Part shown: positions 1 to 64,000 of the stretch, piece by piece
Layout: every line of letters begins with the position of its first letter
Numbering within the stretch: position 1 is the first letter of the stretch
From: Streptomyces roseirectus
GTDB taxonomy: Bacteria; Actinomycetota; Actinomycetes; Streptomycetales; Streptomycetaceae
Assembly: GCF_014489635.1 (NCBI RefSeq)
Contig: NZ_CP060828.1
Location: 2,890,001 to 2,954,000, forward strand
Length of the DNA stretch: 64,000 nucleotides
Reading direction: 5' to 3'
The notes under the pieces: model-generated
What the model was told of the DNA's origin: nothing
What the model saw: the letters and a program-made list of their open reading frames with translations, nothing else
The model's database searches: none
Program-made: the position numbers and the translations under genes

Positions 1-3000
1 ATGTCGCCCGAGTACACCTTGCCGCCCGTGGGCCCGGCCGCCAACGCCCGTACGGGCAGGGTGAGTCCGCCGAGGTCGCCGCCAAGTGCCGTGGGCCGGG
101 CCGGATTAGCGGTGTTCCAGGCGCGCAGTCCGCCGGCGTACCGGTTGCGGATCTCCAGGTAGGCGACGGCGAGCGTGTCGCCGTCGGCGCTGAAGGCGAC
201 GGCCGACACCGGGTGCCCGGGGCCGGCCAGCGGGGGCGCGAGGGCGACCGGCCGGGCGGGCGAGGAGACGTCCCACAGCCGGACCTCGCCGGTGAACTCC
301 CCGGTGGCCAGCACGGGTTGACGTCCGGGGCGGAACGCGAGCGTGTTCACCGCCCCGGCGAGCGGCGGGAGTTCACCGAGCCTGACGAACCGGTCCGGCA
401 CGGAGACGTCCCACAGCGTGACACGGTTGCCGGTGGCGACGGCGATGCGCCGCCCGTCGGGGCTCGCGGCGAGCGCCAGCACCTCGTCGCCGATCAGCAG
501 CGCCGGGGGCAGCCGCCACACGCGGACGAGTCCGTCGGCGCCGCCACTGACGACCGTACGGCTGTCGGGGCCGAACGCGAGGGCGCTGACGAGACCCGAA
601 TGGCCGCGCAGCGCAGGGGAGATGAGGCGGGCGCGGGCCGGGGCGCGGACGTTCCAGAGGTGGACGCCGCCGGAGGTGTCGCCGGTCGCGAGGAGCTGCC
701 CGTCGGGGCTGAAGGCGACGGTGTTGACGGCCGCGCGGAGCATGAGCTGGTTGACCTGGGGGAGGCGGGCCGGGCGCGTGAGGTCCCACAGCAGGACCCG
801 GTAGTCGCTGGAGGCGGTCGCGAGGGTCCGGCCGTCGGGGCTGACCGCGACCTGGTTGACGACGAGGCCGTGGCCGCGCGCCGGGTCGGGCAGCGGCTTC
901 GGGCGGGCCGGGTCGGTGACGTCCCACAGCTTCAACAGGGCCGCCCCGGTGGCTCCTTGGGCGGTTCCGCCGCCCACGACGAGGACCTTGCCGTCGGGGG
1001 TGAGGGCGACGGAGTTGACGCCCTGGCCGCGCACGCTCAGCGGGGTGCTGAGCCGGCGCGGGCGGCGCGGGTCGGCGAGGCTCCACAGCTGGACGTCACC
1101 CATGAGCTGGGCCGGCGTGCCGGGTTTGCCGAAGCCGCTGGTGGTGAGGCCGACGGCGAGGGTGCGGCCGTCGGCGCTGAGCGCGAGGCTCCCGACCGTC
1201 CCGGCGGAGACCCGCACGGGCGCGGACAGCGGCTGCGGGCGGGCCGGGTCGGACGCGTCGAGGACGCGCAGCAGACCGTCCGAACTCCCCCAGATCACCA
1301 GCTTGTTGCGCGCGTCGTGGACGACGGGCTGGATGCCGCCGGTCTTGGTGCCGGCGCGCGTCGGCGGGCCGGCCGGGGTGGGGGCGGCGGTGCGGGGGAC
1401 GTGCCAGGCGCGCAGCCGGCCGAGGGTGTCGGCGGGGGTGGAAGCGGCGGTCAGGAGCCTGCCGCCGGGGCCGAACGCGACGCTGTGGACGAGGCCGAAC
1501 CGGTCGGGCAGGGTCTGCGGCAGCACCGCGCCCGACGCGGTCAGCAGCCGGGTGCGCAGGGCGTCCGTGGGCCTCATCCCATAGGCGGTCAGGTCGAGTT
1601 GGGCGGCGAGCGCGCTGTCCGTGGCGCGCAGCCGGTCGGCCTCGGCGGTGACCCGGTTGAAGATCGCCTCGTCCCGCTGCTCGACGGCCTCCCGGCCCCG
1701 GTCGAGCGCGTACACGGCGAGCGCGGACGCGGTCAGGGCGAGCACGGAGACGACGGCGACGGCGCCCCGGCGCAGCCCGCGGCCCCGGCGCTGGTGGGTT
1801 CCGGAGGCGCGCAGGAAGTCGGCGGCGAGCGGGGTGACGTCGGCGGGGTCGGCAACTGCCGTCCAGGAGCGGGCCAGTTCGAGGCGGGCGCCGCGCAACA
1901 GGGCGTCCTTGTCGCGGCGTCCGCTGTCGGACCAGCGCGCGGCGGCCTCCCACACCTCCTGGCGGACCAGGGTGCCCTCTTTGCGGGGCGCGATCCACTC
2001 GTCGAGCGTCTTCCAGCTGCGCAGCAGCGCCTCGTGGGTGATCTCGACGGTCTCCTCGCCGCGCCGGGTGCCGTCCTGGGTGAGCAGCCTCGCCCTCGTG
2101 AACTCCTCGACGACGAAGGGGACTTCGGCCGGGTCGCGGGGTTCGAGGAGGAGTTCGCGGCGGGTGCGGCGGCGGATCGTCGTCTCTCCGCGTTCATCGA
2201 CGCGGACCAGTCCGGTGAACAGGGTGCGGGCCACCTGTTTCTGAGGGTCCGTCAGCCGCTCGTACACGGACTGGGCCGCGTTGTGGACGGCCATGTCGAT
2301 GCCGCCCGCCGCGCGGTACGCGGCGACGGTCATCCGGTCGCCGGTGCGCTGCTGCCAGGTCGAGTGCAGGGCCTGGGAGAGGAACGGGAGGCGGCCCGGC
2401 GGGTAGGCGTCCGGGCGCCGCCGCGCGCCGGCGCGCAGGTCGCGGACGATGACGTCGGCGAGCTGGGGGTCGATCGTCAGGCCGCGCACCCTGGTCACCG
2501 GGCCCTCGATCGCCTCGCGGACCTCGTCCTCGGTCATCGCGCCGACGATCACGTCGTTGCGCAGGGCCGCCCGCAGGTGGGGGTAGGGGGCGCAGTCGCC
2601 GTAGCGGTCGGCGCGCAGGCCGTGGACGACCAGGGCGAGGGGGGTGAGCGCGGCGAGGGCGTCGACGAAGCGGGCGCGGGCGTCCTCGTCGTCGCACTGG
2701 GTGAAGAGGTCTTCGAGCTGGTCGACGACGATGACCAGGCGGCTGCCGGGCGGGAGTTCGAGGGTGGTGCGGAGCAGTTCGCGGAAGGTGGCGGGGCCGT
2801 GGTCGAGGGCTTCACGGAAGGTGGCCGCGCGGGCGGCGAGTCGGGGGTCCGGGGCGGTGCCGGGGGCGCGCGCTCCTTCGACGCCGAGGGCCACGGCAGC
2901 CTCGTCGGCATCGGCGTCTTCGGTGTCTGCGGCACCGGGTCCCCCCGTCGCCAAACGGGCGCAGGCTTCCGCGAGTTGCCCCACGGGGTCCTCCGTCGGC

Positions 3001-3392
3001 CGGAGCAGGAGGTGGGGCCAGTACTGGGCGCCGGGAAGCATGCGCCCGGAGGCCAGGGCCGGGAGGAGACCGGCGCGCAGGAGCGAGGACTTGCCCGCGC
3101 CCGAGGGGGCGACGACCGCCGCCGGGGTGCCCTCGTCCAGGCAGCGCGCGAGGGTCCGTCCCAACTCCGCGACCAGACGCCGCCGTCCGAAGAACCAGCG
3201 CGCCGACTCCCGGTCGAACGCCTTCAGTCCGGGGTACGGGCACTCGTCGACGGCGGAGAGGCTGTCGTCGTGGGCGGTCGTGCCGTCGCCGTAGTGGTGG
3301 ACGACGATGTCGCGGCCGGCCTGGAGGAGGGTGCCGTCGCCGGAGGCCCAGGCGGTCAGGGTGAGGGCGACTTCGCCCTGACGGTCCGTCAC
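1..3392 (-). CDS. STAND NTPase-TM-WD40 repeat protein (C-terminus beyond window)
   Basis: The start is GTG at 3392, in a 4-base GTGA overlap with the upstream small gene, so the two are translationally coupled. About 1130 codons are present and the frame is still open at base 1. Residues 21-34 read TLLQAGRDIVVHHY, a short motif matched in the partner's C-terminus. PYPGLKAF and WFFGRRRLV (about 52-74) are typical of the N-terminus of nSTAND1 NTPases. The Walker A motif APSGAGKSS lies at about 95-103. A hydrophobic segment near residue 545 (AVAVVSVLALTASALAV) is a likely membrane helix. Beyond it, repeated units with endings such as VRLWDV and LKLWDV form a WD40 propeller. Known role of the family: a signal-sensing ATPase in regulation or conflict systems, with the propeller as sensor. 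The ligand and output here are unknown. Confidence 0.85.
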   Translation of the reverse strand, partial: MTDRQGEVALTLTAWASGDGTLLQAGRDIVVHHYGDGTTAHDDSLSAVDECPYPGLKAFDRESARWFFGRRRLVAELGRTLARCLDEGTPAAVVAPSGAGKSSLLRAGLLPALASGRMLPGAQYWPHLLLRPTEDPVGQLAEACARLATGGPGAADTEDADADEAAVALGVEGARAPGTAPDPRLAARAATFREALDHGPATFRELLRTTLELPPGSRLVIVVDQLEDLFTQCDDEDARARFVDALAALTPLALVVHGLRADRYGDCAPYPHLRAALRNDVIVGAMTEDEVREAIEGPVTRVRGLTIDPQLADVIVRDLRAGARRRPDAYPPGRLPFLSQALHSTWQQRTGDRMTVAAYRAAGGIDMAVHNAAQSVYERLTDPQKQVARTLFTGLVRVDERGETTIRRRTRRELLLEPRDPAEVPFVVEEFTRARLLTQDGTRRGEETVEITHEALLRSWKTLDEWIAPRKEGTLVRQEVWEAAARWSDSGRRDKDALLRGARLELARSWTAVADPADVTPLAADFLRASGTHQRRGRGLRRGAVAVVSVLALTASALAVYALDRGREAVEQRDEAIFNRVTAEADRLRATDSALAAQLDLTAYGMRPTDALRTRLLTASGAVLPQTLPDRFGLVHSVAFGPGGRLLTAASTPADTLGRLRAWHVPRTAAPTPAGPPTRAGTKTGGIQPVVHDARNKLVIWGSSDGLLRVLDASDPARPQPLSAPVRVSAGTVGSLALSADGRTLAVGLTTSGFGKPGTPAQLMGDVQLWSLADPRRPRRLSTPLSVRGQGVNSVALTPDGKVLVVGGGTAQGATGAALLKLWDVTDPARPKPLPDPARGHGLVVNQVAVSPDGRTLATASSDYRVLLWDLTRPARLPQVNQLMLRAAVNTVAFSPDGQLLATGDTSGGVHLWNVRAPARARLISPALRGHSGLVSALAFGPDSRTVVSGGADGLVRVWRLPPALLIGDEVLALAASPDGRRIAVATGNRVTLWDVSVPDRFVRLGELPPLAGAVNTLAFRPGRQPVLATGEFTGEVRLWDVSSPARPVALAPPLAGPGHPVSAVAFSADGDTLAVAYLEIRNRYAGGLRAWNTANPARPTALGGDLGGLTLPVRALAAGPTGGKVYSGD

Positions 3393-3790
3393 GGCTTCGG
3401 TGTCCGGCCGATGTTCATGTCCCCGGCGGACTGGTAGATGCGGGAGGTGTCGTGGGACTCGGCGTGGAAGGAGACGCCGGACTGCCGTGCCCGCGGGGCG
3501 AGTTCGGCGACCAGTTCGAGGAGGGCGCGGGCGGCGTCCGGGTCGTCGGCCATCAGCCTCCTGAACCTCAGCCGCCAGGCCGCCGTGAGGTCGGCGCGGT
3601 TCGCCTCGTCCGCCGGGTCGGCGAGCAACAGCTCACGGTCCCGGGCGAGTTCGAGCGCCAGACGCTCGGTGTCAGGGGTACGACGCAGCCGCGCGAGAAG
3701 CGTGCGGGCGCGTTCCCAGGTCTCCGTGGTGAGCGCGCCCACAAGCGCGTTCGCGGCACTCGCCGCGAGCGTGGCCAACTCGGTGTCCAT
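3389..3790 (-). CDS. Small partner protein of the STAND NTPase, with C-terminal amyloid-like motif
   Basis: This is a 133-residue protein. I chose ATG 3790 (MDTELATLAASAANALV) because a G-rich ribosome-binding stretch lies 9 bases upstream and this is a familiar N-terminus for the family; an in-frame ATG at 3826 is the alternative. The body is helical and charged (ERARTLLARLRR, ARALLELVAELAP) with no catalytic motif that I recognise. The last 15 or so residues (SRIYQSAGDMNIGRTPKP) resemble residues 22-32 of the downstream STAND protein (LLQAGRDIVV). The stop codon overlaps the GTG start of that gene. Short proteins ending in such motifs next to STAND NTPases are known in actinobacteria and are proposed to signal through amyloid-type templating. 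The function here is inferred from that pattern only. Confidence 0.75.
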   Translation of the reverse strand: MDTELATLAASAANALVGALTTETWERARTLLARLRRTPDTERLALELARDRELLLADPADEANRADLTAAWRLRFRRLMADDPDAARALLELVAELAPRARQSGVSFHAESHDTSRIYQSAGDMNIGRTPKP

Positions 3791-3833
3791 GTATGTCCGC
3801 CCCCCCCGTGACGTGGTGTCCGTCATGCCCGAG

Positions 3834-4046
3834 GGGACAGTTCTCGCACCGGCTCCGCGCCGCGCGTGCGCGATGAACGTTCTTGGTGCGTCCAGGACTT
3901 GTCGTGACCGGTTTCGATGCGCGGCCCGACCGTACGGAGTCGCCTGATGCCGTTCTCACGACCCCGCCGACCGGCCCCGGGCAGGCCGGCGCGCATGCGT
4001 ACGGCTTCGCGTTCGCGTGGGGTGAGGGTGGCGAGGGCGGAGACGG
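3834..4046 (-). pseudogene. Decayed LuxR-type HTH domain fragment
   Basis: On the minus strand, one frame reads SALATLTPREREAVRMRA, a good match to the start of a LuxR/GerE DNA-binding domain. It is followed by a degenerate stretch, then TVGPRIETGHDK. The end of the domain continues in another frame as VLDAPRTFIAHARRGA, which resembles the last helix of LuxR domains. At least one frameshift is needed and the middle is unrecognisable. No receiver or other N-terminal domain is visible upstream. I read it as the relic of a regulator that once sat upstream of the STAND operon. It fills most of the 435-base gap between 3791 and 4225, where I see no other gene. Confidence 0.5.
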
Positions 4047-4225
4047 GCCTGGCACGCCTCGACTCCCCGGCGAGAGGAGCCGAACTCGGCACGAAACGCC
4101 CGTCACCTGCCGCCGGGGAGCCGCCCTTCCTCCGCCAGCGCCGCCCCTTCCCGCCGGAGGCGCCCGGTGCGGCCGGATGTGGCCGGATGTGGCCGCCCCG
4201 GACTGTCCGGCGGGGACCGGAGGAA

Positions 4226-4888
4226 CTAGCCCCGGAAGTTCTCGCTCCGCTCCGGGGACGCCTCGGCGAGGGCCTTCTCCACCTCGTCCACCCCGGCCCG
4301 GAGGCCGTACACGGGGGTGTCGGGCTGCTGGCGCCAGGACTCGTCGATGGTGCCGGAGTCGACGGTGTCGAAGCCGAGGTCCTCGACGAGGGCACGGACC
4401 TTGGCCTTGGCGGCGGGGTCGTCGCCGGCGACGGGGACGGCGATCCGGTCGGGGTCGCCGGCCGGGCGGTGGCGGTCGAGGATGTCCTGCGCGTAGGTGC
4501 CGTTGAACACCTTGACCACGTCGTGCCCGAGGTGGTTGGCGACCCAGCGGCTCTCGGTGATGCCGGTGTCCTCGATCTCGCCGATCCGGCCGTCGCGCTC
4601 ACGCGGGTAGTAGTTGTTGGTGTCGATGACGACGAAGCCGTCGGCCGCCCCCGCGAGGACGTCGTCCGGCAGCCCCGGGATCGCCTTGAGGGGGATCGTC
4701 ACGACGACGATCTCGGCCCCCTTCGCCGCGTCCGCGACGGCGACCGGCGTGGCCCCGGTCTCCGCGGCCAGCTCACCGAGCGTCTGCGGCCCCCGGGAGT
4801 TCGCGACGGCGACCTCGTGCCCGAGGGCGGTGAGCCGCCGGGTCAGGTTGCCGCCGATGTTGCCCGCCCCGATGACGCCGATCTTCAT
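4226..4888 (-). CDS. NADPH-dependent F420 reductase-like NAD(P)-binding protein
   Basis: The protein has 220 residues. The ATG start at 4888 follows GGAGGG by 6 bases. MKIGVIGAGNIGG is the Rossmann dinucleotide-binding loop, followed by ANSRGPQTL where NADP-specific members bind the 2'-phosphate. VVVTIPLKAIPGLP and VVIDTNNYYPRERDG continue the pattern of the F420-dependent NADP oxidoreductase superfamily (COG2085). Members move hydride between NADPH and a second cofactor or substrate; which one applies cannot be read from the sequence. The gene stands alone, with a 12-base perfect palindrome just upstream that may be an operator. Confidence 0.85.
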   Translation of the reverse strand: MKIGVIGAGNIGGNLTRRLTALGHEVAVANSRGPQTLGELAAETGATPVAVADAAKGAEIVVVTIPLKAIPGLPDDVLAGAADGFVVIDTNNYYPRERDGRIGEIEDTGITESRWVANHLGHDVVKVFNGTYAQDILDRHRPAGDPDRIAVPVAGDDPAAKAKVRALVEDLGFDTVDSGTIDESWRQQPDTPVYGLRAGVDEVEKALAEASPERSENFRG

Positions 4889-4906
4889 GACAGACCCTCC
4901 GATTGG

Positions 4907-4918
4907 ATGCACGTGCAT
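4907..4918. promoter_or_regulatory. Perfect 12-bp palindrome, candidate operator
   Basis: ATGCACGTGCAT is a perfect dyad, extended by one more matching pair with one mismatch (GGATGCAC / GTGCATTC). It lies 19 bases upstream of the ATG of the reductase-like gene at 4226-4888, where a TetR-, HxlR- or MarR-type repressor would sit. No such regulator gene is adjacent, so the binding protein is unknown. Confidence 0.4.
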
Positions 4919-5097
4919 TCACTTCGGCACAACCACGGGCCCGCACCCCCTATTCCCGGGTTACGCCGAACGGATCCTCCGGCCCCCCTCGGAAGGGGCT
5001 GTGCGCGGCGGCCACCACCGCCACCGGCGGCGGACCGGCACGACGACGGCCGCTGGAGCGTGCGCGTCCAGCGGCCGGAGTGACGGACACCTGTCCG

Positions 5098-5310
5098 CTA
5101 CTTGTTCAGGTGCGCCCAGAACTCGTCGAACGACAGCTTCTTGTCGCCGTCGAGGTCACGGCTCTTGATGATGGCCTCGGCGACCGCCTCGGTGACGTTC
5201 CAGTCGCCGCCCTGCGCGAGGGCGGTCTTGAACTCGGCCGCGGTGATCTCGCCGTCACCGTCCGTGTCGATCCGGTCGAATTCCTTGCGCGCTTCTTCGA
5301 TGCTGGCCAC
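5098..5310 (-). CDS. Two-EF-hand calcium-binding protein (CabD-like)
   Basis: This is a 70-residue cytoplasmic protein with GTG start at 5310, preceded by AAGGGG. It holds two complete EF-hand loops: DTDGDGEITAAE at about residues 15-26 and DLDGDKKLSFDE at about 52-63, each with Asp/Gly and the position-12 Glu needed for calcium. The length matches the small two-EF-hand calcium sensors described in streptomycetes. It has no signal peptide and no other domain, so it is more likely a calcium buffer or sensor than an enzyme. It is monocistronic, between the reductase-like gene and the MerR gene. Confidence 0.92.
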   Translation of the reverse strand: MASIEEARKEFDRIDTDGDGEITAAEFKTALAQGGDWNVTEAVAEAIIKSRDLDGDKKLSFDEFWAHLNK

Positions 5311-5358
5311 CGATCCGCCCCTTATCCGCTGCTTGCTGTCGTGCTGACGCAGGTCAGA

Positions 5359-6270
5359 CTAACCGGCCGCCGCGACGCGCAGTGCGCTGACCACCCAGGC
5401 GAAGTCCTCCGCGTGCGGCGGGGCCGGGCGCCGGTTCACGATCGACAGGAGTTCCCGGTACCGGGCGACGCGCTCGTCGAACCCGGCGGTCATCCGCGCG
5501 AGGACGTCGGCCCGGTCGGCGTCGCCGAACAGGTCCCGCAGCGCCTGGCCCGCCTCGGGCGCGTCCGGCGCGAGACCGCGCTCACGCAACGGCGCCACCC
5601 GCTCGACGAGCCGCTTCGCGAACCACACCGCCTCGCCGGGCGGCGAACTCGCCGTCCGCGCACCGGCGTTGTACTCCACCGCCCGCCGCATCTGCGCCCG
5701 GAAGCTGGGATCCTCCAGCATCTCCGCCAACTCCACCCAGGCGTCGACCTGTTCGGGCGTCGGGTCGTCGGACAGCTCGACGGCCGTGCGCCGCATCCGC
5801 TCCTGGATGTCGGGGTCGACCTCCGGCAGCCCGTGCAGCGTCTCCGCCACGAACTCCTCCATGATCCGCTGCCGTTCGGCCGCGGACAGCTTCGCCAGCC
5901 TGTGCATCAGTCTCGTCTCCTCCGCCGTCGACCCGCGCCGGGCGACGCTCGCCAGCACGGCCCTGATCACCTTCAGCGACCTGATCTGGACGTCGATGGC
6001 GGCGACGTGCGTCGCGGCCACCTCCGCCACCGTCCGCTCCCCCGCCAGCACGTCCCGCACCGCGTCGAGCCCGAGCCCGAGTTCGCGCAGGGTGCGGATC
6101 AGCTCCAGGCGGGCGGCGCCCTCGGCGTCGTACAGCCGGTAGCCGCCCGCCGAGCGGCCGACGGGGTCGAGGACGCCCTCGTCGGACCAGTAGCGGATCG
6201 TGCGGACGGACAGTCCGCTGGAGCGGGCCAGCTCGCCGATGGTGAACAGCCCCGTACCGTGGTCGGTCAT
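5359..6270 (-). CDS. MerR-family regulator with long effector-binding domain
   Basis: The protein has 303 residues. Residues 9-75 are the winged HTH (FTIGELARSSGLSVRTIRYW, then GGYRLYD), followed by a dimerisation coiled coil and about 190 residues of helical effector domain ending in AEDFAWVVSALRVAAAG. ATG 6270 fits the HTH start; longer in-frame starts would run into the divergent gene. It is divergent from the GNAT gene with only 51 bases between them. That gap holds a MerR-type promoter with a 19-base spacer (6278-6308), so autoregulation and joint control of the acetyltransferase are likely. The predicted transcript starts at or just before the ATG, so translation may be leaderless. Confidence 0.92.
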   Translation of the reverse strand: MTDHGTGLFTIGELARSSGLSVRTIRYWSDEGVLDPVGRSAGGYRLYDAEGAARLELIRTLRELGLGLDAVRDVLAGERTVAEVAATHVAAIDVQIRSLKVIRAVLASVARRGSTAEETRLMHRLAKLSAAERQRIMEEFVAETLHGLPEVDPDIQERMRRTAVELSDDPTPEQVDAWVELAEMLEDPSFRAQMRRAVEYNAGARTASSPPGEAVWFAKRLVERVAPLRERGLAPDAPEAGQALRDLFGDADRADVLARMTAGFDERVARYRELLSIVNRRPAPPHAEDFAWVVSALRVAAAG

Positions 6271-6277
6271 GGCTCGG

Positions 6278-6308
6278 AGTCTGGGCCTTCCAGTGGGTGG
6301 AGACTCAA
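6278..6308 (-). promoter_or_regulatory. MerR-type promoter with 19-bp spacer and internal dyad
   Basis: Read on the minus strand: -35 TTGAGT (6303-6308), a 19-base spacer (6284-6302), and -10 CAGACT (6278-6283), which is a poor match. The spacer contains CTCCACCCACTGGAAG, where CTCCA and its near-complement TTCCA/TGGAA form the dyad. Overlong 19-20 base spacers with a dyad inside are the hallmark of promoters remodelled by MerR proteins, and the MerR gene starts at 6270. The same DNA lies 14 bases upstream of the divergent GNAT gene. Confidence 0.55.
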
Positions 6309-6321
6309 GAGAGGACGTGTG

Positions 6322-6954
6322 GTGGAGACGTTGCGGGACATTCTCGACGGCGCGGCGGACGCTGTCTTCCCCCCGCCGGACGGGCGGGTGACGGTCGTCC
6401 CCCAGATGTCGGCGCGCGACGCGGGCGTCCTGTCGTTCACGGCGCACGCGGTCGTCTTCCTCGACGAGGACCCGGACTGGGTGCGTGCCCAACTCGCGGG
6501 CGTGGACTGCGACGAGCTGTCGGCGCCGATGCATCCGGCGTTCCTGGCCGCCCTGTTGGCGCGCACGGGGCGCCGCGCGGAGACCATCGACGCGATGCTG
6601 GTGGCGCGGCCCCGCGCGGGTGAACTCCCGGTGCCGCTGCGGGAGATCACGGACGCCGGGCATCCCCGGGTGGTGTACGCGCGGCGGCGGCGCGACGACG
6701 TGCGCGTGTGGCGGGCGGACGGCGGGGTGCTGGTCCTCGGGCGCGGGATCGGCGGGCGCCTCGAGGTGTCCGTGGAGGTCGACGCCGCCGCGCGGGGACG
6801 CGGGCTGGGGCGGCGACTCGTGGGCGCGGCCCGGTACTTGGCGGGTGAGCCGGTGTGGGCGCAGGTGGCGCCGGGGAACGCCCGCAGTCTGCGGGCGTTC
6901 CAGGCGGCGGGCTATACGCCGGTGGGCGGTGAACTGCTCATGGTGCGCGCCTAG
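6322..6954 (+). CDS. GNAT-family N-acetyltransferase
   Basis: The protein has 210 residues. The N-terminal half (VETLRDILDGAADAVF onward) has no motif I recognise. The C-terminal half carries the acetyl-CoA site: LEVSVEVDAAARGRGLGRRLVGAARYL at about 150-176 contains the R-G-x-G-x pattern, followed by APGNARSLRAFQAAGYTPVG, the usual last strand-helix. GTG 6322 is preferred over GTG 6319 because AGAGAGGA then sits 6 bases upstream. The substrate is unknown. It is divergent from the MerR gene and probably under its control. Confidence 0.85.
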   Translation: METLRDILDGAADAVFPPPDGRVTVVPQMSARDAGVLSFTAHAVVFLDEDPDWVRAQLAGVDCDELSAPMHPAFLAALLARTGRRAETIDAMLVARPRAGELPVPLREITDAGHPRVVYARRRRDDVRVWRADGGVLVLGRGIGGRLEVSVEVDAAARGRGLGRRLVGAARYLAGEPVWAQVAPGNARSLRAFQAAGYTPVGGELLMVRA

Positions 6955-6961
6955 TTGCGGC

Positions 6962-7549
6962 TCAGTGCCATGCCTCGAAGTGCGGGTTGCTCTCGCAGCC
7001 GCTCATGATCTCGACCTTGGTGGTCTTGTTCACCGGGCAGACGCCGATGATGTACTTGCGGTCGATGCCGCCGGGGAAGGCCACCTCGACCTGGTCGGCC
7101 CACTTGTGGGTGTCGCCGATGGTCTTGTTGACGTCGACTCCGCCCGGGGCGTCGATGTAGTAGTTCCAGCCGGACTTCCACCACTTCTTGTAGAGGTCGT
7201 GGTCGTAGGTCGTGGAGACGTACGGGGAGGGCTGGTTGACCAGGACGTACTTCTCGATGTCGTACTGGCCGTTCACGTCCTTGGGCTTGAAGCCCTCGTT
7301 GAAGACGACGTCGGGGCCCCGGCCGTCGGCGCGGTAGAGGGTGCCGCAGGTCTTGCGCCAGACCGGCTCGGGGGTGATCCGGGAGACGTCGACGCGCACG
7401 GCGGCGGCCTTGATCGGGTCGTCGTACTGGACGGAGCAGTCCTTGGGCGCGGGCGCTGCCGTGGCGGGGGCGGCGGTGGTCGTCGCGAGGACGGCGGTCA
7501 GGCAGAGCGCGGCGGCAGCGGCCCGCCGCCGGAGGGTGTTGATGATCAT
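6962..7549 (-). CDS. Secreted ADP-ribosyltransferase of the ScARP/Scabin (pierisin-like) family
   Basis: This is a 195-residue precursor with a Sec signal peptide (RRR, hydrophobic ALCLTAVLATTTA, cleavage around ATAAPA). The mature part shows the order of the pierisin-like group. The NAD-binding Arg is in LYRADGRGPDVVFNEGF (R73). An STS-type motif follows in YVSTTYD (112-114). The catalytic QxE is in DQVEVAFPGG (Q153, E155). Four cysteines (38, 68, 171, 185) could form two disulfides. Known members from S. coelicolor (ScARP) and S. scabies (Scabin) modify guanine in mononucleotides and DNA, and length and motif spacing match them. It would be exported. No immunity gene is visible next to it, as is usual for this family. 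Confidence 0.88.
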   Translation of the reverse strand: MIINTLRRRAAAAALCLTAVLATTTAAPATAAPAPKDCSVQYDDPIKAAAVRVDVSRITPEPVWRKTCGTLYRADGRGPDVVFNEGFKPKDVNGQYDIEKYVLVNQPSPYVSTTYDHDLYKKWWKSGWNYYIDAPGGVDVNKTIGDTHKWADQVEVAFPGGIDRKYIIGVCPVNKTTKVEIMSGCESNPHFEAWH

Positions 7550-7636
7550 GTCCGGCAGCCTGCCGCGCGGGCGGCTGATCGCGGGGGACCTTCACCCGTT
7601 CGGCGGCGAGTCAACTGACCCTGGGTCAAACGGGGT

Positions 7637-8800
7637 TCAGCGGAAGATACCGGTGTGGCCCAGCGAGTAGCGGCCCGGCTGCGGGTAGACGGCCAGTCCG
7701 TGCGGGCCCGAGCCGACCTTGATCCGGGCGAGCTGCTTGCCGGTGCCCGTGTCGATCGCGTACACCTCCGCGTCGTAACGGCCCGACAGCCACAGGACTT
7801 TGCCGTCGGCGGAGACGCCGCCCATGTCGGGGCTGCCGCCGTCGGGGAGGTGCCACTTCTTCGTCAGCTTGTTCCGTGTGAAGTCGAAGATCGAGATGGT
7901 GCCCTCGCCCCGGTTGGAGACGTACATCTCGCGGGAGTCGCGGCTGACGTACAGGCCGTGGCAGCCCTTGCCGGTGGGCAGGAACTCCGGTTTGCCGAAG
8001 GTCTTCCCGTCGACGATCCACATGCCGTCGGCCATCATGTCGGCGATGTAGAACCGCTTGCCGTCCGGGGAGATCTTCACGTCCTGCGGCATCGCCCCGT
8101 CGAACGGGAGCTTCTGCCGGCCGACGACCTTCATGCTCTCGGTGTCGACCTTCAGCAGCTCGCCGCTGAACTCGCAGCTGACGATGAAGTACCGGCCGTC
8201 CGGGGAGAAGTCGGCGTGGTTGACGCCGTAGCAGGTCACCGGGACCGTCTTGACGCGCTTCATCGTGTGGGGGTCGCGGAAGACCAGCTCGCGGTCCAGG
8301 GAGGCCATCACGACCGCGTACCTCCCGTTGGGCGTGAAGTACAGGTTGTAGGGGTCGTGGACCTCGACGGGCTTGCCCGCCTTGCCGGTTCGCGGGTCGA
8401 TCGGCGTGAGGGTGTGGCCCCGGTTGTTGTTGACCCACAGCGTCTTCATGTCCCAGGAGGGGACGACGTGTTGGGGCTGGCGTCCGACGTGCAGGGTGTC
8501 GACGATCTCGTACGTCGCCGGGTCGATGACCGTCACCGTGTCGGACTCGGTGTTGGGGACGTACACGCGGGACGGGAAGTCCTTCACGACCGGCGAGAGC
8601 CGGTTCGGGCGGTCGGCGGCGTACACGTCGTTCGGGTCGAGGACCGGCGGCATGCCGGGCAGCCCCTCGGGGACCGTCTTCCTGACCGGCGCGGGTACGG
8701 CCTTGGTGGTCTCGGTGGCCTTCTGCTCCCCGCCCTGGGTACCGCAGGCGGCCAGGGCCGCGGCGAGGACGAGGGCGGCGAATGCGGGACGACTCTTCAA
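7637..8800 (-). CDS. YVTN-type beta-propeller lipoprotein
   Basis: The 387-residue protein has a lipoprotein signal peptide ending in LAAALAAC (Cys 19). The mature part repeats a beta-propeller blade pattern: VYVPNTESDTVTVIDPATYEIV, LWVNNNRGHTLTPIDPRTG, FYIADMMADGMWIVDG, MYVSNRGEGTISIFDF and WLSGRYDAEVYAIDTGTGK, as in YVTN/NHL proteins. No catalytic residues can be assigned, so a binding or scaffold role at the outer face of the membrane is the safest reading. Its ATG overlaps the stop of the upstream deacetylase-like gene by 4 bases, so the two are coupled and probably act together in the envelope. Confidence 0.85.
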   Translation of the reverse strand: MKSRPAFAALVLAAALAACGTQGGEQKATETTKAVPAPVRKTVPEGLPGMPPVLDPNDVYAADRPNRLSPVVKDFPSRVYVPNTESDTVTVIDPATYEIVDTLHVGRQPQHVVPSWDMKTLWVNNNRGHTLTPIDPRTGKAGKPVEVHDPYNLYFTPNGRYAVVMASLDRELVFRDPHTMKRVKTVPVTCYGVNHADFSPDGRYFIVSCEFSGELLKVDTESMKVVGRQKLPFDGAMPQDVKISPDGKRFYIADMMADGMWIVDGKTFGKPEFLPTGKGCHGLYVSRDSREMYVSNRGEGTISIFDFTRNKLTKKWHLPDGGSPDMGGVSADGKVLWLSGRYDAEVYAIDTGTGKQLARIKVGSGPHGLAVYPQPGRYSLGHTGIFR

Positions 8801-9597
8801 CTGAGCAACTCCGTGGTGGTGACCGCGCGCAGTCCGCGGCGGCCGAGTTCTTCCAGTACGACGGGGAGGGCGGCGACCGTGTCCCGGTAACCGAAGTGCA
8901 GGCTGACGACGGCCCCGGGGCGGACGCCGTCCAGCACCGTCCGCGCGACCTCGTCGGCGCCGGGCGAGGTGAAGTCCAGCGAGTCGACGCCGTACGACAG
9001 GACGTGCGGATAGCCGGCCTCACGAGCCAGCCGCACGACCAGCGGAGAGGCCCGCGCCGCCCGCGAGGGCCGGAACCAGCTCCCGATCCCCCCGGTGAGC
9101 CGCTTCAAGCGCTCCGCACACCCCACGATCTCCCGCCGAGCCTCCCCCTCCGCCATGCCATTGATCCCAAGATGCCGCTGCGTGTGATTCCCGATCTCAT
9201 GCCCCCCATCAAGAATCCGCCGCCCCATCTCCGGCCACTCATCAAGCCACGCCCCCACCGCAAGCACGGTCACCCTCGCCCCCGCCCGCTCCACCTCCCC
9301 CAACAACGCCCTCGCGATCGCCGGATCACCGGCCCCGTGAAAGGTCAGGGCAACCTGCGGACGAGTACGCGGCCCTTCTGTGATCTGAGCGGGATACCGG
9401 GGAAAGGCCCGGGGCACGGGGACGGCGGCGAGGGGGCGCGCGGAAGCGTGCGAGGAGGCGGCCTGTTCGACGCCGGCCCGCTCCCCACGAGGCGCGTCAC
9501 CCCGCCCAGAACACGCGGCAACGAACACACCCCCGGCAACAAGCCCAGCACCCACCCGCAACGCGGCACGACGGTCGGTCGGAGTCACCTGGCCCAT
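8797..9597 (-). CDS. Polysaccharide deacetylase-family lipoprotein with altered metal motif
   Basis: The protein has 266 residues. The N-terminus TDRRAALRVGAGLVAGGVFVAAC combines an RR pair with a lipobox (Cys 29), so Tat- or Sec-dependent lipoprotein export is likely. The NodB fold is recognisable: ALTFHGAGD (about 83-91) is motif 1, HEIGNHTQRH is motif 2 with its two metal-ligand histidines, WFRPSRAAR is motif 3, and VSLHFGYRDT is near motif 5. Motif 1 normally reads TFDD; here it is TFHG, so the catalytic-base and metal-binding aspartates are missing. Activity is therefore uncertain: altered metal coordination, other chemistry, or a binding role. It lies upstream of and overlaps the propeller lipoprotein gene by 4 bases. 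Confidence 0.82.
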   Translation of the reverse strand: MGQVTPTDRRAALRVGAGLVAGGVFVAACSGRGDAPRGERAGVEQAASSHASARPLAAVPVPRAFPRYPAQITEGPRTRPQVALTFHGAGDPAIARALLGEVERAGARVTVLAVGAWLDEWPEMGRRILDGGHEIGNHTQRHLGINGMAEGEARREIVGCAERLKRLTGGIGSWFRPSRAARASPLVVRLAREAGYPHVLSYGVDSLDFTSPGADEVARTVLDGVRPGAVVSLHFGYRDTVAALPVVLEELGRRGLRAVTTTELLS

Positions 9598-9747
9598 TTA
9601 AGGGGCTAAGGGCGACAAAAGGGGTGATTCACCCGCCGGGGAGGCGAGACGGCGACGAGACAAGGAGGTGAAGGCGTCACTGGCCCCGACGCTACGTCCC
9701 GCAGATGATGTGACGACCACACCATCCCCCCGACGAACGGCCACCAC

Positions 9748-10167
9748 GTGAACCCTCCGGGCCCCTACCGCCTCAGCCGCCGCCAGGTCAGACGCCCACT
9801 GGTGCTCGCCTACGCGCCTTCCGTGACGCTCCTGCTGGTGATGACGCTCTCCGGGGCCTGGGTCTTCAGCGCCAGGGAGTTGCCGTTCATGGTGCTCGGC
9901 ACCACGGCGGCCGTCCTGCTCGTCCCGTTCCTCAACGACGACCAGGTGCGGCTCACCGAGTTCAACGTGCGCTTCCGCCGCCACAAGGTCCGCTGGAGCG
10001 AGATCACCCTCGTGGAGGTCCGTTCCCTCCTCGGCGTACGCCAAGTCGTCCTCCACACCGTCTCCGGCAAGCGCCGCACCCTCCCCGCCCCTCACTCCTT
10101 CGCGGACCCCGAGTTCGACCGGAAGGCGCGGGAGATCACCGACTGGTGGGAGCGGCACCGGGGTTAG
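9748..10167 (+). CDS. Small membrane protein with PH-like domain
   Basis: This is a 139-residue protein with GTG start. Two adjacent hydrophobic segments (about 20-37 and 47-60) form a hairpin in the membrane. They are followed by a cytoplasmic part (VRLTEFNVRFRRHKVRWSEITLVEV, VVLHTVSGKRRTLPAPHSF) that resembles the small bacterial PH domains, with the usual conserved Trp before the Ile. No enzyme motif is present. Its stop codon overlaps the stop of the convergent sulfatase gene. Function unknown. Confidence 0.7.
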   Translation: MNPPGPYRLSRRQVRRPLVLAYAPSVTLLLVMTLSGAWVFSARELPFMVLGTTAAVLLVPFLNDDQVRLTEFNVRFRRHKVRWSEITLVEVRSLLGVRQVVLHTVSGKRRTLPAPHSFADPEFDRKAREITDWWERHRG

Positions 10168-11570
10168 CTGTACGGCAGGAGCGTGCTCGCCGTCCTCTCC
10201 CATGCCGTCTTCAGCTCTGCCAGCAACTCCGGCTGGTCCAGGGCGAGGTCGGCCTGTTCGCGGGAGTCGGCCGTGAGGTTGTAGAGGTGGTCGGTGCCGG
10301 TGGTGTCCTGGTAGTACTTCCAAGGGCCGCGGCGGAGGGCTCTGTTGGTGCGGACGCGCCAGAAGAGGTCGTGGGTGGGGGCGGGGGCGCCGTGGAGGAG
10401 GTAGGGGGCGAGGGTGGTGCCGTCGAGGGGGTGGGTGGGGGCGGGATGGGCGCCGGCGAGGTCGAGGAGGGTGGCTGTCCAGTCGGGGGAGATGTTCGGG
10501 ACGTGGCTGACCTGGTGGGGGTCGATGCGGGCGGGCCAGCGCAGGATGGTCGGGACGCGGATGCCGCCTTCGAGGAGTTGGGCTTTCTGGCCGCTCAACG
10601 GCCAGGTGTAGGAGTAGCGTTCGCCACCGTTGTCGCTGGCGAAGAGGACGAGCGTGTCGCGTTCGCGCCCGGCGCGGCGCAGGGCGGACAGGACCTCGCC
10701 GACGGCCGCGTCCAGACTCTCCACCATCTCCGCGTACTTGGCGACCGAGCCCCCGTCGTGGTGGTTGAGGGCGGCGACGATGTCGGCGGGACCCTTCGCC
10801 GCGCGGATCTTCGCGGCGATCTCCGCACCGGTCGCCGCGTCGCCCTCGGCGAGCCAGGGCCAGTGCGGGGTGGTGAAGTTGAGGTTCAGCAGCCAGGGCT
10901 TGTCGTGCGCGCGGGAGACGTACTCGACGGCCCGTTCGGTGAGGACGGTCGTGTAGTGGCGCAGGTCCTGGTACTCGGCGTCGCCCTCGTAGAGGTCGTG
11001 CTCACCGAGCTGACCGAGCTTGGAGAAGTACTCGAGGACGCCACCATGGTTGCCGAAGAACTCGTCCCAACCCGACTTGGTGGGGCTGTAGTCGGGCAGC
11101 CAGCCGCAGTGCCACTTGCCGATGAGGGCGGTCGTGTACCCGGCCTCCCGCACCAGCGAGGCCAGCGTGGGGTGCCCGGGATCGAGCCCCTGCGTGCGAT
11201 TGGCGACCGGCTCGGCGAGACCGCCCGGCGTACGGCCCGGGTAGCGGCCGGTGTAGAGGCTGAACCGGGTCGGCGAGCAGGTCGCGGACCCGGAGTAGGC
11301 GTCGGTGAAACGCACCCCTTGGCGGGCGAGCCGGTCCAGATGGGGCGTCCTGATGTGCGGGGCGCCGTACGAGGAGAGGTCGGCCCAGCCGAGGTCGTCA
11401 CCGAGGATGACGAGGAGGTTGGGCCGTCTCCCGGCCCGGCGCGCGGCCCTGAACGGCCGTTCCACGGACGCCACTTCGGCCGCCCGCGCATCCGCGGCCG
11501 TCCCGGCGACGGCCGTGACCGCGCCGCCGCCCACCAGACCGCCGAACGCACGACGGGATATCTCGGACAT
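10164..11570 (-). CDS. Tat-exported arylsulfatase-family hydrolase
   Basis: The 468-residue protein has ATG 11570 after GAGGT. The N-terminus has a twin-arginine signal (SRRAFGGLVGGGAV) ending near ADARA. The sulfatase fold follows: NLLVILGDDLGWADL with the metal-binding Asp pair (58-59), and the signature CSPTRFSLYTGR at 98-109. The signature Cys is normally converted to formylglycine. GKWHCGW, SDNGGERY and NFTTPHWPW supply further active-site residues. It would hydrolyse sulfate esters outside the cell; the substrate is unknown. Tat export suggests folding and Cys modification occur in the cytoplasm first. The maturation enzyme is not in this window. Confidence 0.92.
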   Translation of the reverse strand: MSEISRRAFGGLVGGGAVTAVAGTAADARAAEVASVERPFRAARRAGRRPNLLVILGDDLGWADLSSYGAPHIRTPHLDRLARQGVRFTDAYSGSATCSPTRFSLYTGRYPGRTPGGLAEPVANRTQGLDPGHPTLASLVREAGYTTALIGKWHCGWLPDYSPTKSGWDEFFGNHGGVLEYFSKLGQLGEHDLYEGDAEYQDLRHYTTVLTERAVEYVSRAHDKPWLLNLNFTTPHWPWLAEGDAATGAEIAAKIRAAKGPADIVAALNHHDGGSVAKYAEMVESLDAAVGEVLSALRRAGRERDTLVLFASDNGGERYSYTWPLSGQKAQLLEGGIRVPTILRWPARIDPHQVSHVPNISPDWTATLLDLAGAHPAPTHPLDGTTLAPYLLHGAPAPTHDLFWRVRTNRALRRGPWKYYQDTTGTDHLYNLTADSREQADLALDQPELLAELKTAWERTASTLLPYS

Positions 11571-11669
11571 ACGTCTACCTCGGCACGGGATTCGCGAAGG
11601 GGAACGTCCCGAGGATGCGGACCGCCCCCGCCCCGGATCAAGGCGGAGGCGTCCGGTTTCATACGGTGT

Positions 11670-13913
<2,244 letters not shown>

Positions 13914-14090
13914 CGGTCGGCCCCTCTTCGTCCTGTCCGCCGCCGGGACGTCCCGCCGGCTGGGTACGGCGGGGCGCGGCTGCCCGGCGTGTGGTCGTCG
14001 TCCTTCCCCCTGTTCTGCCCAGCGGCGGTCGTACCCAGACAGGGGGTCGTCCTCACGTTTCCCCGGGGTCCACCCGCTCGTTGGAGGGGC

Positions 14091-15311
14091 GTGAGGCATG
14101 GACAAGGGCGCGCGCGGCGCGCGGGGGCCGCGCTGGCCGTCGTAGTGGCAGGGACAGGGCTGGTCGCCGGGTGCACGTCCGGGGACGGGCGCAGCGGCAT
14201 CGACCGGCTGCTCGGCAAGCCGGCGGCGGCGACGGACGTGATCCGGGTGACGCCGGACGACGGGACGGTGGGCGTGCGCGCGGAGGGCAGGCTACGCGTG
14301 CGCGTGCCGCACGGGCGGCTGGAGTCGGTGCGGGTCGCGCGCGTGCAGGACGCCCAGGAGACCGTCGTCCCCGGGCGGATCGCGGACGACGGCGGGAGCT
14401 GGCGGCCGGACGACGACCGGCTCGCGCTGGCCGCCCGGTACACCGTGGACGTCGTGGCGCGCGACGACTCGGGCAACCGGCTGGCCCGGCACAGCACGTT
14501 CACGACGTTCGTGCCGGACGAGCGGTTCATCGGGTACGTCACTCCGGAGAACCGTTCGACCGTGGGCACCGGGATGATCGTCTCACTGGAGTTCAACCGG
14601 GAGATCGTCAACCGGGCGGACGTCGAGCGGGCCGTCGAGGTCACCGCCGACCCGCCGGTGGAGGTGCGCCCGCACTGGTTCGGCGGGGAACGGCTCGACT
14701 TCCGGCCCGAGGAGTACTGGAAGCCCGGCACGCGCGTGACGGTGGCGCTGAGGCTGCGGGACGTCGAGGGGGCGCCGGGGGTGTACGGGCTGCAGGCCAA
14801 GACGTTCACGTTCACCGTCGGGCGCAGCCAGGTCTCGCTGGTGGACGCCGCCGCGCACACGATGGAGGTGCGGCGCGACGGGCGGCTCCTGTCGACGGTG
14901 CCGATCACGGCGGGGGCGCCCAGGACGCCGACGTACAACGGGAAGATGGTCGTCACCGAGATGCTTGAGGTGACGCGGATGAACAGCCGGACCGTCGGGT
15001 TCGGCGGGGAGTACGACATCCCGGACGTGCCGCACGCGATGCGGCTGACCGACTCGGGGACCTTCCTGCACGGGAACTACTGGGCGCCGTACGCCGTTGG
15101 ACGGGCGAATGTCAGTCACGGGTGTGTGGGGCTGCGGGACGTGCGGGGCGGCTCGTCGAAGACGGCGGCGGGCTGGTTCTTCGACCGGAGCCTGATCGGG
15201 GACGTGGTGGAGGTGGTCAACAGCAGGGACAAGGTGGTGGCGGCGGACAACGGGCTGGGGGGCTGGAACATGGGCTGGAAAGAGTGGGTCTCGGGTGGTG
15301 CGGGCGGGTAG
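14091..15311 (+). CDS. Lipoprotein L,D-transpeptidase with Ig-like domains (1)
   Basis: The 406-residue protein has GTG 14091, preceded closely by GGAGGGG. The lipobox LVAGC puts the lipidated Cys at 28. Two Ig-like domains (VIRVTPDDGTVGV..., then FIGYVTPENRSTVG...) resemble those of mycobacterial LdtMt2. The YkuD domain carries the catalytic signature HGNYWAPYAVGRANVSHGCVGLRD with the nucleophilic Cys in SHGC. It forms 3-3 cross-links in peptidoglycan at the outer face of the membrane. It is divergent from glgX and 151 bases upstream of a paralogue with the same architecture. Confidence 0.93.
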   Translation: MRHGQGRARRAGAALAVVVAGTGLVAGCTSGDGRSGIDRLLGKPAAATDVIRVTPDDGTVGVRAEGRLRVRVPHGRLESVRVARVQDAQETVVPGRIADDGGSWRPDDDRLALAARYTVDVVARDDSGNRLARHSTFTTFVPDERFIGYVTPENRSTVGTGMIVSLEFNREIVNRADVERAVEVTADPPVEVRPHWFGGERLDFRPEEYWKPGTRVTVALRLRDVEGAPGVYGLQAKTFTFTVGRSQVSLVDAAAHTMEVRRDGRLLSTVPITAGAPRTPTYNGKMVVTEMLEVTRMNSRTVGFGGEYDIPDVPHAMRLTDSGTFLHGNYWAPYAVGRANVSHGCVGLRDVRGGSSKTAAGWFFDRSLIGDVVEVVNSRDKVVAADNGLGGWNMGWKEWVSGGAGG

Positions 15312-15462
15312 TCACGAGATGCGTGGCCTCTTTGCGACGAAACAGTGACGTTCATCCGACGAGATGGTCAAATACCGGCGGTTAGGATGCGCCAGTGATC
15401 GCGCGGCGAGCGCGGGGGGTGGGGGCCTGACCAGGGCCCTTCGAGGGGAGAAGGACTTGAAC

Positions 15463-16695
15463 GTGCGGCCGATATCGGGGGCGTCGGTGCGAGGACGGAA
15501 GCGGGGGCTGGCGATCGTGTCGGGCGCCCTCCTGCTCGCCGTCACCGCGTGCGGCGGGAACGGGGACTCCGGGTCCGGGGACTCCGGCAAGAACGAGGTG
15601 AAGGGCAAGCCGGCGGGCGCCGCGCAGAGCGCGCAGTCGGAGGCGGTCGTCAGCATCCTGCCGGCCAACGGCGCGACCGCCGTCGACACCAGCGGCACGC
15701 TGAAGGTGAGCGCCGCGAAGGGCAAGCTGACCGAGGTCGTCGTCAAGGACACCAAGGGGACGCGGATCGCGGGCGCGATCTCGGCGGACGGCGCCGGCTG
15801 GACGCCCGCCACGCATCTCTCGGCGTCCACGAAGTACCAGGTGCACGCGGTCGCGAAGGACGCCGAGGGGCGGCAGGCCGCCGAGGACTCGACGTTCACG
15901 ACGCTGAGCCCGAAGAACACGTTCATCGGCAACTTCACGCCGGAGGACGGCTCGACCGTCGGCGTCGGGATGCCGTTCTCGGTGCGCTTCACGCGCGGGA
16001 TCACCTCGCCGGACGCCGTCGAGAAGGCCATCAAGATCACGACCGTGCCCGCGGTCGACGTCCAGGGCCACTGGTTCGGCAACGACCGGCTCGACTTCCG
16101 GCCCGAGAAGTACTGGAAGGCCGGGACGAAGGTCACCGTCTCGCTCAACCTCGACGGCGTCGAGGGGCGCAAGGGCGTCTACGGCGAGCAGACCAAGAAG
16201 ATCTCGTTCACCATCGGGCGCAACCAGGTGTCCATCGTCGACGCCAAGAAGCACACGATGACCGTCCAGCAGGACGGCAAGACCATCAGGACGATCCCCG
16301 TGACGACCGGCAAGCCCGGGTACGCCACCTGGAACGGGCAGATGGTCATGAGCGAGAAGTACAAGGTCACCCGGATGAACGGGGACACCGTCGGCTACGA
16401 CGGCGAGTACGACATCAAGGACGTCCCGCACGCCGTGCGCCTCACCGACTCCGGCACGTTCGTGCACGGCAACTACTGGGGCGGGGACGCGTTCGGGAAC
16501 TACAACGCGAGCCACGGCTGCATCGGCCTGCGGGACGTGCGGGGCGGGTACGACAAGGACGTCGCCGCGGCCTGGTTCTTCGACCACTCGATCGTCGGGG
16601 ACGTCGTCGTGGTGAAGAACTCGACGGACCCGGTGGTGAACCCGTCCAACGGGCTCAACGGGTGGAACATGTCGTGGGCGGAGTGGACGAAGTAG
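15463..16695 (+). CDS. Lipoprotein L,D-transpeptidase with Ig-like domains (2)
   Basis: The 410-residue protein has GTG 15463 with AAGGA 7 bases upstream; TTG 15457 is too close to that site. The lipobox LLAVTAC puts the lipidated Cys at 30, followed by a Gly/Ser/Asp linker. The domain order equals that of the preceding gene: two Ig-like domains, then YkuD with HGNYWGGDAFGNYNASHGC and a C-terminal Trp-rich tail (GWNMSWAEW). The two proteins are clearly paralogues (shared VRPHWFG/VQGHWFG, RLDFRPEEYW/RLDFRPEKYW). The intergenic gap of 151 bases suggests its own promoter. A strong hairpin follows at 16716-16752. Confidence 0.93.
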   Translation: MRPISGASVRGRKRGLAIVSGALLLAVTACGGNGDSGSGDSGKNEVKGKPAGAAQSAQSEAVVSILPANGATAVDTSGTLKVSAAKGKLTEVVVKDTKGTRIAGAISADGAGWTPATHLSASTKYQVHAVAKDAEGRQAAEDSTFTTLSPKNTFIGNFTPEDGSTVGVGMPFSVRFTRGITSPDAVEKAIKITTVPAVDVQGHWFGNDRLDFRPEKYWKAGTKVTVSLNLDGVEGRKGVYGEQTKKISFTIGRNQVSIVDAKKHTMTVQQDGKTIRTIPVTTGKPGYATWNGQMVMSEKYKVTRMNGDTVGYDGEYDIKDVPHAVRLTDSGTFVHGNYWGGDAFGNYNASHGCIGLRDVRGGYDKDVAAAWFFDHSIVGDVVVVKNSTDPVVNPSNGLNGWNMSWAEWTK

Positions 16696-16715
16696 TCCGT
16701 CCGTAGGGGTACGGG

Positions 16716-16752
16716 GTGGCCTCGGTGCTGTGACTCACGGCACCGAGGCCAC
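16716..16752 (+). terminator. Rho-independent-type hairpin after the L,D-transpeptidase gene
   Basis: A 13-bp perfect stem (GTGGCCTCGGTGC / GCACCGAGGCCAC) encloses an 11-base loop and lies 20 bases after the stop at 16695. There is no long T-run, as is normal for Streptomyces terminators. Confidence 0.7.
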
Positions 16753-16781
16753 TGTCGTTAGTGGCCGTTAACCTGATCCAC

Positions 16782-17549
16782 ATGACCGTGAATCTCGAAG
16801 TCGCCGACGGCGTCGGCACGCTGCGGCTCGACCGGCCGCCCATGAACGCGCTGGACACCGCCACGCAGGACCGGCTGAAGGAACTCGCCGAGGAGGCCAC
16901 GCGGCGCGCGGACGTCCGCGCGGTGGTGGTGTACGGCGGGGAGAAGGTGTTCGCGGCGGGCGCGGACATCAAGGAGATGCGGGTCATGGACCACGCGGCG
17001 ATGGTGCTGCGGGCCCGTGACCTCCAGGACGCGTTCACGGCCGTCGCGCGGATCCCGAAGCCGGTCGTCGCGGCGATCACCGGGTACGCGCTCGGCGGTG
17101 GCTGCGAGCTGGCGCTGTGCGCGGACTTCCGGATCGCCGGGGAGAACGCGAAGCTCGGGCAGCCGGAGATCCTGCTCGGCGTCATCCCCGGTGCGGGCGG
17201 CACGCAGCGGCTGGCCCGGCTGATCGGGCCCTCCAAGGCGAAGGACCTCATCTTCACGGGGCGCATGGTGAAGGCCGACGAGGCGCTGTCGCTGGGGCTC
17301 GTGGACCGGGTCGTCCCGGCGGACGAGGTGTACGCGCAGGCGCACGCGTGGGCGGCGAAGCTCGCGCAGGGGCCGGCGATCGCCCTGCGGGCCGCGAAGG
17401 AGGCGATCGACACGGGCCTCGAAACCGATCTGGAGACCGGGCTCGCCGTCGAACGCAACTGGTTCGCGGGGTTGTTCGCGACGGAGGACCGGGAGCGGGG
17501 GATGCGGAGTTTCGTGGAGGAGGGGCCGGGCAAGGCGAAGTTCCTCTGA
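16782..17549 (+). CDS. Enoyl-CoA hydratase/isomerase family protein
   Basis: The 255-residue crotonase-fold enzyme probably hydrates trans-2-enoyl-CoA in beta-oxidation or amino-acid breakdown. KVFAAGADIKEM at about 58-69 and ALGGGCELALCADFRIA at about 106-122 form the oxyanion hole and hold the first catalytic Glu. GQPEILLGVIPGAGGTQRL carries the second Glu. Length is normal. ATG 16782 is preferred over GTG 16761 because alignable homologues start MTVNLEVA; no Shine-Dalgarno is visible, so it may be leaderless. Substrate chain length cannot be predicted. Confidence 0.92.
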   Translation: MTVNLEVADGVGTLRLDRPPMNALDTATQDRLKELAEEATRRADVRAVVVYGGEKVFAAGADIKEMRVMDHAAMVLRARDLQDAFTAVARIPKPVVAAITGYALGGGCELALCADFRIAGENAKLGQPEILLGVIPGAGGTQRLARLIGPSKAKDLIFTGRMVKADEALSLGLVDRVVPADEVYAQAHAWAAKLAQGPAIALRAAKEAIDTGLETDLETGLAVERNWFAGLFATEDRERGMRSFVEEGPGKAKFL

Positions 17550-17868
17550 GGGCAGGGGGGTTCGGCTGTTCGGTGTGTGAGCGATCGCCCTGATGAAATC
17601 TCCTCCAGGGGCTTGCAATTGACGTGATGTCTCATCCGGGTCCCTCGTTGGGGCGGTTTGTGGGAGCCTTGGGGTGACCGCGAGTCTGTCGTGCCGAGGG
17701 AGCCGTCGATTGCCGCCGAGTGAGCCGTCGCCGCAGCTCAGCGGGGGTTTTGTGGACCCCCTCCTGCCAGGGTCATATGCCGGGGGCGCACCGGGCACCG
17801 GTAGCTTGCGGGGGGCGTATTCCTCCGGAACGGCCACGGGCGGCGCTCCGGCCCGCCATGATGGGGGT
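17550..17868. other. Intergenic region without a recognisable gene
   Basis: These 319 bases separate the enoyl-CoA hydratase gene from the anti-sigma-like gene, both on the plus strand. The stretch at 17615-17645 is AT-richer than its surroundings and is the likeliest place for the downstream promoter, but no convincing -35/-10 pair can be assigned. In-frame codons upstream of 17869 lack conserved character. Confidence 0.4.
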
Positions 17869-18375
17869 ATGGCGGGGCTGGAGGGTTTTGAACAGCCGCG
17901 GGGACACGGGCGTGTGGACGACGCGGCGCGCTGGTCGCCCGCGGTCGAGGACGAGCGGGCGCTGAAGGCGGTGGAGCTGTTCGGCGACCCGACGGAGGCG
18001 GAGGTTCCGCTCCCGTCCCGGCCCGAGTCCGCCGCCGCGGCCCGTCGGCTCACCCACTTCGTCGTCCTGCGCCAGTGGGGGCTGTCGCCCAAGCTCGCCG
18101 AGGATGCCGTGCTGCTCGTCTCCGAGCTGGTCGGCAACGCCGTGCGGCATACCGGTGCGCGGGTGTTCGGACTGCGGATGCGGCGGCGCCGGGGGTGGAT
18201 CCGGGTGGAGGTGCGTGACCCCTCGCGGGGGCTGCCGTGTCTCATGCCGGTGCATGAACTCGACGTCAGCGGGCGGGGGTTGTACCTCGTGGACAAGCTG
18301 TCCGACCGCTGGGGGGTCGACTTACTTCCGCGGGGGAAGACGACGTGGTTCGAGATGAGGGTGGGGGACCGGTAG
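17869..18375 (+). CDS. Anti-sigma-factor-like ATP-binding protein (HATPase_c)
   Basis: The 168-residue cytoplasmic protein has a GHKL ATPase fold without histidine-kinase partner domains: the N box is SELVGNAVRHTG, then VEVRDPSRGLP, and the G box is GRGLYLVDKLSDRWG. This is the stand-alone SpoIIAB/RsbW-like type that is very abundant in Streptomyces and is generally thought to bind sigma or anti-anti-sigma factors. No such partner gene is adjacent. ATG 17869 gives a natural N-terminus; the roughly 35 residues before the fold are poorly ordered. Confidence 0.85.
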   Translation: MAGLEGFEQPRGHGRVDDAARWSPAVEDERALKAVELFGDPTEAEVPLPSRPESAAAARRLTHFVVLRQWGLSPKLAEDAVLLVSELVGNAVRHTGARVFGLRMRRRRGWIRVEVRDPSRGLPCLMPVHELDVSGRGLYLVDKLSDRWGVDLLPRGKTTWFEMRVGDR

Positions 18376-18447
18376 TTCCCGGGTGGTGAACTCCTGTGGT
18401 GTGTACGGCCGTTGATCTGTTCAGTTCCTGTGCGGCTCCTGTTCGGC

Positions 18448-19674
18448 TCAGCCGAGGATCTTCCGTTCGTACGCCACCGCGACCGCCGCGGCCCGGTCGC
18501 TGACGCCCAACTTGGTGTAGAGGTGCGTGAGATGGGTCTTCACGGTCGCCTCGCTGATGAACAGCTCCCGCGCGATCTCCCGGTTCGACGTCCCCTTCGC
18601 GACGAGGGCCAGCACCTCGCGTTCCCTCGCGGACAAGGGTTCGCTCACGGGCGTGCGGACCGCGCTGACGAGTCTCGTCGCGACGGCCGGCGACAGCACC
18701 GTCCGGCCCTGGGCCGCCGCCCTCACCGCCGTGAACAGCTCATCACGCGGGGCGTCCTTGAGCAGGTACCCCGTCGCGCCCGCCTCGATCGCCGGGAGCG
18801 TGTCCGAGTCGGTGTCGTACGTCGTCAGCACGAGCACCTTCGCCCGCGCGCCCTCCCTCGTGAGCCGCGCGATCGCCTCCACCCCACCGCCGCCCGGCAT
18901 CCGCAGATCCATCAACACGACATCCGGATCCAGCCGAGCCACCCTCTCCACCGCCTCCACCCCATCCGCCGCCTCCCCCAGCACCCGGAAACCGGGAGCA
19001 GAGGCGAACATCCCCCGCAGCCCGTCACGGACCACGGGGTGGTCGTCGACGATGAGGAGGGTGATGACGGGATCGTCGGTCGGGTCGCCGCTCGGGGGGG
19101 CGGCCGGGGCGGTGCCGGGGGCTTCGACCGAGGCGTCCGCGGGGGTGCCGGGGGCACGGCCCTGCGAGGCGCCGGGCGGCAAGCCGACGGGGTCGTCGAC
19201 CGGGGCGCCGGGCACGGAGCGCGAAGGCGTTCCGGGCGCCGGGGCAGTGCCGGACGCGCGACCGGCCGAGACGTCTGGGCCGGGCCGGACGTCGGCCTGG
19301 GCACCGGCGTCGGAGCCGGCCCCAGCTCCGCTCACAAGTCCGGCCGGGGAGCCGACGAGCCCATCGGCCGGGGCGCCAAGCGCGGAGGGTGACGGGGAGC
19401 CGGGCCCCGGGGCGAGCCTGGCGTCGGGCGTGCGGGTGAGCGGGGCGGCGTCCGCAGGACCGGACCGGGCGGCGTCCGGCGTAGGGCCAAGCCCGGCGTC
19501 GGGCGTGCGGTCGGACACAGCGCCGGCCGGGGAGCCGGCGGGGGCATCGGCCGGGGCACCAGGCGCGGAGGGTGACGGGGAGCCGGGCCCCGGGGTGAGC
19601 CTGGTGTCAGGCGTGCGGCCGGACACCGTGTCATCCGCAAGGCCGGGCCGGGTGGAGGGCTGGTTATCGGTCAT
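18448..19674 (-). CDS. NarL/LuxR-type response regulator with 200-residue Pro/Ala/Gly extension
   Basis: The protein has 408 residues; usual members have about 210-220. Residues 201-408 are a complete NarL-type regulator: receiver ITLLIVDDHPVVRDGLRG with phospho-acceptor Asp in DVVLMDLRMP (about 256) and Lys in LLKDAP, then HTH LSAREREVLALVAKGTSNREI. Residues 1-200 are low complexity and repetitive: PGPGSPSPSAPGAPAD and PGPGSPSPSALGAPAD recur about 70 residues apart, each followed by GSPAG. No start codon with a ribosome site lies near residue 200. ATG 19674 overlaps the kinase gene by 11 bases, which supports translational coupling and the long form. The partner is the kinase at 19664-20929. 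Confidence 0.85.
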   Translation of the reverse strand: MTDNQPSTRPGLADDTVSGRTPDTRLTPGPGSPSPSAPGAPADAPAGSPAGAVSDRTPDAGLGPTPDAARSGPADAAPLTRTPDARLAPGPGSPSPSALGAPADGLVGSPAGLVSGAGAGSDAGAQADVRPGPDVSAGRASGTAPAPGTPSRSVPGAPVDDPVGLPPGASQGRAPGTPADASVEAPGTAPAAPPSGDPTDDPVITLLIVDDHPVVRDGLRGMFASAPGFRVLGEAADGVEAVERVARLDPDVVLMDLRMPGGGGVEAIARLTREGARAKVLVLTTYDTDSDTLPAIEAGATGYLLKDAPRDELFTAVRAAAQGRTVLSPAVATRLVSAVRTPVSEPLSAREREVLALVAKGTSNREIARELFISEATVKTHLTHLYTKLGVSDRAAAVAVAYERKILG

Positions 19675-20929
19675 GGGGGACCAACGGTACGCGAGCTGAG
19701 AGGGCTGTGCCGTGGGCCGGTTCGGACTCGATCGTGAAGGAGCCGGCGATGCGTTCGGCGCGGGTGCGCATGCCGTCGAGGCCGAAGCCGCCGGTGCGGG
19801 TGCGGGCGGGGAGGGCGAGGGGGTCGAAGCCGCGGCCGTCGTCGCGGATGTCGAGGATGACCTCGTCGCCGAGGAACGTGAGGGTCACGCCGAGGCGGTG
19901 GGCGTGGGCGTGCCGGGCGGCGTTGGAGAGGGCTTCCTGGGTGATGCGCAGGAGGGTCGCGGAGACCTCGTCGTGCAGGTGCTCGGCGATGCCGGTCACG
20001 GTGAACTCGGCCCGGACGCCCGTCCGTTCACCCCACTCGGCGACCGTGCTCTTCAGCGCCTCGGGCAGCCCGGCGTCGGCCAGCGCGACCGGGGCGAGGT
20101 TGTGGACGGAGCGCCGGGCCTCACCGAGGCTGTGGCGGGCCAGGTCCAGCGCGCGGACGGTGTGCTCGCGTGCGGCGTCCGCGTCCGGGGTGTTCAGGAC
20201 GACCTGGAGCTGGGCGATGATGCCGGCGAGGCCCTGGGCGATCGTGTCGTGGATCTCGGCGGCGAGGCGCCGGCGCTCGTCGGCGACGCCCGCTTCCCGT
20301 GCCTGGACGAGGAGTTGGGCGTGCAGCGCGGCGTTCTCGTCGAGGGCCTGTTGCAGGGCGGCGTTGGTCCGCTCCAGTTCGGTGATGGTGGCGGCGCGTT
20401 CGTGGGAGCGGCGCGAGTCCTCCTCGGTGAGGTGGGCGATCACCGCCTGGAGGGCGAACTGGAAGAACAGCAGCGCGGTGAACACGGCCCACTGGCCGAG
20501 GTTCTTCGGCGGCAGCCCGCCCGACTGCGCGCCGGCCACCGGCACCGCGCTCACGAACAGGCCGACCCTGCGCCACCGGCCGGGGAGCAGTTCGTCGGAG
20601 TCCATGTACCCGGTGGCCGCGTAGAACGCGAAGAACGGGTTGAGCCCCGTCAGCGCGAAGGCGAGGGCCCAACGGACGACGTAGTACGCCGTCCCGGCCG
20701 GCGTCGGGATGCGGCCCCGGTTCGGGCGGCGGTGCCGGGTCACGTGCCACCACAGCTGGAGCGCGAGCGCCGCGACGACCAGCGCGCCGGCGGCGTACCA
20801 CCCGGCGGGGCGCGGCGTCAGGTCGGCGGCGATCACCCCGAGGACGACGCTGATCCCGAGCATCCCGTACGGGCCCCACAGGTGCAGCTGCTCCCAGCGC
20901 CAGTCGATCTGCGTGTCCCGCACGGTCAT
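19664..20929 (-). CDS. Sensor histidine kinase (NarX/DesK type)
   Basis: The 421-residue protein has ATG 20929 with GGAG about 10 bases upstream, 13 bases after the permease gene. The N-terminal third has about six hydrophobic segments with no large extracytoplasmic domain. A coiled coil follows (ITELERTNAALQQALDENAALHAQLL), then HisKA_3 with the phospho-acceptor His in RRLAAEIHDTIAQGLAGI, and HATPase with N box QEALSNAARHAHA and G box GGFGLDGMRTRAERI. The absent sensor domain and the coupling to an ABC transporter fit a membrane-stress kinase that monitors the transporter or the bilayer. It phosphorylates the regulator at 18448-19674. Confidence 0.92.
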   Translation of the reverse strand: MTVRDTQIDWRWEQLHLWGPYGMLGISVVLGVIAADLTPRPAGWYAAGALVVAALALQLWWHVTRHRRPNRGRIPTPAGTAYYVVRWALAFALTGLNPFFAFYAATGYMDSDELLPGRWRRVGLFVSAVPVAGAQSGGLPPKNLGQWAVFTALLFFQFALQAVIAHLTEEDSRRSHERAATITELERTNAALQQALDENAALHAQLLVQAREAGVADERRRLAAEIHDTIAQGLAGIIAQLQVVLNTPDADAAREHTVRALDLARHSLGEARRSVHNLAPVALADAGLPEALKSTVAEWGERTGVRAEFTVTGIAEHLHDEVSATLLRITQEALSNAARHAHAHRLGVTLTFLGDEVILDIRDDGRGFDPLALPARTRTGGFGLDGMRTRAERIAGSFTIESEPAHGTALSARVPLVPHDR

Positions 20930-20942
20930 GTCGCCCAGTCTC

Positions 20943-21734
20943 CTACTCCCAGCGGAACCAGCGCGCGGCGGCACCGGTCAGCAGGGCGATCCAGGCGACC
21001 AGGACGGCCAGGTGCCCCCAGCCGGGCCAGTGGCCGGCCGCCGCCTGGTTCAGCGCCTCGGCCGCCGCGCCGAACGGGGTGTAGCCGACGGCTGCCGCGA
21101 GGCCGTGCGGCATCGTCTGCACCGGCATCCACACGCCCGCGCAGAACATCGACGGGAAGAACACGGCGGAGCCGATCGCGCCGGCGACCTTCGTCGTCCG
21201 CGACAGCGCGGAGATGACGGCGCCGAGCGCGAGGGCGGCGAGCAGGGTCAGCAGCAGCGCCAGGGCGTATCCGGCGGGCTGCCTCGGCAGCGTCACGTCG
21301 AACGCGAGGCGTCCCACCGTCAGCGCCAGCAGCGAGGAGGTGAGGGCCGCCGCGCCGTACATCACCATCTGGCCGGTCAGCAGAGCCGACGGTTTCACCG
21401 GCGTCGCCGACATCCGCCGCAGGATGCCGCGCTCCCGGTAGCCGGTGAGGGTCTGCGGCATCGACTGGAGCCCGCCGACGATCAGCCCGAGCAGCACGGT
21501 CACCGGCACGTACGCGTCCACCGGGCGCAGGCCCCCGAAGGAGTCGTCCGGCTGCCGGAAGGAGGGGATGGAGCCGAGGATCACCAGGAGGAGGGTGGGG
21601 AAGAGGAGGATCCAGAAGTGGGCGCCGGGTTCGCGCCGGAAGAGGCGGAGTTCGGCTTTGAGGACGGCGGGGTTGAAGGGGAGGGCGGGCGTGGGTGCGA
21701 GGGGCATCGGGGCCGGCTTCCGGGAGGTGTTCAT
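20943..21734 (-). CDS. ABC-2 type transporter permease
   Basis: The 263-residue protein has six predicted membrane segments: WILLFPTLLLVILG, PVTVLLGLIVGGL, GQMVMYGAAALTSSLLALTV, ALALLLTLLAALALGAVI, AIGSAVFFPSMFCAGVWMP and HLAVLVAWIALLTGAAA. ERGILRRMSATPVKPSALL is the conserved cytoplasmic loop of ABC-2 (DrrB-like) permeases. It overlaps the ATPase gene by 4 bases and is followed at 13 bases by the kinase gene. Likely role: export of a drug, lipid or peptide sensed by the two-component system. Confidence 0.9.
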   Translation of the reverse strand: MNTSRKPAPMPLAPTPALPFNPAVLKAELRLFRREPGAHFWILLFPTLLLVILGSIPSFRQPDDSFGGLRPVDAYVPVTVLLGLIVGGLQSMPQTLTGYRERGILRRMSATPVKPSALLTGQMVMYGAAALTSSLLALTVGRLAFDVTLPRQPAGYALALLLTLLAALALGAVISALSRTTKVAGAIGSAVFFPSMFCAGVWMPVQTMPHGLAAAVGYTPFGAAAEALNQAAAGHWPGWGHLAVLVAWIALLTGAAARWFRWE

Positions 21735-22636
21735 GCCGTCGCGCCCTTCGTCAGGTCGAGGAACGCGTCGTCCAGCGTCGCGTCCGTGACGCGGAGTTGG
21801 TGGGCGGTGATGTGGCGGCGGGCGAGGAGGGTGATCACGGCGTTGACGGTCTCGTCGGTGCCGGAGAGGGTGAGGCGGGCGTCCTTGTGGCTGACGGCGG
21901 CCAGGGCGGGGAGGGTGGCGAGGTCGCGGTCGTCGAGGGGGGCGGAGGGGGTGAAGCTGATGATCGTGGCGCCGGCCGAGCGGTGGATCAGGCCGGCCGG
22001 GGTGTCGAGGGCGGCGATCCTGCCCTTGTCGATCACCGCGATGCGGTCACAGAGGCGCTGGGCCTCCTCCATGAAGTGGGTGACGAGCAGGACGGTCACG
22101 CCGCCCGCGCGGACGTCCTCGATCAGCTCCCAGGTGTCGCGGCGGGCGCGGGGATCGAGACCGGTGGTGAGTTCGTCCAGGACGACGACCTTGGGGTCGC
22201 CGATCAGCGCGAGGGCGATGAACAGGCGCTGCTTCTGTCCGCCGGAGAGCTTCGCGAACCGGGTGTTCAGCTTGCCGGTGAGTCCGAGGCGTTCGGCGAG
22301 GGGACGCCAGTCCGCCGGGCGCGCGTAGAAGGACGCGTACAGCTCCAGCGCCTCGCGCACCGTCAGCTTCGGCTGCAACTCGCTCTGCTGGAGCTGCGCA
22401 CCGAGCACCTGCGCGACCTGCGCGTGCTCGGTGACAGGATCGAAACCGGCGACCCGGACCCGCCCGGCATCCGGGACCCGCAACCCCTCCACACACTCCA
22501 CGGTCGTCGTCTTCCCGGCCCCGTTGGGACCGAGCACCCCAAAAATCTCCCCCTCCTCCACGGCGAAGGAGACTCCGTCCACCGCCCTGTGGGCGCCGTA
22601 CGTCTTGCGCAGATCCGTGACTTCGATGACGGGCAT
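21731..22636 (-). CDS. ABC transporter ATP-binding protein (DrrA type)
   Basis: The 301-residue protein has Walker A LGPNGAGKTT at about 35-44, signature LSGGQKQRL, Walker B VVVLDELTTGLD and H-loop LLVTHFMEEAQRL. The roughly 80-residue C-terminal domain is typical of DrrA-like ATPases paired with ABC-2 permeases. ATG 22636 has GGAG upstream; GTG 22663 is a weaker alternative. It is the first gene of the four-gene operon ATPase-permease-kinase-regulator, and its last codon overlaps the permease start. Regulator feedback on this operon is likely, although no operator is obvious upstream. Confidence 0.92.
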   Translation of the reverse strand: MPVIEVTDLRKTYGAHRAVDGVSFAVEEGEIFGVLGPNGAGKTTTVECVEGLRVPDAGRVRVAGFDPVTEHAQVAQVLGAQLQQSELQPKLTVREALELYASFYARPADWRPLAERLGLTGKLNTRFAKLSGGQKQRLFIALALIGDPKVVVLDELTTGLDPRARRDTWELIEDVRAGGVTVLLVTHFMEEAQRLCDRIAVIDKGRIAALDTPAGLIHRSAGATIISFTPSAPLDDRDLATLPALAAVSHKDARLTLSGTDETVNAVITLLARRHITAHQLRVTDATLDDAFLDLTKGATA

Positions 22637-22790
22637 GACTCCACCCTCCCGAACCACCCCCACCCCTCACATCGGCCGAAGAGCCAGACCCCGCCTCCAC
22701 CGTTCACCCGTCCGGCATCAACCGATCGGCTGATGCGCGAATACGACCCCGGGGGCGACCATGGGACACGCCCCCTCGTCCCGCACCCTC

Positions 22791-24563
22791 TCAGCCCCTC
22801 TCCCCCGCCCGTTCCCCGTGCCAGGTCCCCCACAACTGGGCGTACGCGCCGCCCGCGTTCACCAGTTGTTCGTGGGTTCCGAGTTCTGTCAGGAGGCCGT
22901 CTTCCATGACAGCCACCCGGTCCGCGTCGTGGGCGGTGTGGAGGCGGTGGGCGATGGCGATGACGGTGCGGTTGGCGAGGACGGCGGCGAGGGCGTGTTC
23001 GGTGTGGCGGGCGGTGGTGGGGTCGAGGAGGGCTGTCGCCTCGTCGAGGATGAGGGTGTGGGGGTCGGCGAGGACCACGCGCGCGAGGGCGAGTTGCTGG
23101 GCCTGTGAGCCGTCCAGCGTGTGCGCGCCGGTGCCGAGCTGGGCGTCGAGCGCGCCGGGCAGTTCGCGGACCCAGCCGTCCGCGCCGACCGCGTCCAGTG
23201 CGGCCCACAGGTCCTCGTCGCTCGCGGAGGGTTCGGCGATGCGGAGGTTGTCGCGGACGGTGCCGAGGAAGACGTGGTGCTCCTGGGTGACGAGGACGAC
23301 CTGCCGGCGCAGTTGCTCGGGGCCGAGGTCGGCGACGGGGACGCCGCCGACGGTGACCGTGCCGTGCGTGGGCGCGTCCACGCCCGCCAGCAGCCGGCTG
23401 AGGGTCGTCTTGCCCGCGCCGGAGGGGCCGACGACGGCGAGGCGTTCGCCGGGCCGGACCGTGAGGTCGACACCGCGCAGGACCTCGCCGCCCCGCTCGT
23501 ACGCGAACCGCACACCGGTCACGTCGATCCGGTCGCCGTCCGGTGTGGGCGCGTCCCGCGTCACGCCGCCCGGCGCCTGCGCGATCCCCTCGACGCGCGC
23601 GAACGAGGCCCCGCCGCTCTGGAGTTGTTCGACGTTGACGAGGATCTGGTCGACCGGCTCGAAGAACTGCCGGGTGTAGAGGGTCGCGGTGACGACGGCG
23701 CCCAGGCTCATCTCCCCGTGCGCGTGGAGCACGCCGCCGAGGATCAGGATGGCCGACACGGGCAGCGTGTACGACGTCTCGACGATCGGGAAGAAGACAC
23801 TGCGCAGGTAGAGCGTGTGGAACCGGGTCCGGCGGGAGACGGCCAGCGCCTCGCGGCCGGCCGCCGTCCGCCGCTCCTCCAGGCGGAACGCCTCGACGGT
23901 CCGCGCGCCCGCGGCCGTCGCCGCCAGGATCTCGGAGACCTCGGAGACCGCCGCGCCCTCGGCGAGGTAGCCGGCGCGCGCCCGCCGCAGGTACCAGCGC
24001 ACGCCGGCCCAGATCGGCGCGAGGCCGAGCAGGGAGACCGCGCCGAGCAGCGGGTCGACGAAGAAGACGGCGCCCAGCAGGAACACCGCCTGCGCGCCGC
24101 TGACCATCATCTCCGGGCCGACGTCGCGCAGGGTCGTGCCCACGGTCGCCACGTCGGCGGTGCCGCGCGTGGTGAGGTCCCCGGTGCCGGCGCGCTCGAC
24201 GACGGACGCGGGCAGGGCGAGCGTCCGGTCCACGAACTCCTCGCGCACGCGCGCCAGCGTGCGTTCCCCGAACCGGTGGGCGATGTACCGCGCCCAGCGG
24301 TCCAGCAGGAGCTGGACGACGGCGGCGACGAGGATCCCGAGGGCGAGCCGGTCGACGACGCCGACGCCTGCCCCGCCGCGCACCTCGTCGATGATCCGCC
24401 CGAGCAGCCACGGCCCCACGAGCCCGGCGAGCGCCGCGAGCACGTTGACGCCGACGACGACGGCCGGCGCCCGCCCGTCCGCCCGCACCAGCCGCACCAC
24501 GGCCCGCCGCACGTCCCGGACCCCGGCGACCGGCAGCCGCCCCGCACCGGCCTCCCCGCTCAC
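22791..24563 (-). CDS. ABC exporter half-transporter D (degenerate signature motif)
   Basis: The 590-residue TMD-NBD fusion is an ABCB-type exporter half. GTG 24563 has GGGGAGG about 9 bases upstream; an in-frame ATG at 24668 would add 35 residues encoded partly by 15-bp repeats. Walker A is VGPSGAGKTT, Walker B LILDEATALLD and H-loop IAIAHRLHT, all intact. The ABC signature reads LDGSQ instead of LSGGQ. The preceding gene (24781-26553) has the reverse defects, so the pair should form a heterodimer with one working ATP site. Last of four consecutive exporter genes. Confidence 0.9.
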   Translation of the reverse strand: MSGEAGAGRLPVAGVRDVRRAVVRLVRADGRAPAVVVGVNVLAALAGLVGPWLLGRIIDEVRGGAGVGVVDRLALGILVAAVVQLLLDRWARYIAHRFGERTLARVREEFVDRTLALPASVVERAGTGDLTTRGTADVATVGTTLRDVGPEMMVSGAQAVFLLGAVFFVDPLLGAVSLLGLAPIWAGVRWYLRRARAGYLAEGAAVSEVSEILAATAAGARTVEAFRLEERRTAAGREALAVSRRTRFHTLYLRSVFFPIVETSYTLPVSAILILGGVLHAHGEMSLGAVVTATLYTRQFFEPVDQILVNVEQLQSGGASFARVEGIAQAPGGVTRDAPTPDGDRIDVTGVRFAYERGGEVLRGVDLTVRPGERLAVVGPSGAGKTTLSRLLAGVDAPTHGTVTVGGVPVADLGPEQLRRQVVLVTQEHHVFLGTVRDNLRIAEPSASDEDLWAALDAVGADGWVRELPGALDAQLGTGAHTLDGSQAQQLALARVVLADPHTLILDEATALLDPTTARHTEHALAAVLANRTVIAIAHRLHTAHDADRVAVMEDGLLTELGTHEQLVNAGGAYAQLWGTWHGERAGERG

Positions 24564-24604
24564 CGGCCCCACCTCCCCGCGCCACACTCCGACGCCTGCC
24601 CGAA

Positions 24605-24655
24605 CGAACCCGCTGTCACCGAACCCGCTGTCACCGAACCCGCTGTCACCGAACC
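24605..24655. repeat. 15-bp direct repeat, 3.4 copies
   Basis: CGAACCCGCTGTCAC is repeated three times without change (24605-24619, 24620-24634, 24635-24649) plus a partial CGAACC. It lies in the 217-base gap between two exporter genes, just upstream of the start of the last one. Read on the minus strand in the frame of that gene it encodes GDSGF repeats. Confidence 0.9.
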
Positions 24656-24780
24656 GCCCTTTCCGCACCGCGCGCCGGCGGGGCCCCGGCCCGCCCGGTC
24701 ACGCCCCGAAGCCCGGCGGCCGACAGCCGCTCCGGCGCCCACCCCGCCGCCACGCGCCCGGCGCCCGACACGCCCCGCCG

Positions 24781-26553
24781 TCACCGGACCACCTCTTCCG
24801 CGACGCCTTCTCCCGACACGCCCTCTCCCGTCCCGTTCGTCCCGTCCGCCCCGTCCGTGTCCCGCGCCACCAACTCCCGGTACCCCGGCTCCCGTTCCAG
24901 CAGTTCCCGGTGTGTCCCCGAGGCCACCACGCGCCCGTCCACGACGTACTGGACCCGCTCGACCCGGTCGAGGAGGAGCGGTGAGGTGGAGGTCACGACG
25001 GTCGTGCGGCCGGTGCGGGCCTCGCGGAGGCGGGAGGCGATCGCCGCCTCGGTGTGGGCGTCGAGGGCGGACGTCGGTTCGATGGCGAGGAGTACTTCGG
25101 GGTCGGCGAGCAACGCCCGTACGAGGCGCACGCGTTGGCGCTGGCCGCCGGAGAGGCTGCGGCCCTGGGCGGAGACGGCGGAGTCGAGGCCGTCGGACAG
25201 GCCGCGCACGATGTCCTCGGAGGCGGCGGCCCACACGGCGCGCGCGATGTCGTCGGCGTCGCGTTCCTCGCGGCCGCAGACCATCTCGCGCAGGGTCTCG
25301 GCGAACAGGTCGGCCTCGTTGTCGGCGACGAGGATCCGCGCGCGGACGTCCGCCAACGGCACGGCGTCCAGGCGGACTTCGCCCCAGGTGACGTCGGAGG
25401 GCAGGTAGCGGCCGAGCCGGTCGGCGATGACGGCGCCGTCGGCGGGCCGCGCGCAGACGACGGCCGTCAACTCGCCGGGCCGGACGCGGACATGGGACAG
25501 CGGGTCGTGCAACTCGGCGGGCTCCTCGGGGGCCTTGGCCGTCGGGTCGTCGGGGTCCGGTTCCAGGCTCAGCAGGCGCACGACGCGGCGCGCGGCGACG
25601 ACGCCCCGGCTGCCCTGGTAGCCCAGCTCGACGAGGAAGGCCACCGGCCCCACCAGGACGGCCACGAAGCCGTAGACGGAGACGAGTTGACCCACGGTGA
25701 TCTCGCCCTGCGCGGCGAGGCGCGCGGCGAGCCAGGTGACGACGGACAGGAACAGCATCGGCAGGCCGAGCCCGCACGCCTGGATCCAGCTCGTCACCGC
25801 GCCGACCCGGTACCCCTGTTCCCTCAGCCGCGCCGAGTCCCGCCGGAACGCGTCCGCGAACAGCCCTTTCCCGCCGAGCCCGTTGAGCACGCGCAGCCCG
25901 CCCGCGAGGTCCCCGATCCGCGCGGTCAGCAGCCGCTGGCGCTCGCGGTACTCGGTCTCGGCGCCCTGGAGCCGGGCCATCAACGGCCCGACGACCAAGC
26001 CGAGTACGGGCATCCCGGCCAGGACGAGGGCCGCGAGCAGCCCGGAGATGTCGAGCAGCAGCACGGCGACGACGCCGTACGCCACGATCGCCCCGATCCC
26101 GGGCCCGAGCGCGGTCAGGGAGAACGCGACGGTCTGCACGTCGCCCACGCCGATGGTGACGACCTCCCCGGCGACCGTCCGCCTCGGCAGCGCGGCGCCC
26201 AGCCGCACCGCCTGCCCCACCACCACCTTGACCGTCCGGAAGTTGGCGTCCATCCGCAGCCGTGTCATCGTCCGGTGCCGCATGACGCTGACCCACGCGT
26301 TGAAGGCCCCCACCAGGAACAACGCGACGCTCCACCCGACGAGCGCCCTCATGTTCCCGGGTTCGAGTCCCTCGTCGACGGCCTTGGAGATCATCCACGG
26401 CGCCGCCGCGAGGAGCCCCATCCACACCGACGCGAACACCGCCCCGGCCACCGCCCGCCCGGCCTGCCGCCGGCTCAGCCACCACAGGTACGCGAGCCCG
26501 CCCCGGCAGTCGGGGGTGCCGGGGTCCTCGTGGGCGTCGATCGGGGCCCTCAT
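24781..26553 (-). CDS. ABC exporter half-transporter C (no Walker A)
   Basis: The 590-residue TMD-NBD fusion has ATG 26553 overlapping the upstream gene by 4 bases. The membrane domain looks normal with six helices. In the NBD, the Walker A position reads VVCARPADGAV, with no GxxGxGK and no lysine. Walker B reads VLLAIEPTSALD, with the Asp lost but the Glu kept. The H-loop reads VVTSTSPLL with no His. The signature LSGGQRQRVRLV is intact. The protein therefore cannot bind and hydrolyse ATP at its own site, but it can supply the signature to a partner, most likely half-transporter D encoded next. This is a real divergence rather than a frameshift: the frame is open and family-like throughout. 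Confidence 0.9.
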   Translation of the reverse strand: MRAPIDAHEDPGTPDCRGGLAYLWWLSRRQAGRAVAGAVFASVWMGLLAAAPWMISKAVDEGLEPGNMRALVGWSVALFLVGAFNAWVSVMRHRTMTRLRMDANFRTVKVVVGQAVRLGAALPRRTVAGEVVTIGVGDVQTVAFSLTALGPGIGAIVAYGVVAVLLLDISGLLAALVLAGMPVLGLVVGPLMARLQGAETEYRERQRLLTARIGDLAGGLRVLNGLGGKGLFADAFRRDSARLREQGYRVGAVTSWIQACGLGLPMLFLSVVTWLAARLAAQGEITVGQLVSVYGFVAVLVGPVAFLVELGYQGSRGVVAARRVVRLLSLEPDPDDPTAKAPEEPAELHDPLSHVRVRPGELTAVVCARPADGAVIADRLGRYLPSDVTWGEVRLDAVPLADVRARILVADNEADLFAETLREMVCGREERDADDIARAVWAAASEDIVRGLSDGLDSAVSAQGRSLSGGQRQRVRLVRALLADPEVLLAIEPTSALDAHTEAAIASRLREARTGRTTVVTSTSPLLLDRVERVQYVVDGRVVASGTHRELLEREPGYRELVARDTDGADGTNGTGEGVSGEGVAEEVVR

Positions 26554-28373
26554 GTCAGGCTCTCCCGCCAGGCCCGGTGCAGCCCCGCGAACCGGCCCGT
26601 GCCGGCGATGAGTTCGGCCGGGGTGCCGTCCTCGACGACGCGGCCGTGCTCCATGACGAGGACGCGGTCGGCGATCTCGACGGTGGAGAGGCGGTGCGCG
26701 ATGACGACGGCGGTGCGCCCGCGCAGGACGGTCGACATGGCTCGCTGGACGGCCTGTTCGCCGGGGATGTCGAGGGAGCTGGTGGCCTCGTCGAGGATGA
26801 GGACGGCGGGGTCGGCGAGCAACGCCCGCGCGAAGGCGACCAGTTGGCGCTGGCCGGCGGAGATGCGGCCGCCGCGCTTGCGGACGTCGGTGTCGTAGCC
26901 GTCGGGGAGGGCGCTGATGAACTCGTGGGCGCCGATGGCCTTCGCGGCGCGTTCGATGTCCTCGCGGGTGGCGTCGGGGCGGCCGATGGCGATGTTCTCG
27001 GCGACGGTGCCGGAGAACAGGAACGCCTCCTGGGTCACCATCACGACGCCGCGCCGCAGTTCGGGCACGGACAGGTCGCGCAGGTCGACGCCGTCGAGGG
27101 TGACGCGGCCGGCCGTCGGGTCGTAGAAGCGGGCGAGGAGTTTCGCGAGCGTCGACTTGCCGGCGCCGGTCGAGCCGACGACGGCGACGGTCTGGCCTGC
27201 GGGGAGGGTGAGGTCGAAGCGGGGCAGGATCTCGCCGCCCGTGCGGTAGCCGAAGGAGACGCCCTCGAACTCGACCGTGCGGCCGGGGAGTTCGCCCTGG
27301 CGCACGGGCAGTTCGCGCGGGTGCGCCGGTTCGGGGACGGAGGGCGTCTGGGCGAGCAGGCCGGCGATCTTCTCCAGGGACGCGGCGGCCGACTGGTAGG
27401 AGTTGAGGAACATGCCGAGCCGGTCGATCGGGTCGTACAGGCGCCGCAGGTACAGCACGGCCGCCGCGAGGACGCCGAGGGCGAGGGAGCCGTCCGTGAC
27501 GCGGTAGGCGCCCCACAGGACGATCAGCGCGACGGCGGTGTTGGCGATCAGGCGGGAGCCGACGACGTACCTGGCCATCTCCAGGAGGGCGTCGCCGTTG
27601 GAGCGTTCGTGCGTGCGGTTGAGGGCGGCGAACTCGGCGTCGTTGACCGCCTCGCGCCGGAACGCGCGCACCGGGCGGATGCCGTTCATCGTCTCGACGA
27701 ACTTCACGATCACCGTCGCGATGGCCGTCGAACGCCGGGAGTACACGCGGCCCACCCTGCGCTGGTAGGTGCGCACCATCAGGTACAGCGGGCCGAAGGA
27801 GGCGACCGCTACGGCGCCGAGGCCGAGGTCGAGCCAGAGCAGCATCGCCGAGATGTAGACGAACGACAGGACGACCGTCACGAGCTCCTGAAGGCCCTCC
27901 TCCAGCAGTTCCCGCAGTGACTCGACGTCGGTCGTGGAGCGGGAGATCAGGCGGCCGGAGGTGTAGCGCTCGTGGAAGTCGACGCTCAGCGCCTGCGCGT
28001 GCCGGAAGATCCTGCCGCGCAGGTCCAGCAGGGCGTCCTGGTTGACGTGCGCGGAGGCGTTGATGAACGCGTACTGCAGGACGCCGGCCAGGAGCGCGCA
28101 CGCGAGGTAGCCGGCGCCGGCCGTGATCAGCGGGCCGTCGTCGCCGTCGCGGTAGGCGGGGACGGCCGTGTCGATCGCGTACGCGACCAGGAGCGGGCCG
28201 ACCTGGACGGCCGCCTGCTGGGCCAGCAGGAGCAGCGCGGTGAGCGTCGCGCGGAGTTTCATCGGCGCGAGCAGGGAGCGCAGGAGGGCGCCGGTGGCGC
28301 CGGGGGGTGTGGGCAGGTCGTCCTGGTCGAAGGGGTCCTGCTGGGGCGCGGGGGCCGTCGTGGGGGCGGTCAT
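26550..28373 (-). CDS. ABC exporter half-transporter B (catalytically competent)
   Basis: The 607-residue TMD-NBD fusion has Walker A VGSTGAGKST, Walker B VLILDEATSSLD with catalytic Glu, and H-loop VVIAHRLST. The signature is ISAGQ rather than LSGGQ. It overlaps both neighbours by 4 bases (ATGA). The upstream half-transporter A has the complementary pattern, so A and B should form a heterodimer of the TM287/288 or BmrCD kind with one consensus and one degenerate site. Substrate unknown; such pairs export drugs, lipids or peptides. Confidence 0.93.
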   Translation of the reverse strand: MTAPTTAPAPQQDPFDQDDLPTPPGATGALLRSLLAPMKLRATLTALLLLAQQAAVQVGPLLVAYAIDTAVPAYRDGDDGPLITAGAGYLACALLAGVLQYAFINASAHVNQDALLDLRGRIFRHAQALSVDFHERYTSGRLISRSTTDVESLRELLEEGLQELVTVVLSFVYISAMLLWLDLGLGAVAVASFGPLYLMVRTYQRRVGRVYSRRSTAIATVIVKFVETMNGIRPVRAFRREAVNDAEFAALNRTHERSNGDALLEMARYVVGSRLIANTAVALIVLWGAYRVTDGSLALGVLAAAVLYLRRLYDPIDRLGMFLNSYQSAAASLEKIAGLLAQTPSVPEPAHPRELPVRQGELPGRTVEFEGVSFGYRTGGEILPRFDLTLPAGQTVAVVGSTGAGKSTLAKLLARFYDPTAGRVTLDGVDLRDLSVPELRRGVVMVTQEAFLFSGTVAENIAIGRPDATREDIERAAKAIGAHEFISALPDGYDTDVRKRGGRISAGQRQLVAFARALLADPAVLILDEATSSLDIPGEQAVQRAMSTVLRGRTAVVIAHRLSTVEIADRVLVMEHGRVVEDGTPAELIAGTGRFAGLHRAWRESLT

Positions 28374-30481
28374 CGGCGGGCGTCCTCCTGTGCGCGCGGG
28401 GTGAGGGCGTCGTGCGGGGCGGGCGGGGCGGGGTCGCTTCGTCCGGTGTCGCCGGTGTCCTGCGCGCCCGCCATCAGGTGCGCGTACTCCGCGTTCGTCC
28501 GCAGCAGTTCCTGGTGTGTGCCGACCGCCTTGACGCGGCCCTCGGACAGGAGGGCCACCCGGTCGGCCAGCAGGACGGTCGAGGGGCGGTGGGCGACGAT
28601 CAGGGCCGTCGTGTCGGCGAGGACGTGCCGCAGGGCGGCCTCGACGGCGGCCTCGGTGTGGACGTCCAGCGCGGAGAGCGGGTCGTCGAGGACGAGGAAC
28701 GCGGGCCGGCCCACCACCGCGCGGGCCAGCGCGAGGCGCTGGCGCTGACCGCCGGAGAGGCTGAGCCCCTGTTCGCCGACCTCCGTGTCGACGCCGCGCG
28801 GCAGGTCGTGCACGAAGGACGCCTGCGCGACGTCCAGCGCCCGCGCGAGGTCGCCCTCACCGTCGACGGCCCCCATCAGGACGTTCTCCCCGACGGTCGC
28901 CGAGAACAGCGTGGGCTCCTCGAACGCGACGGCGACCCGGGCGCGCAGTTCCTCGCGGGTCATCCCCTCGATGTCCTCCCCGTCGAGCGTGATCCGCCCG
29001 CCGCTGACGTCGTACATGCGCGGCACCAGCGCCGTGAGCGTCGTCTTCCCGCTCCCCGTAGCCCCGACGAGCGCCAGCGACTCCCCGGCCCGGATGTGCA
29101 GATCGACCCCGGCGAGCACGGGCGGATCCTCCGCCCCGGCATCGGGATACCGAAACCAGACCCCCTCGAACCGCAGCCCGTCCCCGGCCCCGCCGGACAC
29201 ACCGGCCCCCGCACGCCCGCCACCACCGGCCCCCGCCGGACCGGGCCCGCCACCGGAAGCCCCGGCCGCCTCGACGAGCGCACCCCCGGTCTCCGCCTCC
29301 GCCGAAGCCCCCGCGCCCCCGGCGTCCCGGGCCCGGTCGTCGTCAGCCGCGCCCGGCGCCCCGCCGAGCACACCCCCGGCCTTCACCGCGGCGCCGGCCG
29401 AAGCCGCGCCCCGCCCTGTACGGCCCCCGGTGCCCCGCGCGTCCGCCCCGGCGCCTTCCTCCTCCTCGTCCATCACCTCGAAATACCGGGCCGTGGCAGT
29501 AGCCGCCTCCTGGCTCATCGCCAGCAGGAACCCGATGGACTCCACGGGCCACCGCAGCGCGAGGGCGGTGGAGAGGAACGCCACGAGGGTCCCGGCGGAC
29601 AGCGCGCCGTCGGCCACCTGCACGGCGCCGACGACGAGGGCGACCGCGATCGCGATCTCCGGCAGGGTCACGATGACGCCCCAGATCATCGCGAGGAGGC
29701 GGGCCTTGCGCAGTTCGGTGCCGCGCAGGTTCCGGGCGAGGTCGCGGAAGACGCGGGCCTGGCTGCGGTGGCGGCCGAACCCCTTGATGATGCGGATGCC
29801 GAGGACGCTCTCCTCGACGACGGTCGTGAGGTCGCCGACCTGGTCCTGCGAGAGGCGGGCCACGCGCGCGTAGCGGGTTTCGAAGGCGACGCAGAGGACC
29901 ACGAGGGGGACCGTGGGCGCGAGGACGACGAGGCCGAGCGTCCAGTCCTGGAGCAGCATGATGACGACGCCGACGAGGATGGTCACGGCGTTGACGAACA
30001 GGAACGTCAGCGGGAACGCGAGGAACATGCGCAGGAGCATGAGGTCGGTGGTCCCGCGCGACAGGAGCTGGCCGGAGGCCCAGCGGTCGTGGAAGGCGAC
30101 CGGCAGCCGCTGGAGGTGGCGGTAGAGGTCGGCCCGCATGGACGCCTCGACGTGGGACAGCGGGCGGGCGACGAGCCAGCGTCGCAGGCCGAAGAGCAGC
30201 GCCTCGGCGAACCCGAGGAGCAGCAGCCACAGCGCCCCCAGCCAGACCCCGCCGGTGTCGCCGGAGGCGATGGGCCCGTCGACCATCCACTTCAGGACGA
30301 GGGGGATGACGAGGCCCACGCAGGAGGCCAGCACGGCGACGAGCGCGGCGATGACCAGCCGGGCCCGTGCGGGCCGCACGTACGGCCACAGTCGGAGCAG
30401 TGTGCGGACGGCTGACCGTTCGGTGGGGGGTGCGGGCTTCACTGGCGTCACGATGGCGAGCCTACGGACCGGCACTGACAT
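28370..30481 (-). CDS. ABC exporter half-transporter A with 95-residue Gly/Ala linker
   Basis: The 703-residue TMD-NBD fusion is about 100 residues longer than its relatives. The membrane domain occupies residues 35-325. Residues about 339-434 are a Gly/Ala/Glu-rich linker (starting DEEEEGAGADARG) not seen in the other three exporters here. The NBD then has Walker A VGATGSGKTT (472-481), signature LSGGQRQRL and H-loop IVAHRPST. Walker B reads FLVLDDPLSALD, with Asp in place of the catalytic Glu. It is first in the four-gene exporter operon. ATG 30481 is chosen although its ribosome site is only moderate. Confidence 0.9.
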   Translation of the reverse strand: MSVPVRRLAIVTPVKPAPPTERSAVRTLLRLWPYVRPARARLVIAALVAVLASCVGLVIPLVLKWMVDGPIASGDTGGVWLGALWLLLLGFAEALLFGLRRWLVARPLSHVEASMRADLYRHLQRLPVAFHDRWASGQLLSRGTTDLMLLRMFLAFPLTFLFVNAVTILVGVVIMLLQDWTLGLVVLAPTVPLVVLCVAFETRYARVARLSQDQVGDLTTVVEESVLGIRIIKGFGRHRSQARVFRDLARNLRGTELRKARLLAMIWGVIVTLPEIAIAVALVVGAVQVADGALSAGTLVAFLSTALALRWPVESIGFLLAMSQEAATATARYFEVMDEEEEGAGADARGTGGRTGRGAASAGAAVKAGGVLGGAPGAADDDRARDAGGAGASAEAETGGALVEAAGASGGGPGPAGAGGGGRAGAGVSGGAGDGLRFEGVWFRYPDAGAEDPPVLAGVDLHIRAGESLALVGATGSGKTTLTALVPRMYDVSGGRITLDGEDIEGMTREELRARVAVAFEEPTLFSATVGENVLMGAVDGEGDLARALDVAQASFVHDLPRGVDTEVGEQGLSLSGGQRQRLALARAVVGRPAFLVLDDPLSALDVHTEAAVEAALRHVLADTTALIVAHRPSTVLLADRVALLSEGRVKAVGTHQELLRTNAEYAHLMAGAQDTGDTGRSDPAPPAPHDALTPRAQEDARR

Positions 30482-30778
30482 CGCCCACCGAGTTTCGGCC
30501 GGTACCGCCTCCGTCGATGGTCCTACGACCTGCGGTTTTCCTTGATTCTCAGGGGTGCCTCAGGGGCCGGGCCCCGAAGAAGACCAGGGGCGCACGACCC
30601 CCGCGCGCGGAGATCGCCAAGCCGGCGCCAAGCGCTGGTCAACAAAGGGTTTCCAGCCAAGTTCTTGAGGCGCCCATGACATAACCCCTCCTCCCCTGCC
30701 ACCCTTCCACCACCGCTGCACAGCAACCCCACAGCACCACCACACGAGTTCGACCGACGGTCTCCGAAGGAGTCAGTG
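30482..30778. other. Divergent control region between exporter operon and metalloprotease gene
   Basis: These 297 bases hold the promoters of two divergent units. AAGGAG at 30766-30771 is the ribosome-binding site of the protease gene. No further gene or convincing operator is seen; open frames here lack family resemblance. Confidence 0.5.
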
Positions 30779-32809
30779 GTGAGCAGCAGTACCTCTCCCA
30801 GACGCACCCCCCGCTCCCCCTACCGCAGAACAGCCGCCGCGGCCCTGATGGGCGTGGCGGCTCTCGTCGCCACCGCCGTGCAGTCCGGCGCCGCGACGGC
30901 CGCCCCCCAGCAGGCGGGCACGAAGACCGAGTCCGTCCTGCTGACCCCCTCCCAGCGCGCGGAGCTGTTGCGCGACGCGGACGCGGGCAAGGCGGCGACG
31001 GCGAAGACACTGGGCCTGGGCGCCCAGGAGGCCCTGGTCGTCCGCGACGTCGTGAAGGACGCCGACGGCACCACGCACACCCGCTACGAGCGCACGTACG
31101 CGGGCCTGCCGGTGCTCGGCGGCGACCTGGTCGTGAAGGAGAACGCGGCCGGCGCCACCCAGGGCGTCGTGAAGGCGACGAACGCGACGGTGAAGGTCGC
31201 CTCCCTCACGCCGAAGATCGCGGCCGGCGCCGCCGAGAAGCAGGCGCTGGCGCGCGCGAGCGCGGAGGGCGCGAAGAGCCCGGACGCGACCCAGGCGCCC
31301 CGCAAGGTGGTCTGGGCGGCGAACGGCACCCCGACGCTGGCGTTCGAGACGGTCGTCGGCGGCCTCCAGCACGACGGGACGCCGAACGAGCTGCACGTCA
31401 TCACGGACGCGAACACCGGCCAGAAGCTGTACGAGTACCAGGCCGTCATGAACGGCACCGGCAACACGATGTACTCGGGTTCGGTGACGATCGGCTCGAC
31501 GCAGTCGGGTTCGACGTACAACCTGACGGACGCCACGCGCGGCAACCAGCGCACGTACAACCTGAACCGGGGCTCGTCGGGCACCGGCACGCTGTTCTCC
31601 GGCCCGGACGACGTGTGGGGCAACGGGCTGCCGTCCAACGCGGAGACCGCGGGCGCGGACGCGCACTTCGGGGCGCAGACGACGTGGGACTACTTCAAGA
31701 ACGTGCACGGCCGCAACGGCATCCGCAACGACGGGGTCGCGGCGTACTCGCGGGTCCACTACGGCAACGCGTACGTCAACGCGTTCTGGCAGGACTCCTG
31801 CTTCTGCATGACGTACGGCGACGGCGCGGGCAACAACAAGCCGCTGACGTCGCTGGACGTGGCCGGGCACGAGATGTCGCACGGCGTCACCGCGAACACG
31901 GCCCGCCTGGTCTACAGCGGCGAGTCGGGCGGCCTGAACGAGGCGACCTCGGACATCTTCGGCACGGCCGTCGAGTTCTACGCGAACAACGCCTCGGACG
32001 TCGGTGACTACCTCATCGGCGAGAAGATCGACATCAACGGCAACGGGACGCCGCTGCGCTACATGGACAAGCCGAGCAAGGACGGCTCGTCCAGGGACAG
32101 CTGGTACTCCGGGCTCGGCGGGATCGACGTGCACTACTCGTCGGGTCCCGCGAACCACTTCTTCTACCTGCTGAGCGAGGGCAGCGGCACCAAGACGATC
32201 AACGGTGTCACCTACAACTCGGCCACCTCGGACGGGCTGCCGGTGACCGGCATCGGCCGGGACAAGGCGGAGAAGATCTGGTTCCGGGCGCTGGCCACGA
32301 AGTTCACGTCGAACACGAACTACGCGGGCGCGCGCACGGGCACCCTGGCGGCGACCGGTGAGCTGTACGGGACGACGTCGGCGGAGTACCGCGCCGTGCA
32401 GGACGCGTGGGCGGCCATCGCGGTCGGCGCGCGCTCGACGGGCGGCGGCACCGGCGGCGGCACCTCGTTCGAGAACACGACGGCCGTGCCGATCCCGGAC
32501 AACGGGGCGGCGGTCACCTCGTCGATCGCGGTGACCGGGCGGACCGGCAACGCGCCGGCCAACCTCCAGGTCTCCGTGGACATCACGCACACCTTCCGGG
32601 GCGACCTGGCGATCAACCTGGTGGGGCCGAGCGGGACGTCGTACCTGCTGAAGGCGTTCAGCTCGTCGGACTCGGCGGACAACGTCGTGGCGACGTACAC
32701 CGTCAACGCGTCGACGGAGACCGCCAACGGCACCTGGCAGCTGCGGGTCCAGGACCAGGCGGCGCGCGACACCGGGCAGATCAACAGCTGGAAGGTCACC
32801 TTCCCGTAA
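30779..32809 (+). CDS. Secreted M4 (thermolysin-like) metalloprotease with C-terminal P-domain
   Basis: The 676-residue precursor has GTG 30779 with AAGGAG 7 bases upstream; GTG 30776 is less well spaced. The signal peptide is hydrophobic around ALMGVAALVATAV. An FTP/PepSY-type propeptide follows (RYERTYAGLPVLGGDL). The catalytic domain has HEMSH at about 364-368 and the third zinc ligand Glu in GGLNEATSD, plus GPANHFFYLLSEG. After a Gly/Thr linker, residues about 565-676 form a proprotein-convertase P-domain (VPIPDNGAAVTSSIAV, ITHTFRGDLAINLVGP, INSWKVTF). It is an extracellular endopeptidase for nutrient supply or protein maturation. A terminator follows directly. Confidence 0.95.
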   Translation: MSSSTSPRRTPRSPYRRTAAAALMGVAALVATAVQSGAATAAPQQAGTKTESVLLTPSQRAELLRDADAGKAATAKTLGLGAQEALVVRDVVKDADGTTHTRYERTYAGLPVLGGDLVVKENAAGATQGVVKATNATVKVASLTPKIAAGAAEKQALARASAEGAKSPDATQAPRKVVWAANGTPTLAFETVVGGLQHDGTPNELHVITDANTGQKLYEYQAVMNGTGNTMYSGSVTIGSTQSGSTYNLTDATRGNQRTYNLNRGSSGTGTLFSGPDDVWGNGLPSNAETAGADAHFGAQTTWDYFKNVHGRNGIRNDGVAAYSRVHYGNAYVNAFWQDSCFCMTYGDGAGNNKPLTSLDVAGHEMSHGVTANTARLVYSGESGGLNEATSDIFGTAVEFYANNASDVGDYLIGEKIDINGNGTPLRYMDKPSKDGSSRDSWYSGLGGIDVHYSSGPANHFFYLLSEGSGTKTINGVTYNSATSDGLPVTGIGRDKAEKIWFRALATKFTSNTNYAGARTGTLAATGELYGTTSAEYRAVQDAWAAIAVGARSTGGGTGGGTSFENTTAVPIPDNGAAVTSSIAVTGRTGNAPANLQVSVDITHTFRGDLAINLVGPSGTSYLLKAFSSSDSADNVVATYTVNASTETANGTWQLRVQDQAARDTGQINSWKVTFP

Positions 32810-32827
32810 GCCGGTGATCCACTGAAC

Positions 32828-32862
32828 GTCGGGCGCCGCTCCCCCAGGGGGCGGCGCCCGAT
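32828..32862 (+). terminator. Terminator after M4 protease gene
   Basis: The stem TCGGGCGCCGC / GCGGCGCCCGA continues inward with further pairs to a three-base loop and is followed by CGTTTCC. It starts 19 bases after the stop codon. Confidence 0.8.
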
Positions 32863-33261
32863 CGTTTCCGGTCAACGCTCCCGGGGCCGGGGAACCGATC
32901 AGTACCCCTCGTACGTCGAAGTCCCGCGCGACCGGCCGGAATCCGACGTTCCGGCACACAGCCCACCGTAAGGACACCGTAAGGGCCGTCCTAGAGGCAC
33001 TTGCCCGGGGTTGACCAACTCCCCCACGAGGCCCCGTTTTTGCCGACCCCTTACTCATAATCGGTGGCTCCTTTGCCGAGGTCAGCCTGATTTACGCGGC
33101 AGAAACATTTACCGAACAGGCGCTTTTCGGCCAACATCGATTCAGGGTCCTGACATGTACGCGTCCCCGGTGTCACTCTTCCCCCACCCGCCGCACAACT
33201 TCACGACTACTCCGGCCGGCAGTCCCCACGCCGGACCGGACTCCCCCACGAAGGAGCTTGT
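32863..33261. other. Intergenic and promoter region of the second M4 protease gene
   Basis: This 399-base stretch is without a gene. It is locally AT-rich around 33040-33140, which is where a promoter is likeliest. A direct repeat of ACCGTAAGG occurs at about 32965-32985. AAGGAG at 33251-33256 is the ribosome site for the next gene. Confidence 0.45.
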
Positions 33262-34929
33262 GTGACCCCCGTCTACACGCGTCACAAGCGCGCCACCCTG
33301 GCCATCGCGACCGCCGTGGCCGCCGGAGCGCTGCTGACCACCGGGCTGACCACGGCCAACGCGACCGACACCAAGGTCGACGCGAACAAGGCCGCCCGGA
33401 CCCTCTCCGCGGCCCCGCTCCAGCTCTCGGCGCCCGCCCGCGCGGCCCTGATCCAGGACCAGCAGGCGGACGCGGCCGAGACCGCGCGGCAGATAGGTCT
33501 CGGCGCCAAGGAGGCGCTGGTCGTCCGTGACGTCGTCAAGGACGTCGACGGCACCACGCACACCCGCTACGAGCGGACCTACGCCGGTCTGCCGGTCCTC
33601 GGCGGCGACCTCCTCGTCCACCAGACCGCCGCCGGCGCCAACAAGGGCGTCACCAAGGCCACGTCCGCGACCATCAAGGTCGCCTCGCTGACCCCGAAGG
33701 TCACCCCGTCCGTCGCCGCGAAGCAGGCCGTCGGCCTCGCGAAGGCCGCCGGTTCCGCCGAGACCGCCGCGGACGGCGCGCCCCGCAAGGTGATCTGGGC
33801 GGGCAACGGCTCCGCGCCGACCCTCGCCTTCGAGACCGTCGTCGGCGGCCTCCAGGACGACGGCACCCCCAACGAGCTGCACGTCATCACCGACGCGGCC
33901 ACCGGCAAGAAGCTCTACGAGTGGCAGGGCATCGAGACGGGCACCGGCAAGAGCCTGTACTCCGGCACCGTCACCATCGGCTCCACCAAGTCGGGTTCGA
34001 CCTACAACCTGACCGACGGCACCCGCGGCGGCCACAAGACGTACAACAAGGCCCGCTCGACCAGCTCCTCGGCCGGCACGCTGTTCACGGACGCCGACGA
34101 CACGTGGGGCACCGGCACCGCGTCCAGCTCCTCCAGCGACCAGACGGCCGCCGTCGACGCCGCCTACGGCGCCCAGGTCACCTGGGACTTCTACAAGAAC
34201 ACGTTCGGCCGCAGCGGCATCAAGAACGACGGCGTCGCCGCGTACTCCCGCGTCCACTACGGCAACGCGTACGTCAACGCGTTCTGGGACGACTCCTGCT
34301 TCTGCATGACCTACGGCGACGGCGCGGGCAACACCGACCCGCTGACCTCGCTCGACGTCGCCGGCCACGAGATGACGCACGGCGTCACCTCCAACACCGC
34401 GGGCCTCAACTACTCCGGCGAGTCCGGCGGCCTGAACGAGGCGACCTCGGACATCTTCGGCACCGCCGTCGAGTTCTACGCCAACAACGCCTCGGACCCC
34501 GGTGACTACCTCATCGGCGAGAAGATCGACATCAACGGCGACGGCACCCCGCTGCGCTACCAGGACAAGCCCAGCAAGGACGGCTCGTCCAAGGACAGCT
34601 GGTCCTCGACCCTCGGCAACCTGGACGTGCACTACTCGTCCGGCCCGGCGAACCACTTCTTCTACCTGCTGTCCGAGGGCAGCGGCGCGAAGACGATCAA
34701 CGGCGTCAGCTACAACTCGCCGACGTCCAACGGCTCCACGATCACCGGCATCGGCCGCGCCAAGGCCGTCCAGATCTGGTACAAGGCGCTGACCTCGTAC
34801 ATGACCTCGACGACCAACTACAAGGGCGCCCGCACCGCGACCCTGAGCGCGGCGTCGGCCCTGTACGGCGCGAGCTCCACCGAGTACGCGACGGTCGCCG
34901 CCGCCTGGTCGGCAGTGAACGTCAACTAG
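33262..34929 (+). CDS. Secreted M4 (thermolysin-like) metalloprotease without P-domain
   Basis: The 555-residue precursor has GTG 33262 and AAGGAG 5 bases upstream. It has a signal peptide (TLAIATAVAAGALLTTG), a propeptide, then a catalytic domain with HEMTH at about 369-373 and Glu in GGLNEATSD. Long stretches are identical or nearly so to the preceding gene (VAAYSRVHYGNAYVNAFW, SCFCMTYGDGAGN, SSGPANHFFYLLSEGSG), so the two arose by tandem duplication. It ends after the thermolysin domain (AWSAVNVN), where the paralogue continues into a linker and P-domain. Transcription is probably separate, with terminators after both genes. Confidence 0.95.
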   Translation: MTPVYTRHKRATLAIATAVAAGALLTTGLTTANATDTKVDANKAARTLSAAPLQLSAPARAALIQDQQADAAETARQIGLGAKEALVVRDVVKDVDGTTHTRYERTYAGLPVLGGDLLVHQTAAGANKGVTKATSATIKVASLTPKVTPSVAAKQAVGLAKAAGSAETAADGAPRKVIWAGNGSAPTLAFETVVGGLQDDGTPNELHVITDAATGKKLYEWQGIETGTGKSLYSGTVTIGSTKSGSTYNLTDGTRGGHKTYNKARSTSSSAGTLFTDADDTWGTGTASSSSSDQTAAVDAAYGAQVTWDFYKNTFGRSGIKNDGVAAYSRVHYGNAYVNAFWDDSCFCMTYGDGAGNTDPLTSLDVAGHEMTHGVTSNTAGLNYSGESGGLNEATSDIFGTAVEFYANNASDPGDYLIGEKIDINGDGTPLRYQDKPSKDGSSKDSWSSTLGNLDVHYSSGPANHFFYLLSEGSGAKTINGVSYNSPTSNGSTITGIGRAKAVQIWYKALTSYMTSTTNYKGARTATLSAASALYGASSTEYATVAAAWSAVNVN

Positions 34930-34960
34930 TGACAGCGTTGGTCACAGGCGTGTGAACAGG

Positions 34961-34995
34961 GCGGCACCCGGGACGAAGGCATCCCCGGGTGCCGC
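34961..34995 (+). terminator. Terminator after second M4 protease gene
   Basis: The 12-bp perfect stem GCGGCACCCGGG / CCCGGGTGCCGC has an 11-base loop. It ends only 15 bases before the next gene's ATG, so that gene must start its transcript at or inside this element. Confidence 0.85.
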
Positions 34996-35010
34996 TCTAC
35001 GCTTGCGCCC

Positions 35011-35526
35011 ATGTCCGAACGGCCTTTCTCGTACGACGACGTGGGCGCGACCCGCGACCCCCACTTCTGCCCTCCGGGCTTCCACCACCTGCGCGAGCGC
35101 ACCCGGCTCGGCGAGGGCGAGGCCGTCTTCCGGCGGGCCGCCGAGGCGGTGCTCACCTGGGAGATGCACCGCGCCCTCGGCGTCGGCATCCACGCCTCCG
35201 CCGAACGCGCCGCCGTCGACGTCGACGTCACCGTCACGCTCGCCGGGATCATCAAGGCGCCCTGCCGGATCGTGTGGACCGCCGAGGAACCCCGGCGCGC
35301 GGGCTGGGCGTACGGCACGCTGGCCGGCCATCCCGAGTGCGGCGAGGAGTCCTTCCTCGTGGAGCGCACCGGGGACGGCACGGTGTGGCTGACCGTGACG
35401 GCCTTCAGCCGCGCCGCCAAGTGGTACGCGAAGGCGGGCGGTCCGGCCGTCCGGGGCATGCAGCACGCGTACGCGCGGCGGTGCGGGAAGGTGCTCAAGA
35501 CGCTGTGCGGACCGGTGTCCGAATAG
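35011..35526 (+). CDS. DUF1990-family protein
   Basis: The 171-residue protein without signal peptide or membrane segment begins PFSYDDVGATRDP and carries the family pattern: FHHLRERTRLGEGEAVFRRA, WEMHRALGV, WAYGTLAGHPECGEESFLVE and SRAAKWYAKAGGPAVRGMQ. The biochemical role of the family is unknown. The ATG lies 15 bases after a strong terminator, with TACGCT 8 bases upstream, which would suit a leaderless transcript. Convergent with glgP. Confidence 0.82.
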   Translation: MSERPFSYDDVGATRDPHFCPPGFHHLRERTRLGEGEAVFRRAAEAVLTWEMHRALGVGIHASAERAAVDVDVTVTLAGIIKAPCRIVWTAEEPRRAGWAYGTLAGHPECGEESFLVERTGDGTVWLTVTAFSRAAKWYAKAGGPAVRGMQHAYARRCGKVLKTLCGPVSE

Positions 35527-35547
35527 AGCCCAGCACGGCATGGGGGT

Positions 35548-38103
35548 TCAGCGCATCAACACCCCGCCCGCTTCGACCAGTTCGTCCGACGGCACCGCGA
35601 CGAGCCCCAACTCGGCGCCGGACGCGAGGAGCCGGTGCGACGGCAGCACCCGGACCGTGTACCCGAAGGGCCCCGTGCGGTCCAGGGAGAGCGGCCCCTC
35701 GTACGACCAACCCCCTTCGCCGTCGGGCCCGTTGACCGGTTTGAGGGGGACGGGTGTCGCGTCGGTGATGCGGTCCTCGGGGTCGACGCGGCCGGACAGC
35801 GCCTGGACCTGGACGTCGTCGGGACGCAGGTCGCCGAGGCGGACGCGGACGCGCAGGGCGAGGGTGGAGCCCAGCTCGGGGGTGGCGGAGGTGGTGGAGG
35901 TCTCGACGTGGTCGACGGCGACCCGGTGCCAGGACGCGCGCAACCTCCCCTTCCAGTCGGCGAGTTCACGGGCCTCGTCCCGGGTGAGCGCGCGGTGGGC
36001 GAGGGCGGCGGGGGTGTAGAGGCGGTCGACGTACTCGCGGACCATCCGGTCGGCGAGGAGCTTCGGGCCGAGTTTCGTGAGCGTGCGGCGGACCATCTCC
36101 GTCCAGCGGTCCGGGAGTCCGGCGGGGCCGCGCTCGTAGAAGCGGGGCGCGATGCGCTGTTCGAGGAGGTCGTAGAGGGCCGCCGCCTCGATGTCGTCGC
36201 GCCGGTCCTGCTCCATGGCATCACCGTCGGCCGTCGGGATCGCCCAGCCGAAGTCGGGCTCGAACCATTCGTCCCACCAGCCGTCCAGGACCGACAGGTT
36301 GAGGCAGCCGTTCAGCGCGGCCTTCATGCCGCTGGTGCCGCACGCCTCCAGTGGGCGCAGCGGGTTGTTGAGCCAGATGTCACAGCCGGGGTAGAGCTTG
36401 CGGGCCATCGCCATGCCGTAGTCGGGCAGGAACACGATGCGGTGGCGCACGCGCGGGTCGTCGGCGAACCGCACCAGCTCCTGGACGAGGCGTTTCCCGC
36501 CGTCGTCCGCCGGGTGCGCCTTGCCCGCGACGACGATCTGCACCGGGTGCTCGGGGTGCAGCAGGAGTTCCATCAGGCGGTCGCGGTCGCGCAGCATCAG
36601 TGTGAGGCGCTTGTAGGAGGGGACGCGGCGGGCGAACCCGATGGTCAGGACGTCGGGGTCCAACACCTTGTCGACCCAGCCGAGTTCGGCGTCGCCGGCG
36701 CCGCGCTGGCGCCAGGACGCGCGCAGCCTGGTCCGGACCTCGGTGACCAGTTGGCCGCGCAACTCGCGGCGCAGGGCCCAGAGTTGTTCGTCCGAGGCAC
36801 CGGCGGCGTCGCCCAGTTCCAGGACCTCCGGCGCCACCCAGGTCGGCGCGTGGACGCCGTTGGTGACGGACGTGATCGGCACCTCGTCCGCGTCGAAGCC
36901 CGGCCACAGACCGGCGAACATCTCCCGGCTGACGTTGCCGTGCAGCAGGGACACCCCGTTGGCCCGCCCGGCCAGCCTCAGCCCCATCACGGCCATGTTG
37001 AAGAGGTTGGGTTCGCCGCCGGGGTAGGTCTCCATGCCCAGGCTCAGCACGTCCTGCACGTCGATCGCGGGCAACTCGGCGCCGGGGCCGAAGTGGTGGG
37101 CGACCAGCTCCCGGTCGAACCGGTCGATGCCGGCCGGGACCGGCGTGTGGGTCGTGAACACCGTGCCCGCCCGGACGGCTTCAAGGCCGGCGGCGAACTC
37201 AAGGCCCTCGGCGCGCAGTTCGGCGATGCGTTCCAGGCCGAGGAACCCGGCGTGCCCCTCGTTGGTGTGGAACACCTCCGGCTCGGGGTGCCCGGTGATC
37301 CGGCAGTAGGCGCGCACCGCGCGCACCCCGCCGATGCCGAGCAGCATCTCCTGGAGCAGCCGGTGTTCGCTGCCGCCCCCGTAGAGCCGGTCGGTGACGC
37401 CGCGTTCGCCGGGGTCGTTCTCCTCGACGTCGGAGTCGAGCAGCAGCAGCGGGACGCGGCCGACCCGCGCGACCCAGACCCTCGCGCGCAGCAGCCGTCC
37501 GCCGGGCAGGGCGAGGCTGACGTGCGCCGGGGTGCCGTCGTCCTCCTGGAGCGGGGCGAGCGGGAGTTCGTGCGGGTCGAGGACCGGGTAGTGCTCCTGC
37601 TGCCAGCCGTCCCGGGAGAGGGTCTGCCTGAAGTAGCCGTGCCGGTACAGGAGTCCGACCCCGATCAGCGGGACGCCGAGGTCGCTGGCCGCCTTGAGGT
37701 GGTCGCCGGCGAGGATGCCGAGGCCGCCGGAGTACTGCGGGAGTGCGGCGGTGATCCCGAACTCGGGTGAGAAGTAGGCGACGGCGGACGGGAGTTCACC
37801 GGCCGTCCGCTGTTGCTGGTACCAACGCCCGTCGCTGACATAGGCGTCGAGGTCGCGGGCGGCCTCGTCGAGGCGGCGCACGAACTCTTCGTCGCCGGCG
37901 AGTTCGGTGAAGCGTTCGGCGCGCACTCCGCCGAGCAGGCGCACGGGGTCGGCCGTCGCGTCCCAGCGTCCGGGGTCCACCGACCGGAACAGTTCGCGTG
38001 TCCCGGGGTGCCACGACCACCTGAGGTTTCTCGCCAGCTCGGTCAACGGACGCAGGGTTTCGGGGAGTACGGGCCGGACGGTGAACCGACGGATCGCCTT
38101 CAC
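35548..38103 (-). CDS. glgP: Alpha-1,4-glucan phosphorylase GlgP
   Basis: The 851-residue GT35 enzyme releases glucose-1-phosphate from glycogen or linear alpha-glucan. GTG 38103 is preceded by GAGGTGG 3 bases away. The N-terminus VKAIRRFTVRPVLPETL and length match the actinobacterial phosphorylase branch, shorter in regulatory parts than animal enzymes. HTNEGHAGFL and VVAGKAHPAD line the active site. The PLP lysine lies in EACGTSGMKAALNGCLN. It is divergent from the subtilase and glgE-treS-pep2-glgB direction, the arrangement known from Streptomyces. It works with GlgX. Confidence 0.95.
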   Translation of the reverse strand: MKAIRRFTVRPVLPETLRPLTELARNLRWSWHPGTRELFRSVDPGRWDATADPVRLLGGVRAERFTELAGDEEFVRRLDEAARDLDAYVSDGRWYQQQRTAGELPSAVAYFSPEFGITAALPQYSGGLGILAGDHLKAASDLGVPLIGVGLLYRHGYFRQTLSRDGWQQEHYPVLDPHELPLAPLQEDDGTPAHVSLALPGGRLLRARVWVARVGRVPLLLLDSDVEENDPGERGVTDRLYGGGSEHRLLQEMLLGIGGVRAVRAYCRITGHPEPEVFHTNEGHAGFLGLERIAELRAEGLEFAAGLEAVRAGTVFTTHTPVPAGIDRFDRELVAHHFGPGAELPAIDVQDVLSLGMETYPGGEPNLFNMAVMGLRLAGRANGVSLLHGNVSREMFAGLWPGFDADEVPITSVTNGVHAPTWVAPEVLELGDAAGASDEQLWALRRELRGQLVTEVRTRLRASWRQRGAGDAELGWVDKVLDPDVLTIGFARRVPSYKRLTLMLRDRDRLMELLLHPEHPVQIVVAGKAHPADDGGKRLVQELVRFADDPRVRHRIVFLPDYGMAMARKLYPGCDIWLNNPLRPLEACGTSGMKAALNGCLNLSVLDGWWDEWFEPDFGWAIPTADGDAMEQDRRDDIEAAALYDLLEQRIAPRFYERGPAGLPDRWTEMVRRTLTKLGPKLLADRMVREYVDRLYTPAALAHRALTRDEARELADWKGRLRASWHRVAVDHVETSTTSATPELGSTLALRVRVRLGDLRPDDVQVQALSGRVDPEDRITDATPVPLKPVNGPDGEGGWSYEGPLSLDRTGPFGYTVRVLPSHRLLASGAELGLVAVPSDELVEAGGVLMR

Positions 38104-38355
38104 AATTCCACCTCGTCGCGCGTACGGAGGGGGACACACCGCGATGTGCGTCTCTTCGTCATGCTCTTCCTCGACGGTAATGGCTCCCCGGCGGCACGTC
38201 CGAAAAACACCGCGATCGTTCACCGGAACCGCTCCGACCGATATGGCCGATTCCCTCACCGCAGGCCACCTTGTGACTCCTCGCGGCGCACGAGAGGGTG
38301 CGGGCAAGGAGGCGCGTCCGGGCGCCGGGCTTGGAGGGGGCGGGAGTTGACGGGA

Positions 38356-38564
38356 CTCAGAGCCTGTGTCACATCCCTGGTCGGATCAGCGCGCGTCGTC
38401 TGGTGCGTGCGATCGCAAGGCGCCGGACCGCCCGCGATGGGGGTGCCCCCTGGTCGAGCGAAGTCGAGAGCTTGGGGGAGGAGTCACGTGGGCGGTCCGG
38501 CAACGCCGCGAGCGTGCGTGCCAGGCGGCGGGCGCCCGGCCGGGGATGTGACACAGGCTCTGAG
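38356..38564. mobile_element. MITE-like element with 25-bp terminal inverted repeats
   Basis: The element is 209 bp. Its ends read CTCAGAGCCTGTGTCACATCC... (38356-38380) and the inverse at 38540-38564, with 24 of 25 bases matching. The arms continue as imperfect complements (GCGCCGGACCGCCC at the left, GGGCGGTCCGGC at the right), so the whole can fold into one long hairpin. The centre contains GGGGGTGCCCCC followed by CTGGTCGAGCGAAGTCGAGAG, which I recall as a sequence dispersed widely in Streptomyces genomes. There is no transposase gene. It lies across the 5' end of the subtilase gene. Confidence 0.8.
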
Positions 38565-39729
38565 GCGGGGCGGGGTCCTCGCGGCGGCGGTGCTGGCGGT
38601 GACGGTGGCGACGGCGGTCCCCGCGCACGCCGGGCCGGCCGTGCCGGAGGGCGTCGTCATGGGCGCCGGTGACGCCGGTGCGGTGGACGGGAGTTATCTG
38701 GTCCAGCTCAGACCGGGCACCACCGTCGAGGCGGGCCGCGCGATCGCCGCCCGGTACGGCGCGCGCGTGACCCACGCGTACGGCACGGTCCTCGACGGCT
38801 TCGCCGTGCACGCCGACGCCCGCGCGGCCCGGCGGCTCGCGGCCGATCCGGGGGTCGCGTCGGTCGTCCAGGACACCCGCGTCAGAGCCGAGGGCTCGAC
38901 GTCGAGTTGGGGGCTCGACCGCGTCGACCAGCCGTCGCTCCCGCTGGACGGCACCTACCGCGCGCCCGCGTCGCAGGGGGCGGGGGTCACGGTGTACGTG
39001 CTCGACACGGGCGTCCGGATCAGCCACCAGGAGTTCGCGGGGCGCGCGCGGCACGGCTGGGACTTCGTCGGGGGCGACGGGGACGCGGGGGACGGCAACG
39101 GGCACGGGACGCATGTCGCCGCGACGGTCGCGGGGTCCTCGCTCGGGGTCGCGCGCAGGGCGCGGGTCGTCTCGGTGCGCGTCCTGGACGACTCCGGCGG
39201 CGGGACCATCGCGCGGACGATCGCCGGGATCGACTGGGTGACCCGGCACGCGAGGAAGCCCGCCGTCGCCAACCTGAGCCTGGGCGGGCCGGCGAACGCG
39301 GCGCTCGACGCGGCCGTCCGCACCTCGATCCGGGCCGGGGTGACGTACACGGTCGCGGCGGGCAACGAGGGGCGGCCGGCCGGGGCGTACTCGCCGGGGC
39401 GGGTGCGGGAGGCGGTGACGGTCGGGGCGACCGACCGCGGGGACACGCGGCTCGCCCGGTCGAACCACGGGCCGCCGCTCGACCTGTTCGCGCCGGGCGG
39501 TTCGATCGTGTCCGCGTCGCACGCGAGCGACACCGGGCGGGCGGTGTACTCGGGCACGTCGATGGCGGCGCCGTACGCGGCGGGCGCGGCGGCGCTGTAT
39601 CTGGCGGATCACCCGGAAGCCGCGCCCGCCGAGGTCGCCGGGGAACTCGCGCGGAACGCGGTGAACGGGAAGGTTTCCGGCCGTGGAGCGGGTTCGCCGG
39701 ACAAACTCCTCCAGGTTCCGGCGCCTTGA
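38548..39729 (+). CDS. Secreted subtilisin-like serine protease (S8 family)
   Basis: The precursor has about 393 residues. GTG 38548, inside the right terminal repeat of the MITE, gives a normal signal peptide (TQALRRGGVLAAAVLAVTVATAVPAHA). An I9 propeptide follows (SYLVQLRPGTTVEAGRAIAARY). The catalytic triad is Asp 153 (VYVLDTGVRISH), His 186 (GNGHGTHVA) and Ser 338 (YSGTSMAAPYAAG), with the oxyanion Asn in TVAAGNEG. The frame is also open through the MITE back to TTG at 38347, which has a good GGAGG-rich ribosome site. Without the MITE this would read TTG ACG GGA CTx AGG CGG GGC, a plausible ancestral start. The exact present start is uncertain. Confidence 0.85.
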   Translation: MTQALRRGGVLAAAVLAVTVATAVPAHAGPAVPEGVVMGAGDAGAVDGSYLVQLRPGTTVEAGRAIAARYGARVTHAYGTVLDGFAVHADARAARRLAADPGVASVVQDTRVRAEGSTSSWGLDRVDQPSLPLDGTYRAPASQGAGVTVYVLDTGVRISHQEFAGRARHGWDFVGGDGDAGDGNGHGTHVAATVAGSSLGVARRARVVSVRVLDDSGGGTIARTIAGIDWVTRHARKPAVANLSLGGPANAALDAAVRTSIRAGVTYTVAAGNEGRPAGAYSPGRVREAVTVGATDRGDTRLARSNHGPPLDLFAPGGSIVSASHASDTGRAVYSGTSMAAPYAAGAAALYLADHPEAAPAEVAGELARNAVNGKVSGRGAGSPDKLLQVPAP

Positions 39730-39747
39730 TGAAGGAGTGACGCGGCC

Positions 39748-39771
39748 GTCGCCGTTCCCCCGAACGGCGGC
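39748..39771 (+). terminator. Hairpin after subtilase gene
   Basis: The 8-bp perfect stem CGCCGTTC / GAACGGCG, extended by two weaker pairs, has a four-C loop. It begins 19 bases after the stop. Confidence 0.6.
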
Positions 39772-39953
39772 ACTCCGGGGTATCGAAGTACGCGCGAGTA
39801 GTTAGCTGCGCGCCGGATTGCTCACCCGAATAGGGTGGGAAGGCTCCTTCGGTATTACCCCGGTCATCCTCAGGTACCCGACTCGCATCACCCCGCAGGC
39901 TCACCTCCCCACACACTTCCGCCCACCCTTCGTTGACGCGGACAGGAGCGGTC

Positions 39954-42004
39954 ATGCCCGCCACACAACGCCCGTCGGCACCCCCGACACCCCGTCCCGC
40001 GCCGGAGCGATCCTCCGGCTCCGAAACAGCCCCCCGGTCACCGGGCACACCGCCCCCGGTGACCGGCCGGATACCCGTGCTGGACGTCCGTCCGGTCGTC
40101 CAGCGGGGCCGCAGGCCCGCCAAGGCGGTCGCCGGCGAGACCTTCGAGGTCTCGGCGACCGTCTTCCGCGAGGGCCACGACGCCGTGGCCGCCAATGTCG
40201 TACTCAAGGACCAGGAGGGCAATCCCGGTCCCTTCACCCCGATGCGGGAACTCGCCCCCGGCACCGACCGGTGGGGCGCCGAGGTCACCCCGGACGCGCC
40301 CGGCCTGTGGAGCTACGCCGTCGAGGCGTGGAGCGACCCGGTGTCGACCTGGCGGCACCACGCCCGGATCAAGATCCCGGCCGGGATGGACGTCGACCTG
40401 GTCCTTGAGGAGGGGGCGCGCCTGTACGAGCGCGCGCCGGTCTCCTCGGCCGTCCTGGACGCCGCCGTCGTGGCTCTCAGGGACGACACCCTCACCCCCG
40501 CCGAACGACTGCGCGCCGCCCTCACCCCCGAGGTCGACGCGGTCCTCGCCGCCCATCCCCTGCGCGAACTGGTCACCTCCTCCGAGGAGTTGCCGCTGCT
40601 CGTGGAGCGGGAGCGGGCCCTGTTCGGCTCCTGGTACGAGTTCTTCCCGCGCTCGGAGGGCACGCCCGAGGAACCGCACGGCACGTTCCGCACGGCGGCA
40701 CGCAGGCTCCCGGCCATCGCCGCGATGGGCTTCGACGTCGTCTACCTGCCCCCGGTCCACCCCATCGGGACGACGTTCCGCAAGGGCCGCAACAACTCCC
40801 TCACGCCCACACCGGACGACGTCGGCGTGCCGTGGGCGATCGGTTCCCCGGAGGGCGGCCACGACGCCGTGCACCCGGCGCTGGGCACGCTCGACGACTT
40901 CGCGTGGTTCGTGAACAGGGCCGGTGAGCTGGGCCTTGAGGTCGCGCTCGACTTCGCGCTCCAGTGCTCGCCGGACCATCCGTGGGTCCAGAAGCACCCG
41001 GAGTGGTTCCACCACCGCCCTGACGGCACGATCGCGTACGCCGAGAACCCGCCGAAGAAGTACCAGGACATCTACCCCATCGCGTTCGACGCGGACATGG
41101 ACGGCCTGGTCGCGGAGACCCTGCGGATACTGCGGCACTGGATGGGGTACGGCGTGCGGATCTTCCGCGTCGACAACCCCCACACGAAACCGGTGGTGTT
41201 CTGGGAGCGGGTGCTCGGCGAGATCGCCCGCACCGACCCGGACGTGATCTTCCTCGCGGAGGCGTTCACCCGGCCCGCGATGATGCGCACGCTCGGCGAG
41301 ATCGGCTTCCAGCAGTCGTACACCTATTTCACCTGGCGCAACACGAAGGCCGAACTCACCGACTATCTCACCGAGTTGTCGCGGGAGACGGCGGCCTCGA
41401 TGCGGCCGAACTTCTTCGTCAACACCCCGGACATCCTGCACGAATACCTCCAGCACGGCGGGCGTCCGGCGTTCGAGGCGCGGGCGGTGCTGGCGGCGAC
41501 GCTCTCGCCGTCGTGGGGCGTCTACAGCGGCTACGAACTGTGCGAGAACACACCGGTGCGGCCGGGCAGCGAGGAGTACCTGGACTCGGAGAAGTACCAA
41601 CTCAGGCCGCGTGACTGGGAGTCGGCGCCGAGCATCGCGCCGCTGCTCACCCGCCTGAACGAGATCCGGCGGGCGAGCCCGGCCCTGCGGCAGCTGCGGA
41701 ACCTGCGCTTCCACCACGCCGACCAGGACGCGGTGATCGCCTACTCGAAGACGTCGGGCCCGAACACGGTGGTGACGGTCGTCAACCTCGACCCCCACCA
41801 CACCCAGGAGGCCACGGTCTCGTTGGACATGCCGGCCCTCGGCCTGGACTGGCACGAGCCGGTGCCGGTGCGCGACGAGCTGACCGGCGAGACCTATCAC
41901 TGGGGCAGGGCCAACTACGTACGCCTGGAACCGGGTTCCCGGCCGGCGCATGTGCTGACGGTCCTGCGACCGTCCCACCCGCAGAACGGAGGGTCAGCCA
42001 CCCG

Positions 42005-42008
<4 letters not shown>
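39954..42008 (+). CDS. glgE: Maltosyltransferase GlgE (maltose-1-phosphate : alpha-1,4-glucan)
   Basis: The 684-residue GH13_3 enzyme extends alpha-1,4-glucan using maltose-1-phosphate. ATG 39954 has AGGAG 5 bases upstream. After a roughly 40-residue Pro-rich N-terminus come the dimer/N-terminal domain (IPVLDVRPVVQRG) and the catalytic domain with VYLPPVHPIGTTFRKGRNN. The nucleophile Asp is at about 407 (RIFRVDNPHTKP), the acid/base Glu is in IFLAEAFTRP, and KYQDIYPIAF is in the substrate channel. First gene of the glgE-treS-pep2-glgB operon; it overlaps treS by 4 bases. Confidence 0.96.
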
Positions 42009-43705
<1,697 letters not shown>

Positions 43706-43732
43706 AGCCTGTGGCCGAGAGGCCCCGGAACT

Positions 43733-43764
43733 CCGGGCGGGGCGGTTTCCGCCGTCCCGCCCGG
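43733..43764 (+). terminator. Hairpin between treS and pep2
   Basis: The stem CCGGGCGGG / CCCGCCCGG is extended by GCGG/CCGT pairs to about 13 bp with a short TTCC loop. It sits 27 bases after the treS stop and 76 before pep2. It could be a partial terminator or an RNA stability element that sets lower pep2-glgB expression. Confidence 0.55.
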
Positions 43765-43840
43765 GGCACGCATCAGTAACACCCCTACCCCCTGGGCCCG
43801 TTCGGTTCCCCGTCCGGTTCTCCGGGGAAAGGACGACGTC

Positions 43841-45397
43841 ATGGCGGACACGGCTCTGCGTCCCGGCCCCGACCTGCTCACGTCGCTGGGCCCCCTCCTA
43901 CGCGAATGGCTGCCCCGGCAGCGGTGGTTCGCCGGGAAGGGCCTCCCGGTGACCGGTTTCACGCCGGTCTCGGTGACCGAACTCCTGCCCGCGGGCGGCC
44001 GGTTGTCCCTCCACCACGTCCTCGCCCGCGCGCAGCAGGGCGACGGGCCCGGCGACTGCTACCAACTCCTCATCGCCGCGCGCGAGACGCTGCCGCCGCA
44101 CCTCGGGCCCGCCCGGATCGGCGAGGTCGACGGCCGCACCTACTACGACGCCCTCCACGACCCCTGGCCCGCCGAGATCCTGCTCGAAGCGGTCCGCGCC
44201 GACGCCCGGGTGGGCGCGCTGCGGTTCTCCCGGGTGCCGGGCGCCCAGATCCGCCCGGGGCTCGTCCCCCGCGTGGTCACCGCCGAGCAGTCCAACTCCT
44301 CGGTGATCTACGGAGATACGTTCATCCTCAAGGTCCTGCGGCGCGTCGTCCCCGGCGTCAACCCCGACCTCGAGCTCCCCCTCGCGCTGGCCCGCGAGAA
44401 CTGCGACCGGGTACCGGGCCCCGTCGGCTGGCTCGGCGCCGAGGTGTCCGGGGAGGGGTGGGTGCTGGGGGTCGTCCAGCAGTACGTGGCGGGGGCCGTG
44501 GACGGGTGGGAACTGGCACTCCAAGGGGTGGGGAAGGAGTCGGGGGAGAACGGGGAGTGGGAGAGCGAGGGGTGGGCGGCCGAGGAGTGGGGGTTCGACG
44601 AGGGACCAGAGGCCGACGGGTTCGGCGAACCCGGCGCGTTCAGCGAACCCGGTGCGTTCAGCGGACGCCAAGACCCCGCCCACCGCCACGAGTTCAGCCC
44701 CCGCCGCCCCCGTCACCCCCGTCCCGTCCCCTTCGTCGAGGACGCCCGCGCCCTCGGGCGGGCCACGGCCGAGGTGCACCGAGCACTTGCCCGTGCCCTC
44801 CCGACCGTCACCCTCGGGCACGTCCAACTGGAGCCGCTGGTCGCGGGGATGACCGCGCGGCTGGCGGCGGCCGTGCAGGCGGTGCCGTCGCTGCGGCCGT
44901 ACGAGGAGGGCCTGCGCACGGCGTTCGCGGCGCTCGGGGAACTCGCCGCCGAGGGCCACACCTGGACCGCCCAGCGCATCCACGGCGACCTGCACCTCGG
45001 CCAGTGCCTGCGCACGCCCGCCGGGAAGTGGCTGCTGATCGACTTCGAGGGCGAGCCCGCACGCCCGCTCGCGGAACGCCGGATGCCCCAGCCGGCGGTC
45101 CGGGACGTCGCCGGGATGCTCCGGTCGTTCGACTACGCCGCGTACACGGCGGAACCCCCCGCCCCGGACTGGGCGGCGGCCTGCCGGGCGGCCTACTGCT
45201 CCGGGTACGCGGAGGCGGGCGGCGCCGACCCGCGCACCGATCCCGTCCTGCTGCGCGCGTACGAGACCGACAAGGCCGTCTACGAGGTGGTGTACGAGGC
45301 CCGTAACCGCCCCGACTGGCTCCCGGTCCCCCTCTCGGCGATCCGCAGGCTCGCCGCCCACGATTCCCCGCTCACCCCCAGGAGGCCCCGCCCGTGA
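43841..45397 (+). CDS. pep2: Maltokinase Pep2 with acidic/low-complexity insertion
   Basis: The 518-residue protein is longer than usual maltokinases (about 450). It phosphorylates maltose to maltose-1-phosphate for GlgE. The N-terminal cap starts [28 protein letters not shown]. The kinase core has the catalytic HGDLHLGQ loop and the metal-binding [13 protein letters not shown]. Residues about 229-295 are an insertion rich in Glu, Gly and Trp, then Arg/Pro/His ([18 protein letters not shown], with [12 protein letters not shown] repeated), between the two kinase lobes. ATG 43841 follows GGGGAAAGG. GTGA overlap with glgB. Confidence 0.94.
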
Positions 45398-47799
45398 CGT
45401 CCGGCGCGCCGAACCCCGTACCGAACCCGAAGAAGAAGGCGGTCGCGAAGAAGACGGCGACGGCGAAGAAGGCGGCCACGGAGCAGCCCCGCGCGAAGAA
45501 GACCGCCGCGAAGAAGAGCACGGCGGAGAAGAGCACGCCGTCGCGGAAGCAGCCCGCCCAGCAGCCCCCCGCCACACCGGCCGCCCCAACCCCAGCCCCG
45601 CCCCAACCCCCCTTCGACCCCGCCGCCCCCTCCCCCGACCGCGATCGTCTCCTCACCGGCACCCACCACGACCCCCACTCGGTCCTGGGCCCGCACCCCA
45701 CCCCCACCGGCGAGACGGCCCTGCGCGCCTTCCGCCCCTTCGCCCGCGCGGTCACGGCCGTCACGGACGACGGCCTGCGCCACCCCCTGAAGGACGACGG
45801 CGACGGCTTCTTCTCGGTGCTCCTGCCGAGCGCGACACCGCCACCGGCGACGACCGCGTACCGCCTGACGGTCGAGTACGAGGGGACGACGCACGAGACG
45901 CACGACGCGTACCGTTTCCCGCCCACGCTGGGCGAGTTGGACCTGCACCTGATCGGCGAGGGCCGGCACGAGCAGTTGTGGACGGCGCTCGGCGCGCACC
46001 CGGTGACCAGGGACGGCGTCACCGGCACCCGCTTCGCGGTGTGGGCCCCGAACGCGCGGGGCGTCCGCGTCGCCGGCACCTTCAACTTCTGGGACGGCAC
46101 CGGCTTCCCGATGCGCTCACTGGGCTCGACCGGCGTGTGGGAGCTGTTCGTGCCCGGCATCGGCGAGGGCGAGCTGTACAAGTTCGAGATCACCCGCCCC
46201 GACGGTTCGAGGACGCTGCGCGCCGACCCGATGGCCCGCCGCACCCAGACCCCGCCGGACACGGCGTCGGTCGTCACGGCGTCCACCTACGCCTGGGGCG
46301 ACGACGACTGGATGGCGCACCGCGCGGACACCCCCGTCCACGAGGCCCCGTTCTCGGTGTACGAGGTCCATCTCCCGTCCTGGCGACCGGGGTTGACGTA
46401 CCGTCAACTCGCCGACCAGCTTCCGGGGTACGTGAAGGACCTGGGCTTCACGCACGTCGAGTTCCTGCCCGTCGCCGAGCACCCGTTCGGCGGCTCGTGG
46501 GGCTACCAGGTCACCGGCTTCTACGCGCCCACGGCCCGCCTGGGCACCCCGGACGACTTCCGGCACCTGGTGGACGCCCTGCACCGGTCCGGCATCGGCG
46601 TCCTCATGGACTGGGTCCCGGCCCATTTCCCGCGCGACGACTGGGCGTTGGCCGAGTTTGACGGGCGTCCGCTGTACGAGCACGAGGACCCGCAGCGCGC
46701 GGCGCATCCCGACTGGGGGACGCTGGAGTTCGACTACGGCCGCCGCGAGGTGCGCAACTTCCTGGTGGCGAACGCCGTCTACTGGTGCGAGGAGTTCCAC
46801 ATCGACGGGCTGCGCGTGGACGCGGTCGCCTCGATGCTGTACCTGGACTACTCGCGCGAGCCGGGCCAGTGGTCGCCGAACGCGTACGGCGGCCGGGAGA
46901 ACCTGGACGCGGTGGCGTTCCTCCAGGAGATGAACGCGACGGTGTACCGGCGGTGTCCGGGGGTCGTGACGGTCGCCGAGGAGTCGACCGCGTGGGACGG
47001 CGTGACGCGGGCGACGGACTCCGGGGGCCTGGGTTTCGGCCTGAAGTGGAACATGGGCTGGATGCACGACTCGCTGGGCTACATGGCCCACGACCCGGTC
47101 CACCGCTCCTACCACCACGGCGAGATGACGTTCTCGATGGTGTACGCGTACAGCGAGAACTACGTGTTGCCGATCTCGCACGACGAAGTGGTGCACGGCA
47201 AGCGGTCGTTGGTGTCGAAGATGCCGGGCGACTGGTGGCAGCAGCGGGCCAACCTGCGCGCCTACCTCGCCTTCATGTGGGCCCACCCCGGCAAGCAACT
47301 CCTGTTCATGGGGCAGGAGTTCGCGCAGGGCGCGGAGTGGTCGGAGGCGCACGGCCCGGACTGGTGGCTGCTGGATCCGGCGTACGGCGCGGAGTCGGAC
47401 CACCGGGGTGTGCGGGACCTGGTCCGCGACCTCAACGCGCTGTACCGGTCGAGTCCGGCGCTGTGGCAGCGCGACACGACCCCGGACGGCTTCGAGTGGA
47501 TCGTGGGCGACGCGGCCGACGACAACGTCTTCGCCTTCCTGCGCAGGGCCGCCGACGGCACCCCGCTCCTCGCGGTCACCCACCTCTCCCCCGCCGTCCG
47601 CCACGACTACCGCCTCGGCGTCCCCGACTCGGTCCCGGCCTGGCAGGAGGTCCTGAACACCGACGCGCCCGGGTACGGCGGCAGCGGCGTCACCCACGCC
47701 GACGCGGTGAAGCCGGAGGCGACACCGTGGCACGGCCGCCCGGCGTCCCTGACCCTGACGCTGCCCCCGCTGGGGACGGTGTGGCTGCGCCCGGCGTGA
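45394..47799 (+). CDS. glgB: 1,4-alpha-glucan branching enzyme GlgB with lysine-rich N-terminal tail
   Basis: The protein has 801 residues. Residues about 12-55 are Lys/Ala-rich ([31 protein letters not shown]), followed by a Pro/Ala stretch to about 75. The enzyme proper begins [17 protein letters not shown], with N1 and CBM48 domains ([25 protein letters not shown]) and the GH13_9 barrel. Catalytic residues are the Asp in [12 protein letters not shown], the Glu in TVAEESTAW and the Asp in [10 protein letters not shown]. It forms alpha-1,6 branches on the GlgE product. The tail is histone-like in composition and is not needed for catalysis in the family. Confidence 0.96.
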
Positions 47800-47841
47800 C
47801 CGAAGGCCGGCGTGACCGAAGCCGGCGCATCTGAGCGAGCG

Positions 47842-49226
47842 TCAACTCTCCTTCTTCGTCCCGAACATCACCCTCCGCAACACCGCCAGCAGCCCCTTCC
47901 CCTCGGTCCCCGCCTCCCGCACCGGCTCCGCCCGCCGCACTGCCACCCCGGGCGCCAGCTCGTACCGCACGGGCAGCACCCGCAGCCCCCGCACGACCGG
48001 CCCCGCCCGCCAGGGCAACCGGTCGTCCGGGAGGGTGAGTTCGACCTGCGAGAAGTGGTCGAAGAGCTTGCCCACCGCCGTCGTGACGATCAGCATGCCC
48101 AACTCGCGGGCGGCGGTGGGGCATTGGTGGGGACCGGCGCCCCACCCGAGGTGCGCCCGGGTCGAGACGGTCGAGCCGTCCATGTGCGAGGCGCTGAGCG
48201 CCAGCAGGTCCTGGTGCGCGGCGGCGGCCGAGGCGCACACCACGTCACCGGCCCGGATCAGGTAGTTCCCGAGCTGTGCGTCGCGCGCCGCGAACCGGAA
48301 GCACATGTTGGCGACCGGCGGGTTGGCGAGCGCGGCACGGTTCACGGTCTCGCCCAACTGCCCGGCGGACAGGCTGCGTCGGACGGTCGCGTTGCCCCGG
48401 AGCACTTCGAGGAGCGTGTTGAGGACCATGTTGCCGGTGATGTCGTTGAGGTAGACGGCGTGCATGAACAGCTCACGTCCGAGCTGTTCGTCGCTCAACT
48501 CCGGGTCGGCGAGCAGGAGATAGGAGGTGAGGTCGTCCCCGGGCCGGGCCCGGCGGTGCGCGGCGAGCCGGGTGAAGGCGCCGAGGGCCCGCGCGGTGGC
48601 GACCCCCGCGTCGGGGCCGCCGTCGAGCATCCGCCACAGGTCCATGACGAGTTCGTCGCCGAGGTCGACCGGGCAGCCGAAGAGCTTGGTGGTGACCATG
48701 AGCAGCAGTGGCCGGGTGTACTGGGCGCCGAGGTCCGCGTGTCCGGCCTGGCCGGACTCGGCGGCGAGCAACGACACCAGTTCGTCGGCGTACTTGGCGA
48801 CGGCCGAGCGCAGTTCCCAGCCCTCGGGGCCGCGCGCGTTCTGGAAGGGGCCGAGGGCGGTGTGCAGGACGGTCCGGGCGCGCTGGTGCTCCTCGCCGTC
48901 CATGAACATCGTCTGGCGGACCTCGTACCCGGCCAGCAGGGGCCAGTCGTGCGGGAGTTCGCCGTGCGCGCGGGCACGCCAGTAGCGGACGTCGCGGCGC
49001 CACTGGTTCTCGTCGCGCAGGACTTCGAGGACGTCCCGGTAGTCGAGGACCAGCCACACCGCACCCCCATGAGCCCGACGGGCGCGACGGAGCCGTGCGC
49101 GGCGCGCAGCCGGGTGTAGACGGCGGCCGGGTCGGCGTCGAACCCGGGGGTGAGCAACGGCTCCACGGGCAGGGCGCCGAGGGCGGGATTGTCGGCCGGT
49201 GGGGTGGGGTGTGCGGGGTTGTCCAT
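47842..49226 (-). pseudogene. Cytochrome P450 (CYP157-like) with a frameshift in a C5/G5 run
   Basis: From ATG 49226 the N-terminus reads MDNPAHPTPPADNPALG ... VAPVGLMG. The rest, from AVWLVLDYRDVLEVLRDENQW to the C-terminus, continues in another frame. One extra base in the C run at 49064-49068 restores a continuous protein of about 461 residues (LMGGAVWLVLDYRD). So either one base was lost or the read is wrong in a homopolymer. The haem loop is LGWGAGPHQCPTAARE. The usual K-helix ExxR is not clear: ETVNRAALANPPV holds E-x-x-x-R. The I-helix lacks AGxxT (VYLNDITGN). Lack of ExxR is a known trait of CYP157. Downstream of helR on the same strand. Confidence 0.8.
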
Positions 49227-49281
49227 ACTGCACACGCTTACCGCACCGGCCGTGCACGCGCGGTGACGCTCACGGGAACTG

Positions 49282-51525
49282 TTACGCCGGTGTGATCCCA
49301 CGCGGCGCGAGCGTCCCCGCGAGCGCTTCCGACAGCGCCTTGGTATGGACCACACCGAGCCGCTGGGTGGCCCGCGTGAGCGCCACGTACAGGTCGCTCG
49401 TGCCGTACTCGCCGGGTTCGACGACGAGGACGGAGTCGAACTCCAGCCCCTTGGACTGCCGGGGGTCGAGCAGGACGACGCGCTGGGTGAGGTCGGGTTC
49501 CGTACCGGCCGTGACCCCGTCGAGGCGCGCGGCGACCGCCCGGTGCAGGGCGCGCGGCGCGATGACCGCCAACCTGCCTTCGTCCGGGGTGAGTTCGGCG
49601 ACCGCCTTCTCCACCACGGCCGTCAGGTCGTCGGCGAGCCACGACCAGGGCCGGACTCCCGTCGTCCGTACGGACTTCGGGGGTTCGAAGTCGGGCCGTT
49701 CGGCGCGGACGACGGCGGCGGCGACGTCCATGATCTCGGCGGGTGTGCGGTAGTTGACGCCGAGGCGGGTGTGTTCCCAGCGGTCCTCGACGTACGGGCC
49801 GAGGATGCCCTGCCAGGAGCCGACCCCGGCCGCCTCGGCGGTCTGCGCGGGGTCGCCGACCAGGGTCATCGACCGGGTGGGGCTGCGCCGCATGAGCAAC
49901 CGCCAGGCCATCGGCGAGAGTTCCTGCGCCTCGTCGACGATGATGTGTCCGAACGCCCAGGTCCGGTCGGCCGCCGCCCGCTCGGCCGCGCTGCGGGCGT
50001 CCCCCTCCTCCTGCCGCTCGGCGAACCGCTCGGCGTCGATGATGTCGTGCGCCGACAGCACCTCGGAGTCCTCGTCGTCCTTGTCGTCGAACTCGTAGGT
50101 ACGCGAGGCGTACGAGACGTCCAACACGCCCTGTGCGTACGCGACTTGCTCGTCGCGTTCCTGTTCGGCCCGTTCCCTGGCCCGGCGTTCGTCCACGCCC
50201 AGGATCTCGGCGAGTTCGTCGAGGAGGGGCACGTCGGCGACGGTCCAGGCGCGGGTGACCGGGCGGCGGATCGCGGCGGCGTCCTCGTCGCCGACGTACG
50301 CGTCGGGCTCGGCGAGGAAGTCGGCCAGCACCCGGCGGGGGGTGAGGTGCGGCCACAACCGGTCGACGGCGGACCAGACTTCGGGGTTCTCGGCGAGTTC
50401 GTCGCGGATCTGGGTGATGTCGCTGGCGTCGAGGAGGCTGCCGCCGTCGTAGGGGTCGGTGCCGACGCGTTCGGCGTACAGCTCGGTCAGGGTGTTGAGG
50501 ATGTGGCCCTCGAAGTGCTCGCGGGCCACGTTGTGCTGGAGCCGGGCGGCCCGGGTGCGCTCGCGCGCGACCTTCACCAGTCCGTCGTCCAGCATCAGGA
50601 CCTCGCGGTCGTGCTCGATCGTGAGCACCGGGTCGGGCAGCGCCTGGCGGTCGCGGACGACGGCGGCGAGGACGTCGGCCATGGCGGCGCTCCCCTTCAC
50701 GGCCGCCGCCTCGGGGGTGTCGGTGGCCGTCGCCCGCACGCCCGGGTACAGCTCGCCGACCGTCGCGAGGAGCACGCCGGTCTCGCCGAGCGCCGGAAGG
50801 ACCTCCCCGATGTAGCCGAGGAAGGCGGGGTTGGGGCCGACGATGAGGACAGCCCGCTTCGCCAGCAACTCCCGGTGCTCGTACAGGAGATAGGCCGCAC
50901 GGTGCAGTGCCACGGCCGTCTTGCCGGTACCGGGACCGCCCTCGACGACCAGGACCCCCTTGTGCGGGGCGCGGATGATCTCGTCCTGCTCGGCCTGGAT
51001 GGTCTGCACGATGTCGTTCATCCGGCCCGTGCGCGCGGAGTTGAGGGCGGCGAGGAGGACGGCGTCGCCGGTCGGGTCCTCGTGGCCGGTGCGCTCGTGG
51101 TCGCCGAGGTCCAGGATCTCGTCGTGCAGGGCGGTGACGGTCCGGCCGTCGGTCGTGATGTGCCGCCGTCGGCGCAGGCCCATCGGGGTGTGGCCGGTGG
51201 CGAGGTAGAAGGGGCGGGCGACGTCCGCACGCCAGTCGATGAGGACGGGGGTGCGCTCGGCGTCGTCCAGGCGCAGCCCGATGCGGCCGATGTGGTGGAC
51301 GTCGCCCTTCGCGAGGTCGATCCGGCCGAAGCAGAGCGAGCCGTCCACCGCGTTCAGCGCGGCCAGCAGGCCCGAGCGCTCGGCGACCAGGATGTCCCGC
51401 TCCAGGCGTGCCTGCATCGGGGTGTTGCCCTGGGCGAGGGCGGCGGTGACGGAGGTCTCGGTGTCGCCGCGCAGGGCGTCGACGCGTGCGTACAGGTCGT
51501 CGATGAATTCCTGCTCCGTGCGCAT
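49282..51525 (-). CDS. helR: HelD/HelR-like RNA polymerase-associated helicase
   Basis: The 747-residue SF1 ATPase has Walker A VVEGGPGTGKTAV at about 193-205, Walker B HIIVDEAQELSP, GDPAQTAEAAG, GVNYRTPAEIM and the C-terminal VALTRATQRLGVVH motif. The N-terminal coiled coil (EQEFIDDLYARVDALRGD...ARLERDILVAERSGLL) and insertions fit the HelD group, which dislodges and recycles RNA polymerase. In Streptomyces, HelR protects polymerase from rifamycins. ATG 51525 gives the natural start; GTG 51561 is in frame but overlaps the plus-strand promoter. I did not recognise a rifamycin-associated element upstream. Confidence 0.85.
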   Translation of the reverse strand: MRTEQEFIDDLYARVDALRGDTETSVTAALAQGNTPMQARLERDILVAERSGLLAALNAVDGSLCFGRIDLAKGDVHHIGRIGLRLDDAERTPVLIDWRADVARPFYLATGHTPMGLRRRRHITTDGRTVTALHDEILDLGDHERTGHEDPTGDAVLLAALNSARTGRMNDIVQTIQAEQDEIIRAPHKGVLVVEGGPGTGKTAVALHRAAYLLYEHRELLAKRAVLIVGPNPAFLGYIGEVLPALGETGVLLATVGELYPGVRATATDTPEAAAVKGSAAMADVLAAVVRDRQALPDPVLTIEHDREVLMLDDGLVKVARERTRAARLQHNVAREHFEGHILNTLTELYAERVGTDPYDGGSLLDASDITQIRDELAENPEVWSAVDRLWPHLTPRRVLADFLAEPDAYVGDEDAAAIRRPVTRAWTVADVPLLDELAEILGVDERRARERAEQERDEQVAYAQGVLDVSYASRTYEFDDKDDEDSEVLSAHDIIDAERFAERQEEGDARSAAERAAADRTWAFGHIIVDEAQELSPMAWRLLMRRSPTRSMTLVGDPAQTAEAAGVGSWQGILGPYVEDRWEHTRLGVNYRTPAEIMDVAAAVVRAERPDFEPPKSVRTTGVRPWSWLADDLTAVVEKAVAELTPDEGRLAVIAPRALHRAVAARLDGVTAGTEPDLTQRVVLLDPRQSKGLEFDSVLVVEPGEYGTSDLYVALTRATQRLGVVHTKALSEALAGTLAPRGITPA

Positions 51526-51548
51526 TTCACCGTCTTGAAAGTCGGTGT

Positions 51549-51578
51549 TTGACAATTCCACTCCCGGCCGGATATACT
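51549..51578 (+). promoter_or_regulatory. Near-consensus sigma-70/HrdB promoter
   Basis: TTGACA (51549-51554), an 18-base spacer and TATACT (51573-51578), reading on the plus strand away from helR. This is the closest match to the vegetative consensus I saw in the window. It drives the short transcript ending at 51679. Confidence 0.8.
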
Positions 51579-51584
51579 GTGCTC

Positions 51585-51680
51585 ATCGAACTTCTCATGC
51601 GACCCCTCTGAGGAAGTCGCGAATCAATGAATATACGCGAGAAAAGCCCCCGAGCACAAACGCTCGGGGGCTTTTCTCGT
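51585..51680 (+). ncRNA. Candidate short transcript with four-codon ORF (MRPL)
   Basis: From the predicted start about 7 bases after TATACT the RNA would be roughly 95 nt, ending in a perfect 18-bp terminator. It contains ATG CGA CCC CTC TGA (51597-51611), a four-residue ORF, followed by GCGAC...GTCGC pairing around that ORF. The layout resembles ribosome-sensing leaders of actinobacterial resistance genes, but no plus-strand gene follows before 52852. An independent small RNA or a tiny peptide is therefore as likely. Expression is inferred only. Confidence 0.5.
51638..51679. terminator. Bidirectional 18-bp terminator
   Basis: The stem CGAGAAAAGCCCCCGAGC / GCTCGGGGGCTTTTCTCG is perfect, with loop ACAAAC. 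Both strands end in CTTTTCTCG. It can stop the plus-strand short transcript and the minus-strand 68-residue gene that ends at 51711. Confidence 0.92.
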
Positions 51681-51710
51681 TACCGGTGACACCCGGCGAT
51701 CCGGGTCGGA

Positions 51711-51917
51711 TCAGTCGTCGGCGTGCTTCGGGGTGGCGGTCAGGTCTGCGCCCTGCGTGGTGGCCTCCGCCGGAGCCGGCTCGATGTCGTCCGCCGGGCC
51801 GTTCGGGCAGAACGAGGCCCGCTCGGAGCGGGACACCGGGCGGGTGTGGATGGTGACGGTCGAGTACTCCGTCTGATCCGGTTCCGCGCTCGCGCTCTGC
51901 ACGCCGGTCAGCTTCAC
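51711..51917 (-). CDS. Small hypothetical protein
   Basis: This is a 68-residue acidic protein with GTG start at 51917 and AAGG 8 bases upstream, followed by the bidirectional terminator. It begins KLTGVQSASAEPDQTEY, has VTIHTRPVSRSERASFC with a single Cys, and a disordered, Ala/Thr-rich tail. No signal peptide, membrane segment or known domain is visible. The ribosome site and terminator make it a credible gene; I do not recognise its family. Confidence 0.6.
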   Translation of the reverse strand: MKLTGVQSASAEPDQTEYSTVTIHTRPVSRSERASFCPNGPADDIEPAPAEATTQGADLTATPKHADD

Positions 51918-52026
51918 TTTATGACCTTAACCGAGTGGGGGGTAAAAAGGGGTAAAGGAAAACCCGAAATCAGACGGCATTCGATTCCGGCGCCGCGTAA
52001 TGGAGCGGCTACTTTTCAGTAGCATT

Positions 52027-52374
52027 TCAGTGGAGGGAGGAAAATTCCCCGGCCACCTCTTCCAGTTCTGCAACAAGGCGCCTCTTCGGGCGCGCCCCCA
52101 CCATCGCCTTCACCGGCTCGCCGCCCCGGAACACGAGGAACGTCGGCATCGAGCGGACCTGGTACGCGTTCGTCGTCAACGGGTTGCTGTCCACGTCCAG
52201 TCGGACGACCTTCAGCCGGTCGCCCGCCTCCGCCGCCAGCGCCTTCAGCACCGGCTTCATCTGGCGGCACGGCGGACACCAGTCGGCCGTGAACTCCACC
52301 AGCACCGGCACGTCGGCCCCGATCACCTGTTCCGCGAAATTCACGTCCGTCACATCGGCTACGTCCGTCACCAT
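52027..52374 (-). CDS. Thioredoxin
   Basis: The 115-residue cytoplasmic thioredoxin has ATG 52374 with GGAGG 6 bases upstream. The active site is WCPPC (32-36), one residue away from the usual WCGPC, in VLVEFTADWCPPCRQMKPVL. The cis-proline lies in VRSMPTFLVFRGGEPV. WCPPC makes a thioredoxin with an altered redox potential plausible. It overlaps the stop of the upstream MerR gene by 7 bases and is co-transcribed with it, so it is probably induced by the signal that MerR senses. Confidence 0.93.
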   Translation of the reverse strand: MVTDVADVTDVNFAEQVIGADVPVLVEFTADWCPPCRQMKPVLKALAAEAGDRLKVVRLDVDSNPLTTNAYQVRSMPTFLVFRGGEPVKAMVGARPKRRLVAELEEVAGEFSSLH

Positions 52375-52781
52375 TGCTTTCCTCCCAGTTCGCATTCCGG
52401 TGGTGCCGTCTCCACGGCGAGGGCGTCCCTGGCCCGCTCGGCGCGGTCGAGCTGTCCGGCGACCTTCTGCCGGACCGCCCCCAATTCCTCGATCAGCGCG
52501 TCGAGTTCGGCGAGCTTGCGCCGGTACACCGCGAGCGAGGCCGGACACGAGTCCCCTTCGGGGTGGCCCGCCCGCAGGCACTCCACGAACGGCCGCGTCT
52601 CCTCCAGCCCGAACCCGAAGTCCCGCAGCGTGCGGATCTGTTCGAGCAGGCGGACGTCGTCCTCGTCGTAGGCGCGGTGACCGTGCGGGTCCCGGCGCGC
52701 GGAGAGCAGACCGCGCGCCTCGTAGTACCGGAGTGTCCGTGTCGTGGTGCCCGTGCGGGCGGCCAGCTCACCGATGCGCAT
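52368..52781 (-). CDS. MerR-family regulator of the thioredoxin operon
   Basis: The 137-residue protein has HTH MRIGELAARTGTTTRTLRYYEARGLL, then DPHGHRAYDEDDVRLLEQIRTLRDFGFGLEE, a coiled coil, and a short C-terminus with Cys residues (EGDSCPASL, PPECELGG). Paired cysteines in a small MerR protein fit a metal or thiol sensor, but no canonical mercury or SoxR spacing is present. ATG 52781 lies directly after a MerR-type promoter. First gene of the merR-trx operon. Confidence 0.92.
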   Translation of the reverse strand: MRIGELAARTGTTTRTLRYYEARGLLSARRDPHGHRAYDEDDVRLLEQIRTLRDFGFGLEETRPFVECLRAGHPEGDSCPASLAVYRRKLAELDALIEELGAVRQKVAGQLDRAERARDALAVETAPPECELGGKQW

Positions 52782-52788
52782 GTCCACG

Positions 52789-52819
52789 AACGTAGGGGTT
52801 GACGCGGGCGTCAAGGCAA
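52789..52819 (-). promoter_or_regulatory. MerR-type promoter with perfect dyad in a 19-bp spacer
   Basis: Minus strand: -35 TTGCCT (52814-52819), 19-base spacer, -10 TACGTT (52789-52794). The dyad TTGACGCGGGCGTCAA is perfect and spans 52799-52814, almost exactly the spacer. The predicted start lies next to ATG 52781, so the message is probably leaderless. Autoregulation by the MerR protein is strongly suggested. Confidence 0.75.
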
Positions 52820-52851
52820 GAGCGGCGATGGAGGCTCATAGGATCACCGGC

Positions 52852-53583
52852 ATGTCCCTGCGCCCCGCACACGTGAACATCAAGGCCCTCGACGCACCGG
52901 CGGTGGGCCGGTTCTGGGCGGAGGCCCTGGGGTGGGAGGCGTACCGCGCCGGCGAAAGCGTGTACGTCGGCCCCGCCGGAGGGCTCGTGTGGCCGGACCC
53001 CGTCCTCCTCGGCATCGACGTCGTCCCCGTACCGGACCGCAAGGGGACGGCGAAGAACCGGGTCCACCTCGACCTCGCCACCAACTCCCCCGCGCACCAA
53101 CGGGAGTTGACCGACCGCCTCCGTCGACTCGGCGCGACGCCCGTCGACGTCGGGCAGGGGGACGACGTCCCGTGGACCGTCCTCGCCGACCCCGAGGACA
53201 ACGAACTGTGCGTGCTGGAGCCCCGGGAGGTGTACCGGGACGCCGGGCCGGTCGCCGCGGTCGTCGTCGACTGCGCCGATCCGCGCGCCATGGCCCGCTT
53301 CTGGGGCGGGGCCCTGGACTGGACCCTCCTCGAACTCACCGACGCCCAGGCGACGTTGCGCTCCCCGGAGGGCACGGGCCCCTTCCTGGAGTTCCTGCGC
53401 GTCCCCGGCACGCGGCCCACCCCGGACCGCGTCCACCTCGACCTGCTCCCCGACGACCAGCAGGCGGAGGTCGCCCGCGTGCTCGCCCTGGGCGCCGTCC
53501 CCCTCGACACCGGCCAGGGCGACGCCCCCTGGACCTGCCTGACGGACCCGGAGGGCCACGCGTTCTGCGTCCTCGCCCCCTGA
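52852..53583 (+). CDS. VOC-family protein with two glyoxalase-like domains
   Basis: The 243-residue protein is made of two tandem VOC modules. The first spans about 1-122 (HVNIKALDAPAVGRFWAEALGW ... VHLDLATNSP ... DPEDNELCVLEP). The second spans about 130-243 (VDCADPRAMARFWGGALDW ... VHLDLLPDDQQ ... DPEGHAFCVLAP). His in VHLDL and Glu in the last strand are the usual metal-ligand positions. No enzyme can be named: relatives include resistance proteins, dioxygenases and lyases. It is divergent from the MerR-thioredoxin operon with 70 bases between, so it may share that control region. Confidence 0.88.
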   Translation: MSLRPAHVNIKALDAPAVGRFWAEALGWEAYRAGESVYVGPAGGLVWPDPVLLGIDVVPVPDRKGTAKNRVHLDLATNSPAHQRELTDRLRRLGATPVDVGQGDDVPWTVLADPEDNELCVLEPREVYRDAGPVAAVVVDCADPRAMARFWGGALDWTLLELTDAQATLRSPEGTGPFLEFLRVPGTRPTPDRVHLDLLPDDQQAEVARVLALGAVPLDTGQGDAPWTCLTDPEGHAFCVLAP

Positions 53584-53594
53584 AGCCCCCAGCC

Positions 53595-54359
53595 CTAGAC
53601 GGCCACCCCCGCCGACTCCCCCACCTCCATCAGCGACGCGCTGCGCCGCTCCTCCTCAAACGCCGGGCGCCCGCCGCGCAGCCCGAACAGCCGCTTGGTG
53701 ACGGCGATGTAGAGCACGGCGAGGAGGTTGAGGACGAGGGTGGCGATCTTCAACCAGCTGACTCGCTCGGTGAGTTCGTAGATCTCCAGTGGGAGGAACG
53801 CGGCGGTGGCGACGACCGTCAGGTACTCGGCCCAGCGTTTGGCGTACCAGAGGCCGGCCGCCTCGACGAGTTCGATCAGCGCGTAGGCGAGGAGGAGGGC
53901 GGCGACGAGGACGAGCGTGCTGTGCTGGTACCCGAAGACCTTCTGCACCGAGCCGACGACCGGTGAGTGGTCCAGGTCGTAGTGGAAGTGCCGGAACACG
54001 GGCCGGAAGACGTCCAGATACTCGTCGAAGAGCCTGCGCACCGAGTCCTGGCTGTTGCTGAACTTCCACACGGCGACGGCTACGAGGACGATGAACACGC
54101 CCCGCACAGCCCGTTCCACCGCCAGGAACCGCAGGACGAACAGGTCCCGCAGCACCTTCCCCCGCGCCACGAGCGGCGCCCCCGCCGCCGGCCCCGCCCC
54201 ATGCGGCTCCCCCAACGCGAAGTCCCCGCACCGCAGACACCGCCAGGCGTCCCCCAACGCGGTCACCGCACGCAGCCGCTCCGCGAACCGCGTCTCGTCG
54301 GGCGCGTAGGTCACATGCCCCTTCCGCGCACACGTCCGCCGATCCCAGTCGATCTTCAT
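53595..54359 (-). CDS. DUF2127-family integral membrane protein
   Basis: The 254-residue protein has ATG 54359 after a GGGGGAC stretch. The N-terminal 60 residues are cytoplasmic with zinc-ribbon-like cysteines (TCARKGH, WRCLRCGDF). Four hydrophobic segments follow (AVRGVFIVLVAVAV, TLVLVAALLLAYALIELVEAA, EYLTVVATAAFLPLEIYEL, IATLVLNLLAVLYIAVT). VEAAGLWYAKRWAEYLTVVATAAFLP is the family signature region. Function unknown. Convergent with the VOC gene, 11 bases apart. Confidence 0.85.
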   Translation of the reverse strand: MKIDWDRRTCARKGHVTYAPDETRFAERLRAVTALGDAWRCLRCGDFALGEPHGAGPAAGAPLVARGKVLRDLFVLRFLAVERAVRGVFIVLVAVAVWKFSNSQDSVRRLFDEYLDVFRPVFRHFHYDLDHSPVVGSVQKVFGYQHSTLVLVAALLLAYALIELVEAAGLWYAKRWAEYLTVVATAAFLPLEIYELTERVSWLKIATLVLNLLAVLYIAVTKRLFGLRGGRPAFEEERRSASLMEVGESAGVAV

Positions 54360-54438
54360 ACCCGTCCCCCGTGCCTTCGTCCGCTTCAGGAACTTCCGGT
54401 TGCGGACGCTAACGGGGTCAGGTGAGAAGAAGACATGA

Positions 54439-55399
54439 ATGCCGGCCGCCATGTATGGCGGGATTCGACGCATGGCGCGACCGAGCCGAACTGCCAATGC
54501 ACAGCCGGGGCCGGGCAGGGAGTCCGGCGGCGTGCCTCGTGAGGGTTTCGGGTCGGTCGCCGCCGAGGCACTGGGTCTTGCGCCCGGCTCGTCCCGGCGG
54601 CGAAGAGCGGTGACCTTGCTGGGGGCAGTGGTGATCGCGTTCACGGCCGTCTTCCGGGACACGCTGGTCGACTACCTCATGATCAGTACCAGCGTGGCCG
54701 AGGAGAACGACTCCGACGCGGAAGCTGGTGGCCCGCGAGAACGACCGCTCGGGGGCGTTCGCCTACCTCAAGGAACTGGGCGCCCGCCCACTCGTGCCCA
54801 CGGCCACGATGGAGTACGCCCCCGAGCGGTACAGGGAACAGATGCGGTCGAGCGGCGGCGGGGACCTCGCCGGTGTGTTCCAGATGAACATCATGAGCAC
54901 CCGCTCGGCCTCGGTCGTCCTCCACGAGTGGCAGGTCACCGACATCACGTGCCGGAAGAGCACCGTGCGGGCCACGGTCTCGATCCCCCCGCAGGGTGGC
55001 GCCGCCTACGAAGGTCTCCAGCTCCACATCCCGCCGCTCGCCGGCGAGCCCGTGCTGGCCGACGACACCGAGGGACAGGGCGAGCCGTACTTCGACACCC
55101 GCTACGTCGAGATAGGCGGCGGTCAGCCCTCGGCCGGCTTCCGGGTGCAGGCGATCGGGCGGCCGGGGATGTCCTGCACGTGGGGTGTCAAGGTCAGGTA
55201 CACCGACGCCTACCAGAAGGAGGGGTGGGTCCAGCTGAAGAACGCCGAGGGCGAACCCCTGCGCCTCCACACCGAGTCCCCGCCTCGGGACACCGCCCAG
55301 GACTGGGTCTTCATCGTCGCCCCGTGGAGGCTGTGCGATCGGGCGTCCCCGGACTTCGGACGGGACGAGGCATGCGTCCGCCGGCGGGCCGGGGCATAG
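54439..55399 (+). pseudogene. Membrane-anchored hypothetical protein with a frameshift near 54715
   Basis: The first frame from ATG 54439 encodes a basic N-terminus, one membrane helix (AVTLLGAVVIAFTAVF) and VDYLMISTSVAEENDS. Further on, family-like coding shifts frame and continues as KLVARENDRSGAFAYLKELG through DWVFIVAPWRLCDRASPDFG to the stop at 55399. A +1 change around 54700-54725 would join the two into one protein of about 320 residues. The larger part is probably extracytoplasmic. I do not recognise the family. A start at GTG 54728 giving a 223-residue soluble protein is the alternative. A strong terminator follows. Confidence 0.6.
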
Positions 55400-55417
55400 C
55401 GCGACGCCACGCGCATG

Positions 55418-55453
55418 CGGAAACCCCGGACCACAGGTGGTCCGGGGTTTCCG
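55418..55453. terminator. Terminator hairpin 1 between convergent genes
   Basis: The stem CGGAAACCCCGGACCA / TGGTCCGGGGTTTCCG is perfect, with a very short loop and TCTTCTC after it on the plus strand. It belongs to the plus-strand gene ending at 55399. Confidence 0.88.
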
Positions 55454-55464
55454 TCTTCTCTCTG

Positions 55465-55505
55465 CCGGATGTCCGGCCCCGGTTCAGGCGGGGCCGGACA
55501 TCCGG
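55465..55505. terminator. Terminator hairpin 2 between convergent genes
   Basis: The stem CCGGATGTCCGGCCCCG / CGGGGCCGGACATCCGG is a perfect 17-bp inverted repeat with a 7-base loop, 12 bases after hairpin 1. It probably serves the minus-strand symporter gene ending at 55537. Confidence 0.8.
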
Positions 55506-55536
55506 AGTCCGTGGGGACGGGCTCAGTGGGCGGCGC

Positions 55537-56937
55537 TCACGCCTTCGCCAGCTCCTTCTCGCCGTCCGCGCGCCGCTCGGCCGCCTCATCGTCGTCGTCC
55601 TCATAGACCGCGCCGTGGTCGTCCACCAGCGTCTTCTCGTCGAACGGGAACTCGCCCGCGAGGACTCGCTGGACGCGCTCCTTGTCGACCTCCTTGGTCC
55701 AGGTGCCGATGAGGAGGGTGGCGACGGCGTTGCCCGCGAAGTTGGTGAGGGCGCGGGCCTCGCTCATGAATCGGTCGATGCCGACGATCAGGCCCATGCC
55801 GTCGACCAGCGCCGGCTTGTGGGACTGGAGGCCGCCCGCGAGGGTGGCGAGACCGGCGCCGGTGACGCCCGCGGCGCCCTTGGAGGCGACCAGCAGGAAG
55901 AGCAGCAACGGGATCTGCTCGCTGACGGCCATCGGCGTGCCCATGGCGTCGGCGATGAACAGGGACGCCATGGTCATGTAGATCATGGTGCCGTCGAGGT
56001 TGAAGGAGTAACCGGTCGGGACGGTGATGCCGACGACAGGCTTGCTGACACCCAGGTGCTCCATCTTCGCGATGAGCCGCGGCAGCGCGGACTCGGAGGA
56101 GGAGGTCGACAGGATCAGCAGGAACTCACGGCCCAGGTACTTGAAGAAGGTGAAGATGTTGAGCCCGGTGACGATCTTCAGCATCGCGCCGAGGACGATG
56201 AAGACGAAGAGGAAGCAGGTGATGTAGAAGCCGATCATCAGGACGGCGAGGCTCTTCAGCGCGTCGACACCGGCCGAACCGGTGACGGCGGCCATCGCGC
56301 CGAACGCGCCGACCGGAGCCGCCCACATGATCATCGCGAGGACGCGGAACACGAGCCGCTGGATGTGCTCGATACCGCGCAGCACCGGCCGTCCGGCCTT
56401 GCCCATGGCCTGGAGCGCGAAGCCGCACAGCAGGGCGACGAACAGGGTCTGCAGGACCTCACCCTCGGTGAACGCCGAGACGATCGTGTGCGGGATGATC
56501 CCGAGCAGGAACTCCGTGGTGTCCTTGGCCTCGGCCGAGACCTGCGCCTGACCGGACTCCTTGACCGCCTCGGTGATGTGCAGGCCGCTGCCGGGCTCCA
56601 GGATGTTGCCGACGACCAGACCGATGGCCAGCGCGACGAACGACATGACGACGAAGTAGCCGAGCGCGATACCGCCGACGGCGCCGACCTTCGCGGCCTT
56701 CCTGACGGAGCCGATGCCGAGCACGATCGTGCAGAAGATGATCGGCGAGATCATCATCTTGATCAGGTTGACGAAGCCGGTGCCGATGGGCTTGAGCTCG
56801 ACGGCGAAGTCGGGGGCGACCAGGCCGACCGTGATACCGAGGGCGACCGCGGCGATCACGGCGATGTAGAGATAGTGGGTGCGGTCCCGCTTCACAGCGG
56901 GAGCGGCAGGTGCCGTATCGGGGGTGCTGGCGGCCAC
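55537..56937 (-). CDS. Dicarboxylate/amino acid:cation symporter (DAACS family, DctA-like)
   Basis: The 466-residue membrane protein takes up C4-dicarboxylates or acidic amino acids with Na+ or H+. GTG 56937 has AAGGAGGG 6 bases upstream, better than ATG 56967. Family blocks include MMISPIIFCTIVLGI, the serine-rich hairpin LILSTSSSESALPRL, VPTGYSFNLDGTMIYM, LLVASKGAAGVTGAGL and VGIDRFMSEARALTNFAGNAVAT (Asp, Arg and Asn of the substrate site). The C-terminus is acidic (DDHGAVYEDDDDEAAE). Divergent from a CitA/DcuS-type kinase gene, the usual arrangement for a carboxylate-sensing system and its transporter. Confidence 0.94.
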   Translation of the reverse strand: MAASTPDTAPAAPAVKRDRTHYLYIAVIAAVALGITVGLVAPDFAVELKPIGTGFVNLIKMMISPIIFCTIVLGIGSVRKAAKVGAVGGIALGYFVVMSFVALAIGLVVGNILEPGSGLHITEAVKESGQAQVSAEAKDTTEFLLGIIPHTIVSAFTEGEVLQTLFVALLCGFALQAMGKAGRPVLRGIEHIQRLVFRVLAMIMWAAPVGAFGAMAAVTGSAGVDALKSLAVLMIGFYITCFLFVFIVLGAMLKIVTGLNIFTFFKYLGREFLLILSTSSSESALPRLIAKMEHLGVSKPVVGITVPTGYSFNLDGTMIYMTMASLFIADAMGTPMAVSEQIPLLLFLLVASKGAAGVTGAGLATLAGGLQSHKPALVDGMGLIVGIDRFMSEARALTNFAGNAVATLLIGTWTKEVDKERVQRVLAGEFPFDEKTLVDDHGAVYEDDDDEAAERRADGEKELAKA

Positions 56938-57009
56938 GGCTGCCCTCCTTGACGTCTTCGTCGGCATCTCACCGGCGTGCGGCTCACGTCCGGGGGATAA
57001 GGGGAATGC

Positions 57010-57043
57010 GGTGACTATCTCCCGCCCTGTGAGGGCGGTCACC
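57010..57043. promoter_or_regulatory. Nested inverted repeats in the symporter/kinase control region
   Basis: The outer pair GGTGAC / GTCACC (57010-57015, 57038-57043) encloses a tight inner dyad CCGCCCT gtg AGGGCGG (57022-57038). It lies between the symporter gene and the divergent kinase gene, so it is a candidate binding site for the response regulator encoded here. Confidence 0.45.
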
Positions 57044-57090
57044 CTTCCGTTCATTTAGTTCACGCCATGGACGGAAGGCAGACTGGCCAT

Positions 57091-58740
57091 ATGCACCTCC
57101 GTGTCCCCCGTCCCCGCAGCCTCGCCGGCCAGCTCTTCGGCATGCAGGCGGTGCTGATAGCGGTGGTCGTGGCGGGGTACGCGCTGTTCAGCTACATCAG
57201 CGACGAGCGCCAGGCCGAGGACGCGGCACGCCGCCAGGCCATGGCCGTCGCCCGTTCGGTGGCCGATTCACCGTCGGTGCGGGAGGCGATCGGGACGAGC
57301 GATCCGACGGCCACGCTCCAGCCGTACGCGGTCAAGGTCATGCGGGACACCGAGGTCGACTTCGTCACGATCATGAATCCCCGGGGGATCCGGTGGACGC
57401 ACCCGGACCGGACGCAGATCGGGCAGCGGTTCCTCGGGCACATCGAGCGGGCGCTGCGGGGGGAGTCGTTCACGGAGAAGTACACGGGGACGCTCGGGGA
57501 GTCGGTGCGGGCGGTGACACCGATCTGGGCGAGCGACGCGGCGGAGGCTTCCCGGTCCGACGATCAGATCATCGGACTGGTGAGTGCCGGCATCAAGATC
57601 GAGGTGATCAGCCGGCGCGTGCAGGAGCAGGTCACCGCCCTCCTCGGCGTCGCCGGCGGCGCCCTCGCGCTCGGCGGCATCGGCACGTACGTCATCAACG
57701 CCCGGCTGCGCCGCCACACCCACGGCATGAACGCCGGCGAGCTGAGCCGGATGCACGACTACCACCAGGCCGCCCTGCACGCCGTGCGCGAGGGGCTGCT
57801 CATGCTCGACGGGCAGTACAGGGTGGCGCTGATCAACGACGGGGCGCGGGAACTGCTGGGCGTCGGGCCGTCCGGGATCGTCGGCGACTCGGTGGCCGGC
57901 CTCGGTCTGCCCGCCCCGCTGACCGGCGCGCTCCTCGCCTCCGAGCCGCGCGTCGACGAGGTGCATCTGACGGCGGACCGGGTCCTCGTCGTCAACACCT
58001 CCCCCGTCTCCGGGGGCGAGCGCCGGGGGACGGTCGTCACGCTCCGGGACGTCACCGAACTCCAGTCCCTCATGGGCGAGTTGAACTCCGAGCGCGGCTT
58101 CACGCAGGCGCTGCGCTCGCAGGCCCACGAAGCGGCGAACCGGCTCCACACGGTCGTTTCCCTGATCGAGCTGGGCCGCGCCGAGGAGGCCGTCGAATTC
58201 GCCACCGCCGAACTGGAGTTGGCCCAGGCGCTGACCGACCAGGTGGTGGCCGCCGTCAGCGAACCCGTCCTCGCCGCCCTGCTGTTGGGCAAGACGGCCC
58301 AGGCGAACGAGCGGGGCGTCGAACTGGAGGTCTCCGCCGCGAGCCGCCTCGACGACGGCGTCCTGCCCGACTCCCTCCCCGCGCGCGACCTCGTCACGAT
58401 CCTCGGCAACCTCATCGACAACGCGGTCGACGCGGCGCAGGGCAGCGTCGGCGCGCGCGTCTCGGTGACGGCGTACACCACGGACGCCGAGCTGACCCTC
58501 TCCGTCTCCGACACCGGCACCGGCGTCGCCCCCTCCGACACGGAACGCGTCTTCGAACGCGGCTTCACCACCAAGCCCGCCGGTCCCGGGGGGCGCGGAC
58601 TCGGCCTCGCTCTGGTACGACAAGCCGTACACCGACACGACGGGACCCTGTCGGTGTCCGCCGCCGAGGGGGGCGGCGCGGAGTTCGTGGCACGCCTGCC
58701 CTTGCGGACGAGCGCGCCGGTTTCTGGAGGCGGAGCATGA
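57091..58740 (+). CDS. CitA/DcuS-type sensor histidine kinase
   Basis: The protein has about 549 residues; ATG 57091 gives the family-like start HLRVPRPRSLAGQLFGMQ, and ATG 57067 is also possible. Order: TM1 (VLIAVVVAGYALFSYI), an extracytoplasmic PDC sensor domain (about 35-175, with VDFVTIMNPRGIRWTHPD), TM2 (TALLGVAGGALALGGI), a cytoplasmic PAS domain (HAVREGLLMLDGQYRVALIN), the SPOB-type H-box with phospho-His in RSQAHEAANRLHTVVSLIEL, and HATPase (GNLIDNAVDAA, GRGLGLALV). It senses a carboxylate outside the cell and probably controls the divergent symporter gene. Overlaps the regulator gene by 4 bases. Confidence 0.93.
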   Translation: MHLRVPRPRSLAGQLFGMQAVLIAVVVAGYALFSYISDERQAEDAARRQAMAVARSVADSPSVREAIGTSDPTATLQPYAVKVMRDTEVDFVTIMNPRGIRWTHPDRTQIGQRFLGHIERALRGESFTEKYTGTLGESVRAVTPIWASDAAEASRSDDQIIGLVSAGIKIEVISRRVQEQVTALLGVAGGALALGGIGTYVINARLRRHTHGMNAGELSRMHDYHQAALHAVREGLLMLDGQYRVALINDGARELLGVGPSGIVGDSVAGLGLPAPLTGALLASEPRVDEVHLTADRVLVVNTSPVSGGERRGTVVTLRDVTELQSLMGELNSERGFTQALRSQAHEAANRLHTVVSLIELGRAEEAVEFATAELELAQALTDQVVAAVSEPVLAALLLGKTAQANERGVELEVSAASRLDDGVLPDSLPARDLVTILGNLIDNAVDAAQGSVGARVSVTAYTTDAELTLSVSDTGTGVAPSDTERVFERGFTTKPAGPGGRGLGLALVRQAVHRHDGTLSVSAAEGGGAEFVARLPLRTSAPVSGGGA

Positions 58741-60419
58741 ACACGGGCACGGGAGCCGGCACGGGCGGGGGGCCGGGGTCCGGATCGGAGTCCGGCTCGG
58801 GTGTGGGCCCGAGGGCGGGCGCGGGCGAAGGGCCGGGGGCCGGTTCGGGGCCGGAGGCTGGTTCGCGTGCGGGCGGAGGGCCGGGGACGAGGGTCGGCGC
58901 GGGCTCGGGGTCGGGGGTCGGTCTGGGTACGGGCGGAGGGCCGGGAGTCGGTTCGGGGCCGGAGGCTGGTTCGCGTGCGGGCGGAGGGCCGGGGACGAGG
59001 GTCGGCGCGGGCTCGGGGTCGGGGGTCGGTCTGGGTACGGGCGGAGGGCCGGGAGTCGGTTCGGGGCCGGAGGCCGGTCCGCGTGCAGGCGGAGGGCCGG
59101 GGACGAGGGTCGGCGCGGGCGGGGGGTCCGGGCTGGGTGCGGGCACGGGTTCCAGTGCGGCGGGCGGATCGGGCGGGGGGTCAGGCGTGCGCGTCAACAC
59201 AGGCACCGGCGCGGGCACGGTCGCCGGTACGGGCACAGGTACTGGCTCCGGTGCCGGACTGGGTGCGGGTGCGGGATCCGGGTCAGGCGGGGGAACAGGC
59301 ATGCGTACCGGCGCGGGCACCAGCCCTGGCACCGGCGCGGGTACTGGCTCCGGTGCCGGACTGGGTGCGGGTGCGGGATCCGGGTCAGGCGGGGGAACAG
59401 GCATGCGTACCGGCGCGGGCACCAGCCCTGGCACCGGCGCGGGTACTGGCTCCGGTGCCGGCCCGGGGACAGGCACGGGCCCCGGTGCGGGAACCGGGTC
59501 AGGCGGGGGAACAGGCATGCGTACCAGCGCGGGCACCAGCCCTGGCACCGGCGCGGGTACTGGCTCCAGCGCCGGCCCGGGGACAGGCACGGGCCCCGGT
59601 ACAGGAACCGGGTCAGGCGGGGGAACAGGCATGCGTACCGGCGCGGGCACCAGCTCTGGCGCGGGCGCGGGTGCTGGCACAGGTACTGGCTCCGGTGCCG
59701 GTCCGGGGGTGGGCGCGGGTGCGGGTGCGGGTGCGGGTGCTGCGCCGATCCGGGTTCTCGTCGTCGAGGACGACCCCGTCGCGGCGGACGCGCATGTCCT
59801 GTACGTCGGGCGGGTGCCGGGGTTCGTCGCCGTCGGCAAGGCGCACACCGGTGCGGAGGCGCGGCGGCAGTTGGACCGTACGCCGGTGGACCTGCTGCTG
59901 CTCGACCTGCATCTGCCCGACGGGCACGGGTTGCAGCTCGCCCGTTCCCTGCGCGCCGCCGGGTACCACGCCGACGTCATCGCGGTGACCTCCGCGCGGG
60001 ACCTCACGGTCGTCCGCGAAGGGGTGTCGCTGGGGGTCGTCCAGTACGTGCTGAAGCCGTTCACGTTCGCGACCCTGCGGGACCGGCTGGTGCGGTACGC
60101 CGAGTTCCGGGGGGCCGCCGGGGAGGCGAGCGGGCAGGACGAGGTGGACCGCGCGCTCGCGGCCCTGCGCGCGCCGAGCCCGGCCGCGCTGCCCAAGGGG
60201 CTGAGCGGTCCGACGCTGGAACGGGTGACGGGCGCCCTGCGCGACGCCGCGGAGGGGCTGACCGCCGCCGGGCTCGCCGAGGCGGTGGGCATCTCGCGCA
60301 TCACCGCCCGGCGGTACCTGGAGCACCTGGTGGAGGCGGGGCGGGCGGAACGTCAACCGCTGTACGGGCAGGTGGGGCGGCCGGAGTTGGTGTACCGGTG
60401 GGTGCGGGGAGGCAGGTGA
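58737..60419 (+). CDS. CitB/DcuR-type response regulator with 335-residue Gly-rich repeat N-terminus
   Basis: The protein has 560 residues, whereas family members have about 225-240. Residues 336-560 are a complete regulator: receiver PIRVLVVEDDPVAADAHVLY, phospho-Asp in LLLLDLHLPDGHG (about 390), Lys in YVLKPFTF, and a C-terminal HTH of the CitB type (AEGLTAAGLAEAVGISRITARRYLEHLV). Residues 1-335 are almost only Gly, Ala, Ser, Thr, Pro and Val in tandem repeats of 34-38 residues. ATG 58737 overlaps the kinase stop (ATGA), which favours the long form. Internal GTG and ATG codons, the last near 59709, could give a normal-length protein, so the translated start needs proof. Confidence 0.82.
   Translation: MNTGTGAGTGGGPGSGSESGSGVGPRAGAGEGPGAGSGPEAGSRAGGGPGTRVGAGSGSGVGLGTGGGPGVGSGPEAGSRAGGGPGTRVGAGSGSGVGLGTGGGPGVGSGPEAGPRAGGGPGTRVGAGGGSGLGAGTGSSAAGGSGGGSGVRVNTGTGAGTVAGTGTGTGSGAGLGAGAGSGSGGGTGMRTGAGTSPGTGAGTGSGAGLGAGAGSGSGGGTGMRTGAGTSPGTGAGTGSGAGPGTGTGPGAGTGSGGGTGMRTSAGTSPGTGAGTGSSAGPGTGTGPGTGTGSGGGTGMRTGAGTSSGAGAGAGTGTGSGAGPGVGAGAGAGAGAAPIRVLVVEDDPVAADAHVLYVGRVPGFVAVGKAHTGAEARRQLDRTPVDLLLLDLHLPDGHGLQLARSLRAAGYHADVIAVTSARDLTVVREGVSLGVVQYVLKPFTFATLRDRLVRYAEFRGAAGEASGQDEVDRALAALRAPSPAALPKGLSGPTLERVTGALRDAAEGLTAAGLAEAVGISRITARRYLEHLVEAGRAERQPLYGQVGRPELVYRWVRGGR
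58740..59745 (+). repeat. Tandem repeats inside the response-regulator gene
   Basis: There are two repeat families in frame. Around 58855-59130 a 108-bp unit (36 codons, with SRAGGGPGTRVGAGSGSG and GLGTGGGPGVGSGPE) occurs twice almost exactly, with a third partial copy. Around 59230-59690 units of 102, 114 and 114 bp (34 and 38 codons, with GGGTGMRTGAGTSPGTGAG) recur four times; GCATGCGTACC marks them at 59299, 59401, 59515 and 59629. Repeat lengths are all multiples of three. Confidence 0.93.
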
Positions 60420-60473
60420 GCCGGGCGTCGACGCGGACGAAGTCACCCTGAACGTAAGGGAGTTCCGCACCCC

Positions 60474-61007
60474 TCACCGCGCGTACGCCACGATCTGCGC
60501 CCCCAGCCCCACGACCGTCAACGCCTCCACCCCCGAGAGCACCACGAGGGCCACCTGGCCGCCCGGGTCCGCCCAGAAGACGGCGAGGGCGGCGAGGGGG
60601 ACGACGCAGAACGCGAGGAGGTCGACGGCGAGTTGGAGGCGTTTGCGGGAGGTGCGGCGGGCGTCGCCGCGATGGGCCGTCTCCCAGCCGAACGCGGTCA
60701 ACCCGCCCCCGGGTGAAGCGAGTTCGGCGAGGCGGGGTCCCAACTCCTCGCGGACGTACCGTCCGATCGCGGAGATCTTCTCGTCGTTGACGAGATAGGT
60801 CCACCCCAGCACCACGCACACCGGCGGCAGCGCGAGCAGCATCTCCGCACGCTTGGCCTGCGCCGCCGCGGCGATGACGGCGGCGACGACGGTGAGCGTG
60901 ACGTACAGCAGGTTGTCCCGGAACCCGATCCGCGCCTTCTGCTCGTCCTTGACGCTCTCGTACTCCGCGAGCAGCAACTGCCCCACGGTGACGTCTTGTT
61001 CCGGCAT
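60474..61007 (-). CDS. Small integral membrane protein next to nucleosidase gene
   Basis: This is a 177-residue protein. ATG 61007 leads into an acidic, helical N-terminus (VTVGQLLLAEYESVKDEQKARIGFRDNLLY), then two hydrophobic segments (VTLTVVAAVIAAAA; LLALPPVCVVLGWTYLV). A cytoplasmic loop follows (ISAIGRYVREELGPRLAELA), then two more segments near the C-terminus (LLAFCVVPLAALAVFW; VALVVLSGVEALTVVGLG). No catalytic motif. Divergent from the nucleosidase gene with 47 bases between starts. Four-helix proteins of this sort commonly neighbour conflict-system effectors in Streptomyces, but the role here is unproven. Confidence 0.75.
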   Translation of the reverse strand: MPEQDVTVGQLLLAEYESVKDEQKARIGFRDNLLYVTLTVVAAVIAAAAQAKRAEMLLALPPVCVVLGWTYLVNDEKISAIGRYVREELGPRLAELASPGGGLTAFGWETAHRGDARRTSRKRLQLAVDLLAFCVVPLAALAVFWADPGGQVALVVLSGVEALTVVGLGAQIVAYAR

Positions 61008-61054
61008 TCCCGTCCTGCCCTCTCCCCCCGGCGACTTGGCAGTACCTTAAGGGG

Positions 61055-61870
61055 GTGTCGCCCGTCGCCGTGATCCTCACCGCCCTGCCCGTCGAGTACG
61101 ACGCCGTGCGGCCGTACCTCACCGCCCCCGAGGAGATCACCCTCTCCGACGGAACACGCCTGGAACGGGGGCCACTTGAGGGCACGCCCTGGACGGTCGC
61201 CCTCGCGGAACTCGGCGAGGGCGCGCTGACGACGGCGATCCTGGCGAAGCAGATCATCAACGAACTCGCCCCCGAGGCCCTGCTGTTCGTGGGCGTCGCG
61301 GGCGGCCTCAAGGACGACCTCCAGCTCGGGGACGTCGTCGTCGCCACCAAGGTGTACGCCGTCCAGGGCGGCAAGCTCACCCCCGAGGGCCACCAGGAAC
61401 GCCCGGAGTCCTGGCACGGTTCCCACCGCCTCGTCCAGGCGGCCCGCTCCGCCCTGCGCGAGCTGCGCCCCGACGTACGCGGCCACCGCAAGCCCATCGC
61501 CTGCGGCGACGTCGTCCTCACCGACCCGGACTCCGACTTCGCCGCCCGCCTGAAGCGCTCCTACAACGACGCCCACGCCATCGAGATGGAAGGCTCCGGC
61601 GTCGCCCACGCGGCCCACCTCAGCAGGCAGTTGGACGCCCTGGTCATCCGCGGCATCAGCGACTTCGCCGACCCCGGCAAGTCCGCCGCCGACTCCTCCG
61701 GCTCCCAGGAACTCGCGGCCGGCCAGGCGGCGAAGGTCGCCATCGCCGTCCTACGCAAACACCAGCCCGCCCCTGAGGAAACCCCCGGCCCCATCTACAC
61801 CGGCGACCACATCGACTTCAGCGGCGGCACCTTCCACGGCCCGGTCATCGGCAAACAGAGCAGGCCCTAG
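61055..61870 (+). CDS. Purine nucleoside phosphorylase/MTA-SAH nucleosidase-like protein with C-terminal RHIM-like motif
   Basis: The 271-residue protein has residues 1-240 as the PNP/UDP phosphorylase fold: ILTALPVEYDAV, LFVGVAGGLKDDLQLGDVVVA, AIEMEGSGVAHAA (ribose-binding Met-Glu) and VIRGISDFAD (purine-binding Asp). It probably splits nucleosides or a nucleotide-derived substrate. The last 30 residues are not part of the fold and end IYTGDHIDFSGGTFHGPVIG plus KQ. I-x-F-x-GG-x-F-x-GP-V-x-G-x-Q is the pattern of actinobacterial RHIM-like amyloid signalling motifs found on effectors and STAND receptors. It may thus be a cell-suicide effector switched on by templated assembly. No STAND gene is adjacent. 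Stop overlaps the convergent gene. Confidence 0.88.
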   Translation: MSPVAVILTALPVEYDAVRPYLTAPEEITLSDGTRLERGPLEGTPWTVALAELGEGALTTAILAKQIINELAPEALLFVGVAGGLKDDLQLGDVVVATKVYAVQGGKLTPEGHQERPESWHGSHRLVQAARSALRELRPDVRGHRKPIACGDVVLTDPDSDFAARLKRSYNDAHAIEMEGSGVAHAAHLSRQLDALVIRGISDFADPGKSAADSSGSQELAAGQAAKVAIAVLRKHQPAPEETPGPIYTGDHIDFSGGTFHGPVIGKQSRP

Positions 61871-62316
61871 CCTCCCGCCCCCGGAAACGGCTCCACCCCC
61901 ACGACCCGCCGCACCCGCACGGGCTCGATGAACAGCATCACCCGCCGCTCCCCCTCCATCAGCCACGGATACCGCTCCACCCCCAGATACTTCTGGGTCA
62001 GCCGGTCCATCCCCCGCTCCGCCTCCTCCCCCTCCACGAACCGCACCACCCGCCCCCGGATCTCGACCCGGTCGTAGGGGTTCTGGGGGTCGTGGTGGGA
62101 GAGCGAAACCCAGGGATTGCGGCGGAGGTTGCGTTCCTTCACCCGTCCGACGGACGTGTTGACGACCACCTGGTCCCCCTCCAAGTCCGCCCACATCGGC
62201 GAGACTTGAGGCGCGCCCTCCGGCCCGACCGTGGCGAGGTGCCAGAAGTTGGGGGCCAGAAGGCGCGCGCGGGCGTGGGCATCGAGGGTGGCGCCGGTTT
62301 CGTACAGAGCGTCCAT
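61867..62316 (-). CDS. PPOX-class flavin/F420-binding split beta-barrel protein
   Basis: The 149-residue protein has ATG 62316. It has the pyridoxamine 5'-phosphate oxidase-like fold: LLAPNFWHLATVGPEGAPQVSPMWADLEGDQVVVNTSVGRVKERNL, NPWVSLSHHDPQNPYDRVEIRGRVV and the helical C-terminal part with MDRLTQKYLG. The pattern PQVSPMWAD then RVKERNLRRNPWVSL is typical of the actinobacterial F420-type branch. Substrate unknown. Same strand as pfkA and 26 bases downstream of it, so it may be read from that promoter. Confidence 0.85.
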   Translation of the reverse strand: MDALYETGATLDAHARARLLAPNFWHLATVGPEGAPQVSPMWADLEGDQVVVNTSVGRVKERNLRRNPWVSLSHHDPQNPYDRVEIRGRVVRFVEGEEAERGMDRLTQKYLGVERYPWLMEGERRVMLFIEPVRVRRVVGVEPFPGAGG

Positions 62317-62342
62317 GGACGGAGTCTGCCCGGAAACCGCCC

Positions 62343-63368
62343 TCAGAAGACCGACTCGGCCTCGTCCATGCGGTCGACGGGCACGCGCTTCAGTTCGGTG
62401 ACCGCCTCGGCCAGCGGGACCATGACGACGTCCGTGCCGCGCAGTGCGGTCATGCGGCCGAACTCGCCCTGGTGGGCGGCCTCGACGGCGTGCCAGCCGA
62501 AGCGGGTGGCGAGGACGCGGTCGTACGCGGTGGGGGTGCCGCCGCGCTGGACGTGGCCGAGGATGACCGGGCGGGCCTCCTTGCCGAGGCGGCGTTCCAG
62601 CTCGCGCGCGAGCGCCGTCCCGATGCCCTGGAAGCGCTCGTGGCCGAACTGGTCGATGGCGCCCTTGCCGTAGTCCATGGTGTTGTCGGCGGGGTGCGCG
62701 CCCTCGGCGACGCAGATGACGGCGAACTTCTTGCCGCGCGCGAAACGCTCCTCGACCATCTTGACCAGGTCGGCGGGGTCGAAGGGGCGTTCGGGCAGGC
62801 AGATGCCGTGCGCGCCGGCGGCCATGCCGGACTCCAGGGCGATCCACCCGGCGTGCCGCCCCATGACCTCGACGACCATGACGCGCTGGTGGGACTCGGC
62901 GGTGGTCTTGAGCCGGTCCATCGCCTCGGTGGCGACGCCGACGGCCGTGTCGAAGCCGAAGGTGCGGTCGGTGGAGGAGATGTCGTTGTCGATCGTCTTG
63001 GGGACGCCGACGACGGGCAGCCCGGCGTCGCTGAGCATCCGCGCGGCGGTGAGGGTGCCCTCGCCGCCGATCGGGATGAGGGCGTCGATGCCGAACTCGT
63101 GGATCATGTCGGAGGCGTTCTCGCACGCCTCGCGCAGCCGGTCGCGCTCCAGGCGGGAGGAGCCGAGGATGGTGCCGCCGAGGGCGAGGATGCCGCTGAC
63201 GGACTCCAGGTCGAGAGGGCGGTAACGGCCGTCGAGGAGGCCGGAGTAGCCGTCCTCGAAGCCGATGACCTCGTCGCCGTAGTTGTCGATCGCCCGGTGC
63301 ACGACCGACCGGATCACTGCGTTCAGGCCGGGGCAGTCGCCGCCCGCTGTGAGAACTCCGATGCGCAT
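62343..63368 (-). CDS. pfkA: 6-phosphofructokinase
   Basis: The 341-residue enzyme phosphorylates fructose-6-phosphate in glycolysis. ATG 63368 has AGGAG about 11 bases upstream and gives the exact family start MRIGVLTAGGDCPGLNA. IPIGGEGTLTAA carries Gly at the position that marks ATP use. VPKTIDNDISSTD carries Lys where bacterial ATP enzymes have Gly and pyrophosphate enzymes have Lys. This Gly/Lys combination defines the group III ATP enzymes known from Streptomyces. MVVEVMGRHAGWIAL and GHVQRGGTPTAYDRVLA complete the active site. Divergent from pta. Confidence 0.96.
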   Translation of the reverse strand: MRIGVLTAGGDCPGLNAVIRSVVHRAIDNYGDEVIGFEDGYSGLLDGRYRPLDLESVSGILALGGTILGSSRLERDRLREACENASDMIHEFGIDALIPIGGEGTLTAARMLSDAGLPVVGVPKTIDNDISSTDRTFGFDTAVGVATEAMDRLKTTAESHQRVMVVEVMGRHAGWIALESGMAAGAHGICLPERPFDPADLVKMVEERFARGKKFAVICVAEGAHPADNTMDYGKGAIDQFGHERFQGIGTALARELERRLGKEARPVILGHVQRGGTPTAYDRVLATRFGWHAVEAAHQGEFGRMTALRGTDVVMVPLAEAVTELKRVPVDRMDEAESVF

Positions 63369-63537
63369 CGTGCTGTGTCTCCTGCTCGCTGTCGGTGTTT
63401 GTGAGCTTTCCTTCGATTCTTTCATGCCTCTGTGAGCCTCCCGCATGCCACCGCGCACCGGGACTGACGGGCGCCTTATCCAGGCCCGGAGGTATTGTCA
63501 AGAGGGTTCTGCCAGGTTGACGAAATGGAGACGACGG

Positions 63538-64000
63538 GTGACGCGCAGCGTGTACGTGACCGGGATCGACCGCGGCGACGGCCGCCAGGTCGTCGAGCTG
63601 GGGGTCATGGAGCTGCTGACCCGCCAGGTCGACCGCGTGGGCGTCTTCCGCCCCCTGGTCCACGACGGCCCGGACCGCCTCTTCGAGCTCCTGCGCGCCC
63701 GCTACCGCCTGGCCCAGGAACCGTCGTCGGTGTACGGCATGGACTACCACGAGGCGTCGACGCTCCAGGCGGAACGGGGCACGGACGAGCTGGTGTCGAC
63801 GCTGGTCGACCGCTTCCACCGGGTCGCCCGGGAGTACGACGTCGTCCTGGTCCTCGGCACGGACTACGCGGACACCCAGTTCCCGGACGAGCTGTCGCTC
63901 AACGCCCGCCTGGCCAACGAGTTCGGGGCGTCGGTGATCCCAGTGGTCGGGGGCCGCAGGCAGACGGCGGAGTCGGTCCGCGCGGAGACCCACAACGCGT
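63538..64000 (+). CDS. pta: Phosphate acetyltransferase (N-terminal part)
   Basis: GTG 63538 has GGAG 7 bases upstream. The 154 codons seen encode TRSVYVTGIDRGDGRQVVELGVMELL and RVGVFRPLVHDGPDRLFELLRARYRL, the P-loop-like (BioD/AAA_26) N-terminal domain of long Pta enzymes. VLVLGTDYADTQFPDELSLNARLANEFGASVIPVV continues it. The P-loop Gly-Lys-Thr is replaced by TGIDRGDGRQ, as is usual in this group. The catalytic domain lies beyond the window. Pta makes acetyl phosphate from acetyl-CoA; ackA normally follows. Position beside pfkA is typical for Streptomyces. Confidence 0.92.
   Translation, partial: MTRSVYVTGIDRGDGRQVVELGVMELLTRQVDRVGVFRPLVHDGPDRLFELLRARYRLAQEPSSVYGMDYHEASTLQAERGTDELVSTLVDRFHRVAREYDVVLVLGTDYADTQFPDELSLNARLANEFGASVIPVVGGRRQTAESVRAETHNA

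Follow-up and report, generated by a model that had tools for sequence, protein, structure and literature searches.

A two-gene locus of a 9.95 Mb Streptomyces chromosome encodes a small helical protein and a STAND receptor that carry a common short motif of ~21 aa at their facing ends, and is best read, from sequence comparison, as a divergent BASS/Bell-type pair to which no known BASS family is assigned. We consider it probable that the two genes form a BASS-type signalosome. The window analyzed is a stretch of 64,000 nucleotides (positions 2890001–2954000 of the chromosome), and comparison of its pair with homologous loci establishes co-encoding of the partners, the common motif, concordance of motif class and a modular N-terminal slot in the receptors.

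The gene pair and the identity of the small domain

Both open reading frames (Table 1), their overlap and the residues quoted in the earlier note are present in the sequence. The segment LLQAGRDIVVH occupies residues 22–32 of the STAND protein, as had been stated, and the small-protein segment RIYQSAGDMNIG, which had been placed at the very end of that protein, corresponds to residues 117–128 of 133, i.e., it lies near the C-terminus but is followed by five more residues. The two genes overlap by 4 bp, which is the arrangement expected of a BASS pair (adjacent or overlapping genes). The closest named orthologues come from S. niveiscabiei (86%) and S. acidiscabies (84%), and most homologues of the small protein share the consensus start MDxEL.

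Table 1. Features of the gene pair (positions in the window)
Feature	Positions	Strand	Details
Small protein, candidate Bell-like effector	3389..3790	-	133 aa, ATG at 3790
Five-helix N-terminal domain of the small protein	3494..3790	-	residues 1-99, AlphaFold2
Small-protein C-terminal motif FHAESHDTSRIYQSAGDMNIG	3407..3469	-	residues 108-128
STAND receptor	3..3392	-	GTG at 3392; 1311 aa in total, extends past the window start
STAND receptor N-terminal motif LTAWASGDGTLLQAGRDIVVH	3297..3359	-	residues 12-32
nSTAND1 NTPase of the receptor	1911..3239	-	residues 52-494; Pfam PF20703, 358.7 bits, E 7.2e-107
Receptor TM-like segment	1704..1760	-	residues 545-563, after an Arg-rich stretch; Kyte-Doolittle 2.28
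Receptor WD40 propeller region	3..1490	-	from residue 635; Pfam PF00400 and related models

The receptor consists, from N to C, of the motif, an nSTAND1 NTPase, a TM-like helix and WD40 repeats. Its PF20703 score far exceeds the gathering score of 27.1 bits, which places it among the nSTAND1 NTPases. A TM-like segment between the NTPase and the WD40 part was found in all six nSTAND1 partners examined and, judging from the Arg-rich stretch that precedes this segment, the WD40 part might be located outside the cell.

The AlphaFold2 model of the small protein, built from 81 sequences, consists of five helices (residues 3–20, 25–35, 41–57, 62–82 and 86–97; block pLDDT 80–96 over residues 1–100) followed by a tail that is modeled with low confidence and, in the monomer, without secondary structure, so that a small helical domain is predicted N-terminal to the motif, as in Bell effectors. 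The predicted fold has no match among solved structures and no clear resemblance to a HeLo/MLKL-like fold, and the window protein hits no Pfam family above the cut-off. The best 19-residue hydropathy in its first 60 aa is 1.14 (0.49 to 1.75 across the family), i.e., there is no clear TM helix.

Homologues of the small protein were detected in 167 of 295 Streptomyces genomes (E 0.001), and a profile search (E 1e-6) found them in 58 of 394 genomes, representing 14 of the 137 genera of the class. The same genome encodes a paralogue, L121 (direct match to the window small protein, E 2e-5), which ends with AVQSGDGNVQVNRF and five additional residues and possesses the QxGxxNxQ core of BASS3 that is absent from the window tail. 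When compared with a profile made from 42 tails of the L121 group, the BASS3 peptide of Frankia (ORT49035.1), which is reported to be amyloid-like (PMC8086366), reaches 26.4 bits. A S. atratus BASS3 protein mutated at Q113 and Q120 served as a prion control, according to PMC9815663. In P0168, a 128-aa relative of L121, both of these positions are likewise occupied by Q; P0168 itself, rather than the published sequence, was compared with the family profile, which includes L121, and yielded an hhalign probability of 97.6%. In the one genome searched of S. atratus, that of JCM 3386, no P0168-like BASS3 protein was found. Because the BASS3 motif is present on the L121 paralogue and the family is widespread, the small domain probably corresponds to the Bell effector domain already described, a connection that is specific although indirect. 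The suggestion of the earlier note that the small-protein body represents a new output is therefore not supported.

Motif classes and their concordance between partners

We studied 103 loci, of which 100 were taken from match lists (mostly best first, with some entries skipped, and with ~4 kb on either side) and three came from a further orthologue search. The small domain is present in all of them and, in seven, is part of one long ORF. The 96 unfused small proteins fall into four tail classes, A (54, YQAGRD-like), B (33, NSISGGVxHGPVxQ-like), D (8, AVQGGN-like) and C (1, BASS3-like); classes were assigned by pattern, except for L056, L057 and L076, which were assigned by eye, and the tail of L080 is of class B by pattern and of class D by eye. 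The window tail belongs to class A.

By itself, the window alignment on which the earlier note based the common motif would not stand. The two termini yield a local alignment score of 18, which is equalled by 84% of 2000 shuffled tails, and their best local alignment involves some other stretch, not the motif. Thus, a single short motif at the effector C-terminus and the N-terminus of an NLR-like receptor, the hallmark of a BASS pair, is weak in the window alone, whereas the relatives and the class profile recover it. The pair of the orthologue L038 scores 39 (shuffle fraction 0.0045), the S. niveiscabiei pair, SRIYQSAGDMNIG and SRVLQAAGDIVVH, scores above 99.5% of shuffles, and L055, a more distant nSTAND1 pair, reaches 55, a score attained by none of 2000 shuffles; the shuffle fractions for L039, L041 and L051 are 0.0115, 0.0055 and 0.0035, respectively. 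Against a class A tail profile from which the window clade (L122, L038 and L039) was excluded, the N-terminus of the window receptor scores 18.7 bits. When the class A profile was run against 10,698 six-frame ORFs of the 103 loci, the window receptor scored 12.8 bits (E 0.039), and the matches of at least 8 bits outside the small proteins comprised 44 adjacent partners and six other motif-bearing ORFs of the same loci, with no match at this level elsewhere in the 103 loci.

The downstream ORF chosen for each locus starts at −4 in 56 of the 81 loci that have one, under a selection that favored −4, −1 and −8. Sixty loci were counted as tightly coupled, with an ORF of at least 120 aa starting at −4 (56), −1 (1) or −8 (3) relative to the stop of the small gene. 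Using class profiles derived from tails only (window clade out, other cognate tails in, the single C tail without a profile), the N-terminus of the partner was assigned to the class of the tail in 44 of 44 A, 6 of 11 B and 1 of 4 D loci; among the 60 pairs, none was discordant and nine were unassigned, with related loci counted as independent here and in the permutation and Q-column counts below. Two of the unassigned class B partners, in L085 and L107, are nucleotidyltransferase-like ORFs that, by eye, resemble unrelated neighbors. When all ORFs are considered, a motif of the same class is present elsewhere in the locus for 49 of 54 A, 9 of 33 B and 3 of 8 D tails. L136 and L138 are class A loci that lack a profile match, and yet the motif is visible in the core alignment. 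For the other 24 of the 33 class B tails, no motif of their own class was found within 4 kb; the partners of these orphan tails may act in trans, or our reading of class B may be incomplete.

The similarity of the 60 cognate pairs exceeds that in all 20,000 of 20,000 permutations, and z is 4.4 for 52 pairs when the permutation is confined to the 21-residue core. The central Q of the motif is missing from the tail in six pairs, in five of which the receptor has lost it as well, as opposed to no receptor loss (0/46) among the pairs where the tail keeps it. In this count, L198 was scored Q/Q by eye, L082 and L136 were included despite loosely coupled partners, and L196 (a near copy of L055) and L188–L190 (already in the set) were omitted; L127, the partner of which is located upstream, is outside the count and goes against the trend (M in the tail, Q in the partner). 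The matched losses span at least two receptor families, nSTAND1 (L051 and L205) and NB-ARC (L138). Within the nSTAND1 class, pair-specific covariation is not significant (p 0.11, 12 pairs). Class concordance, together with linked presence (see below), supports the homotypic BASS-like effector/receptor pair proposed in the earlier note.

The receptor slot and membrane partners

A search with residues 1–150 of the STAND protein produced matches in 47 of 246 genomes (E 1e-20), and 30 receptor loci were returned, including the window, L189 and L190. The motif is present in 12 of these receptors and absent from 18. The small gene lies upstream of 10 of the 12 motif-bearing receptors, L192 and L195 being the two for which it was not detected there, vs. 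none of the 18 motif-free ones (Fisher 2.2e-6, with related loci treated as independent and with two weak small-domain matches, near the motif-free L214 (E 0.017) and L197 (E 0.018), left out). By eye, 11 of the 18 motif-free receptors start with an HTH and seven have another start. Ten motif-free receptors were scanned; all three HTH-like ones among them match HTH_31, and a caspase domain was found in four of the seven non-HTH ones, in one case just below the Pfam cut-off. Given the caspase and HTH domains in motif-free receptors and the small gene next to motif-bearing ones, the N-terminal slot is filled either by a domain in cis or by the motif, in which case the partner is supplied in trans. 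Small proteins without a tail, which the earlier note had named as evidence against the pairing, were not found beside motif-bearing nSTAND1 receptors: all 13 such small proteins (10 from the receptor search plus L038, L039 and L055) have the tail, L200 weakly (12.8 bits).

The small domain also appears to be paired, through the motif, with membrane proteins at loci that have no NLR partner. This genome contains two instances of the pattern QxGDGNxQ, one in each of the two neighboring genes of L121. The L121 partner is a protein of 235 aa that contains the motif, a TM segment and a ricin-B lectin, and no NLR gene is evident by eye among the ORFs listed for the surrounding 8.4 kb. In nine of the 103 loci, motif-bearing partners with one or two TM-like segments are encoded either downstream (L040, L044, L054, L078, L081, L117 and L121) or upstream (L077 and L094) of the small gene; in the L117 partner, these segments are at the C-terminal end. 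A second set of 30 loci, collected with the L121 small protein, includes 24 partners with a BASS3-type motif at 8 bits or more and, in addition, that of L222, recognized by eye; a TM-like segment is present in nine of the motif-bearing partners and absent from the others. With one locus common to the two sets, there are 17 membrane-partner loci in all.

It is possible, and we propose it tentatively, that amyloid-type signaling extends beyond NLRs: the small domain would be coupled by a class A or BASS3-type motif to membrane proteins that have the motif at their presumed cytosolic N-terminus, mostly with one TM segment and then a presumed outside domain behind it (in this genome, a ricin-B lectin). 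The window STAND protein, with its TM-like helix, could then be a mixed form in which an outside signal is templated inward. Whether signaling amyloids operate in NLR-free pathways is a question raised in a 2021 review (PMC7889193), for which the membrane partners described above provide direct candidates. We found no account of NLR-free partners in the portions of the literature that our search covered, most subscription journals being outside its scope; EAD-linked systems with lectin-fold modules have been described, and the passages concerned mention no amyloid motif.

A model of the pair and its relation to known systems

In the signalosome reading, the WD40 part of the receptor would sense a ligand, and NTP-driven clustering of receptors would gather the N-terminal motifs. 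These could seed a beta-arch (amyloid-like) fold, onto which the disordered tail of the small protein would be templated; its helical domains, once clustered, would act as a Bell-type cell-death effector, most likely at the membrane. Since some related receptors have a caspase or an HTH in the same N-terminal slot, the motif would stand in for the domain in cis, the effector being supplied in trans.

Of the alternatives, the one that survives best, although we consider it unlikely, is that the motif serves as a strand for homotypic docking, i.e., that the receptor and its partner form a finite beta pairing that is not amyloid and involves no prion-like templating. Motif sharing and covariation, which are the whole of the evidence here, would be equally expected from docking, and no tested BASS family is assigned to the class A motif; on the other side, the same small-domain family includes a sister class that is BASS3-like, and for that motif the Frankia peptide is the one reported to be amyloid-like. 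It is quite unlikely that the small protein is instead an adaptor or an inhibitor that restrains the receptor, with the true effector encoded elsewhere. The S. atratus protein with a TIR domain that ends with a class A motif and is encoded ~2.3 kb from a small gene would fit that role. On the other hand, two fused ORFs were scanned, L064 and, from this genome, L114, and in both the small domain takes the N-terminal effector position, with a motif and then NB-ARC and TPR matches behind it; moreover, apart from the adjacent partners, just six motif-bearing ORFs are detected by the class A profile across the 103 loci. A chance resemblance or a functionless relic of gene fission, although compatible with the shuffle-level score of the window pair alone, is highly improbable and already disfavored by the class concordance, the linked presence and the Q covariation.

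Under the preferred reading of a BASS-type pair, the locus looks like a divergent example of known prion-like signaling pairs rather than a new kind. The BASS1–10 systems, with their Bell effectors and NLRs, are likewise described as adjacent or overlapping genes with the motif at the effector C-terminus and the receptor N-terminus and with a small helical effector, in filamentous actinobacteria (Dyrka et al., 2020); TIR and CHAT effectors have also been reported in BASS systems (PMC7889193), and the S. atratus TIR protein that ends with the class A motif likewise speaks for this reading. Unlike in BASS1–10, the class A motif is vYQagrDxxi, to which no published BASS profile is assigned, and the receptor is set apart by its nSTAND1 NTPase combined with a TM-like helix and WD40 repeats. 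The BASS3/RHIM-like motif (Frankia ORT49035.1, S. atratus WP_037701008.1) occurs on the L121 paralogue, within the same small-domain family, whereas the window pair lacks its QxGxxNxQ core. EADs (the comparisons draw on PMC8086366, PMC12261475, PMC7889193, PMC9815663, PMC7885112, PMC8195603 and PMC10907252) likewise involve homotypic recruitment, swappable effectors and STAND and related cores, but are described as small, mostly helical domains, in contrast to the 21-aa tail found here, which is structureless in the monomer model. These loci offer a set of tightly coupled bacterial pairs that combine a single small domain with several classes of motif and several types of receptor, and tail swaps among them could thus be used to assay the specificity of the motif.

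TM and TM-like segments in the motif-bearing partners

A TM-like segment separates the NTPase from the WD40 part of the STAND receptor, and the same arrangement was found in all six nSTAND1 partners examined. At three other loci (L040, L044 and L054), the small gene is followed downstream by a gene for a partner of 271–288 aa that starts with the motif YQTxRDQ or YQASRDQ, contains one TM segment and has a C-terminal part without any Pfam match.

Small-domain loci with other contexts

At L121, a locus elsewhere in this genome, the next gene overlaps the small-protein gene and encodes a motif followed by a TM segment and a ricin-B lectin; no NLR gene is evident in the 8.4 kb surrounding the pair. 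For small proteins with class B tails, no motif of the same class was found within 4 kb in 24 of the 33 loci. In S. atratus, a small-protein gene lies ~2.3 kb away from a TIR_2 gene.

Coordinates of the features discussed
Feature	Location	Strand	Remark
TM-like segment of STAND receptor	window 1704-1760		
L121 small-protein gene	G000:C1:8216840-8217247		BASS3-like tail
TIR_2 protein (S. atratus)	L175:1495-2142	minus	class A motif at its end

Fusions of the small domain

The small domain is included in one long ORF at seven loci (L063, L064, L105, L111, L114, L119 and L128); a domain scan of L064 and L114, the latter from S. roseirectus itself, identified both fusions as NB-ARC/TPR proteins.
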